Positions 1 to 64,000 of a stretch of DNA of 64,000 nt are shown one piece after another. A program made the position numbers and the translations under genes. Position 1 is the stretch's first letter, and the number at the start of each line of letters is the position of its first letter. A model generated the notes under the pieces. The model did not search any database. It was not told the origin of the DNA and was given only the letters and a program-made list of their open reading frames with translations. The stretch is from Sporomusa sp. KB1 (GTDB lineage: Bacteria; Bacillota; Negativicutes; Sporomusales; Sporomusaceae), in NCBI RefSeq assembly GCF_007830295.1, contig NZ_VLKC01000002.1:2141776-2205775 (forward strand). Reading direction: 5' to 3'.

Positions 1-1182
1 CTGGTAGAATGCGGCGTCTATTGTATTGATACCAATAAAATAATCAGATACACCGAAGAAGAAGTATGGGCCTCAATCAAAGCGGCACCTAAATGTGTCA
101 CTTATGGTGAAGGCAAACAAGCCCGGGAACTCGCTTGCCGCAGCTATAAAGACAAGAGACCGCCGCTGATCCAGGGCGGCCCAACCGGAGCGCCCTGTTC
201 CGAAGAACACTTTCTGGCGATCCATCAATCCTATGCCCAGGAACCATTAGTAGACACCATAGTAGACGGAGTTCTGCAAACCATAAAAGGGCATGACCCT
301 GTGCCGCAAAGCCCGTGGGAAATAGCGGCTGTAAAATCAGAAGCCATAATGGTGCGAGCGGCTCAGGACAGAGCCGGCCGAACCGGTATGGGGCTCTAGG
401 GGAATGAAACATCACTTTCACCCGCAGGAGTAATAGCAGCAGATTTTCCTGGGGGAATGAGGCCATCTGACAGCCATGAAGTATCCCAGCTAAATGAGCT
501 GAAAATTGATGTAGGTGCATTAGTTTTCACCGCTCATTATGTACTAGCCGGAAATATTATCATGTGTGAGCAGATGCCTATCTACGGAGGCTATGCCGGT
601 GGCTTGGAAGAAACCACGATAGTGGATGTAGCAACCACCATAAACTCCTTCGTAATGACGCAAGCAACCTGGCATTTGGACGGTCCGGTACATGTGCGTT
701 GGGGCATAACTACAGCCAGAGAGGCTCTGGCTGTAGCAGGCCACGCCGCCATGGCAATCGAAGCCAACACCAATTTAATGCTGGGTAATCAATACTATAC
801 AGTGGCAGGCCCCTGTACCGTAATGTGCCTGTTGGAAACAGCGGCGCAAGCGATGACAGATACGGCCAGCGGCCGGGAAATACTGTCAGGAGTAGCAGCC
901 AGCAAAGGGGTAGCCACCAACTACACGACCGGAATGGAAGCCAGAATGATGGCCGAAGTTGCGCATGCGGTAGCAGGCCTGGAGACCGAAAAAGTAAATG
1001 AAATGCTGGACAAACTGGTGGCGATGTATGAAAAAGAGTATAAGACAGCGCCGAAGGGCAAATCATTTGAAGAATGTTATGATGTAGCCAAATTGGTGCC
1101 GACACAGGAATATCTGGATGTATATGAGGAAGCCGTTAAGGTGTTGACTGATTTAGGTCTGGATTATTGGACGAAAAAATAA
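1..1182 (+). CDS. mtmB: Monomethylamine methyltransferase MtmB, 3' part, with in-frame UAG (pyrrolysine)
   Basis: MtmB moves the methyl group of monomethylamine to its cognate corrinoid protein. The gene is cut by the left window edge. Frame 1 is open from base 1 to a UAG at 397-399 and from there to TAA at 1180-1182. The text around the UAG reads RTGMGL-UAG-GNETSLSPAG, which is the family context of the pyrrolysine residue. About 260 codons follow the UAG, close to the roughly 256 residues known after Pyl202 in archaeal MtmB. There is no Shine-Dalgarno before the first ATG after the UAG (457), so a separate gene starting there is unlikely. The pyrrolysine genes (pylT, pylS, pylBCD) and mtmC are not in the window and would have to lie elsewhere. 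Family call is confident; read-through is inference from context. Confidence 0.93.
397..399 (+). other. In-frame amber codon, predicted pyrrolysine insertion site
   Basis: TAG in frame with mtmB, flanked on both sides by conserved MtmB sequence. In MtmB structures this residue is pyrrolysine in the active site. Confidence 0.88.
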
Positions 1183-1200
1183 TGTAAAAATTATTCACTA

Positions 1201-1240
1201 GCGCAGACGTCTTTGCATATTGCAGGGGCGTCTCTGCCTA
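1201..1240 (+). terminator. Weak hairpin after mtmB
   Basis: An imperfect hairpin (GCAGACG against CGTCTcTGC) follows the stop codon. It has no clear T-run, so its role as a terminator is uncertain. Confidence 0.3.
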
Positions 1241-1312
1241 TATAACATCCATGCCTGGTTAATAAGAGGGGTTGTGCGGGTTGCAGTGTGGGAGAATATA
1301 AGGGGGATAACT

Positions 1313-1822
1313 ATGATTCGACATGCACAAGAACGTGATTTGCCGGAAATTTTAGAAATATATAATGAAGCCATAATTCACACTACAACAGTCTATGAAT
1401 GTAATCCCCGGACGTTGGAAGACCGTTTGGAATGGTATAGAGAAAAACAAAAAATCGACTTTCCGGTAATTGTCTACGAGGAAAATAGTAAAGTTTTGGG
1501 ATTCGCAACCTTTAGTCAGTTTGGCACCTTATCGGGCTTCAAATTTACAGTAAAAGACTCAGTATATGTTCATAAGCAACACCGATGTAACTATGTTGGC
1601 ACGAAATTATTAAAAGAGCTAATAGAAATTGCGAATAAAAGCAATTATGCAACAATGATTGCTGAGATTGACGATGGTAATGAAAGTAGTAAAATAATGC
1701 ATGAAAAAGTTGGTTTTAAGAACGCAGGCATTATTCGTAAAGCCGGCTATAAGTTTGGTATGTGGCTTGATCTGGCTGTGTATCAGTATGAGCTTAAGGG
1801 ATTTAAAGTTCCAGGTGGTTAA
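1313..1822 (+). CDS. GNAT N-acetyltransferase, phosphinothricin acetyltransferase-like
   Basis: A 169-aa acetyltransferase of the Pat/Bar/MddA type, which acetylate phosphinothricin, methionine sulfoximine or similar amines with acetyl-CoA. It opens with MIRHAQERDLPEILEIYNEA and carries the family's IYNEAIIHTT segment, a central acetyl-CoA loop (HKQHRCNYVGTKLL) and the late KVGFKNAGIIRKAGYKFGMW block. The frame is open further upstream, but ATG 1313 has a good AGGGGG ribosome-binding site and begins the domain. The actual substrate cannot be told from sequence; many members act on methionine derivatives. It lies downstream of mtmB but is probably independent. Confidence 0.82.
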   Translation: MIRHAQERDLPEILEIYNEAIIHTTTVYECNPRTLEDRLEWYREKQKIDFPVIVYEENSKVLGFATFSQFGTLSGFKFTVKDSVYVHKQHRCNYVGTKLLKELIEIANKSNYATMIAEIDDGNESSKIMHEKVGFKNAGIIRKAGYKFGMWLDLAVYQYELKGFKVPGG

Positions 1823-1851
1823 TGATTTTGACATAAAGGTAGTGAATTAAA

Positions 1852-2307
1852 GTGGAATTGAATATAGTTGTAAGAAAAGCCTCTTTTACCGATATTGATG
1901 CTATGATTGAATTACTCAGACTACTATTCGCTATTGAGACTGACTTTGCGTTTGATGGCGATAGGCAGCGTTTAGGGCTAACTCTCTTACTGCAGGCGGA
2001 AAATACCGGCTGTGTGCTGGTGGCGGAACGTGGGCAGCACGTTGTGGGCATGTGCACGGCGCAGTTGCTTGTATCCACAGCGGAAGGCGGAATAAAAGCA
2101 CTAATTGAAGATGTAGTAGTTGCTGAAAGCTGCCGGCGACAGGGTGTGGGTACACAACTGCTAATGGCAATTGAACAGTGGGCCGCCTGTCAGGGGGCTA
2201 AACGCGTCGATTTGCTGGCCGACCGGCGTAACAATCGGGCGCTTGATTTTTATCAACGGTTAGGCTGGCTGGAAACAAAACTTGTCTGTTTGCAAAAAAA
2301 GTTATAG
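1852..2307 (+). CDS. GNAT family N-acetyltransferase
   Basis: A 151-aa single-domain GNAT protein. The acetyl-CoA binding motif A is visible as VVVAESCRRQGVGTQLL, followed by the motif B region RNNRALDFYQRLGW. It starts at GTG 1852, 29 bp after the preceding acetyltransferase, so the two are probably co-transcribed. A strong terminator follows at 2345. The substrate is unknown. It ends with TAG, used here as a normal stop. Confidence 0.8.
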   Translation: MELNIVVRKASFTDIDAMIELLRLLFAIETDFAFDGDRQRLGLTLLLQAENTGCVLVAERGQHVVGMCTAQLLVSTAEGGIKALIEDVVVAESCRRQGVGTQLLMAIEQWAACQGAKRVDLLADRRNNRALDFYQRLGWLETKLVCLQKKL

Positions 2308-2344
2308 CTCACCAGCTGATAAGAAAATTTTATAAAGGTAAGAT

Positions 2345-2384
2345 ATGTAAGGAAGGAGAACGTCTTTCTTTACATATTTTTTTT
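2345..2384 (+). terminator. Rho-independent terminator
   Basis: A 12-bp stem (2345-2356 with 2364-2375, two wobble pairs), a 7-nt loop and a run of eight T. It separates the acetyltransferase pair from corA. Confidence 0.85.
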
Positions 2385-2398
2385 GCGAGGTGGGCGTT

Positions 2399-3469
2399 AT
2401 GCCGAAATTTACAAGAAATTTGTCCTCTAAGGTTGGCTTGCCGCCAGGTACATTGCTGCATGTCGGTGATACGCGCGCGGATAAGGCTTATATTAGTGTG
2501 GCGAATTATGATGGTGTTGGTTTTACCGAAACAAAGGATGCTTTGCTAGGTGATTTGAAGAAATTAGCCGATATGCAGGGTGTTACCTGGATACAGGTGC
2601 AGGGGCTTACTGCTGAAGCCGTTGAGGGAATTGGCCAGCAGTTTACTATCCATCCGCTGGTATTGGAAGATATACTGCACACGAATCAGCGGCCTAAGGT
2701 GGCGGACTATGGAGATTATTTATGCGTAATTGTAAAGTCGTTGACAGTAAAAGCTGAAATAGACGGCTATGAGGCCGAACAGGTCAGCCTGATTTTGGGC
2801 CCAAACTATGTAATATCCTTTGTGGAAAGCCTGTACGGCGGCAAGGATGTATTGGCTAGTGTCTATGAGCGTGTCAGGGGCGGGCGGGGTAAGATTTGCC
2901 GGCTGGGAGCCGATTATTTGTTTTATGCCTTACTTGACAGTATTGTGGATCATTATTTTTTGGTGCTGGAACATTTGGGAGAGAAAATCGAGCTGCTGGA
3001 AAACCAGATCGCTAATCAGCCACGTCCCGAACTATTGCAGGAACTGCATGTGCTTAAGCATGACATGCTATTTTTGCGAAAATCGGTATGGCCTGTTAGA
3101 GATCTAGTGAGTGTACTGGAGCGGGGAGAAACGTCTCACATCAAGGATTCGACGGTTGTTTATCTGCACGATATATACGACCATGTGATTCAGGTCATCG
3201 AAACAGTGGAGATTTACCGGGATATGCTGTCAGGTATGCTTGATATTTACCTATCCAGTGTCAGTAACCGTATGAGTGAGGTTATGAAAATGCTGACAAT
3301 TATTTCAACTATTTTTATTCCGCTTACCTTTATTGCCGGAGTCTATGGGATGAACTTTACGCATATGCCGGAACTGGAGTGGGAGTATGGTTATCCAATG
3401 ATTGTATCCATTATGCTGGGTATAAGCTTGTTGATGGTGCGCTACTTTCGCAAAAAGCAGTGGTTATAG
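2399..3469 (+). CDS. corA: Magnesium/cobalt transporter CorA
   Basis: CorA forms a homopentameric inner-membrane channel for Mg2+ (also Co2+ and Ni2+). The 356-aa protein has the usual large cytoplasmic N-terminal domain, then two C-terminal membrane helices. The first helix (ISTIFIPLTFIAGVYGMNF) ends in the signature GMN selectivity motif, followed by the short external loop and a final helix with basic RYFRKKQ at the C terminus. ATG 2399 is preferred over GTG 2390 because GAGG lies 8 bases upstream. The gene stands alone behind a terminator. The region after it (3470-3677) shows only short dyads and no gene. Confidence 0.95.
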   Translation: MPKFTRNLSSKVGLPPGTLLHVGDTRADKAYISVANYDGVGFTETKDALLGDLKKLADMQGVTWIQVQGLTAEAVEGIGQQFTIHPLVLEDILHTNQRPKVADYGDYLCVIVKSLTVKAEIDGYEAEQVSLILGPNYVISFVESLYGGKDVLASVYERVRGGRGKICRLGADYLFYALLDSIVDHYFLVLEHLGEKIELLENQIANQPRPELLQELHVLKHDMLFLRKSVWPVRDLVSVLERGETSHIKDSTVVYLHDIYDHVIQVIETVEIYRDMLSGMLDIYLSSVSNRMSEVMKMLTIISTIFIPLTFIAGVYGMNFTHMPELEWEYGYPMIVSIMLGISLLMVRYFRKKQWL

Positions 3470-3677
3470 TGGGATAAAAGTCCCAGCTATTAGGAGCTGC
3501 TTGACCTAAGTCCTAAAAAAAGATAGGAGAATCTCCTCGCTAGTTTTTACGTTGGTTTGGGTTTAAAATTTAAGTACAGAGTAAACACGCTAGCTATTTT
3601 GCCTTACTAATTTGCAGGTGGTAACTCATTGTATGAGTACTTACTTTTTTAGCATTGTACATGGCAGGAGGGACGAT

Positions 3678-4544
3678 ATGCTCAGGTATTCCAATAAAGG
3701 ACTTTTAGTGATTGCGGTAGTTTTAAGTATGCTAACAACCGGGCTTGTGTATAGCTATCTAAAGAAAACGAGTGGTAATCTCCCCGCCGATACCGCAGCC
3801 GTGGTCGTAGCTAAGATAGATATTGGTGCTAAGACCAGAATTACTCCCGAAATGGTACAGGTGACTAAGGTTCCTATAGCCTATTTGCAGCCGGGTGCTG
3901 TACAAGAGTCGAAAGAGGTCATTGGTATGTTGTCCAAGGAACCGATTATAGCTGGTGAGCAGATAACAGCACGGCGGCTACTTGGTGAAGGTAAGGCAGC
4001 TGGGTTTACCGGGTTGATTCCCGTGGATAAACGAGCGATAACTATCGGTGTTAATGAAGTAACTGGTGTGGCCGGATTTGTTAAAGCCGGCGATTATGTG
4101 GATGTGGTTGTCACTTTTGAGAAAAGTACGGTTGGTGACAATGTCAGCCACTTGGTGCTGCAGAATGTACTGGTATTAGCTGCTAACCGAGAAAGCGAGG
4201 GGGGAGCTGTTGAGACAAACAATACTACTTCCAAGGATAAAAAAGAGGTCATCAAAACAGCTACTGTTACGCTGGCGGTAACGCCTGACGAAGCAGCGAA
4301 ACTTACTCTGTCAGAAGATAAGGGCAAAGTGCGCTTGACGCTTAGACCATTTATGCAAAATACCGGTGTTAGCATCGCCGGCCCGGTTACGCCCCAAGAC
4401 ATTGTCGGTATACATAATAACTCACCTGTTCCCCGTCAAGAACCGACAGAACAAGCGCCGCCAGCTCCACCGTCAATGGATAAGCAGGCCGGCGGTATTC
4501 AAATGATTCGGGGAACGAAAACCGAGGTTATAGCCATTAATTAG
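3678..4544 (+). CDS. cpaB: Flp pilus assembly protein CpaB/RcpC
   Basis: A 288-aa periplasmic/outer-face Tad pilus component. An N-terminal membrane anchor (GLLVIAVVLSMLTTGLVYSYL) is followed by a SAF domain (VVVAKIDIGAKTRITPEMVQVTKVPIAY, then PIIAGEQITARRL) and the RcpC/CpaB domain (RAITIGVNEVTGVAGFVKAGDYVDVVVTF). The C terminus is Pro/Gln-rich. ATG 3678 has an AGGAGGG site 5 bases upstream, so the 22 upstream codons are left out. It is the first gene of the Tad locus, 48 bp before the secretin gene. Confidence 0.92.
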   Translation: MLRYSNKGLLVIAVVLSMLTTGLVYSYLKKTSGNLPADTAAVVVAKIDIGAKTRITPEMVQVTKVPIAYLQPGAVQESKEVIGMLSKEPIIAGEQITARRLLGEGKAAGFTGLIPVDKRAITIGVNEVTGVAGFVKAGDYVDVVVTFEKSTVGDNVSHLVLQNVLVLAANRESEGGAVETNNTTSKDKKEVIKTATVTLAVTPDEAAKLTLSEDKGKVRLTLRPFMQNTGVSIAGPVTPQDIVGIHNNSPVPRQEPTEQAPPAPPSMDKQAGGIQMIRGTKTEVIAIN

Positions 4545-4592
4545 CGGTTACAGTACCGGGAATGCAGGATTGGCAGAAAGGCAGGAATTTTG

Positions 4593-5822
4593 ATGAACAG
4601 GCGGAAGCTATTTGTTGCTGTTGTTATTGTAATTGCTAGTATCTTGGCCAATGGCATGGTGGCAGCTGCTGAAGAGAAAATGCCGGTAGCTGTTAACCAG
4701 TCCCGGGTTTTGCGCTTCAATGCCGTTGAACGGGTAGCGGTTGCCAACCCTGAGATTGCCGACGTAGTGGTTGTGTCTGGGATAGAGGTATTACTTGTTG
4801 GCAAGGCTCCGGGTTTAACAACCCTTCATATCTGGGCTGGCGGAGGTCGTTATAGTTATCTGGTCGAAGTCGGGGCGGCTGATGTTACCATTGCCAATGA
4901 CATTAAGAATATTTTGGGGTTGTCTGATATTACTGTAAGCAAAGTGAATAAGACAATTATTCTTGAGGGTACAGTCAATGATCAGTACCAGAAAAACCGG
5001 GCCGAAAAAGTGGCATCAGCCTATGCCGAAAAGGTAGTCAACCTTTTGGAAATAACCCATCCGGTACAGGTACGCATTGAGGCCAAAGTAGTGGAGATTA
5101 ACCGGGAATCGGCGAAAAGCTTAGGAATTAAATGGTCGGGGAACGATGCAGGAACATCAGGCAACTTTTCCTTTGGACAGTCTTCCATAAATTCTCTGGC
5201 ACCAAAGGTTTTTGGTAACTTAGGTACCTACAGCCCTATCAATGCTCAGCTTGACGCTCTTGTCAAAAATGGCGTGGCCAAGATATTATCTCAGCCTAAT
5301 ATGATTACCTTAAGTGGTGATAAGGCCAATATTATGGTCGGCGGTCAAATCCCCGTACCTATTGGCCTCAATGATGGACGGATTTCGATAGAGTGGAAGG
5401 ATTACGGCATTAAACTTGACATTGCGCCGGAAGTAAATGCTGATAAGCTTATACAAAGTAAGATAAAAGCAGAAGTGAGTACTCTTGACTGGACGGACGA
5501 GCATAAAATTGAACTTGGCTTGGGCATGAAGATTCCAACGATAAAACTGCGTATGGCCGAAACTGCCATTGCCATGTCCTCCGGACAAACCATGGCTATT
5601 GGTGGCCTAATTTCCAGTGAAGTTACCAAAGATGTGTATAAGCTGCCGCTACTGGGGGATATTCCGATTCTTGGTAATCTTTTTAAGAGTACCTCATTTA
5701 GTCGGGGGGAGACGGAAGTAATCCTATTTATTACGCCAACGATTGTGAATCCTGACGAATACATCCCGGCACAAACCACGGAAATGAAAGAGTTTGCTAA
5801 AGAAAACCCATTTAGGGGGTAA
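4593..5822 (+). CDS. cpaC: Tad pilus secretin CpaC/RcpA
   Basis: A 409-aa protein with a signal peptide (LFVAVVIVIASILANGMVAAAE), an N-terminal pilus/BON-like region (VNQSRVLRFNAVERVAVANPEIADV) and a C-terminal secretin domain. The secretin core is clear: VRIEAKVVEINRESAKSLGI, ILSQPNMITLSGDKANIMVGG and LPLLGDIPILGNLFKS. Secretins form the outer-membrane pore, so its presence suggests a diderm envelope, which fits Negativicutes; this is inference. ATG 4593 is preferred to TTG 4590 (site GCAGGA). The next gene starts within 6 bp. Confidence 0.93.
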   Translation: MNRRKLFVAVVIVIASILANGMVAAAEEKMPVAVNQSRVLRFNAVERVAVANPEIADVVVVSGIEVLLVGKAPGLTTLHIWAGGGRYSYLVEVGAADVTIANDIKNILGLSDITVSKVNKTIILEGTVNDQYQKNRAEKVASAYAEKVVNLLEITHPVQVRIEAKVVEINRESAKSLGIKWSGNDAGTSGNFSFGQSSINSLAPKVFGNLGTYSPINAQLDALVKNGVAKILSQPNMITLSGDKANIMVGGQIPVPIGLNDGRISIEWKDYGIKLDIAPEVNADKLIQSKIKAEVSTLDWTDEHKIELGLGMKIPTIKLRMAETAIAMSSGQTMAIGGLISSEVTKDVYKLPLLGDIPILGNLFKSTSFSRGETEVILFITPTIVNPDEYIPAQTTEMKEFAKENPFRG

Positions 5823-5827
5823 GCTTG

Positions 5828-7045
5828 ATGAGTGAAAAGATAATGGTTTTTATTGTTGACGATATTGCGACTACAAGGGAAAATATTTGCAAATTGCTAG
5901 AGTTTGAGCCTGACCTGAAGGTTGTTGGTCAGGCCGAATCTGGTGCTGAGGCTGTGGAAAAAGTAAAGATCATGCAGCCTGATGTTATTCTCATGGATAT
6001 TAATATGCCAGGACTGGATGGCATAGCAGCTACTGAGCAAATTGCCGCTGAAGTGCCTAATGCCTGCATCCTAATCATGAGTGTGCAGGGTGAACAGGAA
6101 TACCTGCGGCGGGCTATGGTGGCTGGTGCCAAAGACTATCTGGTTAAGCCTTTTAGTGGCGATGAACTTCTCCAGGCTATTAAGCAGGGGGTTGTCAATG
6201 AAAAAAAACGCCGCAATGTACTTAAATTTGAGCAAAAACCACAGGTTCAGGGTAAGCTTATCACAGTATTTAGCACTAAGGGTGGTATTGGCAAGACAAC
6301 TATTTCGACAAACCTAGCGGTAGCCCTGGCAGAAAAAGCAGAAACCAATGTGGGGATCGTTGATGCGGATTTGCAGTTCGGTGATGCGGCATTATTTTTA
6401 AATCTTGTACCTTGTGCCACTATTGCTGACTTGGTGCGTGATATCGACCACCTGGATAATCATGTGCTATCAGGCTATCTGATGCACTATAGCGACAATG
6501 TCAAGCTATTGCCGGCGCCGATACGCCCCGAACAGGGAGAAACGGTGACAGGCAGTCACTTGTCGCCTATTCTTAAGACCATGCGCTCCAATTTCAAATA
6601 TACGATAATTGATACCGCCCCTACTTTTTCTGATAGTATGCTCGCTGTGCTTGATGCCTCAGATATTGTTCTGGTAGTGGCTGCGATGGACTTACCCACA
6701 ATAAAAAATGTCAAGCTGTGTTTAGAAATTATGGAGTCACTGAACTATGGGCAAGATAAAGTCAAGGTGGTGCTAAACAGAGCCGATACGAATGCCGATA
6801 TTAGCGTTGATGAAGTGGAAGCCAGTTTGCATTATAAGTTTTCGGCGTTAATTCCCAGTGATGGTAAAGTAGTGGTTTCTTCAGTAAATAGAGGTGTCCC
6901 TTTTGTTGTTAGTCATCCCGGAACACCAGTAGCGCAGAGTCTCTTTGAATTAGCTCAATTGGTTATTGGCGGTGACTGGCAAAAGAAACGGCAAGAACAG
7001 CCAGCAACAGGGGTTGTTGGGCGCTTTAAACGCCTATTTGGCTAG
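5828..7045 (+). CDS. Receiver-TadZ/CpaE fusion ATPase
   Basis: A 405-aa Tad localisation ATPase. Residues about 1-120 are a complete response-regulator receiver: acidic pair VDD, phospho-acceptor Asp57 in LMDINMPG, a Ser in IMSVQGE and the Lys of LVKPF. Residues about 140-385 are a ParA/MinD-like ATPase with the deviant Walker A STKGGIGKTT and the DADLQFGDAALFLNL segment typical of CpaE. In many TadZ proteins the receiver has lost its Asp; here all key residues seem present, so it may be phosphorylated. A DegS-type kinase gene lies three genes downstream and is a possible partner (inference). It sits 5 bp after the secretin gene. Confidence 0.9.
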   Translation: MSEKIMVFIVDDIATTRENICKLLEFEPDLKVVGQAESGAEAVEKVKIMQPDVILMDINMPGLDGIAATEQIAAEVPNACILIMSVQGEQEYLRRAMVAGAKDYLVKPFSGDELLQAIKQGVVNEKKRRNVLKFEQKPQVQGKLITVFSTKGGIGKTTISTNLAVALAEKAETNVGIVDADLQFGDAALFLNLVPCATIADLVRDIDHLDNHVLSGYLMHYSDNVKLLPAPIRPEQGETVTGSHLSPILKTMRSNFKYTIIDTAPTFSDSMLAVLDASDIVLVVAAMDLPTIKNVKLCLEIMESLNYGQDKVKVVLNRADTNADISVDEVEASLHYKFSALIPSDGKVVVSSVNRGVPFVVSHPGTPVAQSLFELAQLVIGGDWQKKRQEQPATGVVGRFKRLFG

Positions 7046-7060
7046 AGAGGGGACAGAGAC

Positions 7061-8035
7061 ATGCTGCTTATAATCGGGTTTGTGCTGTTTCTTAACCTAG
7101 TGGTTATTTGTCTGATTATTTTTCGTTGGCAGAGCCGTAATAAGATGGCTATCGACCAACGAATGGAACAATATCTTGCGCCAGCTACGCTGATAAAATC
7201 GTCTGAAGATAAGGCCGGCACCACACGTCAGCTTAGCGGCTGGCGGGCAATCATCAGATGGTTGGGGCAGCCGCTTGCATCATCTGACGGTTCTTGGACA
7301 AGGCGAATGGAACATCGGCTTGTTCAGGCGGGATTGCCGTTAAAGAGTCAGGAGTTTTTAGTTATCTGCCTGGGAACCGCCGTAGCTAGCGCCTTGCTGC
7401 TTATGTTGAAAGCTGGTTTGCCGGGTGTAGTGTTTGGTGGTATTTGCGGCTATGGCATGCCGTTCCTGTTTTTAAAAATAAAAATTAAACGGAGAGCCAA
7501 AGCCTTTAACGATCAGCTAGGTGATGCGCTAATTCTGATTGCCAATGCACTTCGGACAGGTTATAGTTTTATGCAAGCCATTGAGATGATAGCCCGTGAG
7601 ATGCTGCCGCCAATTTCGGTTGAGTTCAGCCGGACCCTGAAGGAAATGAATTTAGGTGTACCTACGGAAGAAGCAATGACCAATATGGCGAGAAGGGTGA
7701 ATAGTGATGACCTTGATTTAGTTATTACCGCAATATTAATTCAGCGGCAAGTAGGTGGAAATCTGGCAGAAGTGCTTGATAATATTGCCGGTACTATCCG
7801 CGAGCGGATACGTATTAAAGGGGAAATTAAGACGCTGACAGCTCAGGGGCGGATGTCGGGGATTATTGTTAGTCTGCTGCCGGTAGCCCTACTGGTGGCT
7901 CTTAAGATGGTTAATCCCGGATATATTGAGCTGCTGTTTACTCATCCGACTGGCCAAGTCATGCTAGGGATAGCTGTTTTAGGGCAGGCGCTGGGAATGG
8001 TGACCATTCAAAAAATCGTCAATATTGATATCTGA
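7061..8035 (+). CDS. tadB: Tad inner-membrane platform protein TadB
   Basis: A 324-aa type II/IV secretion F-domain protein that forms the inner-membrane platform for the Flp pilus with TadC. It has an N-terminal helix (LLIIGFVLFLNLVVICLIIF), two central helices near residues 103-140, the GspF-like cytoplasmic domain (FNDQLGDALILIANALRTGYSFMQA through GGNLAEVLDNIAGTIRERIRI) and two C-terminal helices. It follows the TadZ fusion by 15 bp. A strong hairpin right after it could terminate or process the mRNA. Confidence 0.92.
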   Translation: MLLIIGFVLFLNLVVICLIIFRWQSRNKMAIDQRMEQYLAPATLIKSSEDKAGTTRQLSGWRAIIRWLGQPLASSDGSWTRRMEHRLVQAGLPLKSQEFLVICLGTAVASALLLMLKAGLPGVVFGGICGYGMPFLFLKIKIKRRAKAFNDQLGDALILIANALRTGYSFMQAIEMIAREMLPPISVEFSRTLKEMNLGVPTEEAMTNMARRVNSDDLDLVITAILIQRQVGGNLAEVLDNIAGTIRERIRIKGEIKTLTAQGRMSGIIVSLLPVALLVALKMVNPGYIELLFTHPTGQVMLGIAVLGQALGMVTIQKIVNIDI

Positions 8036-8037
8036 AA

Positions 8038-8062
8038 CAGAGGGGGGATATTCCACCCTCTG
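8038..8062 (+). terminator. Hairpin between tadB and the kinase gene
   Basis: CAGAGGG pairs with CCCTCTG, extended by two more G-C pairs after one mismatch, with a 5-nt loop. The following sequence has only scattered T, so it may attenuate or stabilise rather than fully terminate. Confidence 0.5.
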
Positions 8063-8144
8063 TTGGTGTTTATCTTTAGCAGGATATGTTGTTACTATGG
8101 CGAATTTTGCTTTATAGCATTTGAAAAGCAAGAGTGGTGAATGA

Positions 8145-9278
8145 ATGAAAAACCTTGATGTGAAAATTCTCGACAAGATTGTCAAAACGACTATTGCAAC
8201 CGTAGAAAAAAGTAAAACACAACTATTTGATATATATGAAGCGGCAAAAGTTGAAATGGAGAAGGTCAGGCAGGATGTTGTGCGCATAAAAACGGAAACT
8301 GCAGATGCTATTTTTAAAGTAGACGAATTTGAAAAAAAAGAACGTCGTTCTCGCCTCAGATTGATGGAGGTTAGCCGCAATTTCCGGAAATATGCGGAGG
8401 CGGATATTAAAGCAGCCTATGAGGATACCAGCAATGTTCAGCTTGAGCTGGCTATGGCCAAGTTGCAGGAGCAAAATTTGCGCCGTCAGCGCGACGACTT
8501 GGAACTGCGGCTTAAAGCACTAAAAAATACAGTAGAAAAGGCCGAGAGTTTGGTTTCTCAGGTTGGTGCCGTTTTGGGATATTTGGGCAATCAGATGGGG
8601 TCGGTTGTGACCCAGATTGAGACGCTCCAGGCCAGTCAGAATTTTGGGGCCAAAATTATTCGCGCCCAGGAAGAAGAACGGCGGCGGGTGGCCCGGGAAA
8701 TCCATGATGGCCCAGCTCAGGCTATGGCCAATATCGTTTTTCGGGCAGAAGTATGCGAACGTCTGGTAGATGTGGATCTGGACCGGGCCAAAAATGAGCT
8801 TAAGGATCTACGCGAGCAAGTACGTGTGGCTTTGCGGGAGACCCGGACCATTATTTTTGACCTCAGACCCATGACACTGGATGATTTAGGACTAGTGCCA
8901 ACCATCAGGCGGGTACTGGAAACAATAAAAGAGCGTTGCGGTATTTTTTTCGAAGTTAAGGTACTGGGTGAGGAGAAGCGTTTGGATATCCATGTTGAGA
9001 TTGGCCTGTTCCGCATTATCCAGGAGGCCCTCAACAACGTCGAAAAACATTCTAAAGCTACCACAGTCTGGGTACGAATTGACTTTCGACCAAGTGTGGT
9101 TTCAGCAGTAGTTGAAGATGACGGGCAGGGGTTTGACCCGGCCAGTGCCAGCGGCAATGAGAGTTTTGGCCTGATGGGGATGCGGGAGCGGATTAATCTA
9201 TTAGGTGGCGAACTTACGATAAAATCGGAGATCAGTAAAGGCACCTTGGTTTTTGTTACAGTACCACTTACGCAATAG
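8145..9278 (+). CDS. DegS-type sensor histidine kinase
   Basis: A 377-aa cytoplasmic kinase with no membrane segment. Residues about 1-180 are the coiled-coil DegS sensor region (SRNFRKYAEADIKAAYE, RRQRDDLELRLKAL, AESLVSQVGAVLGYL). Next come the HisKA_3 dimerisation box with the phospho-His in EEERRRVAREIHDGPAQAM, and a HATPase_c domain (ALNNVEKHSKATT, DDGQGFD, SFGLMGMRERINLLGG). The match to B. subtilis DegS runs the full length, from memory. No DegU gene is visible. Its place inside the Tad locus suggests control of pilus genes or of the receiver-TadZ fusion. Confidence 0.9.
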   Translation: MKNLDVKILDKIVKTTIATVEKSKTQLFDIYEAAKVEMEKVRQDVVRIKTETADAIFKVDEFEKKERRSRLRLMEVSRNFRKYAEADIKAAYEDTSNVQLELAMAKLQEQNLRRQRDDLELRLKALKNTVEKAESLVSQVGAVLGYLGNQMGSVVTQIETLQASQNFGAKIIRAQEEERRRVAREIHDGPAQAMANIVFRAEVCERLVDVDLDRAKNELKDLREQVRVALRETRTIIFDLRPMTLDDLGLVPTIRRVLETIKERCGIFFEVKVLGEEKRLDIHVEIGLFRIIQEALNNVEKHSKATTVWVRIDFRPSVVSAVVEDDGQGFDPASASGNESFGLMGMRERINLLGGELTIKSEISKGTLVFVTVPLTQ

Positions 9279-9400
9279 GAATAACGGCCTGTGCTAGGAC
9301 TTTTCACTTGGCTAGTCCTGGGACCTACTGCCTACCAGAAGCCTAGCCGGAATAAGCCGTGATACCTAATGAAAATGAGACTAGCGGACGATGTTACCAT
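9279..9400 (+). other. Structured non-coding interval upstream of the pilin gene
   Basis: The 203-bp gap before the pilin gene is rich in dyads: AGGACT/AGTCCT, GGCTAG/CTAGCC and an enclosing ACGGC/GCCGT, partly mutually exclusive. No ORF with a ribosome-binding site is seen. It could be a 5' leader or a small RNA; I do not recognise a family. Confidence 0.35.
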
Positions 9401-9420
9401 ACCTTCTTGCTGGTATAATG
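9391..9420 (+). promoter_or_regulatory. Candidate sigma-A promoter for the pilin gene
   Basis: A perfect TATAAT at 9414-9419 lies 62 bp before the pilin start. The -35 is poor (TGTTAC at 9392), and an ATACC/GGTAT dyad overlaps the box, which may point to an activator or operator. Confidence 0.4.
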
Positions 9421-9481
9421 AAATCATAACCAGACGAGATTACTTTAATTGAAATAAATAAAAAAGTAGGAGGTATGGGAA

Positions 9482-9661
9482 ATGTTGAGAATGTATTGGG
9501 AAATGTTTGCGGCCCGTTACTTGAACGAGAAAGGTCAAGGTATGGTAGAGTATGGACTTATTCTTGCGTTGGTTGCTGTAGGATGTATACTGGCCTTTAC
9601 TAATCTGGGTACCGCGATTGGTGGTAAGCTTACTGACGCTACTACCGAGCTCAACAAATAA
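9482..9661 (+). CDS. flp: Flp-type (type IVb) pilin
   Basis: A 59-aa prepilin. The N terminus is hydrophilic and ends in the processing region EKGQGMVEYGLILALVAV. This contains the G-X4-EY motif of Flp pilins: cleavage after Gly, with Glu5 and Tyr6 of the mature pilin. A single hydrophobic helix and a short polar tail follow. An AGGAGG site lies 8 bases upstream of ATG 9482. It is the likely major subunit of the fibre built by the surrounding Tad machine. No prepilin peptidase (TadV/CpaA) gene is in the window. Confidence 0.93.
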   Translation: MLRMYWEMFAARYLNEKGQGMVEYGLILALVAVGCILAFTNLGTAIGGKLTDATTELNK

Positions 9662-9793
9662 ACATTGTTTAACCAGTAGCTAGGAAGCCGAATTTTATAA
9701 CTATAGTAAATACAGTATAGGGCCTATCGGTTCATTAACCTCCGGACTTCCTTGGTCGGAGGTTAATTCTTTATGCTTGTCGGGGGTGATGAT

Positions 9794-10210
9794 ATGAATA
9801 CTGCCAGTCATTTTAAACAAAACCGTGGCCAGGCCATGGTCGAGACCGCCCTCATTTTACCGGTTATCTTGCTGATTCTATTTGCCATCGTAGAGTTTGG
9901 AATGGTACTGAATCAGTATCTGGTACTGACGGCAGCCGCCCGGGAAGGTGCGCGAACTGCAGCGGTAAGTGATGATACTGCCGCACGAGTTGCCGTCGCT
10001 GAGGCTGTTGCCAGCATTAGTAATGTTGGTCTGCAAGTCAGCATTGCCTATCCAGGCGACAAACGCGAGCAAGGCAAATCAGTCACTGTGACAGTCAGTA
10101 AACCGATTGAAGTAACGACACCTGTGATTAAGAATATCATTGCTAGTGCTTTTGCTCCGGACACTCCGGTACTTACCGGGCGGTCGGTGATGCGGGTGGA
10201 GCTGCCATGA
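9794..10210 (+). CDS. tadE: TadE-family pseudopilin
   Basis: A 138-aa TadE-like minor pilin. RGQAMVETALILPVILLILF is the TadE signature, with the pseudopilin Glu at the start of the hydrophobic helix. VLTAAAREGARTAAV follows, the conserved AAREGAR motif. ATG 9794 has a GGGGGTGAT site, so the upstream frame extension is excluded. Its stop overlaps the next start (ATGA), showing translational coupling with the TadG-like gene. Confidence 0.9.
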   Translation: MNTASHFKQNRGQAMVETALILPVILLILFAIVEFGMVLNQYLVLTAAAREGARTAAVSDDTAARVAVAEAVASISNVGLQVSIAYPGDKREQGKSVTVTVSKPIEVTTPVIKNIIASAFAPDTPVLTGRSVMRVELP

Positions 10211-11130
10211 GGATTTTTGTTACTAATCAAAAAGGCTCGATAACAGTGTTGACTGTTTTGGCGATCACCGTCCTGCTTGGTTTTGCTGCCCTTGTTGTGG
10301 ATGTCGGATTTTTATATGTAAATAGGGCTGAACTTGTTAACATGGCTGATGCTGCGGCTTTAGCCGGAGTCCAGGATCTGCCGGGTGATACAGCTCAGGC
10401 CGAGGCCAGTGGCAGAGAATACGCTGCCCAAAACGGTCAATCGAGCGATGTGGTCGAGGTTACTGTTCCTACAAACAAGGCTGTTGCTGTTACCGTCGAA
10501 CGGACAGTTAACATGACATTTGCTAAAGTAATTGGCCTGAACTCAGTCGATGTCCGGGCCAAAGCAGCAGCCGTTTTGAGACCCATCAGTGGTATTATTG
10601 GTGTGGTGCCATTCGGGGTAGTTTGGCAGGAGTTTGTTTACGGCACGACTTATGCTCTGAAAGTCGGTGCTGGTGATGGCTCCACCGGCAACTACGACGC
10701 TTTGGCTTTGGGTAGTACCGGTTCACGTACTTATACCGATAATATTAAATTTGGCTATGATGCCAAGTTGTCAATAGGTCAATGGGTATCAACCGAAACC
10801 GGCAATATGTCCGGTGGTACCAGTGAAGGCGTCCACTACCGCATAGGTCTTGATCCTTATGCCACCTTTAATACGGTAGAGGCGGGCTCGCCACGGATCG
10901 TAATTGTGCCATTGATTGAATCAATTACCAACGATACAGGCCGGCATGATGTTAAGATTGTTGGTTTTGCCAGCTTTTTCCTGGAGGAAGTAGCTGGATC
11001 AGGAAATGAAAACCTTGTAAGCGGCAAGTTCATGCAGACTGTACTCGCCGGTGAAACGTCTGGTACTGCGACCGATTACGGCGTGTATAGTGCGGCACTT
11101 GTTCCTTATGAGTCAGTAGTGGCCAACTAG
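10207..11130 (+). CDS. TadG-like pilus-associated protein
   Basis: A 307-aa protein with the TadE/G-like N terminus: KGSITVLTVLAITVLLGFAALVVDVGFLYV followed at once by NRAELVNMADAAALAGVQ, the typical 'AADAAALAGA' block. The rest is a long extracellular part with Thr/Gly-rich beta-like sequence. It lacks the von Willebrand domain of long TadG proteins, as far as I can see. It overlaps tadE by 4 bp. The C-terminal part has no clear domain. Confidence 0.8.
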   Translation: MRIFVTNQKGSITVLTVLAITVLLGFAALVVDVGFLYVNRAELVNMADAAALAGVQDLPGDTAQAEASGREYAAQNGQSSDVVEVTVPTNKAVAVTVERTVNMTFAKVIGLNSVDVRAKAAAVLRPISGIIGVVPFGVVWQEFVYGTTYALKVGAGDGSTGNYDALALGSTGSRTYTDNIKFGYDAKLSIGQWVSTETGNMSGGTSEGVHYRIGLDPYATFNTVEAGSPRIVIVPLIESITNDTGRHDVKIVGFASFFLEEVAGSGNENLVSGKFMQTVLAGETSGTATDYGVYSAALVPYESVVAN

Positions 11131-11229
11131 CGGCGCAGTAAACACGGCACCAGCTGACGCGGCAACCATGGTTCATGGCTCATCCTGTTGTCGAAGTACG
11201 CTATCAGCCATAAGGCAGGGAGGAACAAT

Positions 11230-12600
11230 ATGTCGTTGTTAAAACGCTTGGAAGAAGCTCAGATAAAACAGGAGCAGCCATCCAAAGGCGTGGAAAAGCC
11301 CAAAATGGCAGCACCACTCAAAACCGATCCCTATCAAAGCCTTAAAGGCAAGATTCACCAAAAAATAGTTGAGGAAATGAGTCAGGAAGAAAGTAAAGTT
11401 CTTGTTGATAAAAATGCTGATCGTAAAATGCTTGAAGAGGTGGTCGCTCGTATTGCTACTGTTGCGATGGACGAAGAAACAGTACCAGTACCCAGAAGCG
11501 AGCGCTCGCGGATCATTGCTGAAATTGTCGATGAGGTTTTAGGTTATGGGCCGATTGATCCGCTGCTAAAAGATGATACAATCTCGGAAGTCATGGTCAA
11601 TAGTCCTACCCAAGTCTATGTTGAGCGCAAAGGGAAATTAGTGCTTAGTGATGTGCGGTTTCGCGATGACATCCATGTTATGCATATTATCGAAAAAATT
11701 GTGGCGCCAATCGGCCGCCGCATTGATGAGAGCTCACCGATGGTGGATGCCCGGCTGCCGGACGGTTCGCGGGTTAATGCCATTATTCCGCCACTGGCCT
11801 TAAAGGGGCCGTGTCTTACGATCCGCAAGTTTGCCAAAAATCCGCTAATGATCAATGACCTTATCAGCTTTGGTACGCTGAACCAGGAAATGGGCGATTT
11901 TCTGCGGGCGTGTGTTGAGGGTAAACTTAACATTGTAGTATCAGGAGGTACCGGCTCAGGCAAAACAACTACTCTAAACATCCTCTCGTCCTTTATTCCC
12001 CATGATGAACGGATTGTTACGATTGAGGATGCTGCTGAATTACAACTGCGGCAGGAGCATGTCGTTACCTTGGAAACTCGGCCTGCCAATGTCGAGGGAA
12101 AAGGTGCCATTACCATGCGCGATCTTGTCCGCAACAGTCTCAGGATGCGTCCTGACCGCATTGTTGTTGGCGAAGTCCGGAGTGGGGAAGCGCTTGATAT
12201 GCTGCAGGCTATGAATACCGGTCATGACGGTTCGTTAACTACCGGTCACGCCAATTCACCGCGTGATATGCTCAGCCGCTTGGAAACCATGGTGCTCATG
12301 GCCGGTATGGATTTGCCGGTCAGAGCCATCAGAGAACAGATTGCGTCAGCCGTAGACCTTGTTCTTCAACAGTCGCGTCTGCAGGACGGCAGCCGACGGA
12401 TTACCCATTTGACTGAAGTACAAGGCATGGAGGGCGAGGTCATTACTTTGCAGGATATCTTTGTATTTGAACAAACAGGCCGGGATGAGAAGGGGAAAAT
12501 TACCGGTCATTTCAAGCCAACAGGAATTCGGCCGAAATTCTTAGAAAAATTAGCGGCAAACGGCATACAGTTGCCGAATGAGACCTTCTGGCCCAGGTAA
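11230..12600 (+). CDS. cpaF: Tad secretion ATPase CpaF/TadA
   Basis: A 456-aa hexameric motor ATPase that powers pilus assembly. It has the N-terminal helical domain (EEVLGYGPIDPLLKDDTISEVMVN), Walker A SGGTGSGKTTTLN near residues 238-250, the Asp box (RIVTIEDAAELQL), Walker B (RPDRIVVGEVRSGEALDMLQAM) and the His box (TGHDGSLTTGHANSP). ATG 11230 follows GGGAGGAACAAT, so the upstream 14 codons are not used. Its position downstream of the pilins, apart from tadZ-tadB, differs from the common tadZ-A-B-C order. Confidence 0.95.
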   Translation: MSLLKRLEEAQIKQEQPSKGVEKPKMAAPLKTDPYQSLKGKIHQKIVEEMSQEESKVLVDKNADRKMLEEVVARIATVAMDEETVPVPRSERSRIIAEIVDEVLGYGPIDPLLKDDTISEVMVNSPTQVYVERKGKLVLSDVRFRDDIHVMHIIEKIVAPIGRRIDESSPMVDARLPDGSRVNAIIPPLALKGPCLTIRKFAKNPLMINDLISFGTLNQEMGDFLRACVEGKLNIVVSGGTGSGKTTTLNILSSFIPHDERIVTIEDAAELQLRQEHVVTLETRPANVEGKGAITMRDLVRNSLRMRPDRIVVGEVRSGEALDMLQAMNTGHDGSLTTGHANSPRDMLSRLETMVLMAGMDLPVRAIREQIASAVDLVLQQSRLQDGSRRITHLTEVQGMEGEVITLQDIFVFEQTGRDEKGKITGHFKPTGIRPKFLEKLAANGIQLPNETFWPR

Positions 12601-12684
12601 GGAAGCGGCATTAAAGAATCTGCAGGCGCAGGCGAGTGGTGTAGCGCAAGACAGTAACGCACTCATATAAAGGAGGAACAACCT

Positions 12685-13608
12685 ATGCTTATTGCAATCA
12701 TAGCATTAACCTTCATAACGGCATTTGTATTCCTATACTTGGTACTTCACATCTTTATACCGCTTACCGGCCCGGTTGAGATGCGACTTAAGGCGCTGGA
12801 CAGCATGGTGACAGGACGAACTGACATTGATGACGAACTGGCAAAACCATTTAGGCAGCGTATTCTGGCCCCGCTAAGCGGCGATATGGCAACAGTCCTG
12901 ACTAAACTTACGCCCAAAGCCGTGCGCGCCAACATTGAGCAAAAACTGATTAGGGCCGGTGGTTTTGCCAAATTGACCAGTGATGAGTTTCTCCTGGTGA
13001 TGGGCTTTTTGGCTTTGGCGCTGCCTGTCAGTGCCGGCACACTGGGCGTACTGGCCGGCACAGCCAGCAGCAAAGTAATTGGTCTTATGCTCATGGCTTT
13101 TTTGGTTAGTCAATTACTGCCGTTTTTGCTTTTAAACTGTAAAATTGCCAAACGCAAAGTAAGCATTCAGAAAGATTTGCCAGATGTGTTAGATCTCTTA
13201 ACAGTTAGTGTGGAAGCGGGGTTAGGTTTTGACGGGGCACTGGCCAAACTGGCGGAAAAAATGAAAGGCGCACTTGTGGATGAGTTCAACCGGGTATTGC
13301 AGGAAATTCGTATGGGTATAGCCAGACGCGAGGCACTGGTTGCTATGGGTACACGCTGTGAAGTACCCGATCTCTCGCTGTTTACCACTTCGTTAGTGCA
13401 AGCCGACCAGTTAGGGGTTAGCATTGGCAATGTACTCAGAGTGCAGTCAGCATCCATGAGGCAAAAACGCCGACAGCGAGCTGAAGAGCAAGCCATGAAG
13501 GCTCCGATCAAAATGCTGTTGCCACTTGTGTTATTTATTTTTCCCTCTTTATTTGTGGTTCTCTTAGGGCCAGCTGTTATTCTGATGTTCAATAGTTTTC
13601 TCGAGTGA
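12685..13608 (+). CDS. tadC: Tad inner-membrane platform protein TadC
   Basis: A 307-aa F-domain membrane protein. One N-terminal helix, two helices near residues 105-150, then the cytoplasmic domain KDLPDVLDLLTVSVEAGLGFDGALAKLAEK ... QADQLGVSIGNVLRVQS, and a C-terminal helix (MLLPLVLFIFPSLFVVLLGPAVIL). The DLPDVLDLL and GFDGAL motifs mark TadC rather than TadB. AAAGGAGG precedes ATG 12685. It is the last Tad gene and is followed by a strong terminator. Confidence 0.92.
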   Translation: MLIAIIALTFITAFVFLYLVLHIFIPLTGPVEMRLKALDSMVTGRTDIDDELAKPFRQRILAPLSGDMATVLTKLTPKAVRANIEQKLIRAGGFAKLTSDEFLLVMGFLALALPVSAGTLGVLAGTASSKVIGLMLMAFLVSQLLPFLLLNCKIAKRKVSIQKDLPDVLDLLTVSVEAGLGFDGALAKLAEKMKGALVDEFNRVLQEIRMGIARREALVAMGTRCEVPDLSLFTTSLVQADQLGVSIGNVLRVQSASMRQKRRQRAEEQAMKAPIKMLLPLVLFIFPSLFVVLLGPAVILMFNSFLE

Positions 13609-13679
13609 GCCTTGCTGATACTACTATCATCCGAAATGAATTACGAATTTTTCAATACTATCAACTATACTTACCATAA

Positions 13680-13723
13680 AAATCCTGCAAAGCAGCAAAA
13701 GCTTTGCAGGATTTAAAATTTTT
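13680..13723 (+). terminator. Rho-independent terminator of the Tad locus
   Basis: A perfect 14-bp stem (13680-13693 with 13701-13714), a 7-nt loop and a T-run. Confidence 0.92.
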
Positions 13724-13830
13724 CCGTTAGCAGTGATCTTATTTGTGTCATGAAATGTATCGTGTAATTTAGTATAATAAGAACAACATTAATGAAACGG
13801 GGTCCGTTCTAGAATAGGTAAGGAGCTGAT

Positions 13831-14991
13831 ATGATGAAGAATCAAATCATTCAAGAACTTGATCACCTGCAAGATGTCTTGTTTACCCTTAGTGATTCAA
13901 TCGGTCACAACCCTGAGTTAGGCATGCGGGAATTTCAATCTGCCGCCAAACTCACCGGGTTGTTAAGTGGATATGGTTTTGCGGTTGAAATGAATATTTG
14001 TGGTTATGAAACGGCATTTAAGGCTGTCTGTGATTCAGGCAAGCCTGGTCCGGCGATTGCTTTTCTTGCCGAATATGATGCTTTGCCGGAGATTGGTCAC
14101 GGCTGCGGTCATAATATGATTGGGGTTATGGCGGCTGGCGCCGGTATTGGTTTAAGTAAGGTTCTTGCTGATATTGGTGGCTGTGTAATCGTTTTGGGAA
14201 CACCTGCGGAGGAAACTATGGGTGCTAAAGTGGCTATGGCTCGTGATGGGATTTTGGCTGGGATTGATGCGGCGATACTAGTTCATCCTCACAGTAAAAC
14301 CCATGCCAGTGGTGTATCGCTGGCGATGGATTCGCTGCAGTTTGAGTTTAAAGGCCAGCCTAGCCATGCCGCATCCGCACCGGAAAAAGGAATCAACGCT
14401 TTAGATGCCGTTATTCAAACCTTTAATGCTGCGAATGCCCTGCGCCAGCATGTTACATCTGATGTCCGGATTCACGGGATTATTACTAAAGGCGGAGTCG
14501 CGGCCAATGTTGTGCCAGACCATGCTATTGCTCAATTTTGTGTGCGGGCGAGAAGACGCAAGGCATTGGATGAAGTCGTAAAGAAGGTAAAAAATTGTGC
14601 ACAGGCGGCAGCGCTGGCTACTGGTGCACAATTAACCATAAGCAACTATGAGCTTTCCTATGAGGATATGAATACCAATCAAAAATTGTCAGAAGCTTTT
14701 GGCTCCAATCTGCTGGCAGTAGGTGAAACCAATATTAATCCACCGTCGGAGACCTTTGGTTCTATTGATATGGGCAATGTGAGTTATATTGTACCGGCTA
14801 TTCACCCTTATATTGGTATTGGCGATGAAACCTTAGTAGGTCATACTGCAGAAATGGCGGCAGCTACTTTTACGCCCGCTGCGCATCAGGCTCTATTGCG
14901 CGCAGCCAAAGCCATGGCGTTAACTGGTTATGACTTAATTACTAAGGCCGGCTTGCTGGCAGAGATCAAAAAGGAATTTTGCAGAGTCTGA
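13831..14991 (+). CDS. M20 family amidohydrolase (AbgB/PM20D2-like)
   Basis: A 386-aa zinc-dependent amidohydrolase/peptidase of family M20D, similar to p-aminobenzoyl-glutamate hydrolase and carnosine-type dipeptidases. It shows the metal-site motifs FLAEYDALPEIGHGCGHN and GTPAEETMGAK, the dimerisation domain FEFKGQPSHAASAPEKGINALDA, and the late PPSETFGSIDMGNVSYIVPAIHP segment. Two ATGs (13831 and 13834) follow AGGAG; either may be used. A TATAAT at 13773 could be its promoter. The substrate is uncertain. It stands alone between the Tad terminator and the oppositely oriented ppnP. Confidence 0.85.
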   Translation: MMKNQIIQELDHLQDVLFTLSDSIGHNPELGMREFQSAAKLTGLLSGYGFAVEMNICGYETAFKAVCDSGKPGPAIAFLAEYDALPEIGHGCGHNMIGVMAAGAGIGLSKVLADIGGCVIVLGTPAEETMGAKVAMARDGILAGIDAAILVHPHSKTHASGVSLAMDSLQFEFKGQPSHAASAPEKGINALDAVIQTFNAANALRQHVTSDVRIHGIITKGGVAANVVPDHAIAQFCVRARRRKALDEVVKKVKNCAQAAALATGAQLTISNYELSYEDMNTNQKLSEAFGSNLLAVGETNINPPSETFGSIDMGNVSYIVPAIHPYIGIGDETLVGHTAEMAAATFTPAAHQALLRAAKAMALTGYDLITKAGLLAEIKKEFCRV

Positions 14992-15008
14992 TTCATTTAC
15001 GCAGTTTG

Positions 15009-15326
15009 CTAGTTCTCGATATAGGAACAGCAGTAATCTGCTACTAGTAGTACTTTGAGTTTGAAGCGTGATTCAGCCGGGACCTGGAAGCTATCTCCAG
15101 CTTTATAAGTAAGCCAGTCGCTCTGTCCTGGCAACAATACCATCAGTTCACCTGCTAAAATTTCCATAATCTCGGCTGCTGCTGTACCAAATTCATATTC
15201 ACCAGGGAGCATGATTCCTAGAGTCTTTCTACTGCCATCGGCAAAAATCACCGTACGGCTGGTTACCTTCCCTTCGAAATATACATTAGCTTTTTTAACA
15301 ATAGACACCTTTTCAAATTGTTCCAT
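15009..15326 (-). CDS. ppnP: Pyrimidine/purine nucleoside phosphorylase PpnP
   Basis: A 105-aa cupin-fold protein of the YaiE/PpnP family (formerly DUF1255), which phosphorolyses a broad range of nucleosides. Family features are [52 protein letters not shown] and the [19 protein letters not shown] box; length matches the usual ~95-105 aa. AGGAGG lies 9 bases before its ATG. It converges on the amidohydrolase gene with only 17 bp between them and borders the IS element on its 5' side. Confidence 0.9.
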
Positions 15327-15405
15327 AATGGCGAAGCCTCCTGATAAAAAATTTATAACGTCGCGCGTAAAACCCCGCGCCCTTGTGGCCGGGGATGTAA
15401 GCGCG

Positions 15406-15439
15406 GTATATGTGAGGGGTTCGATACCCTCACATATAC
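15406..15439. repeat. Perfect 13-bp inverted repeat at the IS left end
   Basis: GTATATGTGAGGG faces its exact complement across an 8-nt spacer, just beyond the tnpA remnant's stop. It may end tnpA transcription or serve as a recognition structure. Confidence 0.7.
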
Positions 15440-15603
15440 GGTTAGACTAACTTCTGATTCTTAATATACTTTTGGATTGTCTCTGCCGGTATCGCACCAG
15501 CCGTTCCCACGTAGTAGCCTTTGCTTCATAGTCCAGACCCCCAGAACTTACGCCTTTTGAGGTCAGGAAAAGTCTTGGTAGCGTTAGTTTTCACTGCATA
15601 ATT
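15440..15603 (-). pseudogene. IS200/IS605 TnpA (Y1 transposase) remnant
   Basis: Reading leftward, one frame gives KTFPDLKRRKFWGSGL-stop-SKGYYVGTAGAIPAETIQ followed by KYIKNQKLV and a stop. This is the C-terminal end of an IS200-type TnpA, where the family has FW...LWSRGYYVGT. A TGA stands where Trp is expected, and the HUH motif and the upstream half are missing. The remnant is therefore dead. Confidence 0.8.
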
Positions 15604-15672
15604 TCTCCTTTCAAAAGTTTAAATATAAGTCTATACTAAAATATATAGAGCATTTCAATAGGGAGATATGTT

Positions 15673-16791
15673 ATGCCAACTATCACTAAAAGCATATCCG
15701 TAAAAATTGATGACCCGACTAAAACCAAACTGGAAGCATTACAGGACATACTCACCATTAGTGCAGACTTATCGTGCTACTACGTTGCTAAAATGGAAGC
15801 TTTAGACACAGAGTCAAAGAAAGTCCTACATACTGAAACCTACAACGAAGTCAAAACCATGTTTCCTGACATTCCTACCGGGCTCATTCAGACCATCCGG
15901 GACAAGTCGCTGGAAACATACAAATCCTACAAAGCCCAGATAAAGAAGGGTAAAAAAGCAAGTCTACCGGAATTCAAACACCCTGTAGTTAGATTTGACG
16001 GCAGGACATTTACCTTGCACACAACCGAAAAATGTTTCACCTACTTTGTATCGGTCAGCACCCGGCAAAAGCGGGTTATGCTGCCTGTACAGTACGGTTA
16101 TTTTCAAGCGAAAATACTGGATAAGCTGTCTGCTGGCGAATACAAATTTTGTATAGCTGAACTATCATTCAGCTATCGGCTTAATTGCTATGTCCTGAAT
16201 ATTAGCTATAAATATGACGTGCCGGAAAAAGAAACATCAGCCGTCATGGGTATTGACCTGGGTATTACTAATCTCGCTGTCCTTGCCGTGCCTGGGCAGT
16301 TACATAAATTTTTCAGTGGTAAATGCCATAATCAAAAGCGTAGTCACTATGCAAACCTTCGGCGTAAGCTTGGTAAGAAAAAACTCTTGAAAAAGATTAA
16401 GTCTATCGGAAACAAAGAACAACGGTACATGAAGGATGTAAACCACAAAATCAGTAGGCAGATTGTTGAGGCCGCCAAACAGTATAATGCAGTTATCCAG
16501 TTGGAGGATTTGTCCAACATAAGAGCGCGTGTCAAGTTCTCACGTAAAATGAACCGTAAACTGCATAACTGGAACTTCTACCAATTGCGTTCCTTCATTG
16601 AATACAAGGCTATGGCCGAAGGTTTGAAAGTGGTACAGGTAAGCCCTAAATATACTTCCCAGCATTGTCATGTATGCGGTCATACCGAAAAAGGCAACAG
16701 ACCAAATCAGGCGACTTTCCAGTGTAAAGCCTGTGGCTATCAGGCAAATGCAGACTTCAATGCTAGTATGAATATTGCTGTAGCTGGCTAA
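15673..16791 (+). CDS. tnpB: RNA-guided nuclease TnpB (IS200/IS605 accessory protein)
   Basis: A 372-aa TnpB, the ancestor-type nuclease of Cas12, guided by an omega RNA made from the element's right end. The split RuvC site appears complete: Asp195 in MGIDLGITNLAV, Glu278 in IQLEDLSNIR and Asp361 in NADFNASMN. Between the last two lies the zinc ribbon CHVCGHTEKGN ... CKACGY. Length is in the usual 350-450 range and no frameshift is seen. AGGGAGAT precedes ATG 15673. Neighbouring tnpA is dead, so TnpB may be the element's only active part. Confidence 0.93.
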   Translation: MPTITKSISVKIDDPTKTKLEALQDILTISADLSCYYVAKMEALDTESKKVLHTETYNEVKTMFPDIPTGLIQTIRDKSLETYKSYKAQIKKGKKASLPEFKHPVVRFDGRTFTLHTTEKCFTYFVSVSTRQKRVMLPVQYGYFQAKILDKLSAGEYKFCIAELSFSYRLNCYVLNISYKYDVPEKETSAVMGIDLGITNLAVLAVPGQLHKFFSGKCHNQKRSHYANLRRKLGKKKLLKKIKSIGNKEQRYMKDVNHKISRQIVEAAKQYNAVIQLEDLSNIRARVKFSRKMNRKLHNWNFYQLRSFIEYKAMAEGLKVVQVSPKYTSQHCHVCGHTEKGNRPNQATFQCKACGYQANADFNASMNIAVAG

Positions 16792-16958
16792 ATGTCGGTT
16801 GCAGTGGGCTACTGTGAATCTAGCCCAGCCAATAATTGGCTGTCGTCAGGCGTAAACTCTCAGACGGCTAACCGGGGAATGATGAGAAGCTACTGTTTAG
16901 GCAGAAGGCTTGGAGTTACCACTGGAAGCCGCGTGGCCTTGTGCCCGCGGTAGTTCAC
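16750..16958 (+). ncRNA. Predicted omega RNA / right-end region of the IS element
   Basis: In this family the guide-scaffold RNA overlaps the end of tnpB and runs to the right terminus. The 167 bp after tnpB have no ORF and several dyads (GGGCTA/TAGCCC, AGCCAAT/ATTGGCT, CCGCG/CGCGG). The guide would be copied from flanking DNA beginning at 16959. The 5' limit is a guess. Confidence 0.55.
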
Positions 16959-17074
16959 AATTGTTATTATAGTGTATTCCGCATGTTTAGTAAAATAGGA
17001 AATGCTGTCGATGAGAAAATGCAGTGAATATTTGGGAACACTATAGAAAAAAGGAATTGGTGAGATGAATAGTC

Positions 17075-17437
17075 ATGTATTGTGATTTCTGTGGAAAGCG
17101 ACTTGCTGGTAATGTAAAGTACTGCCGGCATTGCGGTCGAATGCTAAGAAGTAGCTTGGATGATACTATGCCAGTGCCGGTCATCAATGAAGGTATGTTA
17201 ATTAGCAGGCGCCAGGAGGCAAGTCCCAAGAAGAACATGGTTGATAGAACTGAGGTTTGGAGAAAAATGTATGGGCCAGTCGCTTTGGCCACGATTGCTA
17301 TAATGCTCTATATTTTAGCAACGTTTGAAACAATTAAGCAATATCAGTTACTAACAACAATAATTGGCTGTCTGTTGGCAATCTACACCTGGCGTAAGGG
17401 TAAGATTAGATTAAGTAAGTTTTTCTTCCGCAAATAA
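17075..17437 (+). CDS. Zinc-ribbon membrane protein, unknown function
   Basis: A 120-aa protein that opens with a zinc ribbon (CDFCGKRLAGNVKYCRHCGRML, two CxxC knuckles). A polar linker follows, then one or two membrane helices (VALATIAIMLYILATF and LLTTIIGCLLAIYTW) and a basic tail. Such 'zinc_ribbon_2' membrane proteins are common in Bacillota without an assigned role. Ribosome-binding site is weak (GAGATG). Function not recognised. Confidence 0.65.
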   Translation: MYCDFCGKRLAGNVKYCRHCGRMLRSSLDDTMPVPVINEGMLISRRQEASPKKNMVDRTEVWRKMYGPVALATIAIMLYILATFETIKQYQLLTTIIGCLLAIYTWRKGKIRLSKFFFRK

Positions 17438-17553
17438 TTGTCAGTATCCACCTAAACACATTATGTAAAATAATAGAAAAATGCAGGACTTTTATATTTT
17501 AGCAAAGAATTTTTAAATGAATATACATGAGGTAAGTCACTATAGCAGGTAGA

Positions 17554-18624
17554 ATGGGGGGGACATATATTTACCGGATGTTAGTTGCCTTTTTCATGAC
17601 AGGCACAGGTAACTCATATACAGTTGCCCGATGGTGTGCGCAGGTCGCTGAGACAACAGGTCTTCGCAGTCAGTTGATACAAATAAAAGCGGGGGAAAAG
17701 AGTGATTCTGTTCCGCTCCGGTCACTGGCTGTGTTTACTTATCCAACCCATGGGTTTACGGCACCTTGGCTGATAATGAAATATGTCTGGTGTTTGCCTA
17801 ACGGGCATAAGAATCATGCCATTGTATTACCAAATAGAGCAGGCATCCGGATAAAAGGGGTGTTTTTCCCAGGGCTGGAGGGTACTGCAGGGTATTTAAT
17901 TGCACTTTTACTGTGGTTCAGAGGATATCGTGTGCAGGGAGTAATGGGTGTAGACATGCCGAGTAACTGGACGGCTCTTCACTGGGGGCTGAGCGGGGAA
18001 AATGCTGCTGTAATTACCAATATGGCAAAAAGTAAGGTAAAAAGCATGCTGCAGACAGTACTGGCTGGCAATAGACATTATGATGGGATTGTACAGCTTT
18101 TCTTAGGGGCAGCTTTAGCCAAGATTTCCCTAATGTATATAATTATGGCGCAATTTATATTAGCTAAACTGTTTTTTGCGTCAGATAAGTGCAATGGTTG
18201 TTCGCTATGCCAATCAATTTGCCCCAAAAAAGCTCTGCGAATGGTCGGCAGACCAGGACGGCCCTATTGGACTTATTCCTGCGACAGTTGTATGGCGTGT
18301 ATGAATTATTGTCCGCAAAAGGCCATTGAAGTGAGTCCATTCATTATCACTCTGTTTTACTATATTGCCGCTGTGCCTGTGGCTGCATATGCGATGCGTT
18401 ATGCAACCAATGGATATGCCTCGCATTGGGGGACCTTATCGTGGTTCGGTTTTGGAATTCAATATGGTTATACGCTGGTAGCCATTGCGCTAGCCTATGT
18501 CTTTCTGCACTTTACATTGAGTAGTCGCCTAATTCGAGAGATAGCGGGAAAACTGTCGCATACCCGCTATTTCCGGCGCTACAAGGCTGAGGGCGTATCC
18601 TTAAAGGACATACATCTTAAATAG
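17554..18624 (+). CDS. EFR1-type flavodoxin-ferredoxin with membrane segments
   Basis: A 356-aa putative electron-transfer protein. Residues about 10-180 form a flavodoxin-like domain beginning with the phosphate loop MTGTGNSYTVARW and containing VFTYPTHGFTAPW. Residues about 210-260 hold two 4Fe-4S clusters (CNGCSLCQSICP and CDSCMACMNYCP). Hydrophobic stretches near residue 190 and at 265-330 look like membrane helices. Most EFR1 proteins are soluble and about 250 aa long, so the membrane part is unusual. GCAGGTAG precedes ATG 17554. Partner and pathway are unknown. Confidence 0.8.
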   Translation: MGGTYIYRMLVAFFMTGTGNSYTVARWCAQVAETTGLRSQLIQIKAGEKSDSVPLRSLAVFTYPTHGFTAPWLIMKYVWCLPNGHKNHAIVLPNRAGIRIKGVFFPGLEGTAGYLIALLLWFRGYRVQGVMGVDMPSNWTALHWGLSGENAAVITNMAKSKVKSMLQTVLAGNRHYDGIVQLFLGAALAKISLMYIIMAQFILAKLFFASDKCNGCSLCQSICPKKALRMVGRPGRPYWTYSCDSCMACMNYCPQKAIEVSPFIITLFYYIAAVPVAAYAMRYATNGYASHWGTLSWFGFGIQYGYTLVAIALAYVFLHFTLSSRLIREIAGKLSHTRYFRRYKAEGVSLKDIHLK

Positions 18625-18722
18625 CTCAAAATAGCGGCACGTAAGTGCCTGATAGCTCCAAAAGCTACATGGGAATATTTCTCTAAAGATTTGGGGAGCG
18701 CGGATAAGACAGTCGGGGGAAT

Positions 18723-19061
18723 ATGCGAATTATTAACGTAACTAAGCAGCAGGTATTAGGCGATAATATCAAGGTAGCGGCTACCTTTTTTTCGCGGTTG
18801 GTTGGACTTTTGGCTACACCTAGCTTGCCAAATGGTGCGGGTCTTATGATTAAACCGTGCAGCAGTGTCCATACCATGGGTATGCGATATCCTATTGATG
18901 TGATATTTGTGGATGATTTTGATAGGGTGGTTAAGGTTGTGATGGGTTTAAAACCTAGCCGCCTGGCGAATCAGTGGGGGGCGGACTATGTCATTGAGTT
19001 GCCTGCAGGAACAATTGCGGCTACCTATACCCAAAAGGGCGATCAATTGGAACTCGTTTAG
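18723..19061 (+). CDS. DUF192 family protein
   Basis: A 112-aa DUF192 protein. The family block is visible: ATFFSRLVGLLATPSLPNGAGLMIKPCSSVHTMGMRYPIDVIFVD, with the conserved C-x-x-V-H-T-x-x-M core, and later IELPAGTI. Function is unknown. GGGGGA precedes ATG 18723. It lies 86 bp before the decarboxylase gene. No signal peptide is seen, whereas many members are exported. Confidence 0.88.
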   Translation: MRIINVTKQQVLGDNIKVAATFFSRLVGLLATPSLPNGAGLMIKPCSSVHTMGMRYPIDVIFVDDFDRVVKVVMGLKPSRLANQWGADYVIELPAGTIAATYTQKGDQLELV

Positions 19062-19147
19062 AAGCTTGTACCATATAAAGCTGTGTGCTAAAATATTTAC
19101 AAATTGCAAGGGTATAATAGAGGCATGAAGGTAAAGGCGGTGGCGGC

Positions 19148-20617
19148 GTGCTTGATCAGACAGAAGTACCATTATTGAAAGCGATGAATACATATATAGA
19201 CGACGGAACAATTCCTTTTCATACCCCTGGACATAAAATGGGCAAGGGAATGCATCCTCTCTTTAACGAGGTAGTGCAGCAGAAGGGGTTGAAGCTTGAT
19301 TTGGCCAATATGGCTGAGCTGGACGATTTGCATGAGCCGCATGGACCGATCAGGGAGGCACAGGATTTAGCCGCTGCACTGTATGGGGCCGACTACAGCT
19401 ATTTTATGGTAAATGGGACAACTGGCGGTATCTATGCCATGATTCTTACCATTGCGGGGCCTGGCGATAAGATCATTATACCGCGTAATGCCCACCGCTC
19501 TATTATTGGGGGCATTATTTTGAGTGGAGCCATTCCTGTATTTATACAACCAGAGGTAGATACCGAGTTGGGACTGACGATGGGGGTTACACCAGAGACA
19601 GTTTCAGAGGCTCTCAGACAACATCCTGACGCCAAAGGGGTACTGATCATTAATCCCACATACTATGGTGTAGCTACCGACCTGAAAAAAATTGTGGATA
19701 TTGTCCATGGCTACGATATTCCAGTTGTTGTTGATGAGGCCCATGGACCACATCTTAAATTTTCGTCACGCTTACCTATCCAGGCGCTGGATGCCGGTGC
19801 TGATATTGTGGCCCAAAGTTCGCACAAAATTATCGGGGCCATGACCCAGTGCTCTATTGTTCATTGCCGCCAGGGTCTTATCCGGGTGCCTCGCCTTAAA
19901 GCTATGTTGCAGTTAGTGCAGTCAACCAGCCCTAACTATATATTAATGGCTTCTTTGGATATTGCCCGCATGCAGATGGCGACAGAGGGGCGTGGGTTGA
20001 TTGAACGCGCCGTTGATTTGGCTAACCAGGCTAGACAAGAGATTAACAAGATTCCGGGGCTATACTGTTTTGGTAATGAAAAAGTAGGTAATCCGGGCGT
20101 TTATAGTATAGATCCAACAAAGGTGACAGTGACTGTCAAGGGCCTGGGGCTAACCGGCGCCGAAGCCGAGCGGATTTTGCGGCATACTTATAAAATTCAG
20201 GTAGAATTATCTGATGTATATAATATTTTATTTCTTATCACCTTAGGCGATAGTATGACTGAGGTGGCGGCGATGGTGGCGGCGTTAAAGGATATGGCAA
20301 TCACGCATAATGGTACGCGCGATTTTTCAGCGATTAATGAAATAACCCGGGGTGGAAAACATCCAGTAGCACCTGAGCAGGTTATATCGCCAAGAGAGGC
20401 GTTATTTGGCAATACCTGTATGGTGCCCTTTGATGATGCGGTTGGCATGATTTGTGCCGAAATTGTTACTTTCTATCCGCCGGGTATTCCGATGCTCTGT
20501 CCGGGTGAGCGGATTACACAGGAGATTATTGATTATTGTCATACTCTGCAAAATGCTGGATTGCATATTTCCGGTCCGGAAGATTATTTGCTTAACACGA
20601 TAAAGGTAGTGGATTAA
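19148..20617 (+). CDS. Orn/Lys/Arg decarboxylase family protein (SpeA/YaaO-like)
   Basis: A 489-aa PLP enzyme of the fold-I Orn/Lys/Arg decarboxylase family. It shows IPFHTPGHKMGKG at the start, FMVNGTTGGIYAMI, VVVDEAHGPHLKF and the Schiff-base lysine in AQSSHKIIGAMTQ. The C-terminal domain ends with YPPGIPMLCPGERIT. Substrate (arginine, lysine or ornithine) is not resolvable. It starts at GTG 19148. It stands directly before tmk, as yaaO does in Bacillus, and marks the beginning of the conserved yaa/yab order. Confidence 0.9.
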   Translation: MLDQTEVPLLKAMNTYIDDGTIPFHTPGHKMGKGMHPLFNEVVQQKGLKLDLANMAELDDLHEPHGPIREAQDLAAALYGADYSYFMVNGTTGGIYAMILTIAGPGDKIIIPRNAHRSIIGGIILSGAIPVFIQPEVDTELGLTMGVTPETVSEALRQHPDAKGVLIINPTYYGVATDLKKIVDIVHGYDIPVVVDEAHGPHLKFSSRLPIQALDAGADIVAQSSHKIIGAMTQCSIVHCRQGLIRVPRLKAMLQLVQSTSPNYILMASLDIARMQMATEGRGLIERAVDLANQARQEINKIPGLYCFGNEKVGNPGVYSIDPTKVTVTVKGLGLTGAEAERILRHTYKIQVELSDVYNILFLITLGDSMTEVAAMVAALKDMAITHNGTRDFSAINEITRGGKHPVAPEQVISPREALFGNTCMVPFDDAVGMICAEIVTFYPPGIPMLCPGERITQEIIDYCHTLQNAGLHISGPEDYLLNTIKVVD

Positions 20618-21295
20618 ATGCACGGTAAATTAATAGTCATTGAAGGCACTGACGGTAGTGGTAAGGCCACTCAGTCCGGACAACTTGTCAATCGGCTTAA
20701 GGCCGAGGGCGTGAATGTGCGAAAAGTGGATTATCCCAATTATCAGAGTCAATCGTCAGCGCTGGTCAAGATGTATTTAAATGGTGAATTCGGTAACCGT
20801 CCGGAGGATGTCAATGCGTATGCGGCATCTGCCTTTTATGCGGTAGATCGGATTGCTTCCTATAAAAAAGAGTGGGAGAAATTCTATCTAAGCGGTGGCA
20901 TTGTTATTGCCGATCGCTATACTACTTCGAATATGATTCATCAGGCGGCTAAAATCAGAGACCGGGCCGGGAAAGAAGCCTACCTTACGTGGCTGTGGGA
21001 CTTTGAGTTTATAAAATGTGGTTTGCCGGTACCGGATAAAGTTATCTTTTTGGCGATGCCGCCTGCTGTCAGCCAGGAGCTGATGCGGGGACGGGAAAAC
21101 AAGACCGGCGGGATCAAAGATATCCATGAACAAAGCAGTGAGTATCTGTCGTATTGCTTCACAAATGCCTGTGACATTGCCGATGCCTATGATTGGCATA
21201 AAGTGGCGTGTATTCATAAGGGGCAAGTAAAGACAATTGAACAAATCCATAGTGAAATCTATCCAATTGTCAATGAAATTATCGGCAGGGCATAA
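20618..21295 (+). CDS. tmk: Thymidylate kinase
   Basis: A 225-aa P-loop kinase that converts dTMP to dTDP. It has Walker A EGTDGSGKATQ (Ala where most enzymes have Thr), the DR box VIADRYTTSNMIHQA and a lid region with MRGRENKTGGIKDIHE. The start codon follows the stop of the preceding gene directly, so the two are coupled. Between tmk and yaaR Bacillus has yaaQ (darA, c-di-AMP receptor); it is absent here. A terminator-like hairpin follows. Confidence 0.9.
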   Translation: MHGKLIVIEGTDGSGKATQSGQLVNRLKAEGVNVRKVDYPNYQSQSSALVKMYLNGEFGNRPEDVNAYAASAFYAVDRIASYKKEWEKFYLSGGIVIADRYTTSNMIHQAAKIRDRAGKEAYLTWLWDFEFIKCGLPVPDKVIFLAMPPAVSQELMRGRENKTGGIKDIHEQSSEYLSYCFTNACDIADAYDWHKVACIHKGQVKTIEQIHSEIYPIVNEIIGRA

Positions 21296-21319
21296 TACAA
21301 GGCTCTGCCTTTGATTTTT
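21284..21319 (+). terminator. Terminator after tmk
   Basis: An 8-bp stem (GGCAGGGC with GCTCTGCC, one wobble) overlapping the stop codon, followed by TTTGATTTTT. Confidence 0.65.
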
Positions 21320-21339
21320 GGTGTACTTCTGGCAAATAT

Positions 21340-21368
21340 TTGATTATTTTACGAAAAACATTTATAAT
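21340..21368 (+). promoter_or_regulatory. Sigma-A promoter for yaaR-rsmI operon
   Basis: TTGATT, a 17-bp spacer and TATAAT (21363-21368), 58 bp before the yaaR start. Confidence 0.75.
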
Positions 21369-21426
21369 TTAAAAGATAATAAGAATGTGGTCTGCCAGGT
21401 ATTTTGAGGCAGGAGGGTAAATTCAA

Positions 21427-21879
21427 ATGGGCATGAAAGTAAATACATTCGGGGTAAGCAATCAGCCAAAGGTGACTGACCGCGAGATACCGAATAAGGC
21501 CGAAAAGTCAGGGGACTATTTTGCTGCGGATCTCTTAAAATCGCAGGAAGCCCAGTCAACGGAACGTCTACAGTCACTCATGACCCAGATTGATGAAAGT
21601 GGACGTCGTTTATCGCAGATGCCGACCTATAGCGAGCTTAAGTCATATCGGGAACTGGTTCGTAAGTTTATTGGCGAGGCTGTTTCGCGATCTTACAGCC
21701 TTGAAGCCCGCGCTGGTTGGGATCGTCATGGCCGGCAGAAATTGTACACAACCATTAAAAAGGTTGACGAAAAACTAGCCGAAATGACAGAAGATGTGCG
21801 TGTCGGCCAAGAGCGACAATTATCCATCATGGCCAAACATGACGCAGTGCGAGGCATGCTGGTGGATTTGTTTACCTAA
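21427..21879 (+). CDS. yaaR: YaaR family protein (DUF327)
   Basis: A 150-aa mostly helical protein of the YaaR/DUF327 family. Recognisable parts are ERLQSLMTQIDESGRRLSQMPTYSELKSYRELVRKFIGEAV and KKVDEKLAEMTEDV, in the same position before holB as in Bacillus. Its molecular role is not established. GGAGGG precedes ATG 21427. Its stop overlaps the holB start by one base. Confidence 0.85.
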   Translation: MGMKVNTFGVSNQPKVTDREIPNKAEKSGDYFAADLLKSQEAQSTERLQSLMTQIDESGRRLSQMPTYSELKSYRELVRKFIGEAVSRSYSLEARAGWDRHGRQKLYTTIKKVDEKLAEMTEDVRVGQERQLSIMAKHDAVRGMLVDLFT

Positions 21880-22877
21880 TGATGATGAATTGGAATGATG
21901 TAATCGGCCATCAGGATGCGGTGACCATAGTTAAAGCCATGTTGTCTACCGGAAAAATGCCACATGCTTTATTGTTTACCGGATCGGCAGGTATTGGTAA
22001 AAGCTTACTGGCTAAACTGGTAGCTGCCGGCATTCTTTGTAGTAGTGATCGGGGAAAACCTTGTGGACATTGCCATTCTTGCATGCTGTTTGGCCGTAGT
22101 GAGCATCCTGACTTTATTCAGGTTTCGCCTGACGGTGCTACTATCAAAATTGACCAGATTCGTTTACTTAAAAACGTTGCTGCGTTAACCCCGGCTATTG
22201 GTACAGGACGGGTTTGCCTGATTGAGGATGCGGAGTTGATGACTGTTCAAGCTGCTAATAGTTTGCTCAAGTTGTTAGAAGAGCCGCCTCCTGGTCTTGT
22301 TTTTATTCTCATTGCAGGAACCAGTAAACCGCTATTGTCGACAATATTATCTCGTTGCCGGAAGGTTTCTTTTCATCCTTTGCCTGCCGCTGTGCTGGAA
22401 CAAGCGCTGGTACATAAAGGATATGAACCGGCTGCTGCGGCTGTTGCTGCCCGTTTAAGCGGTGGCAGGATGGGAAAGGCACTTACCTTACTGGCGCCGG
22501 ATGGTTTGGTATCCAGGGATATGGCGCTGCAATTGCTTGCTAGTATCGGGCAAGAGGGGATGACCGCCATTTGGGAGCAAACGACCAGGTTTGCTGGTCT
22601 TGACACCAAGGATATAGTGACAGTGCTGGGATTTTTTTTGTATTTGTTGCGGGATTTACTAATGCTTGCAGGAGCGTATGGCGAGCAACTGCTATATAAT
22701 ATTGATCTTGTGCAGGAACTTGCTGATTTAGTACCTGCTTGGCCTGAGTGCCGCAGCATGGCAGCGATAACTGCTGTTAAAAATACCATTCGTGCCGTTG
22801 AGGGCAACGCCAACACCCGTTTAGCTCTTGAGGAGTTAGTAATAAATCTGAAGGATTGGCCAGAAAAAGGAGAGTAA
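21879..22877 (+). CDS. holB: DNA polymerase III subunit delta'
   Basis: A 332-aa AAA+ clamp-loader subunit. It has GHQDAVTIVKAML, a P-loop-like GSAGIGKSLLAKLVA, the zinc-binding cluster CSSDRGKPCGHCHSC, and LEEPPPGLVFILIAGTSKPLLSTILSRCRKVSF, which contains the SRC motif. Start may be any of three consecutive ATGs (21879, 21882, 21885). Part of the yaaR-holB-ricT-trmN6-rsmI operon, with overlapping or near-zero spacing. Confidence 0.93.
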   Translation: MMMNWNDVIGHQDAVTIVKAMLSTGKMPHALLFTGSAGIGKSLLAKLVAAGILCSSDRGKPCGHCHSCMLFGRSEHPDFIQVSPDGATIKIDQIRLLKNVAALTPAIGTGRVCLIEDAELMTVQAANSLLKLLEEPPPGLVFILIAGTSKPLLSTILSRCRKVSFHPLPAAVLEQALVHKGYEPAAAAVAARLSGGRMGKALTLLAPDGLVSRDMALQLLASIGQEGMTAIWEQTTRFAGLDTKDIVTVLGFFLYLLRDLLMLAGAYGEQLLYNIDLVQELADLVPAWPECRSMAAITAVKNTIRAVEGNANTRLALEELVINLKDWPEKGE

Positions 22878-22878
22878 C

Positions 22879-23691
22879 ATGCTGACAGTAGTGGGCGTCC
22901 GCTTTAAAAAAGCGGGTAAAATATACTATTTTGACCCAGACGCCATTGAAATTCATGAAGGCGATTATGTAATTGTCGAAACCGCAAGAGGACTAGAGTT
23001 TGGTGATGTCGTTATTGGGCCGCGGCAGGTGGAAGAAGAACAGGTTGTTGCTCCGTTAAAACCTGTATTGCGTAAGGCGACTGCTGAGGATGAAGAAAAA
23101 GTTAACGATAATCGAAAAAAGGAAAAAGAAGCTTTTAAAGTTTGCGAGCAAAAAATAGAGGCTCATAGTTTGCCTATGAACCTGGTGGATGTGGAATATA
23201 CTTTTGATGTCAATAAGATCATATTTTACTTTACTGCCGAAGGCCGGATTGATTTTCGCGAACTGGTAAAAGACTTGGCTAGTGTCTTTCGTACCCGGAT
23301 TGAGCTTCGGCAAATTGGAGTACGGGATGAGGCTAAATTGATGAATGGGATTGGTTGTTGTGGCCGGTCGCTATGTTGTGCTACCTTTTTGGGAGATTTT
23401 GAACCGGTCTCTATTCGGATGGCCAAAGAACAGAATTTATCACTCAATCCAGCCAAGATTTCAGGGATTTGCGGCCGGTTGATGTGTTGTCTGAAATACG
23501 AAAATGACTGCTATAGCGGCTGTAGCTGCCCGAAAAAGGTTATGCCGCCAACAGTTGGTAAGGAAGTAATTACTATCGATGGCGAAGGCAAGGTCATATC
23601 TCTCAATCGGCAGAAACGAACAGCCACCATTGGTTTAGCTGAAGGGAAAACCATGATTATTCCCTGGGACGAAGTGGTGGAAAAGGAATAA
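22879..23691 (+). CDS. ricT: PSP1-domain protein RicT (YaaT)
   Basis: A 270-aa member of the YaaT/RicT family. With RicA and RicF it forms an Fe-S complex that affects RNase Y-dependent mRNA maturation and, in Bacillus, sporulation and competence. The PSP1 domain has GVRFKKAGKIYYFDP early, and the Cys-rich segment GIGCCGRSLCC ... GICGRLMCCLKYEND ... SGCSCPKK in the middle, the likely cluster ligands. It lies 1 bp after holB, and its stop overlaps the next start. Confidence 0.93.
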   Translation: MLTVVGVRFKKAGKIYYFDPDAIEIHEGDYVIVETARGLEFGDVVIGPRQVEEEQVVAPLKPVLRKATAEDEEKVNDNRKKEKEAFKVCEQKIEAHSLPMNLVDVEYTFDVNKIIFYFTAEGRIDFRELVKDLASVFRTRIELRQIGVRDEAKLMNGIGCCGRSLCCATFLGDFEPVSIRMAKEQNLSLNPAKISGICGRLMCCLKYENDCYSGCSCPKKVMPPTVGKEVITIDGEGKVISLNRQKRTATIGLAEGKTMIIPWDEVVEKE

Positions 23692-24440
23692 TGGCCTCTG
23701 CCAAAGTAGGTCTGAAACCCGGCGAACGAGTGGATGACCTGATTATTAACAACTTAAAGCTTATTCAACACCCGGAGGAATTTTGTTTTTCGCTTGATGC
23801 GGTCCTGTTGGCTCATTTTGCCAGTATGCGGCAAAACGGCGTAGCAGCAGATCTCGGTGCAGGGACTGGTGTTATCGGCTTACTGTTACTAGCACGTGGA
23901 GCGGCAGCGGTTACTGGTATTGAGCTCAATCCGGACATGGCAGACATGGCGAGCCGTAGTGCCAAGCTTAACGGGCTGGAGGATAGACTGCTGATTCTAA
24001 ACAGTGACCTTCGTCTTATTCATGATTTGCTGCCAGGTGGTAACTTTGAATTGGTCGTTTCTAACCCTCCCTACCGTCCGGTTGGGGGTGGATATATAAA
24101 CCCCAATGACCGGGTAGCTATGGCCCGGCATGAATTGACAGCCAGCTTAACTGATATTGTAGCTGCTGCCCGGCATCTTGTTAAATACCGCGGCCGGTTT
24201 GCGATGGTACATTTGCCTGAACGTCTGGCAGAGATTATGCTAACAATGTGCCAGGCCGGCATTGAGCCCAAACGGCTGCAGTTTGTTTATCCACGGGTGG
24301 ACAAGAAGCCTAACATGGTGCTTATTGAGGGTGTACGAGGGGCAAAGCCGGGACTAGACGTATTGCCGCCCTTACTTGTATATACTACTGATGGAAACTA
24401 TTCTGAGGATATTATGAAGCTCTATGAGCAGGACAGGTGA
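23691..24440 (+). CDS. trmN6: tRNA1(Val) (adenine(37)-N6)-methyltransferase
   Basis: A 249-aa SAM-dependent methyltransferase (YabB/TrmN6). It has QHPEEFCFSLDAVLLAHFA, the SAM loop AADLGAGTGVIGLLLLARGA and the catalytic NPPYRP motif of N6-adenine enzymes. GGGYINPNDRVAMARHE follows, a family mark. ATG 23691 overlaps the ricT stop (TAATG). The small yazA gene found next in Bacillus is missing. Confidence 0.9.
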   Translation: MASAKVGLKPGERVDDLIINNLKLIQHPEEFCFSLDAVLLAHFASMRQNGVAADLGAGTGVIGLLLLARGAAAVTGIELNPDMADMASRSAKLNGLEDRLLILNSDLRLIHDLLPGGNFELVVSNPPYRPVGGGYINPNDRVAMARHELTASLTDIVAAARHLVKYRGRFAMVHLPERLAEIMLTMCQAGIEPKRLQFVYPRVDKKPNMVLIEGVRGAKPGLDVLPPLLVYTTDGNYSEDIMKLYEQDR

Positions 24441-24446
24441 ACTTGA

Positions 24447-25298
24447 GTGACCGAAGCGGGCACGCTCTATTTATGTCCAACTCCTCTGGGAAATTTGGAG
24501 GACATGACCTTTCGGGCTGTACGGGTCTTGAAAGAAGCGGCTGCTATTGCGGCTGAAGATACCAGACACACACGTAACCTACTAAACCATTTTGACATTC
24601 ATGCTCAACTTATTAGTTATCATGAACATAATAAAGCTGAACGGGGGCCGGAGATTATTGACCGGTTGCTGCTCGGTGAGAGTATTGCGTTAGTCAGTGA
24701 TGCGGGTATGCCTGGTATCTCTGATCCTGGTGTGGACTTGGTACGTATGGCAATAGCTAACGGTATACCTGTTGTACCGTTGCCTGGACCTAATGCGGCA
24801 CTGACGGCCTTGATTGCATCAGGGATGGACACTGCGTTATTTACTTTTGTTGGGTTTTTACCAAAGACCACAAAACACCGCCGGCAACTGCTTGAGAAAT
24901 TAGCTAACTGTCCGTATACATTGGTATTTTATGAAGCGCCGCACCGGGTGCGGGCAACACTGGAGGAATTGATAACTTCATTTGGTGATCGCCAAGCGGT
25001 AGCGGCCAGGGAACTTACAAAAAAATTTGAGGAATTTGTCCGGGGCAGCTTGTATACGCTAGGGCAACATTTTAGCCAAAATCAGCCGCGAGGAGAATTT
25101 ACCATTATTGTAGAGGGTAATCCTGACAATGAAGCGCAGAATCAGCCTGCCACTGCATTGTCAACAGCTGATATAGTGCAAGCTGTGCAACTGCTAATCC
25201 AGCAGGGCGTAAATAAAAAGGACGCCATCCGTGAGGTGGCGTCGCAAAATGGTCTGCCGAAACGACAGGTATACCAAGCTGTTCTTACAGATTCATAG
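24447..25298 (+). CDS. rsmI: 16S rRNA (cytidine(1402)-2'-O)-methyltransferase
   Basis: A 283-aa tetrapyrrole-methylase-fold enzyme that 2'-O-methylates C1402 in the ribosomal decoding centre. Motifs: LYLCPTPLGNLEDMTFRAVRVLKEA, EDTRHTRNLL, YHEHNK, ALVSDAGMPGISDPG and PLPGPNAALTALIASGM. The C-terminal region (VQLLIQQGVNKKDAIREVA) is the usual tail. GTG 24447 follows AGGTGA. It is the last gene of the operon and converges on abrB. Confidence 0.94.
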   Translation: MTEAGTLYLCPTPLGNLEDMTFRAVRVLKEAAAIAAEDTRHTRNLLNHFDIHAQLISYHEHNKAERGPEIIDRLLLGESIALVSDAGMPGISDPGVDLVRMAIANGIPVVPLPGPNAALTALIASGMDTALFTFVGFLPKTTKHRRQLLEKLANCPYTLVFYEAPHRVRATLEELITSFGDRQAVAARELTKKFEEFVRGSLYTLGQHFSQNQPRGEFTIIVEGNPDNEAQNQPATALSTADIVQAVQLLIQQGVNKKDAIREVASQNGLPKRQVYQAVLTDS

Positions 25299-25335
25299 CT
25301 ACCTAACCGAAAGGCTAACTTTCTTAAAAGGCGGA

Positions 25336-25584
25336 TTAGACGGCTGCTTGTCCCATAGAATCGAGGCAATCTTTACAAACGTTTTTACCTTTGAAGTTGG
25401 TTACGTCAGCTGCATTACCACAGAACACACAGGCTGGTTCATATTTGCGGAGAATGATGCGGTCGCTATCGACATAAATCTCGAGAGCATCTTTTTCTGC
25501 GATATCAAGAGTACGGCGCAATTCGATAGGAATAACCACCCTACCTAGTTCGTCTACTTTACGTACAATGCCAGTTGATTTCAT
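25336..25584 (-). CDS. abrB: AbrB family transition-state regulator with Cys-rich tail
   Basis: An 82-aa DNA-binding protein. The swapped-hairpin AbrB domain is clear (MKSTGIVRKVDELGRVVIPIELRRTLDIAEKDALEIYVD). The tail carries two paired cysteines (CVFCGN ... CKDC), a zinc-knuckle-like end seen in some clostridial AbrB proteins. In Bacillus AbrB represses post-exponential and sporulation genes. The ATG preceded by GGGAG is chosen; an upstream GTG is in frame. It lies between rsmI and metG and diverges from metG, as in Bacillus. Confidence 0.92.
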   Translation of the reverse strand: MKSTGIVRKVDELGRVVIPIELRRTLDIAEKDALEIYVDSDRIILRKYEPACVFCGNAADVTNFKGKNVCKDCLDSMGQAAV

Positions 25585-25627
25585 TTTCCTGTCTCCCTTC
25601 ACTCTACAATTAATTTTCTAAGGAACA

Positions 25628-25645
25628 TCGAATAACAATATTCGA
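25628..25645. promoter_or_regulatory. Inverted repeat in the abrB 5' region, possible operator
   Basis: TCGAATA and its complement TATTCGA are separated by 4 bp, lying between the abrB -10 box and its start. AbrB proteins often repress their own gene; this dyad is a candidate site (inference). Confidence 0.5.
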
Positions 25646-25663
25646 CAAAAATCGCTCAACTAA

Positions 25664-25692
25664 ATAATACCAAATATTACAAAGCGTGTCAA
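25664..25692 (-). promoter_or_regulatory. Sigma-A promoter of abrB
   Basis: On the minus strand: TTGACA (25687-25692), 17-bp spacer, TATTAT (25664-25669). Confidence 0.82.
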
Positions 25693-25800
25693 CCCAATTT
25701 TTTACAAAATGAAGATTTTTTTTTCAAATGTGTCATTTGAAAGGAATAAAATTTCTATTCAATGTCATATACTACTACATTCTGTCGAAAAATACAACTA

Positions 25801-25829
25801 TTGACAACTATATTTCCAATGCCTATAAT
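25801..25829 (+). promoter_or_regulatory. Consensus sigma-A promoter of metG
   Basis: TTGACA, 17-bp spacer, TATAAT: an exact consensus match 41 bp before ATG 25870. No T-box is recognisable in the short leader. Confidence 0.88.
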
Positions 25830-25869
25830 TGGAAAAATAAAAATAGTGCGTTCACTGAAGGAGGACATT

Positions 25870-27807
25870 ATGTCAAAGAAACCCTTTTATATTACTACAC
25901 CTATTTATTATCCAAGTGACCGATTACATATTGGACATGCATACTGTACTACCATTGCAGACAGTATTGCCCGTTATAAGCGGCTATCAGGTTTTGATGT
26001 ATTCTTTTTGACAGGTTCTGACGAACATGGCCAAAAGATTCAGCGTAAGGCTGAGGAGACGAATACTACGCCGTTGGCTTATGTGGATAAGATTGTAGCT
26101 TCATTTAAGCATCTATGGGAAAAATTGGGTATATCCAATGACGATTTTATTCGTACTACTGAAAAGCGGCATCACGAATTGGTACAGGCGGTCTTTCAAA
26201 AAATCTATGATCAGGGTGATATTTATAAAGCGGAATATGAGGGCTGGTACTGTACACCTTGCGAGACCTTCTGGATGGAACGTCAGCTAACTGACGGCAA
26301 ATGCCCGGATTGCGGCCGGCCAGTCGAAATTGTCAAGGAAGAAAGCTACTTTTTCCGGATGGCTAAGTATCAGGACCGGTTGCTGAAATATATTGATGAA
26401 AATCCGGATTTTATCCAGCCTGCTTCGCGTCGTAATGAGATGCTTAATTTTATCAAAGGCGGTCTGGAAGACTTGTGTGTGTCCCGGACAACCTTTGACT
26501 GGGGAATCCCGGTTCCCTTTGATACCAAGCATGTAGTTTATGTATGGTTTGATGCTCTGACAAACTATATAACAGCAGCCGGTTACTTAAATGATAAAGA
26601 AAAATTCGCTAAATATTGGCCTGCCGATATCCACTTGGTTGGTAAAGAAATTGTGCGCTTCCATAGCATTATCTGGCCGGTAATTTTGATGGCACTGGGG
26701 ATAGAATTGCCTAAGAAGGTATATGGTCACGGTTGGCTGGTAGTCGAGGGTGACAAGATGTCTAAGTCTAAGGGCAATGTGATTGATCCGTTGGCCTTGA
26801 TTGATGAATTTGGTGCCGATGCTATCCGCTATTTTTTGCTGCGGGAAATTACCTTAGGGCTTGACGGCAATTTTTCGCGTGACGCACTCATTAACCGGAT
26901 CAATGCCGACTTAGCTAATGATTTGGGGAATCTGCTGCATCGCAGTCTGAGTATGATTGGCCGCTTTAATGGTGGTGTTATCGAAGCACCGGGTGAGAAT
27001 GAGGCTATTGACCAGGAGCTTATTGAGTTAGCACGCACTACGGCTGTTCGGTATGAACAACATATGGAGCAGCAGGATATTAATGCTACTCTCAAAGAAG
27101 TATGGGCGCTTATTGGGCGTACCAATAAATATATTGATGAGACCGGACCTTGGGCACTGGCTAAAGACCCTGCCAAAAAAGGCCGTCTACATACTGTACT
27201 GTACAATTTAGCCGAGGTTCTACGAATTGTGGCTATCTTGATTTCACCGTTTATGCCGCAAACATCGCCGAAAATTTGGCGGCAGCTTGGCCTTAAAACT
27301 GACTTTGCCAGCGTGCAATTTAATGAGGCTCAAGTCTGGGGTGGTTTACCAGTTGGCACTGTTGTCGCCAAAGCTGAGCCGATTTTTCCCCGCATTGAGG
27401 AGCAATTGGACAGTCAGGCTGAAACACAATCGACGCAAACAGCAGCTGTGCCTGCACCCCAGCCTGAGACCCCGGCCACACCGGGTATACCCGAAATTAC
27501 CATTGAAGAATTTGCCAAAATTGATTTGCGGGTAGTCAAGGTACTGGCGGCCGAGAAGGTTAAAAAAGCCGATAAGTTATTGCTTTTAACGGTAGATCTG
27601 GGAACAGAGCAACGTACCATTATTTCAGGAATAGCCAAACATTATGAGCCTGAGCAACTCGTGGGGCAGAATGTGGTTATGGTAGTCAATCTGAAGCCTG
27701 CTAAAATCCGGGGCATAGAATCCCGCGGCATGGTATTGGCCGCCTCCTGTGATGAAAAATTGCAGCTTGTGACAGCCGATATGCCGCCTGGCAGCAGGGT
27801 GAAGTAA
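25870..27807 (+). CDS. metG: Methionine--tRNA ligase
   Basis: A 645-aa class I synthetase charging tRNA-Met. It has the HIGH-type motif HIGHAYCTT, the zinc knuckle CTPCETFWMERQLTDGKCPDCG, the KMSKS loop near residue 297, an anticodon-binding helical domain, and a C-terminal EMAP-II-like tRNA-binding domain (about 540-645, FAKIDLRVVKVLAAEKV). The frame is open upstream, but ATG 25870 follows GAAGGAGG and starts the conserved N terminus (KKPFYITTPIYYPSD). tatD follows by 1 bp. Confidence 0.97.
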   Translation: MSKKPFYITTPIYYPSDRLHIGHAYCTTIADSIARYKRLSGFDVFFLTGSDEHGQKIQRKAEETNTTPLAYVDKIVASFKHLWEKLGISNDDFIRTTEKRHHELVQAVFQKIYDQGDIYKAEYEGWYCTPCETFWMERQLTDGKCPDCGRPVEIVKEESYFFRMAKYQDRLLKYIDENPDFIQPASRRNEMLNFIKGGLEDLCVSRTTFDWGIPVPFDTKHVVYVWFDALTNYITAAGYLNDKEKFAKYWPADIHLVGKEIVRFHSIIWPVILMALGIELPKKVYGHGWLVVEGDKMSKSKGNVIDPLALIDEFGADAIRYFLLREITLGLDGNFSRDALINRINADLANDLGNLLHRSLSMIGRFNGGVIEAPGENEAIDQELIELARTTAVRYEQHMEQQDINATLKEVWALIGRTNKYIDETGPWALAKDPAKKGRLHTVLYNLAEVLRIVAILISPFMPQTSPKIWRQLGLKTDFASVQFNEAQVWGGLPVGTVVAKAEPIFPRIEEQLDSQAETQSTQTAAVPAPQPETPATPGIPEITIEEFAKIDLRVVKVLAAEKVKKADKLLLLTVDLGTEQRTIISGIAKHYEPEQLVGQNVVMVVNLKPAKIRGIESRGMVLAASCDEKLQLVTADMPPGSRVK

Positions 27808-27808
27808 G

Positions 27809-28573
27809 ATGCTATTTGATTCACATGCCCATATTGATGATAACCGGTTTGACGAGGATCGGGCTGCAGTTATTGCACGGGCCCAGGAGGCTGGCCTTGT
27901 GGGGATATTGAACGCTGGTGCTTGTATGGAATCCTCGGCCCGTTCAATCGCCTTATCCGAAGAACATGCATTTATTTATGCCGCCGTTGGTATCCATCCC
28001 CATGATGCCAAAGAAGCCAGGGACAGTGATTACGAGCAGCTAGCTGATTGGACCCGTAAACCTAAGGTGGTGTCTATCGGCGAAATTGGGCTTGATTATT
28101 ATTATGATTTATCACCGCGCGAGCTTCAACAGCAGGTGTTTATCCGCCAGCTTGATGTGGCGCGCCAATGCAATAAGCCGGTTATTATCCATGACCGGGA
28201 TGCCCATGGTGATTTGATGGCGATTATTAAAAAAGAAGCCAAGGGTTTGACAGGTGTGCTGCATTGTTATTCCGGTAGCTTAGAGATGGCCAGGGAAGTT
28301 ATCAAGCTGGGTTTTTACATCTCCTTTGCCGGGCCTGTTACTTTTGCCAAAGACGGCAAGCTTAAAGAGGTGGCGGCAAACGTACCCCTTGAGCGGCTGC
28401 TGGTAGAGACAGATTGCCCCTATCTGACACCTAAGCCCTTTCGGGGCCGGCGCAATGAGCCTGCGTATGTCAAATTTACTGCTGAAGAAGTGGCTTGTGT
28501 CAGGAATATGGAGTTTGCTGCTCTGGCGGAGGCGGCGACAATAAATACTAAGCGGCTTTTTGATATTGGGTAA
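27809..28573 (+). CDS. tatD: TatD family deoxyribonuclease
   Basis: A 254-aa metal-dependent hydrolase of the TatD/YabD family, a 3'-5' DNase acting in repair. The family's metal ligands are visible: FDSHAHIDD, the Glu in SIGEIGLDYY, IHDRDAHGD, LHCYSG and ETDCPYLTPKPFRGRRNEP. It starts 1 bp after the metG stop, so the two form one transcript, ended by a hairpin at 28627. Confidence 0.94.
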   Translation: MLFDSHAHIDDNRFDEDRAAVIARAQEAGLVGILNAGACMESSARSIALSEEHAFIYAAVGIHPHDAKEARDSDYEQLADWTRKPKVVSIGEIGLDYYYDLSPRELQQQVFIRQLDVARQCNKPVIIHDRDAHGDLMAIIKKEAKGLTGVLHCYSGSLEMAREVIKLGFYISFAGPVTFAKDGKLKEVAANVPLERLLVETDCPYLTPKPFRGRRNEPAYVKFTAEEVACVRNMEFAALAEAATINTKRLFDIG

Positions 28574-28626
28574 GTCGTATATTTCCATAGTAAAAATAAA
28601 TATTTTACATAGGCAGGAATAAAATG

Positions 28627-28680
28627 GAAATTCAGCGAATATTTTACAATAATAGAATATTGCTGAATTTCTTTATTTTA
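28627..28680 (+). terminator. Terminator after metG-tatD
   Basis: A long stem (GAAATTCAGCgAATATT against AATATTGCTGAATTTC, one bulge) followed by TTTATTTTA. Confidence 0.85.
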
Positions 28681-28800
28681 TGATTCACATTCCACAGGTC
28701 TCTTTTATTTTGCTTGGACATTTGGAATATAAATTATAAGGATAAAATTTAAAATAAATGAGAATACACGAGCAATATCCGGATAATTATGGTTAATTTA

Positions 28801-28829
28801 TTGACTTATTAACCAAATTATGATATAAT
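28801..28829 (+). promoter_or_regulatory. Sigma-A promoter of yabE
   Basis: TTGACT, 17-bp spacer, TATAAT (28824-28829), 29 bp before the start codon. Confidence 0.82.
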
Positions 28830-28857
28830 TTTATGGCTCGCAGAAAGGGGGTATTTC

Positions 28858-29847
28858 ATGAGTGATGAAAGGTCTATACTAGCTAAGTATGGTCAGCGAA
28901 AAGTAGTGTTGATTCTGGCGCTACTGCTGGCATCACTGGTGGCAACCGGATTTGTTTGGGCACATAAACAGGTACATATTATTACCGATGGTCAAAACTA
29001 CACTGTCAGTACCTTGTACTCAAGTCCGTATAAAATCTTGCAACAAGCTGGAATTACACTTAGTCCCGAAGATGAAATCAGGTTGTCGACAACCAGTGTG
29101 ACTACCGGAACAGTCATTGAGGTATTTCGTGCCGTACCCGTAACGGTTATATATCAAGGAAAAAATATTAATTTACTTGCAGCTAAGCCCACGGTGCGCG
29201 ATATTGCCGATCAGGCAGGAATACCGCAAGAAAAGGTAAGGTTGATGCCGGGAGATGACACTAAACCGGTTGCCGGCATGAACATTAAGGCCATTACATT
29301 AAGTGAGAAGATTGAAGAGCAGGAAATTCCTGAGTTGTACCAGATTATTCGCCAACCTGATCCTACCCTGGAAAAAGGGGTGGAAGAAACTGTGCAGGCA
29401 GGAGAGAATGGTCTTAAGAAAGCCGCGGTTCGCGTTAAATTTGAAGATGGCGTTAAAGTTTCTGCCGATGTTCTGTCCGAGGTTGTAGCAGTAAGTGCTA
29501 AACCTCAAATCATCCGGGTTGGAACCCGGGATAGGGTAGACACCTCGCGGGGGTCGATGCGGTTTAGCGGTGTACGCTATATGGAAGCTAGCGCCTATTT
29601 ACCAACAGATGGATCATCCCAGGGGTTGACGGCCACCGGAATTGCCGCCGGTCATGGTATTGTTGCTGTTGATCCGGAAGTTATCCCGTTAGGTACCCAG
29701 GTGTATGTTCCTGGCTATGGGATGGGGCTGGCAGCCGATACCGGCGGTGCCATTGTTGGTGACAAAATTGATTTGTGTATGGAAAGTGCCAGTGAAGCCT
29801 ACCGATTTGGCCGCCGGACAGTGAAGGTCTATATCTTAGATGAGTAA
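28858..29847 (+). CDS. yabE: YabE-like cell-wall protein with DUF348, G5 and 3D domains
   Basis: A 329-aa envelope protein, probably a wall hydrolase. One N-terminal membrane anchor (VVLILALLLASLVATGFVWA) precedes two DUF348 repeats (YTVSTLYSSPYKILQQAGITL and INLLAAKPTVRDIADQAGI). A G5 region spans about 160-215, and a C-terminal 3D domain has ASAYLPTDG, ATGIAAGHGIVAVDPEVIPLGTQVYVPGYG and AADTGGAIVGDKIDL. The conserved Asp residues of 3D resemble the MltA active site. It keeps the Bacillus position between tatD and rnmV. GGGGG precedes ATG 28858; it is followed by a strong terminator. Confidence 0.93.
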   Translation: MSDERSILAKYGQRKVVLILALLLASLVATGFVWAHKQVHIITDGQNYTVSTLYSSPYKILQQAGITLSPEDEIRLSTTSVTTGTVIEVFRAVPVTVIYQGKNINLLAAKPTVRDIADQAGIPQEKVRLMPGDDTKPVAGMNIKAITLSEKIEEQEIPELYQIIRQPDPTLEKGVEETVQAGENGLKKAAVRVKFEDGVKVSADVLSEVVAVSAKPQIIRVGTRDRVDTSRGSMRFSGVRYMEASAYLPTDGSSQGLTATGIAAGHGIVAVDPEVIPLGTQVYVPGYGMGLAADTGGAIVGDKIDLCMESASEAYRFGRRTVKVYILDE

Positions 29848-29884
29848 GGAAATGGCAGAGCTTTAGGCTCTGCCATTTCCTTTT
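29848..29884 (+). terminator. Terminator after yabE
   Basis: A perfect 14-bp stem (29848-29861 with 29867-29880), 5-nt loop, then TTTT. Confidence 0.92.
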
Positions 29885-29979
29885 GAATTATATATTTCGT
29901 AGTAAGGAAAGGCATACAAATTTTTTGGCCTTTAGAAGGAGTAGATAACCCGGGCAACGAAATAGGAACAATTATATTT

Positions 29980-31719
29980 GTGGTGAAGGGAATGGTGTTA
30001 TTGGCTGGCATTAACCTCGGCTTTTTGAAAGATTGTTGGCAATTGGCCCGCGGCTATTGGTTTTCAGAAGAGAAGTGGCGGGCGTGGGGACTAGCGACGG
30101 TAATTATAACGCTGAATTTAGCTTATGTTTATATTTTGGTATTATTTAATCAATGGAATAACCGCTTTTATAACGCCCTGCAGAATTTGGATAGCGAAGA
30201 AGCTTTCAGCGCTCTGCTTGAGTTTAGCGGGCTGGCTGCTATTTACATTATTGTTGCCGTGTATCAGCTGTACCTGCAGCAGATGCTGGAGATAAAATGG
30301 CGGCGGTGGATGACGCAGCAATATTTGGACAGTTGGCTGGCAAAACAGACCTATTACCGGCTGCAGCTTATCGAGAATAACACCGATAATCCTGACCAGC
30401 GTATTAGCGAAGATCTGCGGCTGTTTACCAATTACAGCCTGCGTTTGTCGCTAGGTCTTTTAAAAGCCGTGGTTACGCTAGTATCCTTTATTGCTATCTT
30501 GTGGCAGTTGTCAGGTACGCTTACCCTTCCTGTAGGCAGTACAGAAGTGACAATTTCCGGGTATATGGTATGGTTTGCTATATTGTATGCGGTTGTTGGG
30601 ACTTGGCTGACCCACAAAATTGGTAAGCCGTTAACTAAGCTCAATTTTGATCAGCAGCGCTATGAAGCTGATTTTCGTTTTAGCTTGGTACGGCTGAGAG
30701 AAAATAGTGAGAGCATTGCCTTTTACGGTGGCGAAGCCCGGGAGGGTCAGTCGTTTATGGGCAGATTTGGCAGTGTCTTGGATAATTTCTGGCAGATTAT
30801 GAAACGCCAGAAACAACTGACTTGGTTTACCTCAGGCTATGGTCAAATTGCAATTATTTTTCCGTTTCTAGTAGCTGCTCCCCGGTACTTTGCCAAAGAG
30901 ATTCAACTTGGCGGATTGCTCCAGACCGCATTGGCCTTTGGCAAGGTACAAGATGCGCTATCCTTTTTTGTTGAGAGCTACCCCTTGCTGGCCGAGTGGA
31001 AATCGGTGGTTGACCGGCTAACCGGCTTTGTTGGTAATATGGAGAAAGTAAATGCGTTAGCTAATAACGGTGCGGTGATTCATCAGACGTCAGATCCGGC
31101 CTTGAGGGTGTCTGACCTGAATATTGACTTGCCTGATGGCCGGCGGTTGTTGTCAGAACTTAATTTGTCATTGGCAGCAGGTGATTCCCTGCTGGTGGCT
31201 GGTTCCTCCGGCAGCGGCAAAAGTACGCTATTGCGGACGCTTGCCGGCTTATGGCCTTATGCTCAGGGAGAGATAACTGTGCCTAAAGGCCAAAGTTCCT
31301 TGTTTCTGCCGCAAAAAGCCTACCTGCCGCTTGGCACGCTGCGGGAGGTTTTGCTCTACCCGGGCCCCCGGCAGCCGGTTAATGATGAAGACATTTATAC
31401 GGCTATGTCGCTGTGTAAATTGGAGGGGCTGAAGGATCAGCTTGATAGGGTGGAAGAATGGTCACATGTGCTGTCGTTGGGCGAGCAGCAGCGGATTGCT
31501 TTTGTGCGGGCTCTTATTCATAAGCCTGAGTGGCTGTTTATGGATGAGGCAACATCAGCGCTTGATGAACCCACAGAACGTGTATTGTACAAACTACTGT
31601 GTGAACAGCTGCAAAATACGGCCATGATCAGCGTTGGTCACCGGGGTACACTAAACAGCTATCACAAAAAGAAATTGACTCTGGATGGAACCGGGTGTTG
31701 GAGTATGCTTACTTTATAA
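29980..31719 (+). CDS. ABC transporter permease/ATPase of the SbmA-BacA/ABCD type
   Basis: A 579-aa half transporter. The membrane domain (about 1-330, LVLFNQWNNRFYNALQNLD, EIKWRRWMTQQYLDSWLAKQTYYRL, DNPDQRISEDLRLF) is typical of the SbmA/BacA-YddA-ABCD family. The ATPase domain has Walker A AGSSGSGKSTLLR, the signature LSLGEQQRIAFVRAL and Walker B WLFMDEATSALDE. Relatives move peptides, cobalamin or fatty acyl groups; substrate here is unknown. B12 import would suit a corrinoid-dependent methylotroph, but that is speculation. Start is uncertain (GTG 29980, ATG 29992, GTG 29995 or TTG 30001). It is inserted into the conserved yabE-rnmV order. Confidence 0.85.
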   Translation: MVKGMVLLAGINLGFLKDCWQLARGYWFSEEKWRAWGLATVIITLNLAYVYILVLFNQWNNRFYNALQNLDSEEAFSALLEFSGLAAIYIIVAVYQLYLQQMLEIKWRRWMTQQYLDSWLAKQTYYRLQLIENNTDNPDQRISEDLRLFTNYSLRLSLGLLKAVVTLVSFIAILWQLSGTLTLPVGSTEVTISGYMVWFAILYAVVGTWLTHKIGKPLTKLNFDQQRYEADFRFSLVRLRENSESIAFYGGEAREGQSFMGRFGSVLDNFWQIMKRQKQLTWFTSGYGQIAIIFPFLVAAPRYFAKEIQLGGLLQTALAFGKVQDALSFFVESYPLLAEWKSVVDRLTGFVGNMEKVNALANNGAVIHQTSDPALRVSDLNIDLPDGRRLLSELNLSLAAGDSLLVAGSSGSGKSTLLRTLAGLWPYAQGEITVPKGQSSLFLPQKAYLPLGTLREVLLYPGPRQPVNDEDIYTAMSLCKLEGLKDQLDRVEEWSHVLSLGEQQRIAFVRALIHKPEWLFMDEATSALDEPTERVLYKLLCEQLQNTAMISVGHRGTLNSYHKKKLTLDGTGCWSMLTL

Positions 31720-31793
31720 CATATAGATAAAAAAGCGCTAAATGTGATACTATATTCATAGTGCGTGTTACGCACAAAAAGATGGAGAGCGAA

Positions 31794-32375
31794 ATGATTA
31801 AAGAAGTAATAGTAGTTGAGGGCAAACAGGACATTGCTGCTGTTAAACGGGCAGTGGATGCGGAATGTATTGCTACAGATGGGTTTAACCTATTGCCACG
31901 CACCATAAGCCGGATTGATGATGCTTATAAACGGCGGGGGATTATTATTTTGACTGATCCGGACAGTGCGGGTGAGCGCATTCGTAAATACTTAGCCCAG
32001 CGTTTTGCCAAAGCTAAACATGCGTTCGTACCAAGAGAACAAGCTTATGCGAATGATGATATTGGCATTGAACAGGCCTCGCCGGAGGCCATTCGAGATG
32101 CGCTTAGTAAAGTGCGGCTGCATGAGTGGCAGCCATCAAGTGAGTTTAGCTGGCAGGATATTATAATAAGCAGATTGACTGGTGTGCCGGACGCCACTAT
32201 CCGACGGGCGGCGGTTGGTGAAATTCTGGGTATCGGCTATGCTAATGCTAAGGGCTTTTTTTATCGGCTCAATCATTATGGCGTTACCCGTGCCGAGTTT
32301 GCAGGGGCAGTAGATAAGTTGGATGATGCTGCTAATCTAAGCAGTGGTGTGGAGGAACCAAATTATGGCGATTAA
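31794..32375 (+). CDS. rnmV: Ribonuclease M5
   Basis: A 193-aa Toprim-domain nuclease that matures 5S rRNA in Bacillota. It begins IKEVIVVEGKQDIAAVKRAVDAE (Toprim Glu) and has IIILTDPDSAGERIRKYL (the DxD motif). The C-terminal domain follows (SRLTGVPDATIRRAAVGEILGIGYANAKGFFYRLN). ATG 31794 has GGAG 6 bases upstream and starts the domain; the longer frame is not used. It overlaps rsmA by 11 bp, a Bacillus-like pairing. Confidence 0.94.
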   Translation: MIKEVIVVEGKQDIAAVKRAVDAECIATDGFNLLPRTISRIDDAYKRRGIIILTDPDSAGERIRKYLAQRFAKAKHAFVPREQAYANDDIGIEQASPEAIRDALSKVRLHEWQPSSEFSWQDIIISRLTGVPDATIRRAAVGEILGIGYANAKGFFYRLNHYGVTRAEFAGAVDKLDDAANLSSGVEEPNYGD

Positions 32376-33228
32376 GCCGTGTATTGCACAAAAAGAGGTA
32401 ACTTTACATATATTAAAAACCTTTGGTATCCATATGAGCAAAAAATTAGGGCAAAATTTCCTGGTTGACGGCAATGTCGTGGCAGGAATTGTGTCGGCCG
32501 CTAACGTTTGTGAAGGTGAACCTGTACTTGAGATTGGACCGGGGATTGGCACGTTGACCCAGGGACTAGCTGAAGCTGGGGCTGAGGTTACTGCAGTCGA
32601 GCTTGACCGTCGCCTGCTGGAGATCCTTGGTAAGACGCTGGCAGGGTATAATAATGTCAGGGTTATTCATGGTGATATTTTAAAAATTGACATTTCCCGG
32701 GAAATAAACAAAGAAAGATACAAAGTTGTTGCTAATTTGCCCTACTATATTACAACTCCTATTATTATGAAATTCCTGGAAGAGAGACTGCCTGTCGAAC
32801 TGCTTGTTACTATGGTACAAAAAGAGGTGGCGCAGCGTATGGTGGCCAAGCCTGGCGGCAAGGATTATGGGGCACTGTCAGTAGCTGTTCAGTATTATAC
32901 AGAGCCGGAAATTATGTTTATTGTGCCACCGCAGGCTTTTATTCCGAAACCTGCTGTAGAATCGGCCGTTATCCGTTGTACTGTGCGTACGGTGCCGCCG
33001 GTTGAGCTTGTTAGTGAAAAAATGTTTTTCCGGGTTGTTAAGGCTGCCTTTGCTCAGCGTCGGAAAACCTTGGCTAATGGCCTTAAGTCGGCTGGCCTTA
33101 GCAAAGAAGAGCTGGAGCAAGTATTGACGCAGGCCCAAATAGATGGTGGGCGTCGTGGCGAGCAATTATCGCTGGCCGAGTTTGCCGCTATTGCTAACTC
33201 CTGGTCAAAATTAGTAAGTGATAGCTAA
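32365..33228 (+). CDS. rsmA: 16S rRNA dimethyladenosine transferase
   Basis: A 287-aa KsgA-family enzyme that dimethylates A1518 and A1519 of 16S rRNA. It has KKLGQNFLVDGNVV, the SAM loop VLEIGPGIGTLTQGLAE, VEAL-type VELDRRL, the catalytic NLPYYITTP and the C-terminal QRRKTLANGLK. ATG 32365, 9 bases after GGAGG and inside the end of rnmV, is preferred to the upstream in-frame ATG 32344. Confidence 0.95.
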   Translation: MAIKPCIAQKEVTLHILKTFGIHMSKKLGQNFLVDGNVVAGIVSAANVCEGEPVLEIGPGIGTLTQGLAEAGAEVTAVELDRRLLEILGKTLAGYNNVRVIHGDILKIDISREINKERYKVVANLPYYITTPIIMKFLEERLPVELLVTMVQKEVAQRMVAKPGGKDYGALSVAVQYYTEPEIMFIVPPQAFIPKPAVESAVIRCTVRTVPPVELVSEKMFFRVVKAAFAQRRKTLANGLKSAGLSKEELEQVLTQAQIDGGRRGEQLSLAEFAAIANSWSKLVSDS

Positions 33229-33246
33229 GTGAATTTATAAACCCTT

Positions 33247-33276
33247 AAAGCCCTGCTCATTTTGAGCAGGGCTTTT
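33247..33276. terminator. Bidirectional terminator between rsmA and the glycosyltransferase
   Basis: A perfect 13-bp stem with a 3-nt loop; A-run on the left and T-run on the right let it work on both strands. It overlaps the last codons of the convergent gene. Confidence 0.9.
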
Positions 33277-34066
33277 CGTTAAGAAACATATCTAACAAAT
33301 CTAAGCGTCGGTCAATATGATAGCCCAGGTAGGTTTTGTTCTGCCATTGACGGTTGCGACTTTGGTTATGAAAGGCGGCAATGGCTTCCAGGCAATCGCC
33401 GACAATGGTATCAATGATTTTGTTGGTATGAATTTGATTTTTCACAGAGGAGCCTAGACGATAGTGGGGAATGGTAGTGGCTACATCAATTTTTAGCTTG
33501 TGCATGCGCGCAAGCGCCATGGTAACAGGGGGAATAGCCAGCTCACGCAAGGGCACTGTTTCCAGGAGGCGGCGGGAGACGGCATGGGGGCCATGGGCCG
33601 GGCTGGCTAAATTAATTTTTTTATCAAGCCCCAACTCTTTATTAAGATTGAGACGCCATTGAAAAGTAGGGTTATAGCGTTCGATATGGCGTGGTGGAGA
33701 AGGATAACAATTGGTTAAGGCCATATCCAGGTGTTTCAACAATATACCATCAACCAGCTCCATCAAATTCTCATTAAAAGTACCTACCATGTCGCCATCA
33801 ACAAAAGCGACAACATCGCTGCCCAGTGCCAAAGCTACTTTAGCGCCAATGGCGCGGGGCGTGTCAATGCCTAAACATTCATGGAAATAGATAATTTGGA
33901 GTTTTGGAAGACGCATTTGTAAAACTTCGCGCATTGTACTGTCTTTGGAACCATTGGACACTAAGATAATGTGGTCAATAGGCAATGTTCCCAGATTTTG
34001 CAATACAGTGCTAATGCGCCCTCCCTCATTTTTGGCCGGAACGACCACGCAAATCACGTCCATCAC
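33257..34066 (-). CDS. Glycosyltransferase family 2 protein
   Basis: A 269-aa GT-A fold enzyme. It has the start VICVVVPAKNEGGRISTVLQNL, a nucleotide-binding DHIILVSNGSKDST, and the metal-binding box VAFVDGDMVG (DxD). No membrane helix is apparent. Target sugar and acceptor are unknown. It lies on the opposite strand between rsmA and yabG, an insertion into the conserved order. The start may be GTG 34066 or ATG 34063. Confidence 0.82.
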   Translation of the reverse strand: MMDVICVVVPAKNEGGRISTVLQNLGTLPIDHIILVSNGSKDSTMREVLQMRLPKLQIIYFHECLGIDTPRAIGAKVALALGSDVVAFVDGDMVGTFNENLMELVDGILLKHLDMALTNCYPSPPRHIERYNPTFQWRLNLNKELGLDKKINLASPAHGPHAVSRRLLETVPLRELAIPPVTMALARMHKLKIDVATTIPHYRLGSSVKNQIHTNKIIDTIVGDCLEAIAAFHNQSRNRQWQNKTYLGYHIDRRLDLLDMFLNEKPCSK

Positions 34067-34244
34067 CTCGGAGTGTAAGGATGCGTGTAAAAATGTATGC
34101 TGAAAGCAGCCTTATGAGGGCTCACTATAGTATATAGCGGAGAGAAGGCATTTGCCACCAGGTGTAGTCAGTAATTTTGTGGCACTTTAGCTAGGCGTTA
34201 CATAGGATGTAATAGTTATAGCCACTGGTTAAGGGGGGATTAAG

Positions 34245-35120
34245 GTGGACATTCAAGTAGGCGACCTGGTTATTAGAAAATCTCATGGCGGCGATATTGT
34301 TTTTAAGGTAACTGACATATTTGTTGACGATACCCAGCAAACACACTGTGTGCTAAAGGGGCTACATTTACGGCTAATGGCTGATTCGCCTATCGATGAT
34401 TTAGAGCCGATTGAAGCAGAACATTTACGCAATGAAATTGTTCGCATGGAAAATATGCATAACAATACCCTGCGGCAGGTCCTGGTACGCCGCAGCCGCG
34501 AACGGGAACAAATTGAATTAAGGCGGTCTGAGGCCACCAAAAAATTCACTTTCTTTGATTTGCCTGGCCGGGTATTACATCTTGACGGTGATGAGGAATA
34601 CCTTAAAATGTGCTTGAAAACCTACAATCAACTTAATCTTCAGGCAGTGGGCCGTTGGGTGGAAGAAAGTAAACAAGCGGACGTTATTAGCAATTTATTA
34701 GAAGAAATCCGGCCGGATATTCTGGTGTTTACAGGTCATGATGCCTTAATTGGCAATGGTAAAAAGGATATAAATGATATCAATAACTACCGCAACTCGA
34801 AACACTTTGTTGCAGCTGTAAAAAAAGCCCGCCTAGTTGAGCCTTCCCGCGATGAATTAGTTATATTTGCCGGGGCTTGCCAATCACATTTTGAAGCTAT
34901 TTTATCTGCGGGCGCCAACTTCGCCAGCTCACCTAACCGCATTTTTATTCATGCATATGACCCGGTGTTTATTGCAGAAAAGGTAGCTTTCACACCGATA
35001 AACCGGATAGTTGATGTAAGTGACGCTATTACGGCATCAGTAACCGGAGTTGATGGCGTAGGTGGTCTGGAGACCAGAGGGAAATTCCGATTAGGTATGC
35101 CAAAAACGCCAATTAAATAA
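34245..35120 (+). CDS. yabG: Sporulation-specific protease YabG
   Basis: A 291-aa YabG-family protease, which in Bacillus trims spore coat proteins after assembly. It opens with the SH3-like VGDLVIRKSHGGDIVFKVTDI and contains VLHLDGDEEYLKMCLKTY, RPDILVFTGHDALIGNGKKDINDINNYRNS and FAGACQSHFEAILSAGANFASSPNRIFIHAYDP, the segment with the conserved His and Cys. GTG 34245 follows AAGGGGGG. The gene is strong evidence for endospore formation. In Bacillus veg and sspF follow; here an accessory block begins. Confidence 0.95.
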   Translation: MDIQVGDLVIRKSHGGDIVFKVTDIFVDDTQQTHCVLKGLHLRLMADSPIDDLEPIEAEHLRNEIVRMENMHNNTLRQVLVRRSREREQIELRRSEATKKFTFFDLPGRVLHLDGDEEYLKMCLKTYNQLNLQAVGRWVEESKQADVISNLLEEIRPDILVFTGHDALIGNGKKDINDINNYRNSKHFVAAVKKARLVEPSRDELVIFAGACQSHFEAILSAGANFASSPNRIFIHAYDPVFIAEKVAFTPINRIVDVSDAITASVTGVDGVGGLETRGKFRLGMPKTPIK

Positions 35121-35221
35121 CAACAGACTCAACACACACACCACCGACCTGAAAAAAGGGAACGATAGTATTTTGACGAACTATTATCTTGTCAAATACT
35201 AATTGTATGTGGAGGTCTAAT

Positions 35222-36961
35222 GTGGTAGTAACAGGAGAACCGCAAGGCAGTAGGAACGCCCGTAAGGCTGGCGGTGTTTTTTATACGCCAGTACATATTG
35301 TGAAATATATTCTGGCATGCACGCTGGCGCAGCATGATATAGTGGTAAATCCGGTGCCGCGAGTTCTTGATCCAGCTTGTGGGTCAGGCAACTTTTTGGT
35401 GGCGGCCTATGATTTGCTGCTGGCTAAGTTTGTTGAGAACCTGCCTGTATTGCGAGCCAGGTATGCCAAGCAGCGATACATGATCAAAACTGTCATGACA
35501 GAACATTATCTGGAAGGCAGATCCTACTGGCGTAGAGAAAACCTGCATTACCACATTATCCACTATTGTTTATATGGAGCTGATATGGATGAAGCTGCAA
35601 TAAATAAGGCACAAGAAAGATTGTTGGAAAAGCAGGAAACACTGTCTTCACTGGATTCGGATACTATGAATTTGCTTACCTGTGACAGTCTAATTAAATG
35701 GGAAGAGGATCTGATAGAGGTGGACGGTTATACCGGCAATGACCGTTTGCGGCTAGCCGATTTTTGGACGCGAAAATATGATTATGTTATTGGTAATCCA
35801 CCCTATATCAGTTTTGGATTAAACCGGGTAGGCAAAGTGACTGCCGGGCAGGCGCAGTATTTGCGGATGAACTATCCTCATTCGGCGCAGTATAAACTTA
35901 GCTATTATGCGCTATTTTTGGAACGTGGTATTTTGGCGCTAAAGCCAGGGGGTTATCTCGGCTATATTACGCCTGACAGCTATCTGCTAGGGCGCTACTA
36001 TTCTAAAATTCGCGAGTTTATTCTCGATAATTGTAGGGTACAAGAACTGGCATTGGTAAATGCGAAGGTATTTGGCGGCGTGGTAGTGGGAATTCCGGCT
36101 ATTACCATTTTGCAAAAAGAAAGTAGTGAGGAAGCCAAATCAACGGCCGTAGTAACGGTCAAGAAAATTAATGAAACAGAGATTGTACCTACTGCCTATC
36201 AATATCCGCAGGCGTATTTCTCTGAGCAGGTGTATAAACGGTTTCGGTTGTTTTTTCTGGCAAGGGATAAAGCTATTGTTGATAAGCTGGATCAAGCCCC
36301 CTGTCGGTTTGGTGATATAACAAAAATCAGGACAGGCATGCGCTCGCTTACTGTGCAGGCAGATATAAAAAGTAAGATGAGGCAAGGCGATACCTGGCGT
36401 CCGGGGCTGGTATCCTCAGCACAGGTATTGCCTTTTGGGCTTTCCTATCAGGGTGACTGGCTGGACGTTGATCCGACCAAACTAAATAAAGGCGGTTGGG
36501 ATGGAGAAGTTATGGCTGGACCCAAGATTTTCCTCAGACAGACAGGCGATAGTTTAATCGCTGCTGTAGACAAATCGGGGTACTACCATCTGAATAATAT
36601 TCATTCGCTGGTGGTAGATAAAGGTGAGCTTAGTTTAGAATATTTGGTGGCTATTCTTAATTCCCGGTTAATGAATTTTTATTATCAGACTGTCACTTTG
36701 GAAAAAGGGCGATCTATGGCGCAAGTGGATATTGAAATGGTGGAAAAACTGCCGCTAATCATTGACGAACAGCGTGTCGGTTTGTTAGTTCAGTTAGCAA
36801 AACAGTTGGCCGAGCAGGGTGGCTGTGGAATTGAAGATAATGGTATCTATAATGAACTGAATAAAGTAGTCTATGAGATATATGGGTTATCTGTAAGCGA
36901 TAGCCTGTATATTGAGCAGAGCATTAGCAAGGGCAAGCAGGCGAAGAGGCGATGTGAATAG
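35222..36961 (+). CDS. Orphan N6-adenine DNA methyltransferase, CamA-like
   Basis: A 579-aa class I methyltransferase. FYTPVHIVKYI is the N-terminal FxTP motif, RVLDPACGSGNFLVAAYDLL is SAM motif I, YGADMDEAAI is motif II and VIGNPPYISFG is catalytic motif IV. Residues about 360-550 look like a TaqI-type target recognition domain (YYHLNNIHSLVVDKGELSLEYLVAILNS). No restriction gene is adjacent. From memory, length (~577 aa) and N-terminal wording resemble CamA, the C. difficile methyltransferase conserved for sporulation. Its position 101 bp after yabG fits such a role. GTG 35222 (GGAGG) is chosen over TTG 35189. Confidence 0.88.
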   Translation: MVVTGEPQGSRNARKAGGVFYTPVHIVKYILACTLAQHDIVVNPVPRVLDPACGSGNFLVAAYDLLLAKFVENLPVLRARYAKQRYMIKTVMTEHYLEGRSYWRRENLHYHIIHYCLYGADMDEAAINKAQERLLEKQETLSSLDSDTMNLLTCDSLIKWEEDLIEVDGYTGNDRLRLADFWTRKYDYVIGNPPYISFGLNRVGKVTAGQAQYLRMNYPHSAQYKLSYYALFLERGILALKPGGYLGYITPDSYLLGRYYSKIREFILDNCRVQELALVNAKVFGGVVVGIPAITILQKESSEEAKSTAVVTVKKINETEIVPTAYQYPQAYFSEQVYKRFRLFFLARDKAIVDKLDQAPCRFGDITKIRTGMRSLTVQADIKSKMRQGDTWRPGLVSSAQVLPFGLSYQGDWLDVDPTKLNKGGWDGEVMAGPKIFLRQTGDSLIAAVDKSGYYHLNNIHSLVVDKGELSLEYLVAILNSRLMNFYYQTVTLEKGRSMAQVDIEMVEKLPLIIDEQRVGLLVQLAKQLAEQGGCGIEDNGIYNELNKVVYEIYGLSVSDSLYIEQSISKGKQAKRRCE

Positions 36962-37139
36962 TGAGGTCTTCTTTCCTTTATACATAAATTGTTATATGCC
37001 CGGAAACAGGAGTTTACACAAAAGGAGCGAATATTACATAACATCAGACTGAGTGATCAGTTTGCAACCAAATAAATGCCAATATAACGGCACTTATATC
37101 CTTAAAAACAAACACTAGAAGGTTGGTTATGTAAAATTA

Positions 37140-37844
37140 ATGAAGCTTAAAAAATCGGTAACTAAAACAATTCTCGGGTTGATGATAATGTCGCTGCTTA
37201 CTACCTCTTTTGGTGGTGCATGGGCGACAACGGCTTATGCGGCAGAGGTAAAAGATGAATCTATTCAAAATGGGGATGACAAGGCAGTTATTGGCGGCTT
37301 AGTAGCTCTTGGTTTACTAGCTATGGTTGTTAGTGGAAAAAAGGGTGGCACCAGTGAGTCGGCAAGAAAAAATACTACGACGACTCCGACGACGACTACT
37401 ACTACGCCGGGTACTTCTACTACAGGCTCAACATCTCAGACGACAACAACTACCTCAGGGCTTACAGCCGATGAAGCCAAAGCATTTCAATTATTAAACG
37501 CTGATCGCGCAGCCAATGGTCTGCCTGCGCTCAAAATCAACATGAGCCTGGTGCGTTTAGCAGAAAACTATGGACAGGATATGATTAACCGTAACTATTT
37601 TTCGCACTACAATCCGGAAGGACAATCTCCTTTCGATCGTATGAAGCAAGCGGGTATTAGCTACAGCGCCGCCGGTGAGAATCTGGCCATCAACAGTAAT
37701 GTAACGGCTGCTGAAAAAGCCTTTATGAGCAGCTCCGGTCATCGGGCCAATATTTTGAACTCCAACTATACTGATGTGGGTATTGGCGTTCGTACTAATA
37801 CTGCAGGGTCTGTGTATGTAGTGCAAGAGTTTATCAAAAAATAG
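37140..37844 (+). CDS. Secreted CAP-domain protein (YkwD-like)
   Basis: A 234-aa exported protein. A signal peptide (ILGLMIMSLLTTSFGGAWATTAYA) and a second hydrophobic stretch near 50-65 precede a Thr-rich linker (about 78-110, runs of ACN codons). The CAP/SCP domain (about 110-234) has LLNADRAANGLPALKIN, LAENYGQDMINRNYFSHYNPEGQSPFDRMKQAG, AGENLAINS and SSGHRANILNSNYTDVGIGV. Its conserved His and Glu residues are present. In spore formers such proteins (YkwD, SafA-associated) are wall- or spore-linked; the role here is unknown. A bidirectional terminator follows. Confidence 0.9.
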   Translation: MKLKKSVTKTILGLMIMSLLTTSFGGAWATTAYAAEVKDESIQNGDDKAVIGGLVALGLLAMVVSGKKGGTSESARKNTTTTPTTTTTTPGTSTTGSTSQTTTTTSGLTADEAKAFQLLNADRAANGLPALKINMSLVRLAENYGQDMINRNYFSHYNPEGQSPFDRMKQAGISYSAAGENLAINSNVTAAEKAFMSSSGHRANILNSNYTDVGIGVRTNTAGSVYVVQEFIKK

Positions 37845-37854
37845 GAACAATTTT

Positions 37855-37904
37855 ATTGGAATAGCAAAATCCGCGCCCTTTGGCGCGGATTTTGCTATTC
37901 CAAT
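37855..37904. terminator. Perfect 23-bp inverted repeat, bidirectional terminator
   Basis: Arms 37855-37877 and 37882-37904 pair perfectly around a 4-nt loop. It separates the convergent CAP-domain and Cys-rich genes, and its right edge touches the latter's stop codon. Confidence 0.88.
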
Positions 37905-38188
37905 TACATACACTTCGGGCAGCCACCACGATGCTCATGGTAATCGAATTCGTGACCGCAATAAGGACATACTTTATATAACCGATAGGTGCAGATTCTA
38001 TAAAGCTTATAGTAACATTTAAAAGTTTTAACACATTCTTTAGTAGGCTGGCATTTCATTTTGGGAGTGCAGCACGACATATCCATATCGTTGCAGTCAT
38101 CATCCATCGGTTCATGTTTGTCAGGACCGTCGCATTTGCTATAATCATCATCGCACTTCCAGTTGGGATATTTTTTATAAGACTTCAT
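37904..38188 (-). CDS. Small Cys-rich protein with C-terminal zinc ribbon
   Basis: A 94-aa protein I do not recognise. The N-terminal half is Asp/Lys/Cys-rich (KCDDDYSKCDGPDKHEP, SCCTPKMKCQPTKECVKTFKC). A Tyr-rich middle follows (YYKLYRICTYRLYKV), and a zinc ribbon (CPYCGHEFDYHEHRGGCPKC) ends the chain. Cys/Tyr-rich small proteins next to SPOCS genes resemble spore coat components, but that is only inference. AGGAGG lies 9-10 bases before its ATG, so it is clearly translated. Confidence 0.75.
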   Translation of the reverse strand: MKSYKKYPNWKCDDDYSKCDGPDKHEPMDDDCNDMDMSCCTPKMKCQPTKECVKTFKCYYKLYRICTYRLYKVCPYCGHEFDYHEHRGGCPKCM

Positions 38189-38705
38189 TAATTATATTAC
38201 CTCCTTATTTATTTAGATGGGCATGTTTTCTCCCCCTAGGGGGAAGAGCATCTGATATATACTATGAATAACAGGGAAAAAATGTTATGTTGTTTTCCGG
38301 TATTGTGTTTATATATCAGCAGTGAAGAAGTTTACAGGTAGATTCTGTGAGGTCAAGGCACAATGAACTATATAGTAAAGAAAAGAAGCTGAAATCTTTA
38401 TAAAACCAAGAATTTCAGCCTCTTTAAAAAGAGCAGTTAAGTAAAGTTATCTACTTTTTTATATTAACGGAAGATGTACGGATCAAGCTTGTGGAGGAAG
38501 GCACCATACATCTTCCGTAATTTTTTTATTTCAACAAATTGTAGGTATCAGTATAACCAAATAATTTTAGAATTCCTTTAGAAAATAATGTAAGACATAA
38601 TTGGTTTACAGACAAATATATTTTAAATAATTACCTGCGATAATAAAAAAAATATATATAATCGATTTTAACATAATTTTTTGGCGGCTATAGGAGGGAT
38701 ATACT
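38189..38705. other. 517-bp intergenic region with several hairpins
   Basis: No ORF with a ribosome-binding site. It holds a perfect 14-bp palindrome (TCCCCCTAGGGGGA, 38231-38244), a hairpin at 38382-38425 (GCTGAAAT/ATTTCAGC core), a terminator-like hairpin at 38467-38530 and AT-rich promoter-like sequence before the next gene. Confidence 0.6.
38467..38530 (+). ncRNA. Terminator-type hairpin with long loop, possible small RNA end
   Basis: A perfect 12-bp stem (38467-38478 with 38507-38518) encloses a 28-nt loop that contains GGAGGAAGG, and is followed by seven T. It may be the 3' end of a small RNA starting further left; no gene just upstream needs it as a terminator. Confidence 0.4.
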
Positions 38706-39092
38706 TTGGCAGCACAGGTGATTCCGTTTCCTGCGAAATCTGAACCCAACTTAACGGAAATAGAGAAGCTCATTCGGGAGTGGCTGTTCAATGTATCGGA
38801 AGATCAGGATTTCATTGAGACTGTGGCTTCGCGGATGATGAGTTTTATCAATAATTATGCCAATAAATGGTTTGAGCCTACGTTCAATTTAGTTGTACCA
38901 TCAACGTTAACCCTGGAAGAAAGGAAAGCACTTTGGGTTTCCATTGAAACAGGTGTTGACGAAACTGCCAAACAGGTACAAGAAATGATTAATAAGATAA
39001 TTGTAGAACGATTTTTCCTTGAGATAGAAATATATGAAAGTAAGGAAAAAGGGAAAATGGAAAAAAAAGAATTATTGTGCCCTAAGTGGTAA
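38706..39092 (+). CDS. Hypothetical protein
   Basis: A 128-aa protein I do not recognise. It is mostly helical and charged, with a central segment (SRMMSFINNYANKWFEPTFNLVVPSTLTLEERKALWVSIETG) and a Lys-rich C terminus. No signal peptide or membrane helix is seen. A strong AGGAGGG lies 7 bases before TTG 38706, which makes it a real gene. A terminator follows at 39120. It stands next to the SPOCS genes. Confidence 0.6.
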   Translation: MAAQVIPFPAKSEPNLTEIEKLIREWLFNVSEDQDFIETVASRMMSFINNYANKWFEPTFNLVVPSTLTLEERKALWVSIETGVDETAKQVQEMINKIIVERFFLEIEIYESKEKGKMEKKELLCPKW

Positions 39093-39119
39093 GCGAAACA
39101 AGCATAAGGCAGGAAAAAG

Positions 39120-39153
39120 CATTTGTAGTTCTATTGACTACAGATGTTTTTTT
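39120..39153 (+). terminator. Rho-independent terminator
   Basis: A 10-bp stem (39120-39129 with 39137-39146, one wobble), 7-nt loop and T-run. Confidence 0.8.
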
Positions 39154-39303
39154 GTTTGTTACATGATGGAAATTTCGGGGTATGTTTTCCGGACATTAGT
39201 CATAGTTATAGCTTAGAGATTTGCCTGCAGTAATACATTTTTTGTCACATAAAAATTAGTGCAGGCATATATATAATTAGAATATACAAAGGGGGGAATC
39301 TGC

Positions 39304-39978
39304 ATGAACGATAGAGCCAATAACAAGTGCACTCTTGGCATTGAAACCGGAACTATTATCGTGCGTCAAATAGTGGGAGAAAAAGAAAAACAAAAAGCAC
39401 TGGATATTCACGTGGTTGTTCCGGAAAGAAAACCTTCCATTGAGCAAATTGTTGATGTATTTGTTAAAGAAGTAGAAGTAAATAGTGTTGATGTAATTAC
39501 CGATAAAGTTATTGTTCGGGGTGAGTTCGAGATTAAAGCCATTTATGTAGCCGCTCTGCCTGAGCAGCCTGTTCATGCTGTAGAAGTTAAGCATTATCGG
39601 TGGACTCTTGATATTGATATTCCTGGGGCACGCCGGGGGATGGATGCTGAGGCTAGCGTTATTGTTGAGTTTGTGGATTATGATGTTGAAGACCATCACC
39701 GTGCCTATAAATACAAAAATTTTGAGCCTATCGAATGTGATGACGGCGAGGACGATGATGATGACAATGACTGTTACGACTACGACCACGACCACGACAA
39801 TGACTGTCACGACCACGACCATGATCATGACCATGATTGTGACCATCATGGTCACCATCATCATCGCAACTGCCGGGAATTTGACGTATCAGTTATTTTA
39901 AAAGTCATCGCCAAAGTTATGACTGATCGGGAAGTTACTATTGGAACGGGAACGTTGCCAACTACACCCAAAGGTTAG
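39304..39978 (+). CDS. SPOCS-domain protein with Asp/His-rich insert
   Basis: A 224-aa protein with a SPOCS (DUF3794) domain, found in spore-coat proteins and SipL-type spore morphogenesis factors. Residues about 30-125 give the domain (DIHVVVPERKPSIEQIVDVFVKEVEVNSVDVITDKVIVRGEFEIKAIYVA). It is then interrupted by a stretch of about 45 residues made almost only of Asp, His and Cys (about 147-192), and completed by EFDVSVILKVIAKVMTDREV. The insert is an obvious metal-binding candidate (Zn, Ni, Co or Ca). GGGGGG precedes ATG 39304. The following paralogue lacks the insert. Confidence 0.85.
   Translation: MNDRANNKCTLGIETGTIIVRQIVGEKEKQKALDIHVVVPERKPSIEQIVDVFVKEVEVNSVDVITDKVIVRGEFEIKAIYVAALPEQPVHAVEVKHYRWTLDIDIPGARRGMDAEASVIVEFVDYDVEDHHRAYKYKNFEPIECDDGEDDDDDNDCYDYDHDHDNDCHDHDHDHDHDCDHHGHHHHRNCREFDVSVILKVIAKVMTDREVTIGTGTLPTTPKG
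39745..39870 (+). repeat. Low-complexity GAC/CAC/CAT codon tract
   Basis: A purine-pyrimidine alternating tract that encodes the Asp/His-rich insert. Such tracts can change length by slippage. Confidence 0.75.
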
Positions 39979-40015
39979 GGTTTTCTTTAGGTATCAACGG
40001 AGAGGGGGGGAAACC

Positions 40016-40975
40016 ATGGATGATAAAACGAGAGCAGCTTCTGGTTCAAGTAATACTTCCGGTGTGACTACGAAAACAGTTGCCGGTGTAACTACTGTTG
40101 ATAGTGCTGAATTGGAATGCGGCTGCCCGGAACCAGGTCCGGAGACAATTGAGGTAGAACAAGTCCTGGGTGCTGAAATGGCCCAACGGGTTGTGGAACT
40201 TGATTTGTTTGTTCCGGCGCAGAAGCCAGATATTGAACAAGTAGTTGACGTATATGTGAAGGAGCTGGAAATTAACAAAGTTGATGTTATTCCTGACAAG
40301 GTCATTGTGCGTGGTGAATTAGAGGTAAAGGTAATGTATGTTGCTGATTTACCTGATCAGCCGGTACACGCGTTTGAGAAAAGGCACATTCGTTGGACGC
40401 GGGATATTGTGATTGATGGTGCTGAACCTGAGATGAAGGCAACTGCCGATGCAACTGTGGAATTTGTTGACTATGATTTCCACTGCCATCATGATAGGCG
40501 CAAGGTGCATATTACTATTGTACTTAAGGTCTGGGCCCGGGTAGTTACTACCACCGAGATGGATGTATATGCATTAAGTCCTATCGATGAAATCGGTGTA
40601 GTTGGAAGTACTACATCAACAGACAAAGTCAGTGCCAGTCAGTTTACTGATGAAAATGTATCAGCTGCAGAAACTGGTGGTGGAAACATAGCAGGGTTTG
40701 GCGAACAAAATGTTATCGTCACCGGTCCGATGACACCGACCGCTGGTACAGCCACTAGTGCCACCGGCACGGTAACAGTAACTGGCAATACAGTTAATAT
40801 CAGAAGTGGACCTGGCACAAATTTCCCTGTTGTAACAAAGGTTAACAAAGGCACGACATTAACTGTTAAGGAACAGGCTTTTGGTTGGTACAAAGTAGTG
40901 CTTACTGATGGTACTACCACTGGCTGGATAGCCAGTTGGCTGGTAAATAGCACTACAGTTAATGCAAAAGGGTAA
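40016..40975 (+). CDS. SPOCS-domain protein with C-terminal SH3b domain
   Basis: A 319-aa paralogue of the preceding gene. A Ser/Thr-rich N terminus with a Cys pair (ECGCPEPGPE) leads into a SPOCS domain (about 60-185, ELDLFVPAQKPDIEQVVDVYVKELEINKVDVIPDKVIVRGELEVKVMYVADLPDQPVHAFEK). A Thr-rich linker follows, and a bacterial SH3 domain (about 255-310, GNTVNIRSGPGTNFPVVTKVNKGTTLTVKEQAFGWYKV) ends the protein. SH3b domains bind peptidoglycan, so it may link coat to cortex (inference). ATG 40016 follows AGAGGGGGGG; the longer frame upstream overlaps the first gene and is rejected. Two terminators follow. Confidence 0.9.
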   Translation: MDDKTRAASGSSNTSGVTTKTVAGVTTVDSAELECGCPEPGPETIEVEQVLGAEMAQRVVELDLFVPAQKPDIEQVVDVYVKELEINKVDVIPDKVIVRGELEVKVMYVADLPDQPVHAFEKRHIRWTRDIVIDGAEPEMKATADATVEFVDYDFHCHHDRRKVHITIVLKVWARVVTTTEMDVYALSPIDEIGVVGSTTSTDKVSASQFTDENVSAAETGGGNIAGFGEQNVIVTGPMTPTAGTATSATGTVTVTGNTVNIRSGPGTNFPVVTKVNKGTTLTVKEQAFGWYKVVLTDGTTTGWIASWLVNSTTVNAKG

Positions 40976-41075
40976 AGAAAATATGGCTTATACCGAGCCT
41001 TGAAGGATAGTGGAACCCGAGGTTGCCCTTATCCTGTTTTTAAGAAGTTAAACCTTTTGTTAGGATAAAATAGCG

Positions 41076-41110
41076 ACCCAGGGATAGTAATCATCCCTGG
41101 GTATTGTTTT
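41076..41110 (+). terminator. Terminator after the SPOCS pair
   Basis: A perfect 10-bp stem (41076-41085 with 41093-41102), then ATTGTTTT. Confidence 0.88.
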
Positions 41111-41122
41111 AATTTGCTCAAG

Positions 41123-41160
41123 CCAAAATCCCGGAGGCGCTAAGCTGCCGGGATTTTTGG
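41123..41160 (+). terminator. Second, tandem terminator
   Basis: CCAAAATCCCGG pairs with CCGGGATTTTTGG (one bulge). It lies just before the HipA-like gene. Confidence 0.7.
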
Positions 41161-41209
41161 TCCAGATGAAAAGGTTAAATCTTTATCAGCGGTGAGAGGA
41201 GATGGCCTA

Positions 41210-42013
41210 ATGTATCGGGCGTTAAAATATATCGGTCCGGTTGGGCTGGGAGCTACATCTCCACAACTATTTCGCGCCGAAAATGACTGTGGAGAAGTAA
41301 AGGTATGTGTTGTTAAGTTATCATCCAATCGTCTTGGGTCCAAGGTTCTCGTAAACGAGTTGCTAGCTGCTCATTTTGGCGATTGGCTGAAGCTTTGCTT
41401 TCCACCAGGGGGACTTATTGACATTTCTCCGAAGGTATTGGCTAGTAGCCGGCGTTTGACTGCTGCCGCCGTACTGCCGGGTTGGCACTTTGGGTGTGAG
41501 TATTTACAAGGAGTTGGCTATGTAAACAAATACAATCTGCATCAGGCAGTAAATAAAGAGCAAATGGCTGGCGTTATGCTGTTTGACCACTTGTTCCATA
41601 ATCCTGACCGGACGGAAAATAGAAAAAATCTGCTAATTCGCAAAGAACGGGATGGCTATAAGCTGTATGCGATTGATAATTCACATTTGTTTCGTCGTGG
41701 CAAATGGACAACTGGTATGCTGGAAGAGTTAGTTGATACGATTACGGTAAATCATCGCCGTTCCTATGGTGTGCTTTTGAAATATTATCTACGGCCAGCG
41801 CAATTATTCAAGTATGCTGCAGCCGTTAAGAATATTGAGGATGCGAAATTTGCTCAGTTTATGGATAGTATTCCTGAGGAGTGGCTGCCTGATAAGGCGG
41901 AGCGGCAGGCTTTGCTTGAATTTCTTGTTAGCAGGCGTGACAAAGCCTGCTGGGTAGCAGAACAATTAAGCCAGCTAATCCCGAATATACATCGGGGTAC
42001 CGATATTTATTAA
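41210..42013 (+). CDS. HipA-like kinase domain protein
   Basis: A 267-aa member of the HipA-like kinase group (HipA_2 type). The catalytic-loop region FDHLFHNPDRTENRKNLLIRK and the metal-binding YAIDNSHLF are visible; an N-terminal GLGATSPQLFRAENDCGEVKVCVVKL could bind nucleotide. No HipB-like antitoxin lies beside it, so a toxin-antitoxin role is not supported. ATG 41210 follows GAGAGGAGAT. Its last 39 bp overlap, on the opposite strand, the 3' end of the split L,D-transpeptidase gene. Confidence 0.75.
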   Translation: MYRALKYIGPVGLGATSPQLFRAENDCGEVKVCVVKLSSNRLGSKVLVNELLAAHFGDWLKLCFPPGGLIDISPKVLASSRRLTAAAVLPGWHFGCEYLQGVGYVNKYNLHQAVNKEQMAGVMLFDHLFHNPDRTENRKNLLIRKERDGYKLYAIDNSHLFRRGKWTTGMLEELVDTITVNHRRSYGVLLKYYLRPAQLFKYAAAVKNIEDAKFAQFMDSIPEEWLPDKAERQALLEFLVSRRDKACWVAEQLSQLIPNIHRGTDIY

Positions 42014-42094
42014 GGTAAATATCTCTTCAGCATGCGCGTTATGCATCCGGATACAGCCGTTAGATACCATTTGACCAATTAGCCAGGGGGCATT
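41975..42094 (-). CDS. L,D-transpeptidase, C-terminal half (gene interrupted)
   Basis: Reading leftward from the AAT codon at 42094-42092, the frame gives NAPWLIGQMVSNGCIRMHNA and on to GTPMYIRD. This is the end of a YkuD domain with the catalytic Cys in SNGCIRM. It has no start codon of its own belonging to the family; the upstream continuation is element sequence. The missing half lies at 44614-44988 on the same strand, 2.5 kb upstream, beyond the recombinase element. The active-site His is in that other half, so this fragment alone cannot work. Confidence 0.88.
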   Translation of the reverse strand, partial: NAPWLIGQMVSNGCIRMHNAHAEEIFTLINIGTPMYIRD

Positions 42095-42122
42095 GATGCT
42101 TTGAGCAAATAAGCATGACAAA

Positions 42123-43637
42123 TTATATCGTTTCCCACGTAATTTTAAACACTGGCGGCTTTTTGACACTTGGTTTGTCAGTTCTTACTACGGTAACTTT
42201 TGTAAGCACAGCTCTGATAATGGATTTCTTTTCATCAGGCGTAAGATCGCCTTGCTCAATCAAGGGTCGTAGTTGAGCGGCGACTTCCGCGAAACTTAAT
42301 TTTGCTGCAACAGGTGCTTCGAGAGGTTTCAGTACATTTCTTCTTTCTTCGATATCAATTAATTGTGCTCGTATTTGGTCCAGCTCTTCCTCGGCATCTT
42401 TTTCAGATAGCTTTTGCTGCCTAAACCACTTAGTAATCGTTTCACGGCGCTTTACAAGTTCAGACTCCATTTGATTGAGTCTTTTGGTCTCTACCTTGTT
42501 GTTGGCAACCGGCTTTGGTTTCGGTATGAACTTTTTAGCCTTCTCATGGTTTTTTAATGCCTCTGCCAGCTTAGACCATAGAACGGCATCTAAAGCCTCA
42601 GCAGGAAGGCTCCTGCTGGCACATTTGAGGCCTGCATTGCGAAGATCGCTGTATCTTTGTGTAGCGCACTGGTAGTAAGGCTTATAACTGCCATCTCTGA
42701 ACGCACAATGATGGGCTAGCATACGGCGGCCACAAACACCACAATACATTATTCCGGCAAAAAGATAGGGATGGATAAACGGTCTTTTTGTGGTTGCTTT
42801 GTTTTGCTTCAGCTGATGCTGTACGCGTTCAAAAGTCATCTCGTCGACAATAGCTGGCACAGGAATAGAAATCCATTCATCTTTTGGGCGTTCCATTGTC
42901 TTGCGTGTATCTATCCCGGTTTTCTGTTGCCGGTTCTTCATACTGTGAAAGGTGCCCGTGTATGTCCTATTAGTCAATAGGTTATGAAGCGAAGAGGTTG
43001 GCCAGAGTGCTTTGCCGGTAGGCGATAAAACAACTCTTTTCTTTAGTTCTTTTTGTACGCGTTCAATGCTCATCTGATCATCTATGACAAGTCGATAGAT
43101 TTCACGGACAACAGCAGCCTGCGTCTCATTAATGGTATAGGTGCAATTAGCTTGATCGTAACTATAACCAAACAATCCAAAATCCTGGATGATTTTACCC
43201 TGGGACGATTTTTTCTTTTTGCCGCGTAGTGTCCGGTCAAGTATCTTAGCTTTTTCAAATTCCGCTATGGCGCCACGCATAGAGAAAAACAACCTTCCTT
43301 CCGGACTGGCATCATAGTTCCCGGTAATGAACCGCAATTCGACCTTTGCTTTTTCCATCTCTTCCGCTACTAGTAGTTGAATAGATAGTTTACGGGCTAG
43401 TCGATCAGGATCATACACGACAACCGTTTCAATTCTCCCGGCAGCAATATCGTCGCGGAGACTAGTTAAGGCCGGACGGTCGATAAATTCGCCGCTATAG
43501 CCCTCGTCTACATACTCTACTATGTTTGTTTTACCCTGTTTAAATAATAATGCTTTGCATGATGCTATTTGGTCAGGGAGGGAATAGCCGGTTTTCGCTT
43601 GTTCTTCTGTACTGACGCGAGCATAAATTGCGTTCAT
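42123..43637 (-). CDS. Serine recombinase, SpoIVCA/CisA-like
   Basis: A 504-aa large serine recombinase. The resolvase domain starts MNAIYARVSTEEQAKTGYSL with catalytic Ser9, and has VVVYDPDRLARKL and SPEGRLFFSMRGAIAEFEKAKI. The recombinase domain (about 150-270) and a zinc ribbon (CGVCGRRM ... C) follow, then a coiled coil (about 390-445). From memory, wording and length closely follow B. subtilis SpoIVCA (500 aa), which excises the skin element. Its stop lies 28 bp inside the attachment junction. Its only visible upstream signal is an AGGAG at a long distance from the ATG, and a CATATAGATA box at 43666-43657, loosely like a mother-cell sigma -10. Confidence 0.93.
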   Translation of the reverse strand: MNAIYARVSTEEQAKTGYSLPDQIASCKALLFKQGKTNIVEYVDEGYSGEFIDRPALTSLRDDIAAGRIETVVVYDPDRLARKLSIQLLVAEEMEKAKVELRFITGNYDASPEGRLFFSMRGAIAEFEKAKILDRTLRGKKKKSSQGKIIQDFGLFGYSYDQANCTYTINETQAAVVREIYRLVIDDQMSIERVQKELKKRVVLSPTGKALWPTSSLHNLLTNRTYTGTFHSMKNRQQKTGIDTRKTMERPKDEWISIPVPAIVDEMTFERVQHQLKQNKATTKRPFIHPYLFAGIMYCGVCGRRMLAHHCAFRDGSYKPYYQCATQRYSDLRNAGLKCASRSLPAEALDAVLWSKLAEALKNHEKAKKFIPKPKPVANNKVETKRLNQMESELVKRRETITKWFRQQKLSEKDAEEELDQIRAQLIDIEERRNVLKPLEAPVAAKLSFAEVAAQLRPLIEQGDLTPDEKKSIIRAVLTKVTVVRTDKPSVKKPPVFKITWETI

Positions 43638-43720
43638 TTTGTTATTTCACACTCCTTATCTATATGATTTTATGCAAGAGTACAACCAGTAACCGCATAT
43701 GTTTTACCGGGGGTGGTGAC

Positions 43721-43885
43721 ATGATTGGTGTGATTGATGAGGAAAACTCTAGTTTTCCTGTAACCGAAGCAGCCCAGGAAGCCTTTGAAGCAGCAATGGC
43801 AAAAATTATTATGGCTAGGTGGGAAGCTATGTCAGTAGAGGAGCAAGCTAAGATAATTAAGCCAAGTAAATCCGGTAAGTCCTAA
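43721..43885 (+). CDS. Small acidic protein inside the recombinase element
   Basis: A 54-aa ORF, divergent from the recombinase, starting MIGVIDEENSSFPVTEAAQE and ending KPSKSGKS. GGGGGTGGTGAC sits directly before ATG 43721. No family recognised. By size and position it could be a recombination directionality factor (SprB of SP-beta is of similar size), but nothing in the sequence proves that. Confidence 0.55.
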   Translation: MIGVIDEENSSFPVTEAAQEAFEAAMAKIIMARWEAMSVEEQAKIIKPSKSGKS

Positions 43886-43899
43886 GACAGAGGGAAAAA

Positions 43900-43932
43900 C
43901 TATAAAAAAATAAAAAGCCGCGCAGCGGCAAA
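43900..43932 (-). terminator. Terminator between the convergent small ORFs
   Basis: On the minus strand a GCCGC/GCGGC stem is followed by TTTTTATTTTTTT. It ends the 48-aa ORF and may also affect the opposite transcript. Confidence 0.7.
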
Positions 43933-43933
43933 A

Positions 43934-44080
43934 TCAAGTTGTTTTATCCATTTGCTTAATTACGTTAAATACCTGCTGATAAAGATTTGTTATCGATGTT
44001 GCACTAGGCATTAATTGTGTATTACTTGCAGCTGCTGCAACAATTTGAGCAGTTAATGTAGCAATCTGTTGATTATCCAT
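43934..44080 (-). CDS. Small helical protein inside the recombinase element
   Basis: A 48-aa ORF with a strong GGGAGG 8 bases before ATG. It starts MDNQQIATLTAQIVAAAASN and ends VFNVIKQMDKTT. The Ala-rich amphipathic sequence suggests one helix. Family and role are unknown; with the two other small ORFs it forms the element's only cargo besides the recombinase. Confidence 0.55.
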   Translation of the reverse strand: MDNQQIATLTAQIVAAAASNTQLMPSATSITNLYQQVFNVIKQMDKTT

Positions 44081-44267
44081 CTATTAATCCTCCCTAAAAC
44101 TGATTCCTAATTGATTCATTATACGAGTAATGCTTTAAGGATATGCACCAATTTGTAGCAAGCGGTAATCAATCCTAATAGGACTTTTGACCTGTAAAGT
44201 TAGTAAATTTGTCTTAAGGAAGTATAGTAAAGGATGTCGAAATAGATATAAAAATAATAATAGGGTG

Positions 44268-44486
44268 ATGGAAATGGGTGCAATGATCGAGGAAATTGAT
44301 TCTTTGAAGAAGCAAATGGTTGGCTTAGGATATGTAGAGGGAGAGGTAAACGCGTTTATACATGATGCTATAGGAGACAAGCCGATATCTAAGCTTAGCA
44401 ATCAAGAGTATAAAGATTTGATTGACTACTTGAACAGCTATCTATTGTTTGCGAAAAAAAGCAAAGGATTAGTATCGAGTCATTAA
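44268..44486 (+). CDS. Small protein inside the recombinase element
   Basis: A 72-aa ORF: MEMGAMIEEIDSLKKQMVGLG, a central EGEVNAFIHDAIGDKPISKLSNQEYKDLIDYLNSYLLF and a basic end. It is predicted helical and has no recognised domain. The start could be ATG 44268 or 44274; the Shine-Dalgarno is modest. Its own terminator follows at 44489. Candidate accessory factor for excision, on position alone. Confidence 0.5.
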   Translation: MEMGAMIEEIDSLKKQMVGLGYVEGEVNAFIHDAIGDKPISKLSNQEYKDLIDYLNSYLLFAKKSKGLVSSH

Positions 44487-44488
44487 TT

Positions 44489-44508
44489 GAGCCTGCGGGC
44501 TCTTTTTT
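44489..44508 (+). terminator. Terminator
   Basis: GAGCC/GGCTC stem with a 4-nt loop and six T, right after the 72-aa ORF. Confidence 0.82.
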
Positions 44509-44613
44509 CATGTTCCCCAATAAGTATTCTAACGGTGTTAGCTCTGGAGATAATATAGTTTCTAAACGTTTATACATATATAGGAAGTCTTAATTTCTGT
44601 CATGTTTTTTTTA

Positions 44614-44988
44614 TCAATGTGTGTTTGTGCCATGAAGGCCATAGGCATCATAATTGAGGCCCATCCAGCGTGTGCCGAGCACTCCGCCTGGGTTGGTAAT
44701 TTTCGTGGCAATGGCAAAATTGCCGGTAGGCGTTGGGGTTGATGGTTTGCCGATGGCAACTGGGTATTGACGGACTGGGTTATTACCATCAAATAAGGTT
44801 ATTTGGCGCTGGGATTTAACCAGCAAAATATTAGCTCTGGGCAATATGTGGCTAGCTCTGATAGGGGAGATTGGTATTACTTCCTCAGTGGTGGCAGTCA
44901 GGTTTTGACAGTAGGAGATATAACTTTCGCCTGCTGCCAGCGTAATGTTTTTTAAAGATTCGGGCAAATAAATCTTTCTAATATTCAA
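44614..44988 (-). CDS. L,D-transpeptidase, N-terminal half (gene interrupted)
   Basis: Reads leftward from TTG 44988 (GGAGG 9 bases upstream). The conserved first part of a YkuD catalytic domain is visible: ANILLVKSQRQITLFDGNN, YPVAIGKPSTPTPTGNFAIATK and RWMGLNYDAYGLHGTN with the catalytic His. Then come two foreign codons and a stop (TGA 44616-44614). There is no signal peptide, as in B. subtilis YkuD. Joined to the half at 41975-42094 it gives a 160-aa enzyme, close to YkuD (164 aa). Such enzymes make 3-3 peptidoglycan cross-links or modify spore cortex. It diverges from cphB. Confidence 0.88.
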   Translation of the reverse strand: MNIRKIYLPESLKNITLAAGESYISYCQNLTATTEEVIPISPIRASHILPRANILLVKSQRQITLFDGNNPVRQYPVAIGKPSTPTPTGNFAIATKITNPGGVLGTRWMGLNYDAYGLHGTNTH

Positions 44989-45132
44989 TATGCTTCGACC
45001 TCCGTTTGCTCCCGTTTTTCTGCTTCATTATATTCAATACCAGTCAATTCGGTTAATAAAAACCTATTGAATAAATTTTATACAATTTTGGTAAAAATAG
45101 GAGCATAAGATAAATAGGAGAATTATGTTAGG

Positions 45133-45969
45133 ATGAATGACACAATAACAGCAAATAAAGACAAACCGTGCGGTAGTTTACTTATCATTGGCGGTCATGA
45201 AGATAAAGTAGGCGAGTGCTTGATCTTGCGTCAGTTTATAGATATGGCTGGCGGCAAAAATAGCCAGATTGTAGTGATTGCTACTGCCACCGGCCAGCCC
45301 CGCCTTGTGGGTAATGAATACCGGCAACTATTTTCTTCTCTCGGAGTGGCGGCAGTCACCATTATGGCTGTTGCCGACCGGGAGGCGGCAAACCAACAGG
45401 AACAGGCTGAGATTATAAAGCAGGCCACCGGCATATTTTTCACAGGCGGCGACCAACTGCGTTTTACCAGTATTCTTGGAGGGTCAGCCGTTGACGCTGC
45501 CATTCGGGCTGCTTTCAGGCAAGGAGCTGTCATTGCCGGGACAAGTGCAGGGGCAGCTGTTATGAGTGAGACCATGATTGTAGCCGGTAACTCCAATGAT
45601 ACGCCTAAAAAGTCTTCCCTAATCATGGCTCAGGGCATGGGGTTTTTAGCAGAGGGGGTAGTTGATCAGCATTTTGCCCAACGTGGACGTATTAACCGTT
45701 TGCTAGAAGCAGTCGCCCAAAATCCGCATGTTTTGGGAATCGGCATTGACGAAGATACAGCCCTTGTTGTTGGACCCGACCGGCTTTGTCAGGTAATTGG
45801 CTCACAGACGGTGACCATTATTGACGGTAAGAGTATTATCTATTCCAACATTTCTGAGTCCAATCGCTATCAGCCATTAGCCATATCTAATGTACTATTA
45901 CACATTTTGCCTGCAGGATTTGGTTTTGATTTAAATCTAAGGCTGCCATTGCAGCTTGCTACTAACTAG
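45133..45969 (+). CDS. cphB: Cyanophycinase
   Basis: A 278-aa serine peptidase of family S51 that cuts cyanophycin into beta-Asp-Arg dipeptides. Motifs: LLIIGGHEDK, FFTGGDQLRFTSIL, the nucleophile elbow AGTSAGAAVMSETMI (Ser about 138), VVDQHFAQRGRINRL and GIGIDEDTALVV. ATG 45133 is about 12 bases after AGGAG; spacing is long, but the alternative ATG nearby is out of frame. It is followed 18 bp later by cphA, a degradation-synthesis pair. Confidence 0.93.
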   Translation: MNDTITANKDKPCGSLLIIGGHEDKVGECLILRQFIDMAGGKNSQIVVIATATGQPRLVGNEYRQLFSSLGVAAVTIMAVADREAANQQEQAEIIKQATGIFFTGGDQLRFTSILGGSAVDAAIRAAFRQGAVIAGTSAGAAVMSETMIVAGNSNDTPKKSSLIMAQGMGFLAEGVVDQHFAQRGRINRLLEAVAQNPHVLGIGIDEDTALVVGPDRLCQVIGSQTVTIIDGKSIIYSNISESNRYQPLAISNVLLHILPAGFGFDLNLRLPLQLATN

Positions 45970-45987
45970 CTAAAGGAGGATTGCAAC

Positions 45988-48654
45988 ATGAAATTATTAT
46001 CTACACGCTTTATTGCCGGACCTAACATCTACAGTTATCGCCCGGTTATTAAAGCGACTATTGATATTGGCAGCTATGAAGATATAGACAGCAGTGGAAT
46101 GGTTGATTTTGTCGTGTGCTTATTAGCATTACTGCCAGGACTACACAAGCATAGCTGTTCACGGGGTTATCCTGGCGGTTTTGTAGAACGTTTGCACGAG
46201 GGAACGTATCTGGCACACATTTTTGAGCACGTAGCGCTTGAACTACAGTCGCTGAGCGGTGACGAATATGCCTCTGCTTTTGGCAAGACCCGCGGGTCGG
46301 GGCGTCGGGGCATTTATCAGGTTGTATTTGGTTGTAAATCAGGTCAGGTAGGGCTAGCTGCCGCTGACGGTGCCTACCGTTTGCTTGTGGCGGTGCTTAA
46401 TGGACAAGCTTTTAATGTGCCAGAGGCAGTCGCGAAGCTAAAGAAAATGGGAGAAGAGGGCAGATTGGGACCAAGTACAGCAGCTATTTATGAAGCGGCG
46501 CGACGGCGGGGTATTCCTGTTTTGCGTCCGGATTATGAAGTTAATTTTCTTATTCTCGGCTATGGCAATAAGCAACAGCGGGTTTGGGCTAGTATTACTG
46601 GACAAACAAGTTCCTTGGCTGTTGAGTTGGTGGGAGATAAATTCCTTACCAATACGTTGTTGCGGCAAAATGCTGTGCCTGTACCGGAGGGATATGTTGT
46701 TACAAGCTTGGCAGAGGCTGTCGCTGCTCTTGATAGGATCGGTGCGCCGGTTGTTATTAAACCTGTCAATGGTAACCACGGAAACGGGGTTACGCTAAAT
46801 ATTTGGAATAAAGCCGAGGCGGAACGGGCCTATCAATTGGCTGCCGAGTATGATGAGCGGGTGTTGGTAGAAGAATATGTAGCAGGCCGCCAGTATCGAT
46901 TGTGTGTTGTTAATGGTAAACTGGCGGCAGGGGCTGAGCGGATACCGGCCCATGTTGTTGGCGACGGTATTCATTCAATTGCTGAACTGGTTGAATTGGT
47001 TAATCTAGATCCGGCTCGTGGCAGTGGTCACAGTCGCCCGCTAACCTGTTTGCAAATAGATGCCGCGGCCATTATGACCCTGTCCCGGCAAAACCTATCA
47101 GCAGCGTCTATCCCAGCTGCCGGACAGCTGGTCGATATCCGTGACAATGCGAATCTGAGTACTGGTGCAACAGCCAAAGACGTAACTGCCAGTATTCACC
47201 CGGACATCATCCGGCTGGTGGAGCGGGCAGTGCGGCTTACTGGTCTGGATGTGGCAGGGGTTGACCTGGTTATGCCTGATATTTGTCGGCCGCTGGCTGC
47301 CGGGCAAGGGGCCATTATCGAAATTAATGCTGCGCCTGGCCTTAGAATGCATTTGTATCCAAGTTCGGGGATACCCCGTGATTTAGGCGCAGTCATTGTT
47401 GATTATCTATTTCCTAATGGGGCCGATGGCCGGATACCGATAATTGCCGTCACTGGCACAAATGGCAAAACCACGGTTACTAGGCTTATTGGTCATATCT
47501 TTCGGCAAGCTGGCTATAAAACAGGCATGACCACCTCTAGCGGCATCTATGTGGATCAGGAGTGTATTATGCAAGGTGACACAACTGGTCCAGCCAGTAC
47601 GGCCATGATATTGTCTGATCCTGCGGTAGAAGTGGCTGTATTGGAAGTCGCTCGCGGTGGTATCATCCGAGGTGGATTGGGCTATGATTTTGCTGATGTC
47701 GGCATAATTACGAATATTACCGAAGATCATATTGGGCAGGATGGTATTGAGGATCTTGAGGATTTGGCCTATATTAAGTCTTTGGTTATTGAACGCGTGC
47801 GGCCAGATGGTGTTGTGCTTTTAAATGCAGATGATAGCCGGGTGGCAGATCTCAAGGTACGGACAAAGAGTGAAATTATTTATTTTAGTACCCAGCCTGA
47901 CAATATTATTGTTCGTCGCCATCTCGGTGAAGGGGGCCGGGCCTGTTTTGTCAAAAATGATGCCATTTATCTGGCAGCGGGAAAAAAAGAGCAAGTTCTG
48001 ATTACAATTGTTAATGTCCCCCTTACCTTGCAGGGGTTTGCCTATCATAATATTCAAAACACTGTAATTGCCGTTGCGGCTTGTTGGTCGCAGAAGCTAT
48101 CCTTAGAGGCTATTCATAAAGGCGTGATCAGCTTTAACCAAAACCCGGGGAGACTTATGCTGATGGCGATGGCGGGTTTTCGGGTTTGCGTTGATTACGC
48201 TCACAATCCGGCTGGTTGTCAGGCGTTGGCAAGTACTTTAAGGCGCCTTAAGCCACGAAGATTGATTGGAGTTATTGCGGCACCTGGGGACCGGAGGGAT
48301 GATGTTATCATCAGCCTTGGCAGGGCTGCCGGCCAGGGATTTGACAGTATCTATATTAAGGAAGATTGTGATTTGCGGGGGCGGCAGCCGGGTGAGACAG
48401 CAGCCCTGCTGTTGCAAGGTGCTTTGGAAGCTGGGATGGCTGCTGCGCAGGTAACCACCATTTTTGATGAATGCGAGGCCGTGACTACTGCTTTGAACCA
48501 GGCCGTTGCAGACGATTTAATTGCCATTTTTTACGAAAACTATGATGTTGTCATGACGACGATAACCGGGTTTGAGCAGAGACAAAAATCCGGCTGCTTG
48601 TGTAGAACAGACCTCCCGAAATTAGTGGTCGCCGGAATGCGAATCAAAGGATAA
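45988..48654 (+). CDS. cphA: Cyanophycin synthetase
   Basis: An 888-aa ligase that builds multi-L-arginyl-poly-L-aspartate. Order: N-terminal domain (about 1-160, HSCSRGYPGGFVERLHEGTYLAHIFEHVALELQ), ATP-grasp domain (about 210-470, APVVIKPVNGNHGNGVTLNI, IIEINAAPGLRMH) and a Mur-ligase domain with P-loop VTGTNGKTTVTRLIGHI near residue 492 and VCVDYAHNPAGCQAL. Length matches the usual 870-900 aa. AAAGGAGG precedes ATG 45988. Cyanophycin stores nitrogen, carbon and energy; with cphB it forms a complete cycle. Confidence 0.96.
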   Translation: MKLLSTRFIAGPNIYSYRPVIKATIDIGSYEDIDSSGMVDFVVCLLALLPGLHKHSCSRGYPGGFVERLHEGTYLAHIFEHVALELQSLSGDEYASAFGKTRGSGRRGIYQVVFGCKSGQVGLAAADGAYRLLVAVLNGQAFNVPEAVAKLKKMGEEGRLGPSTAAIYEAARRRGIPVLRPDYEVNFLILGYGNKQQRVWASITGQTSSLAVELVGDKFLTNTLLRQNAVPVPEGYVVTSLAEAVAALDRIGAPVVIKPVNGNHGNGVTLNIWNKAEAERAYQLAAEYDERVLVEEYVAGRQYRLCVVNGKLAAGAERIPAHVVGDGIHSIAELVELVNLDPARGSGHSRPLTCLQIDAAAIMTLSRQNLSAASIPAAGQLVDIRDNANLSTGATAKDVTASIHPDIIRLVERAVRLTGLDVAGVDLVMPDICRPLAAGQGAIIEINAAPGLRMHLYPSSGIPRDLGAVIVDYLFPNGADGRIPIIAVTGTNGKTTVTRLIGHIFRQAGYKTGMTTSSGIYVDQECIMQGDTTGPASTAMILSDPAVEVAVLEVARGGIIRGGLGYDFADVGIITNITEDHIGQDGIEDLEDLAYIKSLVIERVRPDGVVLLNADDSRVADLKVRTKSEIIYFSTQPDNIIVRRHLGEGGRACFVKNDAIYLAAGKKEQVLITIVNVPLTLQGFAYHNIQNTVIAVAACWSQKLSLEAIHKGVISFNQNPGRLMLMAMAGFRVCVDYAHNPAGCQALASTLRRLKPRRLIGVIAAPGDRRDDVIISLGRAAGQGFDSIYIKEDCDLRGRQPGETAALLLQGALEAGMAAAQVTTIFDECEAVTTALNQAVADDLIAIFYENYDVVMTTITGFEQRQKSGCLCRTDLPKLVVAGMRIKG

Positions 48655-48747
48655 TGAAAAAAATATGGAAAGCAGGTTGGTAGTTGCAGGCAACTACCCG
48701 AACAGGTAGAATATATATGATATAGACTGCCTGTGGGGGTGTCATGG

Positions 48748-49230
48748 ATGGAAAAGAACGATACAATTGTTGACCAGGAGCTTCAACTAGTAATTTTTAA
48801 ACTGGCCCAGGAAGAGTATGGGTTACCCATTACCAAGGTGAAGGAAATAAATCGTCTGGTGCCGATTACCAAATTGCCACAAACGCCTCTGTTTATGGAA
48901 GGCATCATAAACTTACGCAGCCGGATTATTCCGGTAATAGACCTAAGAAAACGTTTTGGAATTGCCGTTTCTGAATACACGGAAGAGAGCCGGATTATTA
49001 TTGTCGAAGTTAGTGGTGAGACGGTTGGCGTTATTGTTGATGCCGTTGCTGAGGTAGTCCGGATAGCTGCCGCCAGTGTTGAGCCGCCGCCCCCGTCATT
49101 TGTTCTTGATGCGAAATATATCCAGGGGATAGGAAAACTAGAGGACCGGTTACTTATCTTGCTCGAGATTGATCAAATTTTGAGTTCGCAAGAAACCATT
49201 AATTTGAAACAGCTTACTTTGCAAGGATAG
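48748..49230 (+). CDS. CheW-like chemotaxis coupling protein
   Basis: A 160-aa CheW domain protein. LQLVIFKLAQEEYGLPITKVKEI, PLFMEGIINLRSRIIPVIDLRKRFG and IIVEVSGETVGVIVDAVAEVVRI are standard CheW motifs; the end (ILLEIDQIL) completes the domain. Such proteins couple receptors to CheA, but no receptor, CheA or other chemotaxis gene is nearby. ATG 48748 (GGGGGT) is preferred to GTG 48733. It lies 3 bp before ispE. Confidence 0.9.
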   Translation: MEKNDTIVDQELQLVIFKLAQEEYGLPITKVKEINRLVPITKLPQTPLFMEGIINLRSRIIPVIDLRKRFGIAVSEYTEESRIIIVEVSGETVGVIVDAVAEVVRIAAASVEPPPPSFVLDAKYIQGIGKLEDRLLILLEIDQILSSQETINLKQLTLQG

Positions 49231-49233
49231 GAT

Positions 49234-50094
49234 ATGCTAATACTTAACGCCTATGCAAAGATTAATTTGGCGCTTGATGTCCTCTATAAACGCCCTGACG
49301 GCTACCATGAAGTAGCTATGGTTATGCAAGCGGTCCGACTTGCAGATACAGTTACGTTAACAAGTCAGCCTAACGATATTGCGCTGAGTATCAATATTTC
49401 CGGTTTACCGGCAGATGCCAGCAATTTGGCTTATCGGGCGGCTGCTTTGCTCAAGCCATACGCTTCCCCGCAGCAGGGGGTTCATATCCGATTGGACAAG
49501 CAGATTCCGCTCGCTGCAGGCTTAGCCGGTGGCAGCGCGGATGCCGCCTCTGTGCTTAAGGGATTAAACAGCTTATGGGAACTCAATCTGAGCTTGGATG
49601 AGCTTAGTAAGCTTGCTGCCCAGCTTGGTTCGGATGTGCCATTTTGCCTATATAATTCTACCATGCTGGCAACAGGGCGGGGAGAACTGCTGGAACCGCT
49701 GCCGCCGCTTAAATCCTGTTATGTTGTACTTGCCAAGCCGGCGATTGAAGTACCTACTTCCTGGGTGTACCAGCAATTCAAGGCAGACAAAGTTTCACGA
49801 CGCCCGGATATTGCAGCTATGCGTAGTTGTCTTGCAGCGGGCAGCTTGACGGGAGTGGCCCGAAATTTGGTTAATGTACTGGAGAGTGTAACGATTCCCG
49901 CATACCCGGTAATTGCTAAGATTAAAGAGTCTATGCTTAGATATGGAGCTATGGCGGCGCTGATGTCTGGTAGTGGGCCAACCGTATTTGGTCTTGCTGA
50001 TTGCCAGGAGCAGGCAGAGGCTATTGCCTGCCAGCTAAGGGCTGAGGGCGTGCCTGAAATATTTATAGCAGAAACAGTTTCAAAGGTGGAGTGA
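49234..50094 (+). CDS. ispE: 4-diphosphocytidyl-2-C-methyl-D-erythritol kinase
   Basis: A 286-aa GHMP kinase of the non-mevalonate isoprenoid pathway. It has AYAKINLALDVLYKRPDGYHEV, the ATP loop PLAAGLAGGSADAASVL, LGSDVPFCL and the late MSGSGPTVFGL. It marks the return to the Bacillus gene order (ispE-purR-glmU-prs-pth). The GntR gene follows 3 bp later. Confidence 0.95.
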   Translation: MLILNAYAKINLALDVLYKRPDGYHEVAMVMQAVRLADTVTLTSQPNDIALSINISGLPADASNLAYRAAALLKPYASPQQGVHIRLDKQIPLAAGLAGGSADAASVLKGLNSLWELNLSLDELSKLAAQLGSDVPFCLYNSTMLATGRGELLEPLPPLKSCYVVLAKPAIEVPTSWVYQQFKADKVSRRPDIAAMRSCLAAGSLTGVARNLVNVLESVTIPAYPVIAKIKESMLRYGAMAALMSGSGPTVFGLADCQEQAEAIACQLRAEGVPEIFIAETVSKVE

Positions 50095-50097
50095 ATT

Positions 50098-50781
50098 GTG
50101 GAGAGACGATTAATACCGATTAGATTAGACAGCTATAAACCACTCAGAGAAGTGGTAGCAGAAACATTAAGAGAAGCTATTGTTAGTGGAACATTAAAAC
50201 CCGGCGAGCGGTTGATGGAAATTCAGCTGGCGGAAGAATTAGGTGTAAGTCGCACGCCGGTGCGGGAAGCCATCCGCAAGTTGGAGTTGGAAGGCTTTGT
50301 TGTTATGATTCCCCGTCGGGGAACCTATGTGGCTGATCTGTCAATTAAAGACATTAATGAGGTCTTTGAAATACGTACCGCACTTGATGTGTTGGCTGCC
50401 GGCCTTGCGGTCGAGCGTATTACTGAAGATGAATTGGAACAACTGGAACGACTGCTGGTGGAAATTGGTGAATTAATCGAGGGAGACGATATTGATAGAA
50501 TAGTCGAGGTTGACAGCCAATTCCATGATGTTTTATACAGGGCCAGCCGTAACGAACGCTTAGTTGGTATTATCAGCAATCTCAGAGAACAGTTTACCCG
50601 CTTCCGGGCAATCTCCATCCAGTATCCGGGGCGGATGAAAGTATCTATAGAAGAACATTGCCACTTGGTTGAGGCTATTGCCTGCCGCAATACTGAACTG
50701 GCCCAGCAAATTGCCCGCGAGCATATGGAGAACTCAGAACAGACATTGCTGCAGGATTTGAACGAACGCCGTCAGGCCTAA
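50098..50781 (+). CDS. GntR/FadR family transcriptional regulator
   Basis: A 227-aa regulator. The winged helix lies at about 10-80 (LREAIVSGTLKPGERLMEIQLAEELGVSRTPVREAIRKLELEGFV), followed by an FCD effector domain (about 90-215) with the conserved Asp/His metal-binding positions (DSQFHDVLYRAS, EEHCHLVEAIA). Effector and targets are unknown. GTG 50098 follows GGAG. It lies between ispE and the nucleotidyltransferase gene, with short spacing, so all three are likely one operon. Confidence 0.9.
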   Translation: MERRLIPIRLDSYKPLREVVAETLREAIVSGTLKPGERLMEIQLAEELGVSRTPVREAIRKLELEGFVVMIPRRGTYVADLSIKDINEVFEIRTALDVLAAGLAVERITEDELEQLERLLVEIGELIEGDDIDRIVEVDSQFHDVLYRASRNERLVGIISNLREQFTRFRAISIQYPGRMKVSIEEHCHLVEAIACRNTELAQQIAREHMENSEQTLLQDLNERRQA

Positions 50782-50804
50782 CATCTCAAAAGGAGTGTAA
50801 CTTA

Positions 50805-51563
50805 ATGTATGATGCCATAATCCTGGCTGGTGGAGAAAATAATGAGCATTTAAATCGCTATACAGCACAGCCCTATGAGGCCCTGATTGATATTGCCGGC
50901 AAACCAATGGTGGAGTATGTGGCCGAGGCGCTTGCGACCAGTAGCCATGTTTCCCGCATTTTTGTTGCTGGTCCAGCCGAAGAACTGGGCAAATGCTCGT
51001 TCCCTGAAAAGGCCGTCATCCTAAAAGGCGGTCAGACAATTATGGAAACCATCAGCTTGGGAATGAAGGCATTAGGACATGAAAATCTGACTTTGGTGGT
51101 AACAGCGGATATTCCGCTACTGACAGCGGCAGCTATTGATGATTTTCTTAGGCAATGTGCCAGCGTGGATGCTGATGTATATTATCCTGTTATTGCTCAG
51201 TGTGATCATGAACGCCGTTTTCCAGGTAATAAACGGACCTATGTGCGCTTGAAGGAAGGAACATTTACCGGGGGCAATATCTTTCTTGCCAACCCCCGGA
51301 TTGTTCCGCAATGTGTACAAGTCGCCGAGCGTATTATTGCTAACCGGAAAAATCCTGTTAGGCTGTGCTTCCTGTTAGGCTGGATTTTTGTTGTGAAATT
51401 TATTGTAGGCTCACTGAAGCTTACCCAGGTAGAAGCCCGGGTAAGTGATATTCTGAGAATTAAAGGTGCGGTGATTCGTTCCCCGTATGCGGAACTTGGC
51501 ATTGATGTCGATAAACCAAGTGATTTGGAGTTAGTAAGAATTTGTTTTGCCCAAACCTGCTGA
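50805..51563 (+). CDS. MobA-like nucleotidyltransferase family protein
   Basis: A 252-aa NTP-transferase domain protein. It starts YDAIILAGGENNEHLNRYT with the LAGG loop, has ALIDIAGKPMVEYVAEAL, and LTLVVTADIPLLT carrying the metal-binding Asp. FTGGNIFLANPRI and a C-terminal ELGIDVDKPSDLELV complete it. The glycine loop lacks the usual G-x-G-T-R-M end, so substrate is unclear; molybdopterin, CTP-polyol or sugar transfer are all possible. A terminator follows. Confidence 0.8.
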   Translation: MYDAIILAGGENNEHLNRYTAQPYEALIDIAGKPMVEYVAEALATSSHVSRIFVAGPAEELGKCSFPEKAVILKGGQTIMETISLGMKALGHENLTLVVTADIPLLTAAAIDDFLRQCASVDADVYYPVIAQCDHERRFPGNKRTYVRLKEGTFTGGNIFLANPRIVPQCVQVAERIIANRKNPVRLCFLLGWIFVVKFIVGSLKLTQVEARVSDILRIKGAVIRSPYAELGIDVDKPSDLELVRICFAQTC

Positions 51564-51566
51564 TTA

Positions 51567-51591
51567 AACGCGGATATCTTCCGCGTTTTTT
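51567..51591 (+). terminator. Terminator
   Basis: An AACGCGG/CCGCGTT stem followed by a T-run. Confidence 0.85.
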
Positions 51592-51757
51592 ATTTATCCG
51601 CTTCTGGCTGGCGTCCTAAAGGACTTGGTATAAGCCAAGTCTTATATTGCAAAATTTTTATGAGTGGCAGGAATTGTAGATTCTATAGAGAATGTGAATA
51701 AAAAAATATATTTGGGAGATAATATTCGGTATTTCCATGATTGTGGAGGAAGTAAGC

Positions 51758-52576
51758 ATGGATAAAGTACGGAAAATGGAGCGAGTAGCTGCATTGACTA
51801 AGATTATGACAGATCGGCCGCGGCATCTATTTTCGCTTAATCAGTTTAGTGAACTGTTTGGGGCTGCTAAGTCAACCATATGTGAAGATATTACAACCAT
51901 AAAAGAAACCATGGGTTATTTCGGGTTAGGGATAATTGAGACAGTAGCCGGAGCAGCGGGAGGTGTCCGGTTTATTCCTAAAGTATCGGACACAGATACG
52001 GATAAAATCTTGCATGAACTGGCTTTTAGACTAGTTGAACCTGACCGTATTATCCCTGGTGGTTTTTTATATATGTCAGATTTGTTATTTACTCCCCATC
52101 TGATGGTAAAAGTGGGAGAAATTTTTATGCAGCGACTGGCACATTTGGAGCCTAATTACATTTTAACCGTGGAGACCAAGGGTATTCCCCTGGCCTTTAT
52201 GACCGCGCGGGCGTTTGATTTGCCACTTATTACTGTAAGACATGGCAGCAAGGTGACCGAGGGATCAGCTGTCAGTATAAATTATGTTTCCGGTTCTTCT
52301 AAACGTATTCAAACCATGTCGCTCCCTAAGCGGGCGGTGCCAAGTGGAGCCAGGGTGTTGATTATTGATGATTTTATGAAAGCTGGTGCTACGGCGCGAG
52401 GCATGGTTGATTTAACAAATGAGGTTGGGGCTAAGGTTGTTGGAATAGGGGTGCTGGTAGCGACCGCTGAACCTGAGCATAAATTAGTGGAAGACTACTT
52501 GTCGTTGCTTATTTTACATGATGTTGATGAACATACTAAGGTAACAGACATCAGACCGGTGTTAACATCAGACTAG
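51758..52576 (+). CDS. purR: Pur operon repressor PurR
   Basis: A 272-aa repressor of purine genes of the Bacillus type: an N-terminal winged helix (KMERVAALTKIMTDRPRHLFSLNQFSELFGAAKSTICEDITTIKETM) joined to a phosphoribosyltransferase fold that binds PRPP. The PRT motif is VLIIDDFMKAGATARGMVDL; VETKGIPLAFMTARAFDLPLITVRH lies upstream. ATG 51758 (GGAGG) replaces the longer ATG 51737. In Bacillus yabJ and spoVG lie between purR and glmU; here 139 bp without a gene separate them. Confidence 0.95.
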   Translation: MDKVRKMERVAALTKIMTDRPRHLFSLNQFSELFGAAKSTICEDITTIKETMGYFGLGIIETVAGAAGGVRFIPKVSDTDTDKILHELAFRLVEPDRIIPGGFLYMSDLLFTPHLMVKVGEIFMQRLAHLEPNYILTVETKGIPLAFMTARAFDLPLITVRHGSKVTEGSAVSINYVSGSSKRIQTMSLPKRAVPSGARVLIIDDFMKAGATARGMVDLTNEVGAKVVGIGVLVATAEPEHKLVEDYLSLLILHDVDEHTKVTDIRPVLTSD

Positions 52577-52715
52577 CGACGGGATATAGATTTGCTGCGT
52601 TTTCGGCTTTAATTTTATCACCTGGAGGATTTTGCGTTTTTGTGTCGAAAGGAGAATAGTTCCTCAATAGACCGAGCCTGAACTGCCGCTTGCAGTCAGG
52701 AATGGAGGTATATCG

Positions 52716-54083
52716 ATGTCAAATTTGATGGCTATCATCCTGGCAGCCGGTAAAGGCACCCGGATGAAATCAGCCTTACCTAAGGTTCTCCACCAGGTAG
52801 GCGGGAAACCTATGGTTCAACAGGTACTAGATGCAGCTGTGTTCGCTGGGGCAGACAAGAAAGTTGTCGTCATAGGCTTTGGTGCGCAAAATGTAGCTGA
52901 TGCGTTAGCTGGTCAGGCTGAATTTGTTGTTCAGACTGAGCAGCTTGGGACAGGGCATGCAGTCATGCAGGCTAGGCGCGAACTAACAGATTTTGATGGC
53001 ACAGTTATGGTCTTATGTGGCGATACGCCGCTTTTGACTGGAGAACTGTTGGCCAAGCTGTACGCTGAGCATGGTCAAGCACAAGCCGCTGCTACTGTAC
53101 TTACGGCAGGCATGCCTGACCCGGCCGGGTATGGACGGGTTATTCGTAATTCGGCTGGACAAGTGGAAAAAATTGTTGAACAAAAAGATGCCAGTCCGGC
53201 AGAACTTTCGGTATGTGAGATTAATACCGGCATTTATTGTTTTGCGGCCAGCCAATTGCTTGCGGCACTCGATGGTTTAACCTGCAATAATGCGCAAGAG
53301 GAGTATTACCTGACAGATGTTATTGCGATTTTAAACAAACAAGGCCAAAAAGTAGGGGCTGTACAAGCTGCCGACCACCGCGAGACGCTGGGGATAAATT
53401 CCCGCTTGCAGCTGGCAGAGGCCGAAAGCATTATTAGGCGGCGCAAACTTGACAACCTGATGGAAAATGGTGTTACTATTATGGATCCGGGCAGCACTTT
53501 TATTGATACTCAGGTTGAGATCGGCGCTGATACCATTATTTATCCGTTTACCTGGATTGAGGGCCAAAGTAAAATTGGTGCTAATTGCTTAATCGGTCCC
53601 AATACCCGGGTAACCAATACCACGGTAGGGGATGAGACTACTATTCATTTTAGCTATACCCATGACTGTACTGTGGGTAATCATGTGATTCTTGGTCCAT
53701 ATGTACACCTGCGGCCTGACACCTGGCTTAAAGATGGGGTAAAGGTGGGCAATTTTGTTGAAGTAAAAAACAGTATTGTTGGCGAAAAAAGTAAGCTGCC
53801 ACATCTTAGCTATATCGGTGATACCGATATGGGTGCTGGCGTTAACATCGGGTCAGGTACTATTACCGTGAACTATGACGGTAAACATAAGCATCGTACG
53901 ACAATTGAAGATGATGCATTTATTGGCTGCAATACTAATTTGGTAGCGCCAGTGACGGTTGGTAGCGGCTCTTATGTAGCTGCCGGTTCGACCATTACCA
54001 AAAACGTTCCCCCTGGTTCTCTGGGAGTAGCACGCGCCCGTCAAAATAATATTGAGGGCTGGGTGGAAAAACAGCGGAGGTAA
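52716..54083 (+). CDS. glmU: Bifunctional UDP-GlcNAc pyrophosphorylase / GlcN-1-P acetyltransferase
   Basis: A 455-aa enzyme making UDP-GlcNAc for peptidoglycan. The N-terminal uridyltransferase has [19 protein letters not shown] and LCGDTPLL; the C-terminal left-handed beta-helix acetyltransferase has hexapeptide repeats ([33 protein letters not shown]) and [40 protein letters not shown]. Length is standard. GGAGG precedes ATG 52716. prs follows 5 bp later, as in Bacillus. Confidence 0.97.
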
Positions 54084-54088
54084 GAGAA

Positions 54089-55036
54089 ATGGAAGATACA
54101 AAGAGATTACGAATATTTAGTGGCAACGCCAATCCGGTACTGGCCAAAGAGATTGCCGCCTATCTTGGATTGACAGTAGGCGATGCTTTTGTTGGTAAGT
54201 TTAACAATGGTGAAATTCAGGTGATGATCGACGAAAGCGTGCGCGGGACAGATGTGTTTATTGTTCAGCCGACAAGCTATCCGGTCAATGATAATATGAT
54301 GGAACTGCTAATTATGATTGATGCTGTAAAACGGGCTTCGGCCAAAAATATCACGGCAGTCATTCCTTACTATGCTTACGCCCGCCAGGACAGAAAAACG
54401 CGCGGTCGTGAACCCATTTCGGCTAAGCTAATGGCCAACCTCCTGACAGTAGCCGGTGCTACCCGGGTTGTTACTATGGATTTGCACGCCGGACAGATTC
54501 AGGGTTTCTTTGATATTCCTGTGGATAATTTGCCAGGTGTTCCTACCCTGGCTGAATATATTATGTCATTACAGTTGGAAGATCTTGTTGTAGTATCGCC
54601 TGATCTTGGCGGCGTATCGAGAGCGCGGCTGTTTGCCGACCGGATGCATGCGCCTATTGCTATTATTGAAAAACGTCGTCCAGCCCCTGGTGTAGCCGAA
54701 GTTATGAACCTGATCGGTAATGTTGAGGGAAAAACCGCTGTAATCGTTGATGATATTGTTGATACGGCCGGCTCGCTCACAGAAGGGGCAAATGCCTTGA
54801 CCAGAATGGGCGCTAAAGCCGTATATGCCTGTTGTACCCATGCTGTATTAAGCAATCCGGCGGTAGAGCGCATTGAGAAGTCTAATATTACCGAACTTAT
54901 TGTTACAAATACAATTCCGATGGCCGAAGGGAAGAATTCTCCTAAGATTAAGGTGTTGTCAGTAGCTCCGCTTCTTGGCGAAGCGATTATTCGGATTTTT
55001 GGCGAACTGTCGGTTAGCAAACTGTTTGACAATTAA
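54089..55036 (+). CDS. prs: Ribose-phosphate pyrophosphokinase
   Basis: A 315-aa PRPP synthetase. It has [21 protein letters not shown], the ATP-binding [20 protein letters not shown], the metal-binding [19 protein letters not shown] and the PRPP loop [13 protein letters not shown]. It is co-transcribed with glmU. The ctc (ribosomal protein L25) gene that follows prs in Bacillus is absent; two hairpins and a GNAT gene come instead. Confidence 0.97.
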
Positions 55037-55048
55037 TTTACTCCACTA

Positions 55049-55130
55049 CGTTCATTGCGAGCATAGGGTGGCAATGAACGGCTATAATGGGAGGTACGCA
55101 AATAGGGCGCGAATATCGCGCCCTATTTGC
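55049..55130. terminator. Two successive hairpins after prs
   Basis: A 10-bp stem (55049-55058 with 55071-55080) is followed by a perfect 14-bp stem (55098-55111 with 55117-55130). Neither has a T-run on the + strand; a TATAAT-like box (55083) lies between them. Confidence 0.5.
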
Positions 55131-55144
55131 AAATAAACTATTAT

Positions 55145-55777
55145 ATGGATAATTATTTAATTATGCGCGCCCGGCTGACAGATGTGCCGGAGATTGCCCG
55201 TCTGTTTACCGAAAGCTTTATGGATAGTGTATTGCATCATTGTGGTGGCCGCCTGCCTAATCCGCAGGCTATGCAGGATGTGTTTACGCTGGTTTATCAG
55301 GCAGAGCCGGCAGCGGCATTGCTTGCTAAAGAGAAAGCAGGACAAGTGCTTGGTTATTGTTTTGCCCCGGTGGGCTTAAGCCAACTTTGGTGGCAGGCTC
55401 TAACCGGCGGGCATTTAATCAAGTGGGCTTGGCGCTGGCTTACAGGTCAGTATGGTTTTGGCCTCAGTCCTGTCAAAGTAATTGTACTTAATAAACTGGC
55501 CTTTCTCCGTTCTGCCACTACTCCTGGTAAGACAGCCAACGCCCGTATTTTATCCATTGCCGTTGCACCTGCTGCCAGGGGTAGGGGCATTGCTAGTGCC
55601 TTGATGGCTGAAGCTGATAAGTACTTTAAGGATAATAAGGTGCAAAGAGTGAGGCTCGAGGTACGGCCAGATAATCAACCAGCTATCCGGGTTTATGAAA
55701 AATCAGGTTACTATCCGGGGGGGACTACCTATGATTCTCAGGGACCCTGGCTTATTATGTTTAAGGAAATTTCCTGA
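55145..55777 (+). CDS. GNAT family N-acetyltransferase
   Basis: A 210-aa GNAT protein. The N-terminal block IMRARLTDVPEIARLFTESFMDSV and the acetyl-CoA motif ILSIAVAPAARGRGIASALMAEADKYF are clear, followed by RLEVRPDNQPAIRVYEKSGYYPGG. Length leaves about 60 extra central residues. The start is uncertain: ATG 55145 or ATG 55163, neither with a good ribosome-binding site; the hairpin just upstream may matter. Substrate unknown. The deacetylase gene follows by 17 bp. Confidence 0.8.
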   Translation: MDNYLIMRARLTDVPEIARLFTESFMDSVLHHCGGRLPNPQAMQDVFTLVYQAEPAAALLAKEKAGQVLGYCFAPVGLSQLWWQALTGGHLIKWAWRWLTGQYGFGLSPVKVIVLNKLAFLRSATTPGKTANARILSIAVAPAARGRGIASALMAEADKYFKDNKVQRVRLEVRPDNQPAIRVYEKSGYYPGGTTYDSQGPWLIMFKEIS

Positions 55778-55794
55778 AACGGGGTTGCTGCACC

Positions 55795-56613
55795 ATGTTT
55801 GAAACCAATATCCGCCTTATTAGCATGCTGGGATTGCTTACGATAGTAGTGATTATTAGCTTGTTTTTGGACTATCTGCGGATACTCAGACGACCAGTAA
55901 GGCTTGGACTTAGTGTAGCTATTCTGGGTATTATTATTGGTTTTATTTTAACCCTAAATGCCGTACTGCCGGCTAATCATTTTTACGGTCCGGTGTTTTC
56001 TGAAAGCAGAACAAGTCTGAAGTTGGTGGCGCTTACCTTTGATGATGGACCTTATCCGCCTTATACTGGCCAAATTCTGGATGTTCTAAAAGAGCGGCAG
56101 GTACCGGCTACGTTCTTTGTCATTGGCCAAAATGCCGCCAAATACCCTGACATAATCCGGCGGATTGCCGCTGAAGGCCATCAATTGGGTAATCATACCT
56201 ATAATCACGTCGATTTGCTAAAACTGGACCGCCAAGCTATCATAACAGAGATAGCACAGACCAATAAAGTGATTGCTGATGCTGTAGGCTATGCACCCCA
56301 TGTGATGCGACCGCCGCATGGTTTCCGTGATGCCGTTGTTATGGATGCTATGGCTGAGTATCAGCTAAAGGTGGTCGAATGGTCAGTGTCTAGCCGCGAC
56401 TGGGTAAACCCCGGAGCCGAGGTTATTGCCGAGCGGGTATTGGGTAAGGTGAAAAATGGTTCAGTCATTCTGCTCCATGATGGCGATGGTATTGCTGCCG
56501 CTTTGCCGAGAGAGCAGACGGTGACTGCTACTCGCATAATCATTGACAAGTTGGCAGCGCAGGGCTACAAATTTGTTACTGTTGATGAAATTTTCAAAGT
56601 GTCGGAGGAATAG
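55795..56613 (+). CDS. Membrane-anchored polysaccharide deacetylase
   Basis: A 272-aa NodB-fold (CE4) deacetylase with two N-terminal membrane helices (MLGLLTIVVIISLFLDYL and LSVAILGIIIGFILTLNAVL). Catalytic motifs: ALTFDDGPYPPYT (Asp pair), FFVIGQNAAKYPDI, GNHTYNHVDLLKL (metal His), MRPPHGFRDAVV and ILLHDGDG. Likely acts on peptidoglycan or another amino-sugar polymer outside the membrane; in spore formers such enzymes can serve cortex maturation. It touches pth directly (TAG then ATG). Confidence 0.9.
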   Translation: MFETNIRLISMLGLLTIVVIISLFLDYLRILRRPVRLGLSVAILGIIIGFILTLNAVLPANHFYGPVFSESRTSLKLVALTFDDGPYPPYTGQILDVLKERQVPATFFVIGQNAAKYPDIIRRIAAEGHQLGNHTYNHVDLLKLDRQAIITEIAQTNKVIADAVGYAPHVMRPPHGFRDAVVMDAMAEYQLKVVEWSVSSRDWVNPGAEVIAERVLGKVKNGSVILLHDGDGIAAALPREQTVTATRIIIDKLAAQGYKFVTVDEIFKVSEE

Positions 56614-57174
56614 ATGAAAATTGTAGTTGGTCTGGGTAATCCCGGACAGGAATACAGTGCCACCCGTCACAATACTGGTTTTATGGCGGTAGACAAACTG
56701 GCCGAGCGGTGGGCAGTTACAGCTTGGCGTGAGCGCTATAATGCCGCGGTGGCTGAATACCGGGGTGAGGAAACTGTATTATTGGTAAAGCCTCAAACCT
56801 TTATGAATCTAAGTGGCCGGGCGATTGTGCCGCTGGCGGCTTTTTATAAGGTTCCCTATGAGGATATTATTATTATCTATGATGATCTGGATTTGCCGAC
56901 AGGGCGGCTGCGGCTTAGACTCAAAGGCAGCTCAGGCGGTCATCGCGGTATTGAATCCTTGCTTTTTGAATCAGGTAAAGATGATTTTGCCCGGATTCGG
57001 ATTGGCATTGGACGACCACCTGAGGGCTGGGAAACACCCAACTATGTGCTTGGCCGGTTTTCGCCGGAGGAAGCCTCTGCTATGAGCCAGGCCATCAGCC
57101 AGGCGGCTGATGCAGTGGAATGCATTATAAAAGAGGGCTTCAATAAGGCTATGAATAAATTTAACAAAGGGTAA
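56614..57174 (+). CDS. pth: Peptidyl-tRNA hydrolase
   Basis: A 186-aa enzyme that recycles peptidyl-tRNA dropped from ribosomes. VVGLGNPGQEYSATRHNTGFMAVDKLA contains the catalytic His; KPQTFMNLSGRAIVPL, IIYDDLDLPTGRLRLRLKGSSGGHRGIESL and FARIRIGIGRPP are all present. It is the last gene of the conserved block (spoVC in Bacillus). The radical SAM gene follows 5 bp later. Confidence 0.96.
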   Translation: MKIVVGLGNPGQEYSATRHNTGFMAVDKLAERWAVTAWRERYNAAVAEYRGEETVLLVKPQTFMNLSGRAIVPLAAFYKVPYEDIIIIYDDLDLPTGRLRLRLKGSSGGHRGIESLLFESGKDDFARIRIGIGRPPEGWETPNYVLGRFSPEEASAMSQAISQAADAVECIIKEGFNKAMNKFNKG

Positions 57175-57179
57175 AAAGT

Positions 57180-58403
57180 ATGATTACAACGCTTTATGCA
57201 GATAAAAATGGCGAGATCTTTGATGCTCCCGGCTGCCATGCTGTCGGCCGCCAGGGACAAGACTATCTCGCCTTACGGCCACAAGATATGATTCCCCTGC
57301 CGGAAGGCGCGGAACTAATGTTTCTGCCAGGGCGTAACGCATTACAGATGAAAGGCGATACGCCTCAAATGCTGAAGGGACGCTTAGCCGTGGCCGTCAT
57401 GTTGCCGGTAGGCTATACTCGCACGCTCCTGCCAGCCTACGAACGCCAGGGGAATGCGCCGCTGCTGCCGCTTTATGGTTATACCGCGGCTGCTTTGTAC
57501 AACGATGAAATTTATGTAGCAGCAATCAAAACAGCAGATAATGCCAAATGGCATCCCTACCGTTACAACACGCCGGATTTAAAGAAACGGGTTGCGCGGG
57601 TAAAACGTGATTTGCCTGACAATCGACTTGTTGAGCATTTGGCAAACTGCTCACTTACCTGGCATTGCTGTACGGCACAGAATCTGTTTTACCGGCGTTG
57701 GGAAGCAGGTATTCCGGTTAGCCCGGCTTGCAACGCCAATTGTCTGGGTTGCATTTCGCTCCAGCCAGCTGAGTGTTGCCCGGCCCCGCAAAGCCGGATA
57801 ACCTTTGCACCTACGGCAGCAGAAGTTGCTGCTATTGGAGTATATCACCTAACTCAGGCACCGGAGCCCATCATCAGCTTTGGGCAAGGCTGTGAGGGTG
57901 AACCCTCGCTGGCTGCTGAGACCATTGCTGCCAGCATTAAAAAAATACGTGAGTCCACAGTCCGCGGACAAATCAATATTAACACTAACGCCGGGTTTAC
58001 GCAGGGCATCAAAACCATTGTGGATGCCGGGTTGAATAGTATGAGGGTAAGCATTATCAGTGCTGTGCCAGCCACCTACCAAGCTTATTACCAAGCTAAG
58101 TACAGTCTGGAGGATGTTAAACATTCCATTGCTTATGCCAAACGGCATGGGGTGTATGTTTCATTAAATATGTTGCTATTTCCCGGGCTCAATGACCGGA
58201 CCGAGGAACAGGCTGCCTGGCTTGAATTCTTAAGCGAAGCAGGAGTAGATATGATTCAGCTTAGGAACCTTAACTTTGATCCTGACGCTTTTTTGGCGGC
58301 TATGCCCCCAGGCGGCCAGTCCGGTGGCGTAAAGAAGTTTCTCAAAGCTATTACTGGCAAGTTCCCAGCGATTAAACTGGGTAGTTTTACCGAAAAGGTA
58401 TAA
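57180..58403 (+). CDS. Radical SAM protein
   Basis: A 407-aa radical SAM enzyme. The cluster motif CNANCLGC sits near residue 185 within PVSPACNANCLGCIS, unusually far from the N terminus. The first ~170 residues form a separate domain of unknown kind (LPGRNALQMKGDTPQMLKGRLAVAVMLP). Later parts are typical of the barrel: ISFGQGCEGEPSL, GQININTNAGFTQGI and VYVSLNMLLFPGLNDRTEEQAAWLEFL. A second Cys cluster (CCPAP) follows the motif. Substrate is unknown. Placed next to pth. Confidence 0.85.
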   Translation: MITTLYADKNGEIFDAPGCHAVGRQGQDYLALRPQDMIPLPEGAELMFLPGRNALQMKGDTPQMLKGRLAVAVMLPVGYTRTLLPAYERQGNAPLLPLYGYTAAALYNDEIYVAAIKTADNAKWHPYRYNTPDLKKRVARVKRDLPDNRLVEHLANCSLTWHCCTAQNLFYRRWEAGIPVSPACNANCLGCISLQPAECCPAPQSRITFAPTAAEVAAIGVYHLTQAPEPIISFGQGCEGEPSLAAETIAASIKKIRESTVRGQININTNAGFTQGIKTIVDAGLNSMRVSIISAVPATYQAYYQAKYSLEDVKHSIAYAKRHGVYVSLNMLLFPGLNDRTEEQAAWLEFLSEAGVDMIQLRNLNFDPDAFLAAMPPGGQSGGVKKFLKAITGKFPAIKLGSFTEKV

Positions 58404-58489
58404 CTCAAATACTTGAGGACTGACAGTGGTTTTCCAAAGGCAGTATCACCCTTGTCTTCCAGTCTGGATTGACCGGAAAATTAGACGAT

Positions 58490-58548
58490 AGGTCAAAATA
58501 ATCCGCCTACATTCCGGTCATTGGAATATCGGCGGATTTTTTTGACCT
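58490..58548. terminator. Bidirectional terminator
   Basis: An 18-bp stem with one mismatch (58490-58507 with 58531-58548); an inner ATTCC/GGAAT extends it. T-rich on the right, A-rich on the left. It separates the radical SAM gene from the convergent accC. Confidence 0.88.
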
Positions 58549-58651
58549 AGGTCATTCTTACCACAAGATTTCTTTTTTAAGATTAGATAAGGCCAGTATC
58601 GGCTTGCGCTTTTGGCCAAAGGCTTGGTGCAAGCCGTATTTTCTTTCATAG

Positions 58652-59977
58652 TTACGAAATCATACGTTTGTAAATGAATTGGGTATCAATATCCCCGCTG
58701 CAGAAATAGGGATCTTTTAGTACATCCAGATGGAAATCAATGATAGTTTTGATACCATCAATGCGGAATTCGCTCAAAGCGCATTGCATAACCTTGATGG
58801 CTTCACCGCGGGTTCGGCCGCGCACAATTACTTTGGCAATCAAGGAATCATAGTAAGGCTGTACGATCGAACCAGCACACACACCGCTATCGATACGCAC
58901 CTTGGGACCACCTGGCTGATAGTAGAAAGAAATTTGTCCTGGTGAGGGTAAAAAGTTTTGGGTTGGATCTTCGGCATTAATGCGGCATTCAATCGCATGC
59001 CCGGTGAAAGTTACATCTTCTTGTTTAACATTGAGAGGTTCGCCAGAGGCAATGCGCAATTGCTTTCTTACTAGATCAATACCTGTAATCATTTCGGTGA
59101 TGGCATGTTCTACCTGAATGCGCGGATTGATTTCCATGAAATAAAAATCGCCAGTATTTTTGTCCATGAGAAATTCTACTGTTCCCACATTAGTATAGTG
59201 GACACTCTTGGCAGCACGGATGGCTAAGGCACCGACTTTTTGGCGCATTTCCGGAGAAAGAGCACTTGACGGTGCTTCTTCCAAAATTTTTTGATTGCGC
59301 CGCTGCAACGAACATTCGCGTTCTCCCAGATGGATGATATGGCCATAATTATCAGCAACAATCTGCACTTCAATATGGCGGGCATCGGCAATATATTTTT
59401 CTAAATAAAAAACGGTAGTTGTAAGATCTACTTTATTTACGGCATTTAGTAGTTCAGATGCATTATTGGCAATAAACATGCTTTTGCCACCACCGCCGGA
59501 TACTGGTTTCAGAATAACCGGATAGCCAATTTCTTTGGCAACACGGCAGGCATCGGTTGCATCCTGTATGGGATCGCTGCCAAGCGCCATGGGTAAGCCA
59601 GCTTGTTTCATGGCTTCGCGGGCCGCATCCTTATTACCTACTTTCTGAATGGTTTCAGCACGGGGGCCAACGAATACAAGACCGGCATTAGTTACTTTTT
59701 CAGCGAAGTCGGCGTTTTCTGATAAAAAGCCATAGCCGGGGTGGATAGCATCGGCCTGCGATACTTTTGCCGCAGTGATTATAGCCTCTGTGTTCAGATA
59801 ACTTTCGGTGGCATCAGCCGGGCCAATCAAATAAGCACGATCTGCTAATTGAACATGCAGCGCGTCAGCATCTACGTCAGAATACACAGCAATTGCTTCA
59901 ATTCCCAGCTCATGGCAGGCCCGGATGATACGTACCGCGATTTCGCCGCGGTTGGCAATGAGAACACGTTTAAACAT
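58652..59977 (-). CDS. accC: Biotin carboxylase AccC
   Basis: A 441-aa biotin carboxylase, which carboxylates a biotinyl protein with bicarbonate and ATP. It starts FKRVLIANRGEIAVRIIRACHELGI and has the ATP-grasp glycine loop KPVSGGGGKSMFI, ERECSLQRRNQKILEEAPS, YFMEINPRIQVEHAITEMITGIDLV and GHAIECRINAEDP. Length matches free-standing AccC. No accB (biotin carrier) or carboxyltransferase gene is beside it, so its partner complex (acetyl-CoA, propionyl-CoA or pyruvate carboxylase) is open. GGAGG precedes its ATG. Confidence 0.94.
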   Translation of the reverse strand: MFKRVLIANRGEIAVRIIRACHELGIEAIAVYSDVDADALHVQLADRAYLIGPADATESYLNTEAIITAAKVSQADAIHPGYGFLSENADFAEKVTNAGLVFVGPRAETIQKVGNKDAAREAMKQAGLPMALGSDPIQDATDACRVAKEIGYPVILKPVSGGGGKSMFIANNASELLNAVNKVDLTTTVFYLEKYIADARHIEVQIVADNYGHIIHLGERECSLQRRNQKILEEAPSSALSPEMRQKVGALAIRAAKSVHYTNVGTVEFLMDKNTGDFYFMEINPRIQVEHAITEMITGIDLVRKQLRIASGEPLNVKQEDVTFTGHAIECRINAEDPTQNFLPSPGQISFYYQPGGPKVRIDSGVCAGSIVQPYYDSLIAKVIVRGRTRGEAIKVMQCALSEFRIDGIKTIIDFHLDVLKDPYFCSGDIDTQFIYKRMIS

Positions 59978-60068
59978 CGGTATAGACCTCCATTTGCAAG
60001 TAGTAGTGGATCAAGTACCTTCGCGTAAAACCCTTGAGGCTTTGTTGACTTGATACTCACTGAATTAC

Positions 60069-60097
60069 ATTATAGAAGAATGTTGGGCTTTACACAA
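60069..60097 (-). promoter_or_regulatory. Candidate sigma-A promoter of accC
   Basis: Minus strand: TTGTGT (60092-60097), 17-bp spacer, TATAAT (60069-60074). Confidence 0.6.
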
Positions 60098-60254
60098 TGG
60101 GTAAAATAATGTATACAATATAGTTTTAGTGTCAAACACAAGTTAATGGAAATAAGTTATAGTAGTTGGTAATAAAACAACCTATGATATAGGCTGCACG
60201 GAAGGAGAACTTGGATCTATTATTTGTTTTCTCTTATATAAAAAATACCTTATA

Positions 60255-60322
60255 GGGTACATTTTATACCCTTCCTTGGTAGATACTTGTAAATGAGGAT
60301 ACATAGGTTAACCAAGGAGGGG
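60255..60322 (+). promoter_or_regulatory. Leader with competing hairpins hiding the permease ribosome-binding site
   Basis: A 12-bp stem (60269-60280 with 60311-60322, one wobble) covers the whole GGAGG of the next gene. An upstream GGGTA/TACCC hairpin (60255-60259 with 60267-60271) shares bases 60269-60271 with it, so the two cannot fully form together. This is a possible translational switch; no known riboswitch family is recognised. Confidence 0.5.
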
Positions 60323-60327
60323 TTAGG

Positions 60328-61800
60328 TTGAAAAAACATGGTGAAGGTTTATCCGTTTGGCAGTTAACCATGATAGCGCTGGGAACGGTAATTGGAGGTT
60401 CCTTTTTTTTAGGGTCGGCTGTTGCTATTCGAGCTGCGGGACCGGCAGTCATACTGTCCTTTGTAATGGGTGGCGCCCTCGTATATGCCATTCTGTATGC
60501 TTTATCGGAAATGACAGTAGCTGATCCGGCGCCAGGCTCTTTTCGCACATTTGCTGAAAAGGCCTATGGCCCTGCTGCCGGTTTTGTTGTAGGGTGGGTA
60601 TACTGGACAGGAATGGTGCTGGCAATGTCGAGTGAGGCAATAGCCGTGTCGGCACTATTTCAGACATGGTTACAGGGAGTTTCTGTTCCTTTGCTTGGCG
60701 CAGCTGTTATTATCGCTGTTACTATTCTCAATCTGTTTGGTGCAGATCAGTTAAGTAAGCTGGAAGGGGGCCTTGCGGCTGTAAAACTGATTGCGATTAT
60801 CGGGTTTGTGGTTGTGAGCATAGCCATTGTTAGCGGATTAATGCCAGGAGCAGCGCAAGCACAGGCAGGAGGAGCATTGGCAACAGAACCAGTCTTTCCG
60901 GCAGGACTCGGGGGCGTTGCGGGGAGTATGCTGATTGTCATGTTTTCCTATGCAGGCTTTGAGGTTATTGGTCTGGCTGCTTCGGAAACAGCTAAGCCTG
61001 ATAAAACAGTACCACAAGCAATTACCTACACCGTTTTGGCCTTAGTTGGTCTATATGTGACTGCCATCACAACATTATTGCTGCTTGTGCCGACTACGGC
61101 ACTAACAACAGACCAAAGTCCCTTAGTGACTGCACTAACAGCCTGGAACTTGCAATGGGCTGGCAATGCAATTAGCATTGTACTGGTGACGGCCATTCTA
61201 TCAACCATGCTGGCTGCTATGTTTGGCTTAGGACGAATGCTGCGATCATTGGCAGATGAAGGTCATGCACCGTCCTGGGTGAGAGATAAAGGTGATATTC
61301 CCTATCGCGGTATTATTTTTTCGGGTGCGGCAATGCTTGGCGGGCTTGGCCTGGGACTTTTCCTGCCAGCGCAGGTATATCTTTTCTTAGTTAGTTCTGG
61401 TGGGTTTGCCTTGCTTTTTTCTTATATGGTTATTCTGGCAACACATTATAAATTGAGGCAGCGACAGGGGTGTCCGCCTCAGGGAAAATGCCAGCTTCCG
61501 GGGTTTCCTGTTACCTCCTGGGTGGCCTTGATAAGTATTGGAGCTGTCATTGCCAGCATGCCGTTAATTCCCGGGCAGGGGGCAGGATTGTTCGCCGGGC
61601 TGGGGTTTGTAGCGCTATATTCACTAATTTACTTTGTCAGTAAGAAAGTTGTAACAGGGGAAACCGCTAAAAACAGTTGGACCAACCGGGGGCTGCGCGC
61701 CGCAGATATGCAGTTTGAAACTGCAGAAGAGTTAATTACTGAGACTAAATTACCCCGCGAGCAAGAGCCGGCTAGCAAAAACGGAGTTAAGCACAAGTAG
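60328..61800 (+). CDS. Amino acid permease (APC superfamily)
   Basis: A 490-aa transporter with about 12 membrane helices. The APC start is typical: LSVWQLTMIALGTVIGGSFFLGSAVAI, then PAVILSFVMGGALVYAILYALSEM, and the helix-6/7 region FSYAGFEVIGLAASETAKPDKTVPQAI. The C-terminal ~50 residues are hydrophilic. It resembles GABA/amino-acid permeases (GabP-like); substrate uncertain. TTG 60328 follows AAGGAGGGG, which can be paired in the leader. A terminator follows. Confidence 0.9.
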   Translation: MKKHGEGLSVWQLTMIALGTVIGGSFFLGSAVAIRAAGPAVILSFVMGGALVYAILYALSEMTVADPAPGSFRTFAEKAYGPAAGFVVGWVYWTGMVLAMSSEAIAVSALFQTWLQGVSVPLLGAAVIIAVTILNLFGADQLSKLEGGLAAVKLIAIIGFVVVSIAIVSGLMPGAAQAQAGGALATEPVFPAGLGGVAGSMLIVMFSYAGFEVIGLAASETAKPDKTVPQAITYTVLALVGLYVTAITTLLLLVPTTALTTDQSPLVTALTAWNLQWAGNAISIVLVTAILSTMLAAMFGLGRMLRSLADEGHAPSWVRDKGDIPYRGIIFSGAAMLGGLGLGLFLPAQVYLFLVSSGGFALLFSYMVILATHYKLRQRQGCPPQGKCQLPGFPVTSWVALISIGAVIASMPLIPGQGAGLFAGLGFVALYSLIYFVSKKVVTGETAKNSWTNRGLRAADMQFETAEELITETKLPREQEPASKNGVKHK

Positions 61801-61836
61801 TCCCAGCGTAAGCCTGAGATGATAGCCGCAAAGCAG

Positions 61837-61870
61837 GAATGTTCTTTTATAAAGGACATTCTTTCTTTTT
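61837..61870 (+). terminator. Terminator after the permease gene
   Basis: An 11-bp stem (61837-61847 with 61851-61861, one wobble) and a T-rich tail. The core GAATGTTC/GGACATTC recurs at 62733. Confidence 0.85.
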
Positions 61871-61970
61871 GCTGCTGCCATCGTTATGAACCGATTAATT
61901 AATATAGGACTTTAGACCTATAGATGACTGATTAGTCAAAATGATAAAATTGTTAAAAGGGGGATTATTT

Positions 61971-62690
61971 ATGTTATTAAAACGCTATACTACTATGTTG
62001 GCAGTTTCCACGGCCCTGACATTTATCATTCCGACAGGTGCTGCTGCTGCCAGTGTTACGACGTCGACAACAGCCATCCGTGTTGGTGATGCCAGTTTTT
62101 ACAAGTCCGAAACTTATTCTGATAGCATGAGATTGGCCCACGCACTGTCGTCCTATTACGATCGTCCAATTCTAACGTCTGAAGTAGTTCGACTAACAGC
62201 TAATTTTGATTTTGGTTTTGGTGATATATCAATGATGTATGCTGCTGCTGACTACGCTGGTTTACCTATTGATGATATTGTTGTTCTCCGTAAGAAGCAT
62301 ATGGGCTGGGGTGAAATCGCTAAACTGCACGGACTTAAAGTTCAGGAACTAAAACACAGATATAATTTATTTGTCGATGAGGCGCATTTCTATAAGGTAG
62401 CTATAAATTACATAGACGAATACGACAGCTATCCTGGTAACTATTATGAGCATGATCGTGGCAACAATAGAAATCATGATGAACGTTATGAAGGCCGGGA
62501 GCCAAATAGAAATCATGATGAATATTATGAACAAGGCCGGAAGCCGGATCGCAGCAATGATGAATATTATGAGCATAAGCATGAACAAAATAGTAACAAG
62601 GATAAACAGCAGCAAGATAAAGATGATAAGAAAGATAACAAAAAAGTTCTTGAGCATAATAAAGATAAAGGCAATGGACATAAGGAGTAG
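61971..62690 (+). CDS. Exported protein with charged C-terminal repeats, unknown function
   Basis: A 239-aa protein with a signal peptide (MLAVSTALTFIIPTGAAAA). Residues about 45-145 form an ordered, mostly helical region (IDDIVVLRKKHMGWGEIAKLHGLKVQELKHRYNLF). The last ~90 residues are very polar, with imperfect repeats built on NRNHDEYYE and a Lys/Asp-rich end. No family is recognised. AAAGGGGGATT precedes ATG 61971. Flanked by two similar terminators. Confidence 0.7.
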   Translation: MLLKRYTTMLAVSTALTFIIPTGAAAASVTTSTTAIRVGDASFYKSETYSDSMRLAHALSSYYDRPILTSEVVRLTANFDFGFGDISMMYAAADYAGLPIDDIVVLRKKHMGWGEIAKLHGLKVQELKHRYNLFVDEAHFYKVAINYIDEYDSYPGNYYEHDRGNNRNHDERYEGREPNRNHDEYYEQGRKPDRSNDEYYEHKHEQNSNKDKQQQDKDDKKDNKKVLEHNKDKGNGHKE

Positions 62691-62732
62691 TGTGCTGATT
62701 TACTAGGGCGCAATGAAGGAGTTATGGATAAA

Positions 62733-62778
62733 AAGAAGGAATGTTCCTCTAAAAGGGGACATTCCTTCTTTGATATTT
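62733..62778 (+). terminator. Terminator
   Basis: A 16-bp stem (62733-62748 with 62755-62770, two wobbles) followed by a moderately T-rich stretch; similar in sequence to the terminator at 61837. Confidence 0.8.
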
Positions 62779-62836
62779 TGATGCTATACTCAAAATGTCA
62801 GTAATCAAAAGGCTTATTTGGAGGCGAGTGGGGGAT

Positions 62837-63334
62837 ATGGTACAGTCGTGGAAGAGTTTTGCAATAGGTGCTCTTGCTATGTTGGTAATCATAATAGTTG
62901 GCTATATGTTATTTACAGGAACGGAAAAGCGCACCGCTATTCCTGAAAAAAACGTAGTAGATACCGAGGACTTTTCTAATAAAGTTACGATTACACCGCT
63001 GCCATCGTTGCGGATTGTTCGGGGAACAGAGGTACCTTTTGAAGGGAAAATAGAATTGCAGCAAGCCATTGCCGGCCAAGCTGCCCAGGACGTAGCTATT
63101 GTCAACTTCCAAGCGACCGGCGAGCATGCTGATAAATCAGTAATTATGATTGTATGGGAGAATGGTGAGGTCGAAAAAGTATATCCTGGGACAAAAAATA
63201 AAAAGTTTTCGCCAGATAGAAGAGCTGTGAAAATTTTGGTAATTGGGTACAGTATGCACGAAAGGAACATTTTTAGGGATGCTAGCCGTAAAGGCATGCT
63301 GACGTGGGAGATTCATTATGAACCAGTTAACTAA
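62837..63334 (+). CDS. Membrane-anchored protein of unknown function
   Basis: A 165-aa protein with one N-terminal helix (FAIGALAMLVIIIVGYMLF) and an outside domain of about 135 residues with no recognised family (VDTEDFSNKVTITPLPSLRIVRGTEVPFEG and EWENGEVEKVYPG-like strands). ATG 62837 follows GGCGAGTGGGGGAT and is preferred to the longer frame. Function not assigned. Confidence 0.65.
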   Translation: MVQSWKSFAIGALAMLVIIIVGYMLFTGTEKRTAIPEKNVVDTEDFSNKVTITPLPSLRIVRGTEVPFEGKIELQQAIAGQAAQDVAIVNFQATGEHADKSVIMIVWENGEVEKVYPGTKNKKFSPDRRAVKILVIGYSMHERNIFRDASRKGMLTWEIHYEPVN

Positions 63335-63399
63335 AATAGGAACAGACAGAGTAATTCCTTGAATTTATTCCGGTATTAAGTGAACAAGATGGAGGTTGA

Positions 63400-64000
63400 A
63401 TGGAAATGCTTGATCTGATCATTAAACTTGACGTTGAACTTCGCATCAAGACGGTGCAGCGGGTTGGCGAACAAGCTGCGTTGTATGAAGATAATAGTTA
63501 TGCCGGATTGATAGATCAGGAAATTGACCATGTATTGGGCGGTGCTCTAATGGCGCACGGAACGGTAGAACTTAATAATAAATTTTACCGATATCAGTGT
63601 GTCGCTGAAGCGACGGGAAAAGTGTTATATTTGAGCAGTGATGGAATACTTCTTGATTTTTATAAGCAAATTTTTGATCATATGTCCGAAGGGGTTCAGA
63701 TATATGATCGTAACGGGTATTTTTTATTTGCTAATCCCGCCAGTGAGCTCTTGGAGGGATATGACAGCCGGGCCTATCAGGGAAAGCATCTGCTTGATAT
63801 TTACGATGTCAATGAAGAATATAGTACAGTTTTGACAATTCTAAGGACAAGAAAGCCGGTTGCCAACCGGTGTGACCGCTTTAAGACCAAGAAGGGCACA
63901 GCATTGACAACCATTAATTTTGGCTATCCATTGTTGGTTGACAACAATCTGTATGGAGCGATTGTATTTGAAAGCGACCTGTCGGTATTAAAACGGCTGG
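63400..64000 (+). CDS. PAS-domain transcriptional regulator, N-terminal part (RocR-like)
   Basis: About 200 residues are visible before the window ends. The first ~85 residues (KLDVELRIKTVQRVGEQAALY) are an unassigned sensor region. Then comes a PAS domain: IFDHMSEGVQIYDRNGYFLFANPASELLEGYDS, the GKHLLDIY segment and the end TTINFGYPLLVDNNLYGAIVFESDLSVLKRL. This layout is typical of sigma-54-dependent activators of the RocR type, whose AAA+ and HTH domains would follow outside the window. GGAGG at 63391; start may be ATG 63400 or 63406. Confidence 0.75.
   Translation, partial: MEMLDLIIKLDVELRIKTVQRVGEQAALYEDNSYAGLIDQEIDHVLGGALMAHGTVELNNKFYRYQCVAEATGKVLYLSSDGILLDFYKQIFDHMSEGVQIYDRNGYFLFANPASELLEGYDSRAYQGKHLLDIYDVNEEYSTVLTILRTRKPVANRCDRFKTKKGTALTTINFGYPLLVDNNLYGAIVFESDLSVLKRL

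Follow-up and report, generated by a model that had tools for sequence, protein, structure and literature searches.

What is a compact element with its own recombinase doing inside the active-site region of an L,D-transpeptidase gene of Sporomusa sp. KB1? The locus lies in a 64,000-nucleotide stretch of DNA (hereafter, the window), and the arrangement resembles the skin element that interrupts sigK. We consider it fairly probable from the sequence evidence that the element, which splits the gene denoted here LDT1, is excised by its own recombinase in the sporulating mother cell, rebuilding the transpeptidase.

The original prediction placed a 375-nt N-terminal part and a shorter C-terminal part of LDT1 on either side of about 2.53 kb containing a 504-aa serine recombinase and three small ORFs, and all of these are found where predicted (Table 1), the small ORFs encoding 48, 54 and 72 aa. 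The gene is split at the HGT|N codon, and comparison with Pfam assigns positions 5-107 of the YkuD profile to the N half and positions 108-146 to the C half. Removal of the element restores the reading frame exactly: as anticipated, joining the halves on the shared AA core gives HGTNAPWLIG in frame and a product of 160 residues, which has the complete YkuD domain of an L,D-transpeptidase, including the His and Cys motifs that we take to be catalytic. The proposed lack of decay was borne out as well: the TTG start of the N half is preceded by GGAGG, both frames are open, and the halves show 16 synonymous and 4 non-synonymous differences from those of S. silvacetica, where LDT1 is also split (omega 0.072; selective constraint was computed for one pair only, KB1 (G000) and S. 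silvacetica (G008)). The KB1 genome contains six further YkuD matches besides LDT1, so that LDT1 may be redundant.

Table 1. Features of the LDT1 locus (window coordinates).
Feature	Position	Strand	Remarks
HipA-like kinase gene	41192..42013	+	3' end overlaps LDT1 3' end; neighbour in S. silvacetica, G038 and G131 too
LDT1, 3' part	41975..42094	-	Cys motif SNGCIRM, up to stop codon
attR core AA (AAT codon)	42093..42094	-	
Intervening element	42095..44625	-	2,531 bp, one AA core copy included
attP arm TGTCATG	42114..42120	-	19 nt from core
Large serine recombinase, 504 aa	42123..43637	-	Pfam Resolvase, Recombinase and Zn_ribbon_recom; PHROG 95 integrase
54-aa ORF	43721..43885	+	present in S. silvacetica element too, omega 0.14
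48-aa ORF	43934..44080	-	preceded by strong ribosome-binding site; candidate directionality factor
sigmaE-like site before 48-aa ORF	44118..44146	-	GCATATC-N14-CGTATAAT; 3 mismatches to consensus, weak
72-aa ORF	44268..44486	+	present in S. silvacetica element too
attP arm CATGACA	44598..44604	-	19 nt from core
LDT1, 5' part	44614..44988	-	TTG start, GGAGG ribosome-binding site, His motif HGT
attL core AA (AAC codon)	44624..44625	-	
sigmaK-like site before LDT1	45026..45054	-	AACC-N16-AATATAATG; 2 mismatches, hand count
sigmaF-like site, divergent gene	45069..45098	+	GAATA-N16-GGTAAAAAT
Peptidase S51 (cyanophycinase-like) gene	45133..45969	+	divergent; neighbour in S. silvacetica, G038 and G131 too

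An uninterrupted orthologue that failed to match the predicted join would count against the fusion; S. ovata, which has an empty site and an uninterrupted LDT1, matches it. When the window flanks are joined on the 2-bp core, 118 of 122 bases around the junction agree with S. ovata, and the predicted product is identical to the intact protein in 151 of 160 residues. The motif HG[TS]xxPW spans the join in all 24 intact orthologues kept from the 28 loci tried, a count that is not independent because the orthologues were picked with a similar motif.

The three domains of the recombinase, the 2-bp core and the palindromic arms are those of a large serine recombinase system, and the element itself encodes this predicted site-specific recombinase, to which its att sites correspond. 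The designation 'SpoIVCA-type' holds at the level of domain architecture and no further (a large serine recombinase assigned to PHROG 95, integrase); the best NCBIfam match, XisF, scores 128.9 bits, below the cut-off of 375. The KB1 and S. silvacetica recombinases differ by 140.5 synonymous and 53.5 non-synonymous changes (omega 0.076). Among viral contigs, 24 relatives were identified at 32-45% identity; by tblastn, the closest annotated phage record is Alicyclobacillus phage MMB025 (34.5% identity), and unannotated viral contigs are closer (up to 40% identity over most of the length). The nearest recombinase clade splits spoVK (joint support with the LDT clade of only 80/77), with the recombinase between both gene halves in the seven loci that hold both, and occurs in several genera; in S. 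ovata, an inversion of ~291 kb may be connected with the spoVK case.

In each of the three elements ranked, the attP palindrome comes first of the 1,110 centres that lie up to 600 bp from the join. The pattern TGTCATG-N40-CATGACA occurs in 2.15 Mb of partly overlapping loci at a single place, which had already been spotted by eye and adjoins a recombinase of the clade. No direct repeats linking the two ends of the element were detected among the repeat families listed (20 of a total of 36), and simple ones are not expected because the core is 2 bp long. None of the three small ORFs in the KB1 element has a family in PHROG, NCBIfam or Pfam. The 48-aa ORF appears to be the best candidate for a directionality factor among them; between KB1 and S. 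silvacetica its omega is 0.83 on 8 changes, so that purifying selection is not clear. An ORF in the G038 element is 41% identical over 41 residues to the 54-aa ORF.

A close recombinase was found in 7 of the 380 genomes of the class searched, presumably Negativicutes. In five of these carriers, KB1 included, LDT1 is split at the same motif, by elements of 2.5, 3.8, 4.9, >5 and 43 kb; four of the five insertions are at exactly the same codon position, the frames of the halves are open in four, and in one (G131) the arrangement is spread over two contigs. The N half in G021 carries a frameshifting deletion, which implies that loss of LDT1 is tolerated there. The G021 prophage lacks the TGTCATG arms and has an arm symmetry of 6/40 with the centre placed at AA; as AATGCGCC is common to both of its ends, the core may be situated a few bases further downstream. 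In another carrier, a paralogous LDT gene is interrupted at the same codon by a 43-kb prophage, and in the seventh attP is intact and lies on a contig that appears unintegrated; for Pelosinus contig L237, no exact terminal overlap (21-200 bases tried) that would prove a circle was found. The G016 contig begins at the insertion codon and has no C half detectable at E <= 1e-8; it is suggestive of mixed forms and was left out of the count of split LDT1 genes. A single vertical insertion common to both Sporomusa species was also considered, and the divergence of the recombinases argues against it: dS between KB1 and S. silvacetica is 0.61 for the recombinase and 0.07-0.16 for the flanks (a difference of at least about fourfold), indicating that the two elements do not descend from one simple vertical insertion and that the constraint on LDT1 may partly predate the insertion.

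The distribution of LDT1 closely follows that of spoIVA: across 160 genomes, 50 have both genes, 106 neither, 3 LDT1 only and 1 spoIVA only (the counts were taken as covering the same 160 genomes since the listed labels agree; genomes without a match are mostly not listed individually). Promoters were sought with consensus strings of the sigma factors. A sigmaK-like site was found for LDT1 in 7 of 16 genomes (shuffle mean 1.1); the site in KB1 is tied with another 2-mismatch site, and the aligned place in G038 matches the consensus exactly. A sigmaF-like site for the divergent gene is present in 15 of the 16 (shuffle mean 0.6). A sigmaA promoter for LDT1, also considered, was found in 0 of 16 genomes at <=1 mismatch. 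Within the same 4.1 kb as the sigmaE-like site before the 48-aa ORF there are two other 3-mismatch sites, and the promoter scan gave no convincing sigmaE or sigmaK promoter for the recombinase. Together, the promoter motifs and the co-occurrence with spoIVA indirectly point to LDT1 being a sporulation-linked gene. The spacing used in the scans follows PMC517825, which counts B. subtilis ykuD in the sigmaK regulon.

One competing account, which we regard as rather unlikely, is that the conserved DNA for the LDT catalytic motif merely serves phages and their remnants as attB, a sporulation gene being a harmless place, with excision only occasional and LDT1 off in carriers. Some of the pattern does reflect how phages choose their att sites, since two relatives are 43-kb prophages of ordinary appearance whose structural genes differ; the insertion in the paralogous LDT gene, the decay of LDT1 in G021 and the apparent mobility, rather than vertical inheritance, of the elements are in line with this account as well. 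However, it fits poorly with the open frames of both LDT1 halves in four of five cases (with constraint estimated from KB1 and S. silvacetica only), with the retention of the recombinase in a window element whose three small ORFs are without phage-family matches (a partial check in the other small elements) and with the spread of the spoVK clade over several genera.

A dead remnant, with an inactive recombinase and LDT1 reduced to a two-piece pseudogene, could be reconciled with the tiny size of the element, where the recombinase is the only recognisable phage gene, and with the other YkuD proteins of the genome, but the low omega values of both the recombinase and LDT1 and the intact att cores and arms make it improbable. 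We give hardly any credence to an assembly artefact or chance resemblance, given that the arrangement recurs in S. silvacetica and three further assemblies and that S. ovata has the exact empty site.

Excision in the mother cell is the favoured explanation, and what backs it at the sequence level is the exact 2-bp core, the palindromic attP arms, the in-frame restoration, the intact halves and the reuse of the same site by related elements. The capacity of the element for excision is well supported by sequence, and we infer that excision takes place and is timed to the mother cell. Removal of the element probably serves to switch LDT1 on, considering that the element sits exactly in the active-site region and that relatives and phages target the same gene elsewhere. 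The element would have entered LDT1 at the codon after the catalytic HGT through its own large serine recombinase. Within the sporulating mother cell, the recombinase would bring about recombination between attL and attR, probably assisted by a small element-encoded directionality factor, releasing a 2.5-kb circle and restoring the 160-aa transpeptidase for cross-linking of spore peptidoglycan or coat, while the element would stay in the forespore. The original view of a skin-like developmental element stands in three respects, in that the element looks excisable, the reading frame is restored exactly and the target gene is linked to sporulation, and is qualified by the contribution of phage att-site choice.

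The LDT1 element would join skin, vfbin, vrin, gin and yin as a system of this kind. Like skin in sigK (B. subtilis SpoIVCA; C. difficile CD1231 and CD1234), it has its own serine recombinase, a split sporulation gene and an expected in-frame restoration; however, the skin target is a sigma factor gene rather than an enzyme gene, and C. difficile skin has 19 genes, compared to 2.5 kb and four noted ORFs for the LDT1 element, which is known from sequence alone. PMC5025042 describes a small, 72-aa, sigmaE-controlled directionality factor for C. difficile skin. According to PMC4191935, vfbin (spoVFB), vrin (spoVR) and SPbeta (spsM) likewise split mother-cell sporulation genes but differ in hosts and targets and carry phage-related genes. 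The gin element in gerE of B. cereus is also a non-phage intervening element with a serine recombinase, but is described as having 28.6 kb, 31 genes and three recombinases (PMC5595907). For yin, in the sporulation gene yabG of C. botulinum, PMC10747680 reports that no other genome with the element was found, whereas the LDT1 site is occupied in five genomes. Phage MMB025 is a prophage in a sporulation gene, sigK, but is a 105-kb infectious phage with another target gene; it has three integrases, any of which may act there (PMC13141910). We found no L,D-transpeptidase gene in print as the target of such an element.

If the favoured explanation is correct, a peptidoglycan cross-linking enzyme would join the genes switched on by excision during sporulation, and the phenomenon would extend to Negativicutes. 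The repeated use of the catalytic codons of one enzyme as attB by elements of 2.5 to 43 kb provides a natural gradation between phage and minimal switch along which domestication can be tested; a directionality factor could be sought in the very small system that the 2.5-kb element offers, and the attP rule of this element is directly testable in vitro. A broader scenario, which we put forward tentatively, is that in spore-forming Negativicutes developmental serine recombinases repeatedly colonise spore-assembly genes, the clade with attB in the catalytic-site codons of L,D-transpeptidases residing on different phages and on 2.5-5-kb switch-only remnants, and the nearest clade likewise in spoVK. 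In that case, DNA excision would gate the activity of LDT1 and, with it, the cross-linking of the spore wall at a late stage.

The gene for the YkuD-domain L,D-transpeptidase LDT1 is in two pieces on the minus strand of the window, with a gene for a 504-aa large serine recombinase between them, as originally noted. The Sporomusa sp. KB1 genome (G000; 6.06 Mb, two contigs) was placed in the genus comprising S. ovata and S. silvacetica, and LDT1 is uninterrupted in S. ovata DSM 2662 (G007), where the matches to the left and right element flanks in the window meet at the same two bases. The element delimited in this way is 2,531 bp long. Joining the flanks on AA, which had been predicted to rebuild a 160-residue frame, yields a sequence that agrees with the whole S. 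ovata gene at 118 of 122 bases across the join and at 151 positions of the protein.

Searching 380 genomes of the class with an alignment of four recombinases (E <= 1e-160) identified close recombinases in seven, five of which have a split LDT1 (see the table). In G129, the same HGTN codon of a paralogous transpeptidase is interrupted by a prophage of 43 kb that encodes tail-sheath and baseplate proteins, and the Pelosinus genome G128 includes an element contig with an intact attP (joined element ends). This 18.6-kb contig (C148), where the palindromic attP follows the clade recombinase, also encodes a replication initiation protein and a DNA methyltransferase, and is apparently an unintegrated element. 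In G016, a contig begins at the LDT1 insertion codon and a search at E <= 1e-8 gave no C half, a pattern that a mixture of integrated and excised forms would produce; in G027, an intact LDT1 lies ~2.6 kb from a distant recombinase.

Features of the split LDT1 gene and related loci
Feature	Genome	Position (strand)	Size or content
LDT1 N half	G000	window 44614-44988 (-)	
LDT1 C half	G000	window 41975-42094 (-)	
Element	G000	window 42095-44625 (-)	
Recombinase	G000	window 42123-43637 (-)	
48-aa ORF	G000	window 43934-44080 (-)	
Cyanophycinase-like and cyanophycin synthetase-like genes, adjoining SipL-domain genes	G000	window 45133-48654	
LDT1 insertion	G008 (S. silvacetica)		3,763 bp
LDT1 insertion	G038		4,929 bp
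LDT1 insertion	G131		over 5 kb, spread across two contigs
LDT1 insertion	G021		43,493 bp, prophage encoding terminase, head and tail proteins
85-aa ORF	G008	L069:2624-2878	
attP	G128	L237:12479-12532	
LDT1 insertion codon	G016	C96:1 (L212)	
Intact LDT1 and distant recombinase	G027	C35:55905-60344 (L114)	
spoVK halves	G007	C4:442904-443305 (+), C4:734657-735193 (-) (L214)	
Other recombinase	G000	C1:3917151-3918491	

In four LDT1 cases, the core (2 bp common to both element ends) occupies positions 1 and 2 of the codon that follows HGT (AA, AA, AG and AG), and the arms TGTCATG/CATGACA (CATGATA in G038) lie 19 nt from it on either side; in G021, the arms are unlike the other four and so, probably, is the core. 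In the three elements ranked (G000, G008 and G038), the predicted centre is precisely where the joined ends are most palindromic, ranking first among the 1,110 centres up to 600 bp away on either side; the G131 attP has 25 of 40 symmetric positions (given without rank) and that of G021 just 6 of 40. Within 2.15 Mb of partly overlapping examined loci, TGTCATG-N40-CATGACA was present at a single place, directly after the G128 recombinase (three overlapping loci, first spotted by eye). At the sequence level, a site-specific element is shown by a recombinase gene that is open and under constraint, by exact att sites and by a target gene that can be restored.

The seven close recombinases group as one clade (support 100/100) in a tree of 61 rows, and the LDT1 label requires two or three changes within it. 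Joint support with the nearest clade is just 80/77. That clade includes recombinases beside fragments of spoVK, a sporulation gene according to PMC517825, and therefore supports, by analogy only, action of the group in sporulation. The spoVK label on 16 rows denotes a spoVK match in the locus; the recombinase lies between the halves in the seven loci holding both (L078, L079, L080, L082, L120, L142 and L189), and such split genes occur across several genera. Among 13 genomes checked, 10 have spoVK broken into short frames near residue 217-221 and three have it whole (G000, G005 and G006), the G000 protein scoring 421.9 against a model cut-off of 422.95. The S. ovata spoVK halves, the C half adjoining a recombinase, are ~291 kb apart in opposite orientation, so that inversion, not excision, would rejoin them; in S. 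silvacetica they are on different contigs. Another recombinase is common to G000, S. ovata and S. silvacetica (L213, L085, L086), near an MntP-like gene; no split gene was recognised there.

Across 160 genomes of the class, LDT1 (E <= 1e-28) is present in 53 and spoIVA in 51: both in 50, LDT1 alone in three (G055, G126 and G132), spoIVA alone in G021, which carries a decayed LDT1 with a frameshifting deletion in the N half, and neither in 106 (Fisher p about 1e-36, kinship ignored). In a scan with sigma consensus strings, 15 of 16 intergenic regions contained a sigmaF-like site for the divergently oriented cyanophycinase-like gene (shuffle mean 0.6). A sigmaK-like site for LDT1 was present in 7 of the 16 (shuffle mean 1.1, maximum 4); that of G000 has 2 mismatches. 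Two SipL/SPOCS-domain genes and a cyanophycin synthetase-like gene are located nearby. B. subtilis ykuD is counted among the sigmaK regulon (PMC517825), and an apparent mother-cell gene table includes an L,D-transpeptidase of C. difficile (PMC3789822).

Between G000 and G008, LDT1 differs by 16 synonymous and 4 non-synonymous substitutions (omega 0.07, compared to 0.08-0.13 for neighbour genes and 0.08 for the recombinase). Given the dS of 0.61 for the recombinase against 0.07-0.16 for the flanks and 0.07 for the 48-aa ORF, the two elements resemble mosaics formed by exchange between lineages rather than a single old insertion; part of the constraint on LDT1 may therefore be older than the insertions. 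The G008 element also carries a repeat ORF of 85 aa, rich in Cys and Pro and with a coat-like appearance, that was not found in the window element and has a 38% relative in L097.

The element would be excised in the mother cell, aided by a small directionality factor, by analogy with the 72-aa sigmaE-controlled protein that has this role in C. difficile skin (PMC5025042). The candidate is the 48-aa ORF, with a good ribosome-binding site, a weak sigmaE-like site and no clear constraint signal; tblastn of the examined loci gave no match beyond the G000 and G008 elements. Intervening-element targets described in the accessible literature are sigK, spsM, spoVFB, spoVR, gerE and yabG. No L,D-transpeptidase, ykuD or spoVK target was among the matches listed in a literature search (most subscription papers lay outside its reach) or found by word search in the available text of PMC5595907 and PMC10747680, nor was spoVK mentioned as a target in that of PMC4191935. 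Within that scope, the L,D-transpeptidase as switched gene appears new, as claimed. The kind of element is already known: the LDT1 element would belong with the intervening elements of sporulation genes, mother-cell excision being the predicted step.
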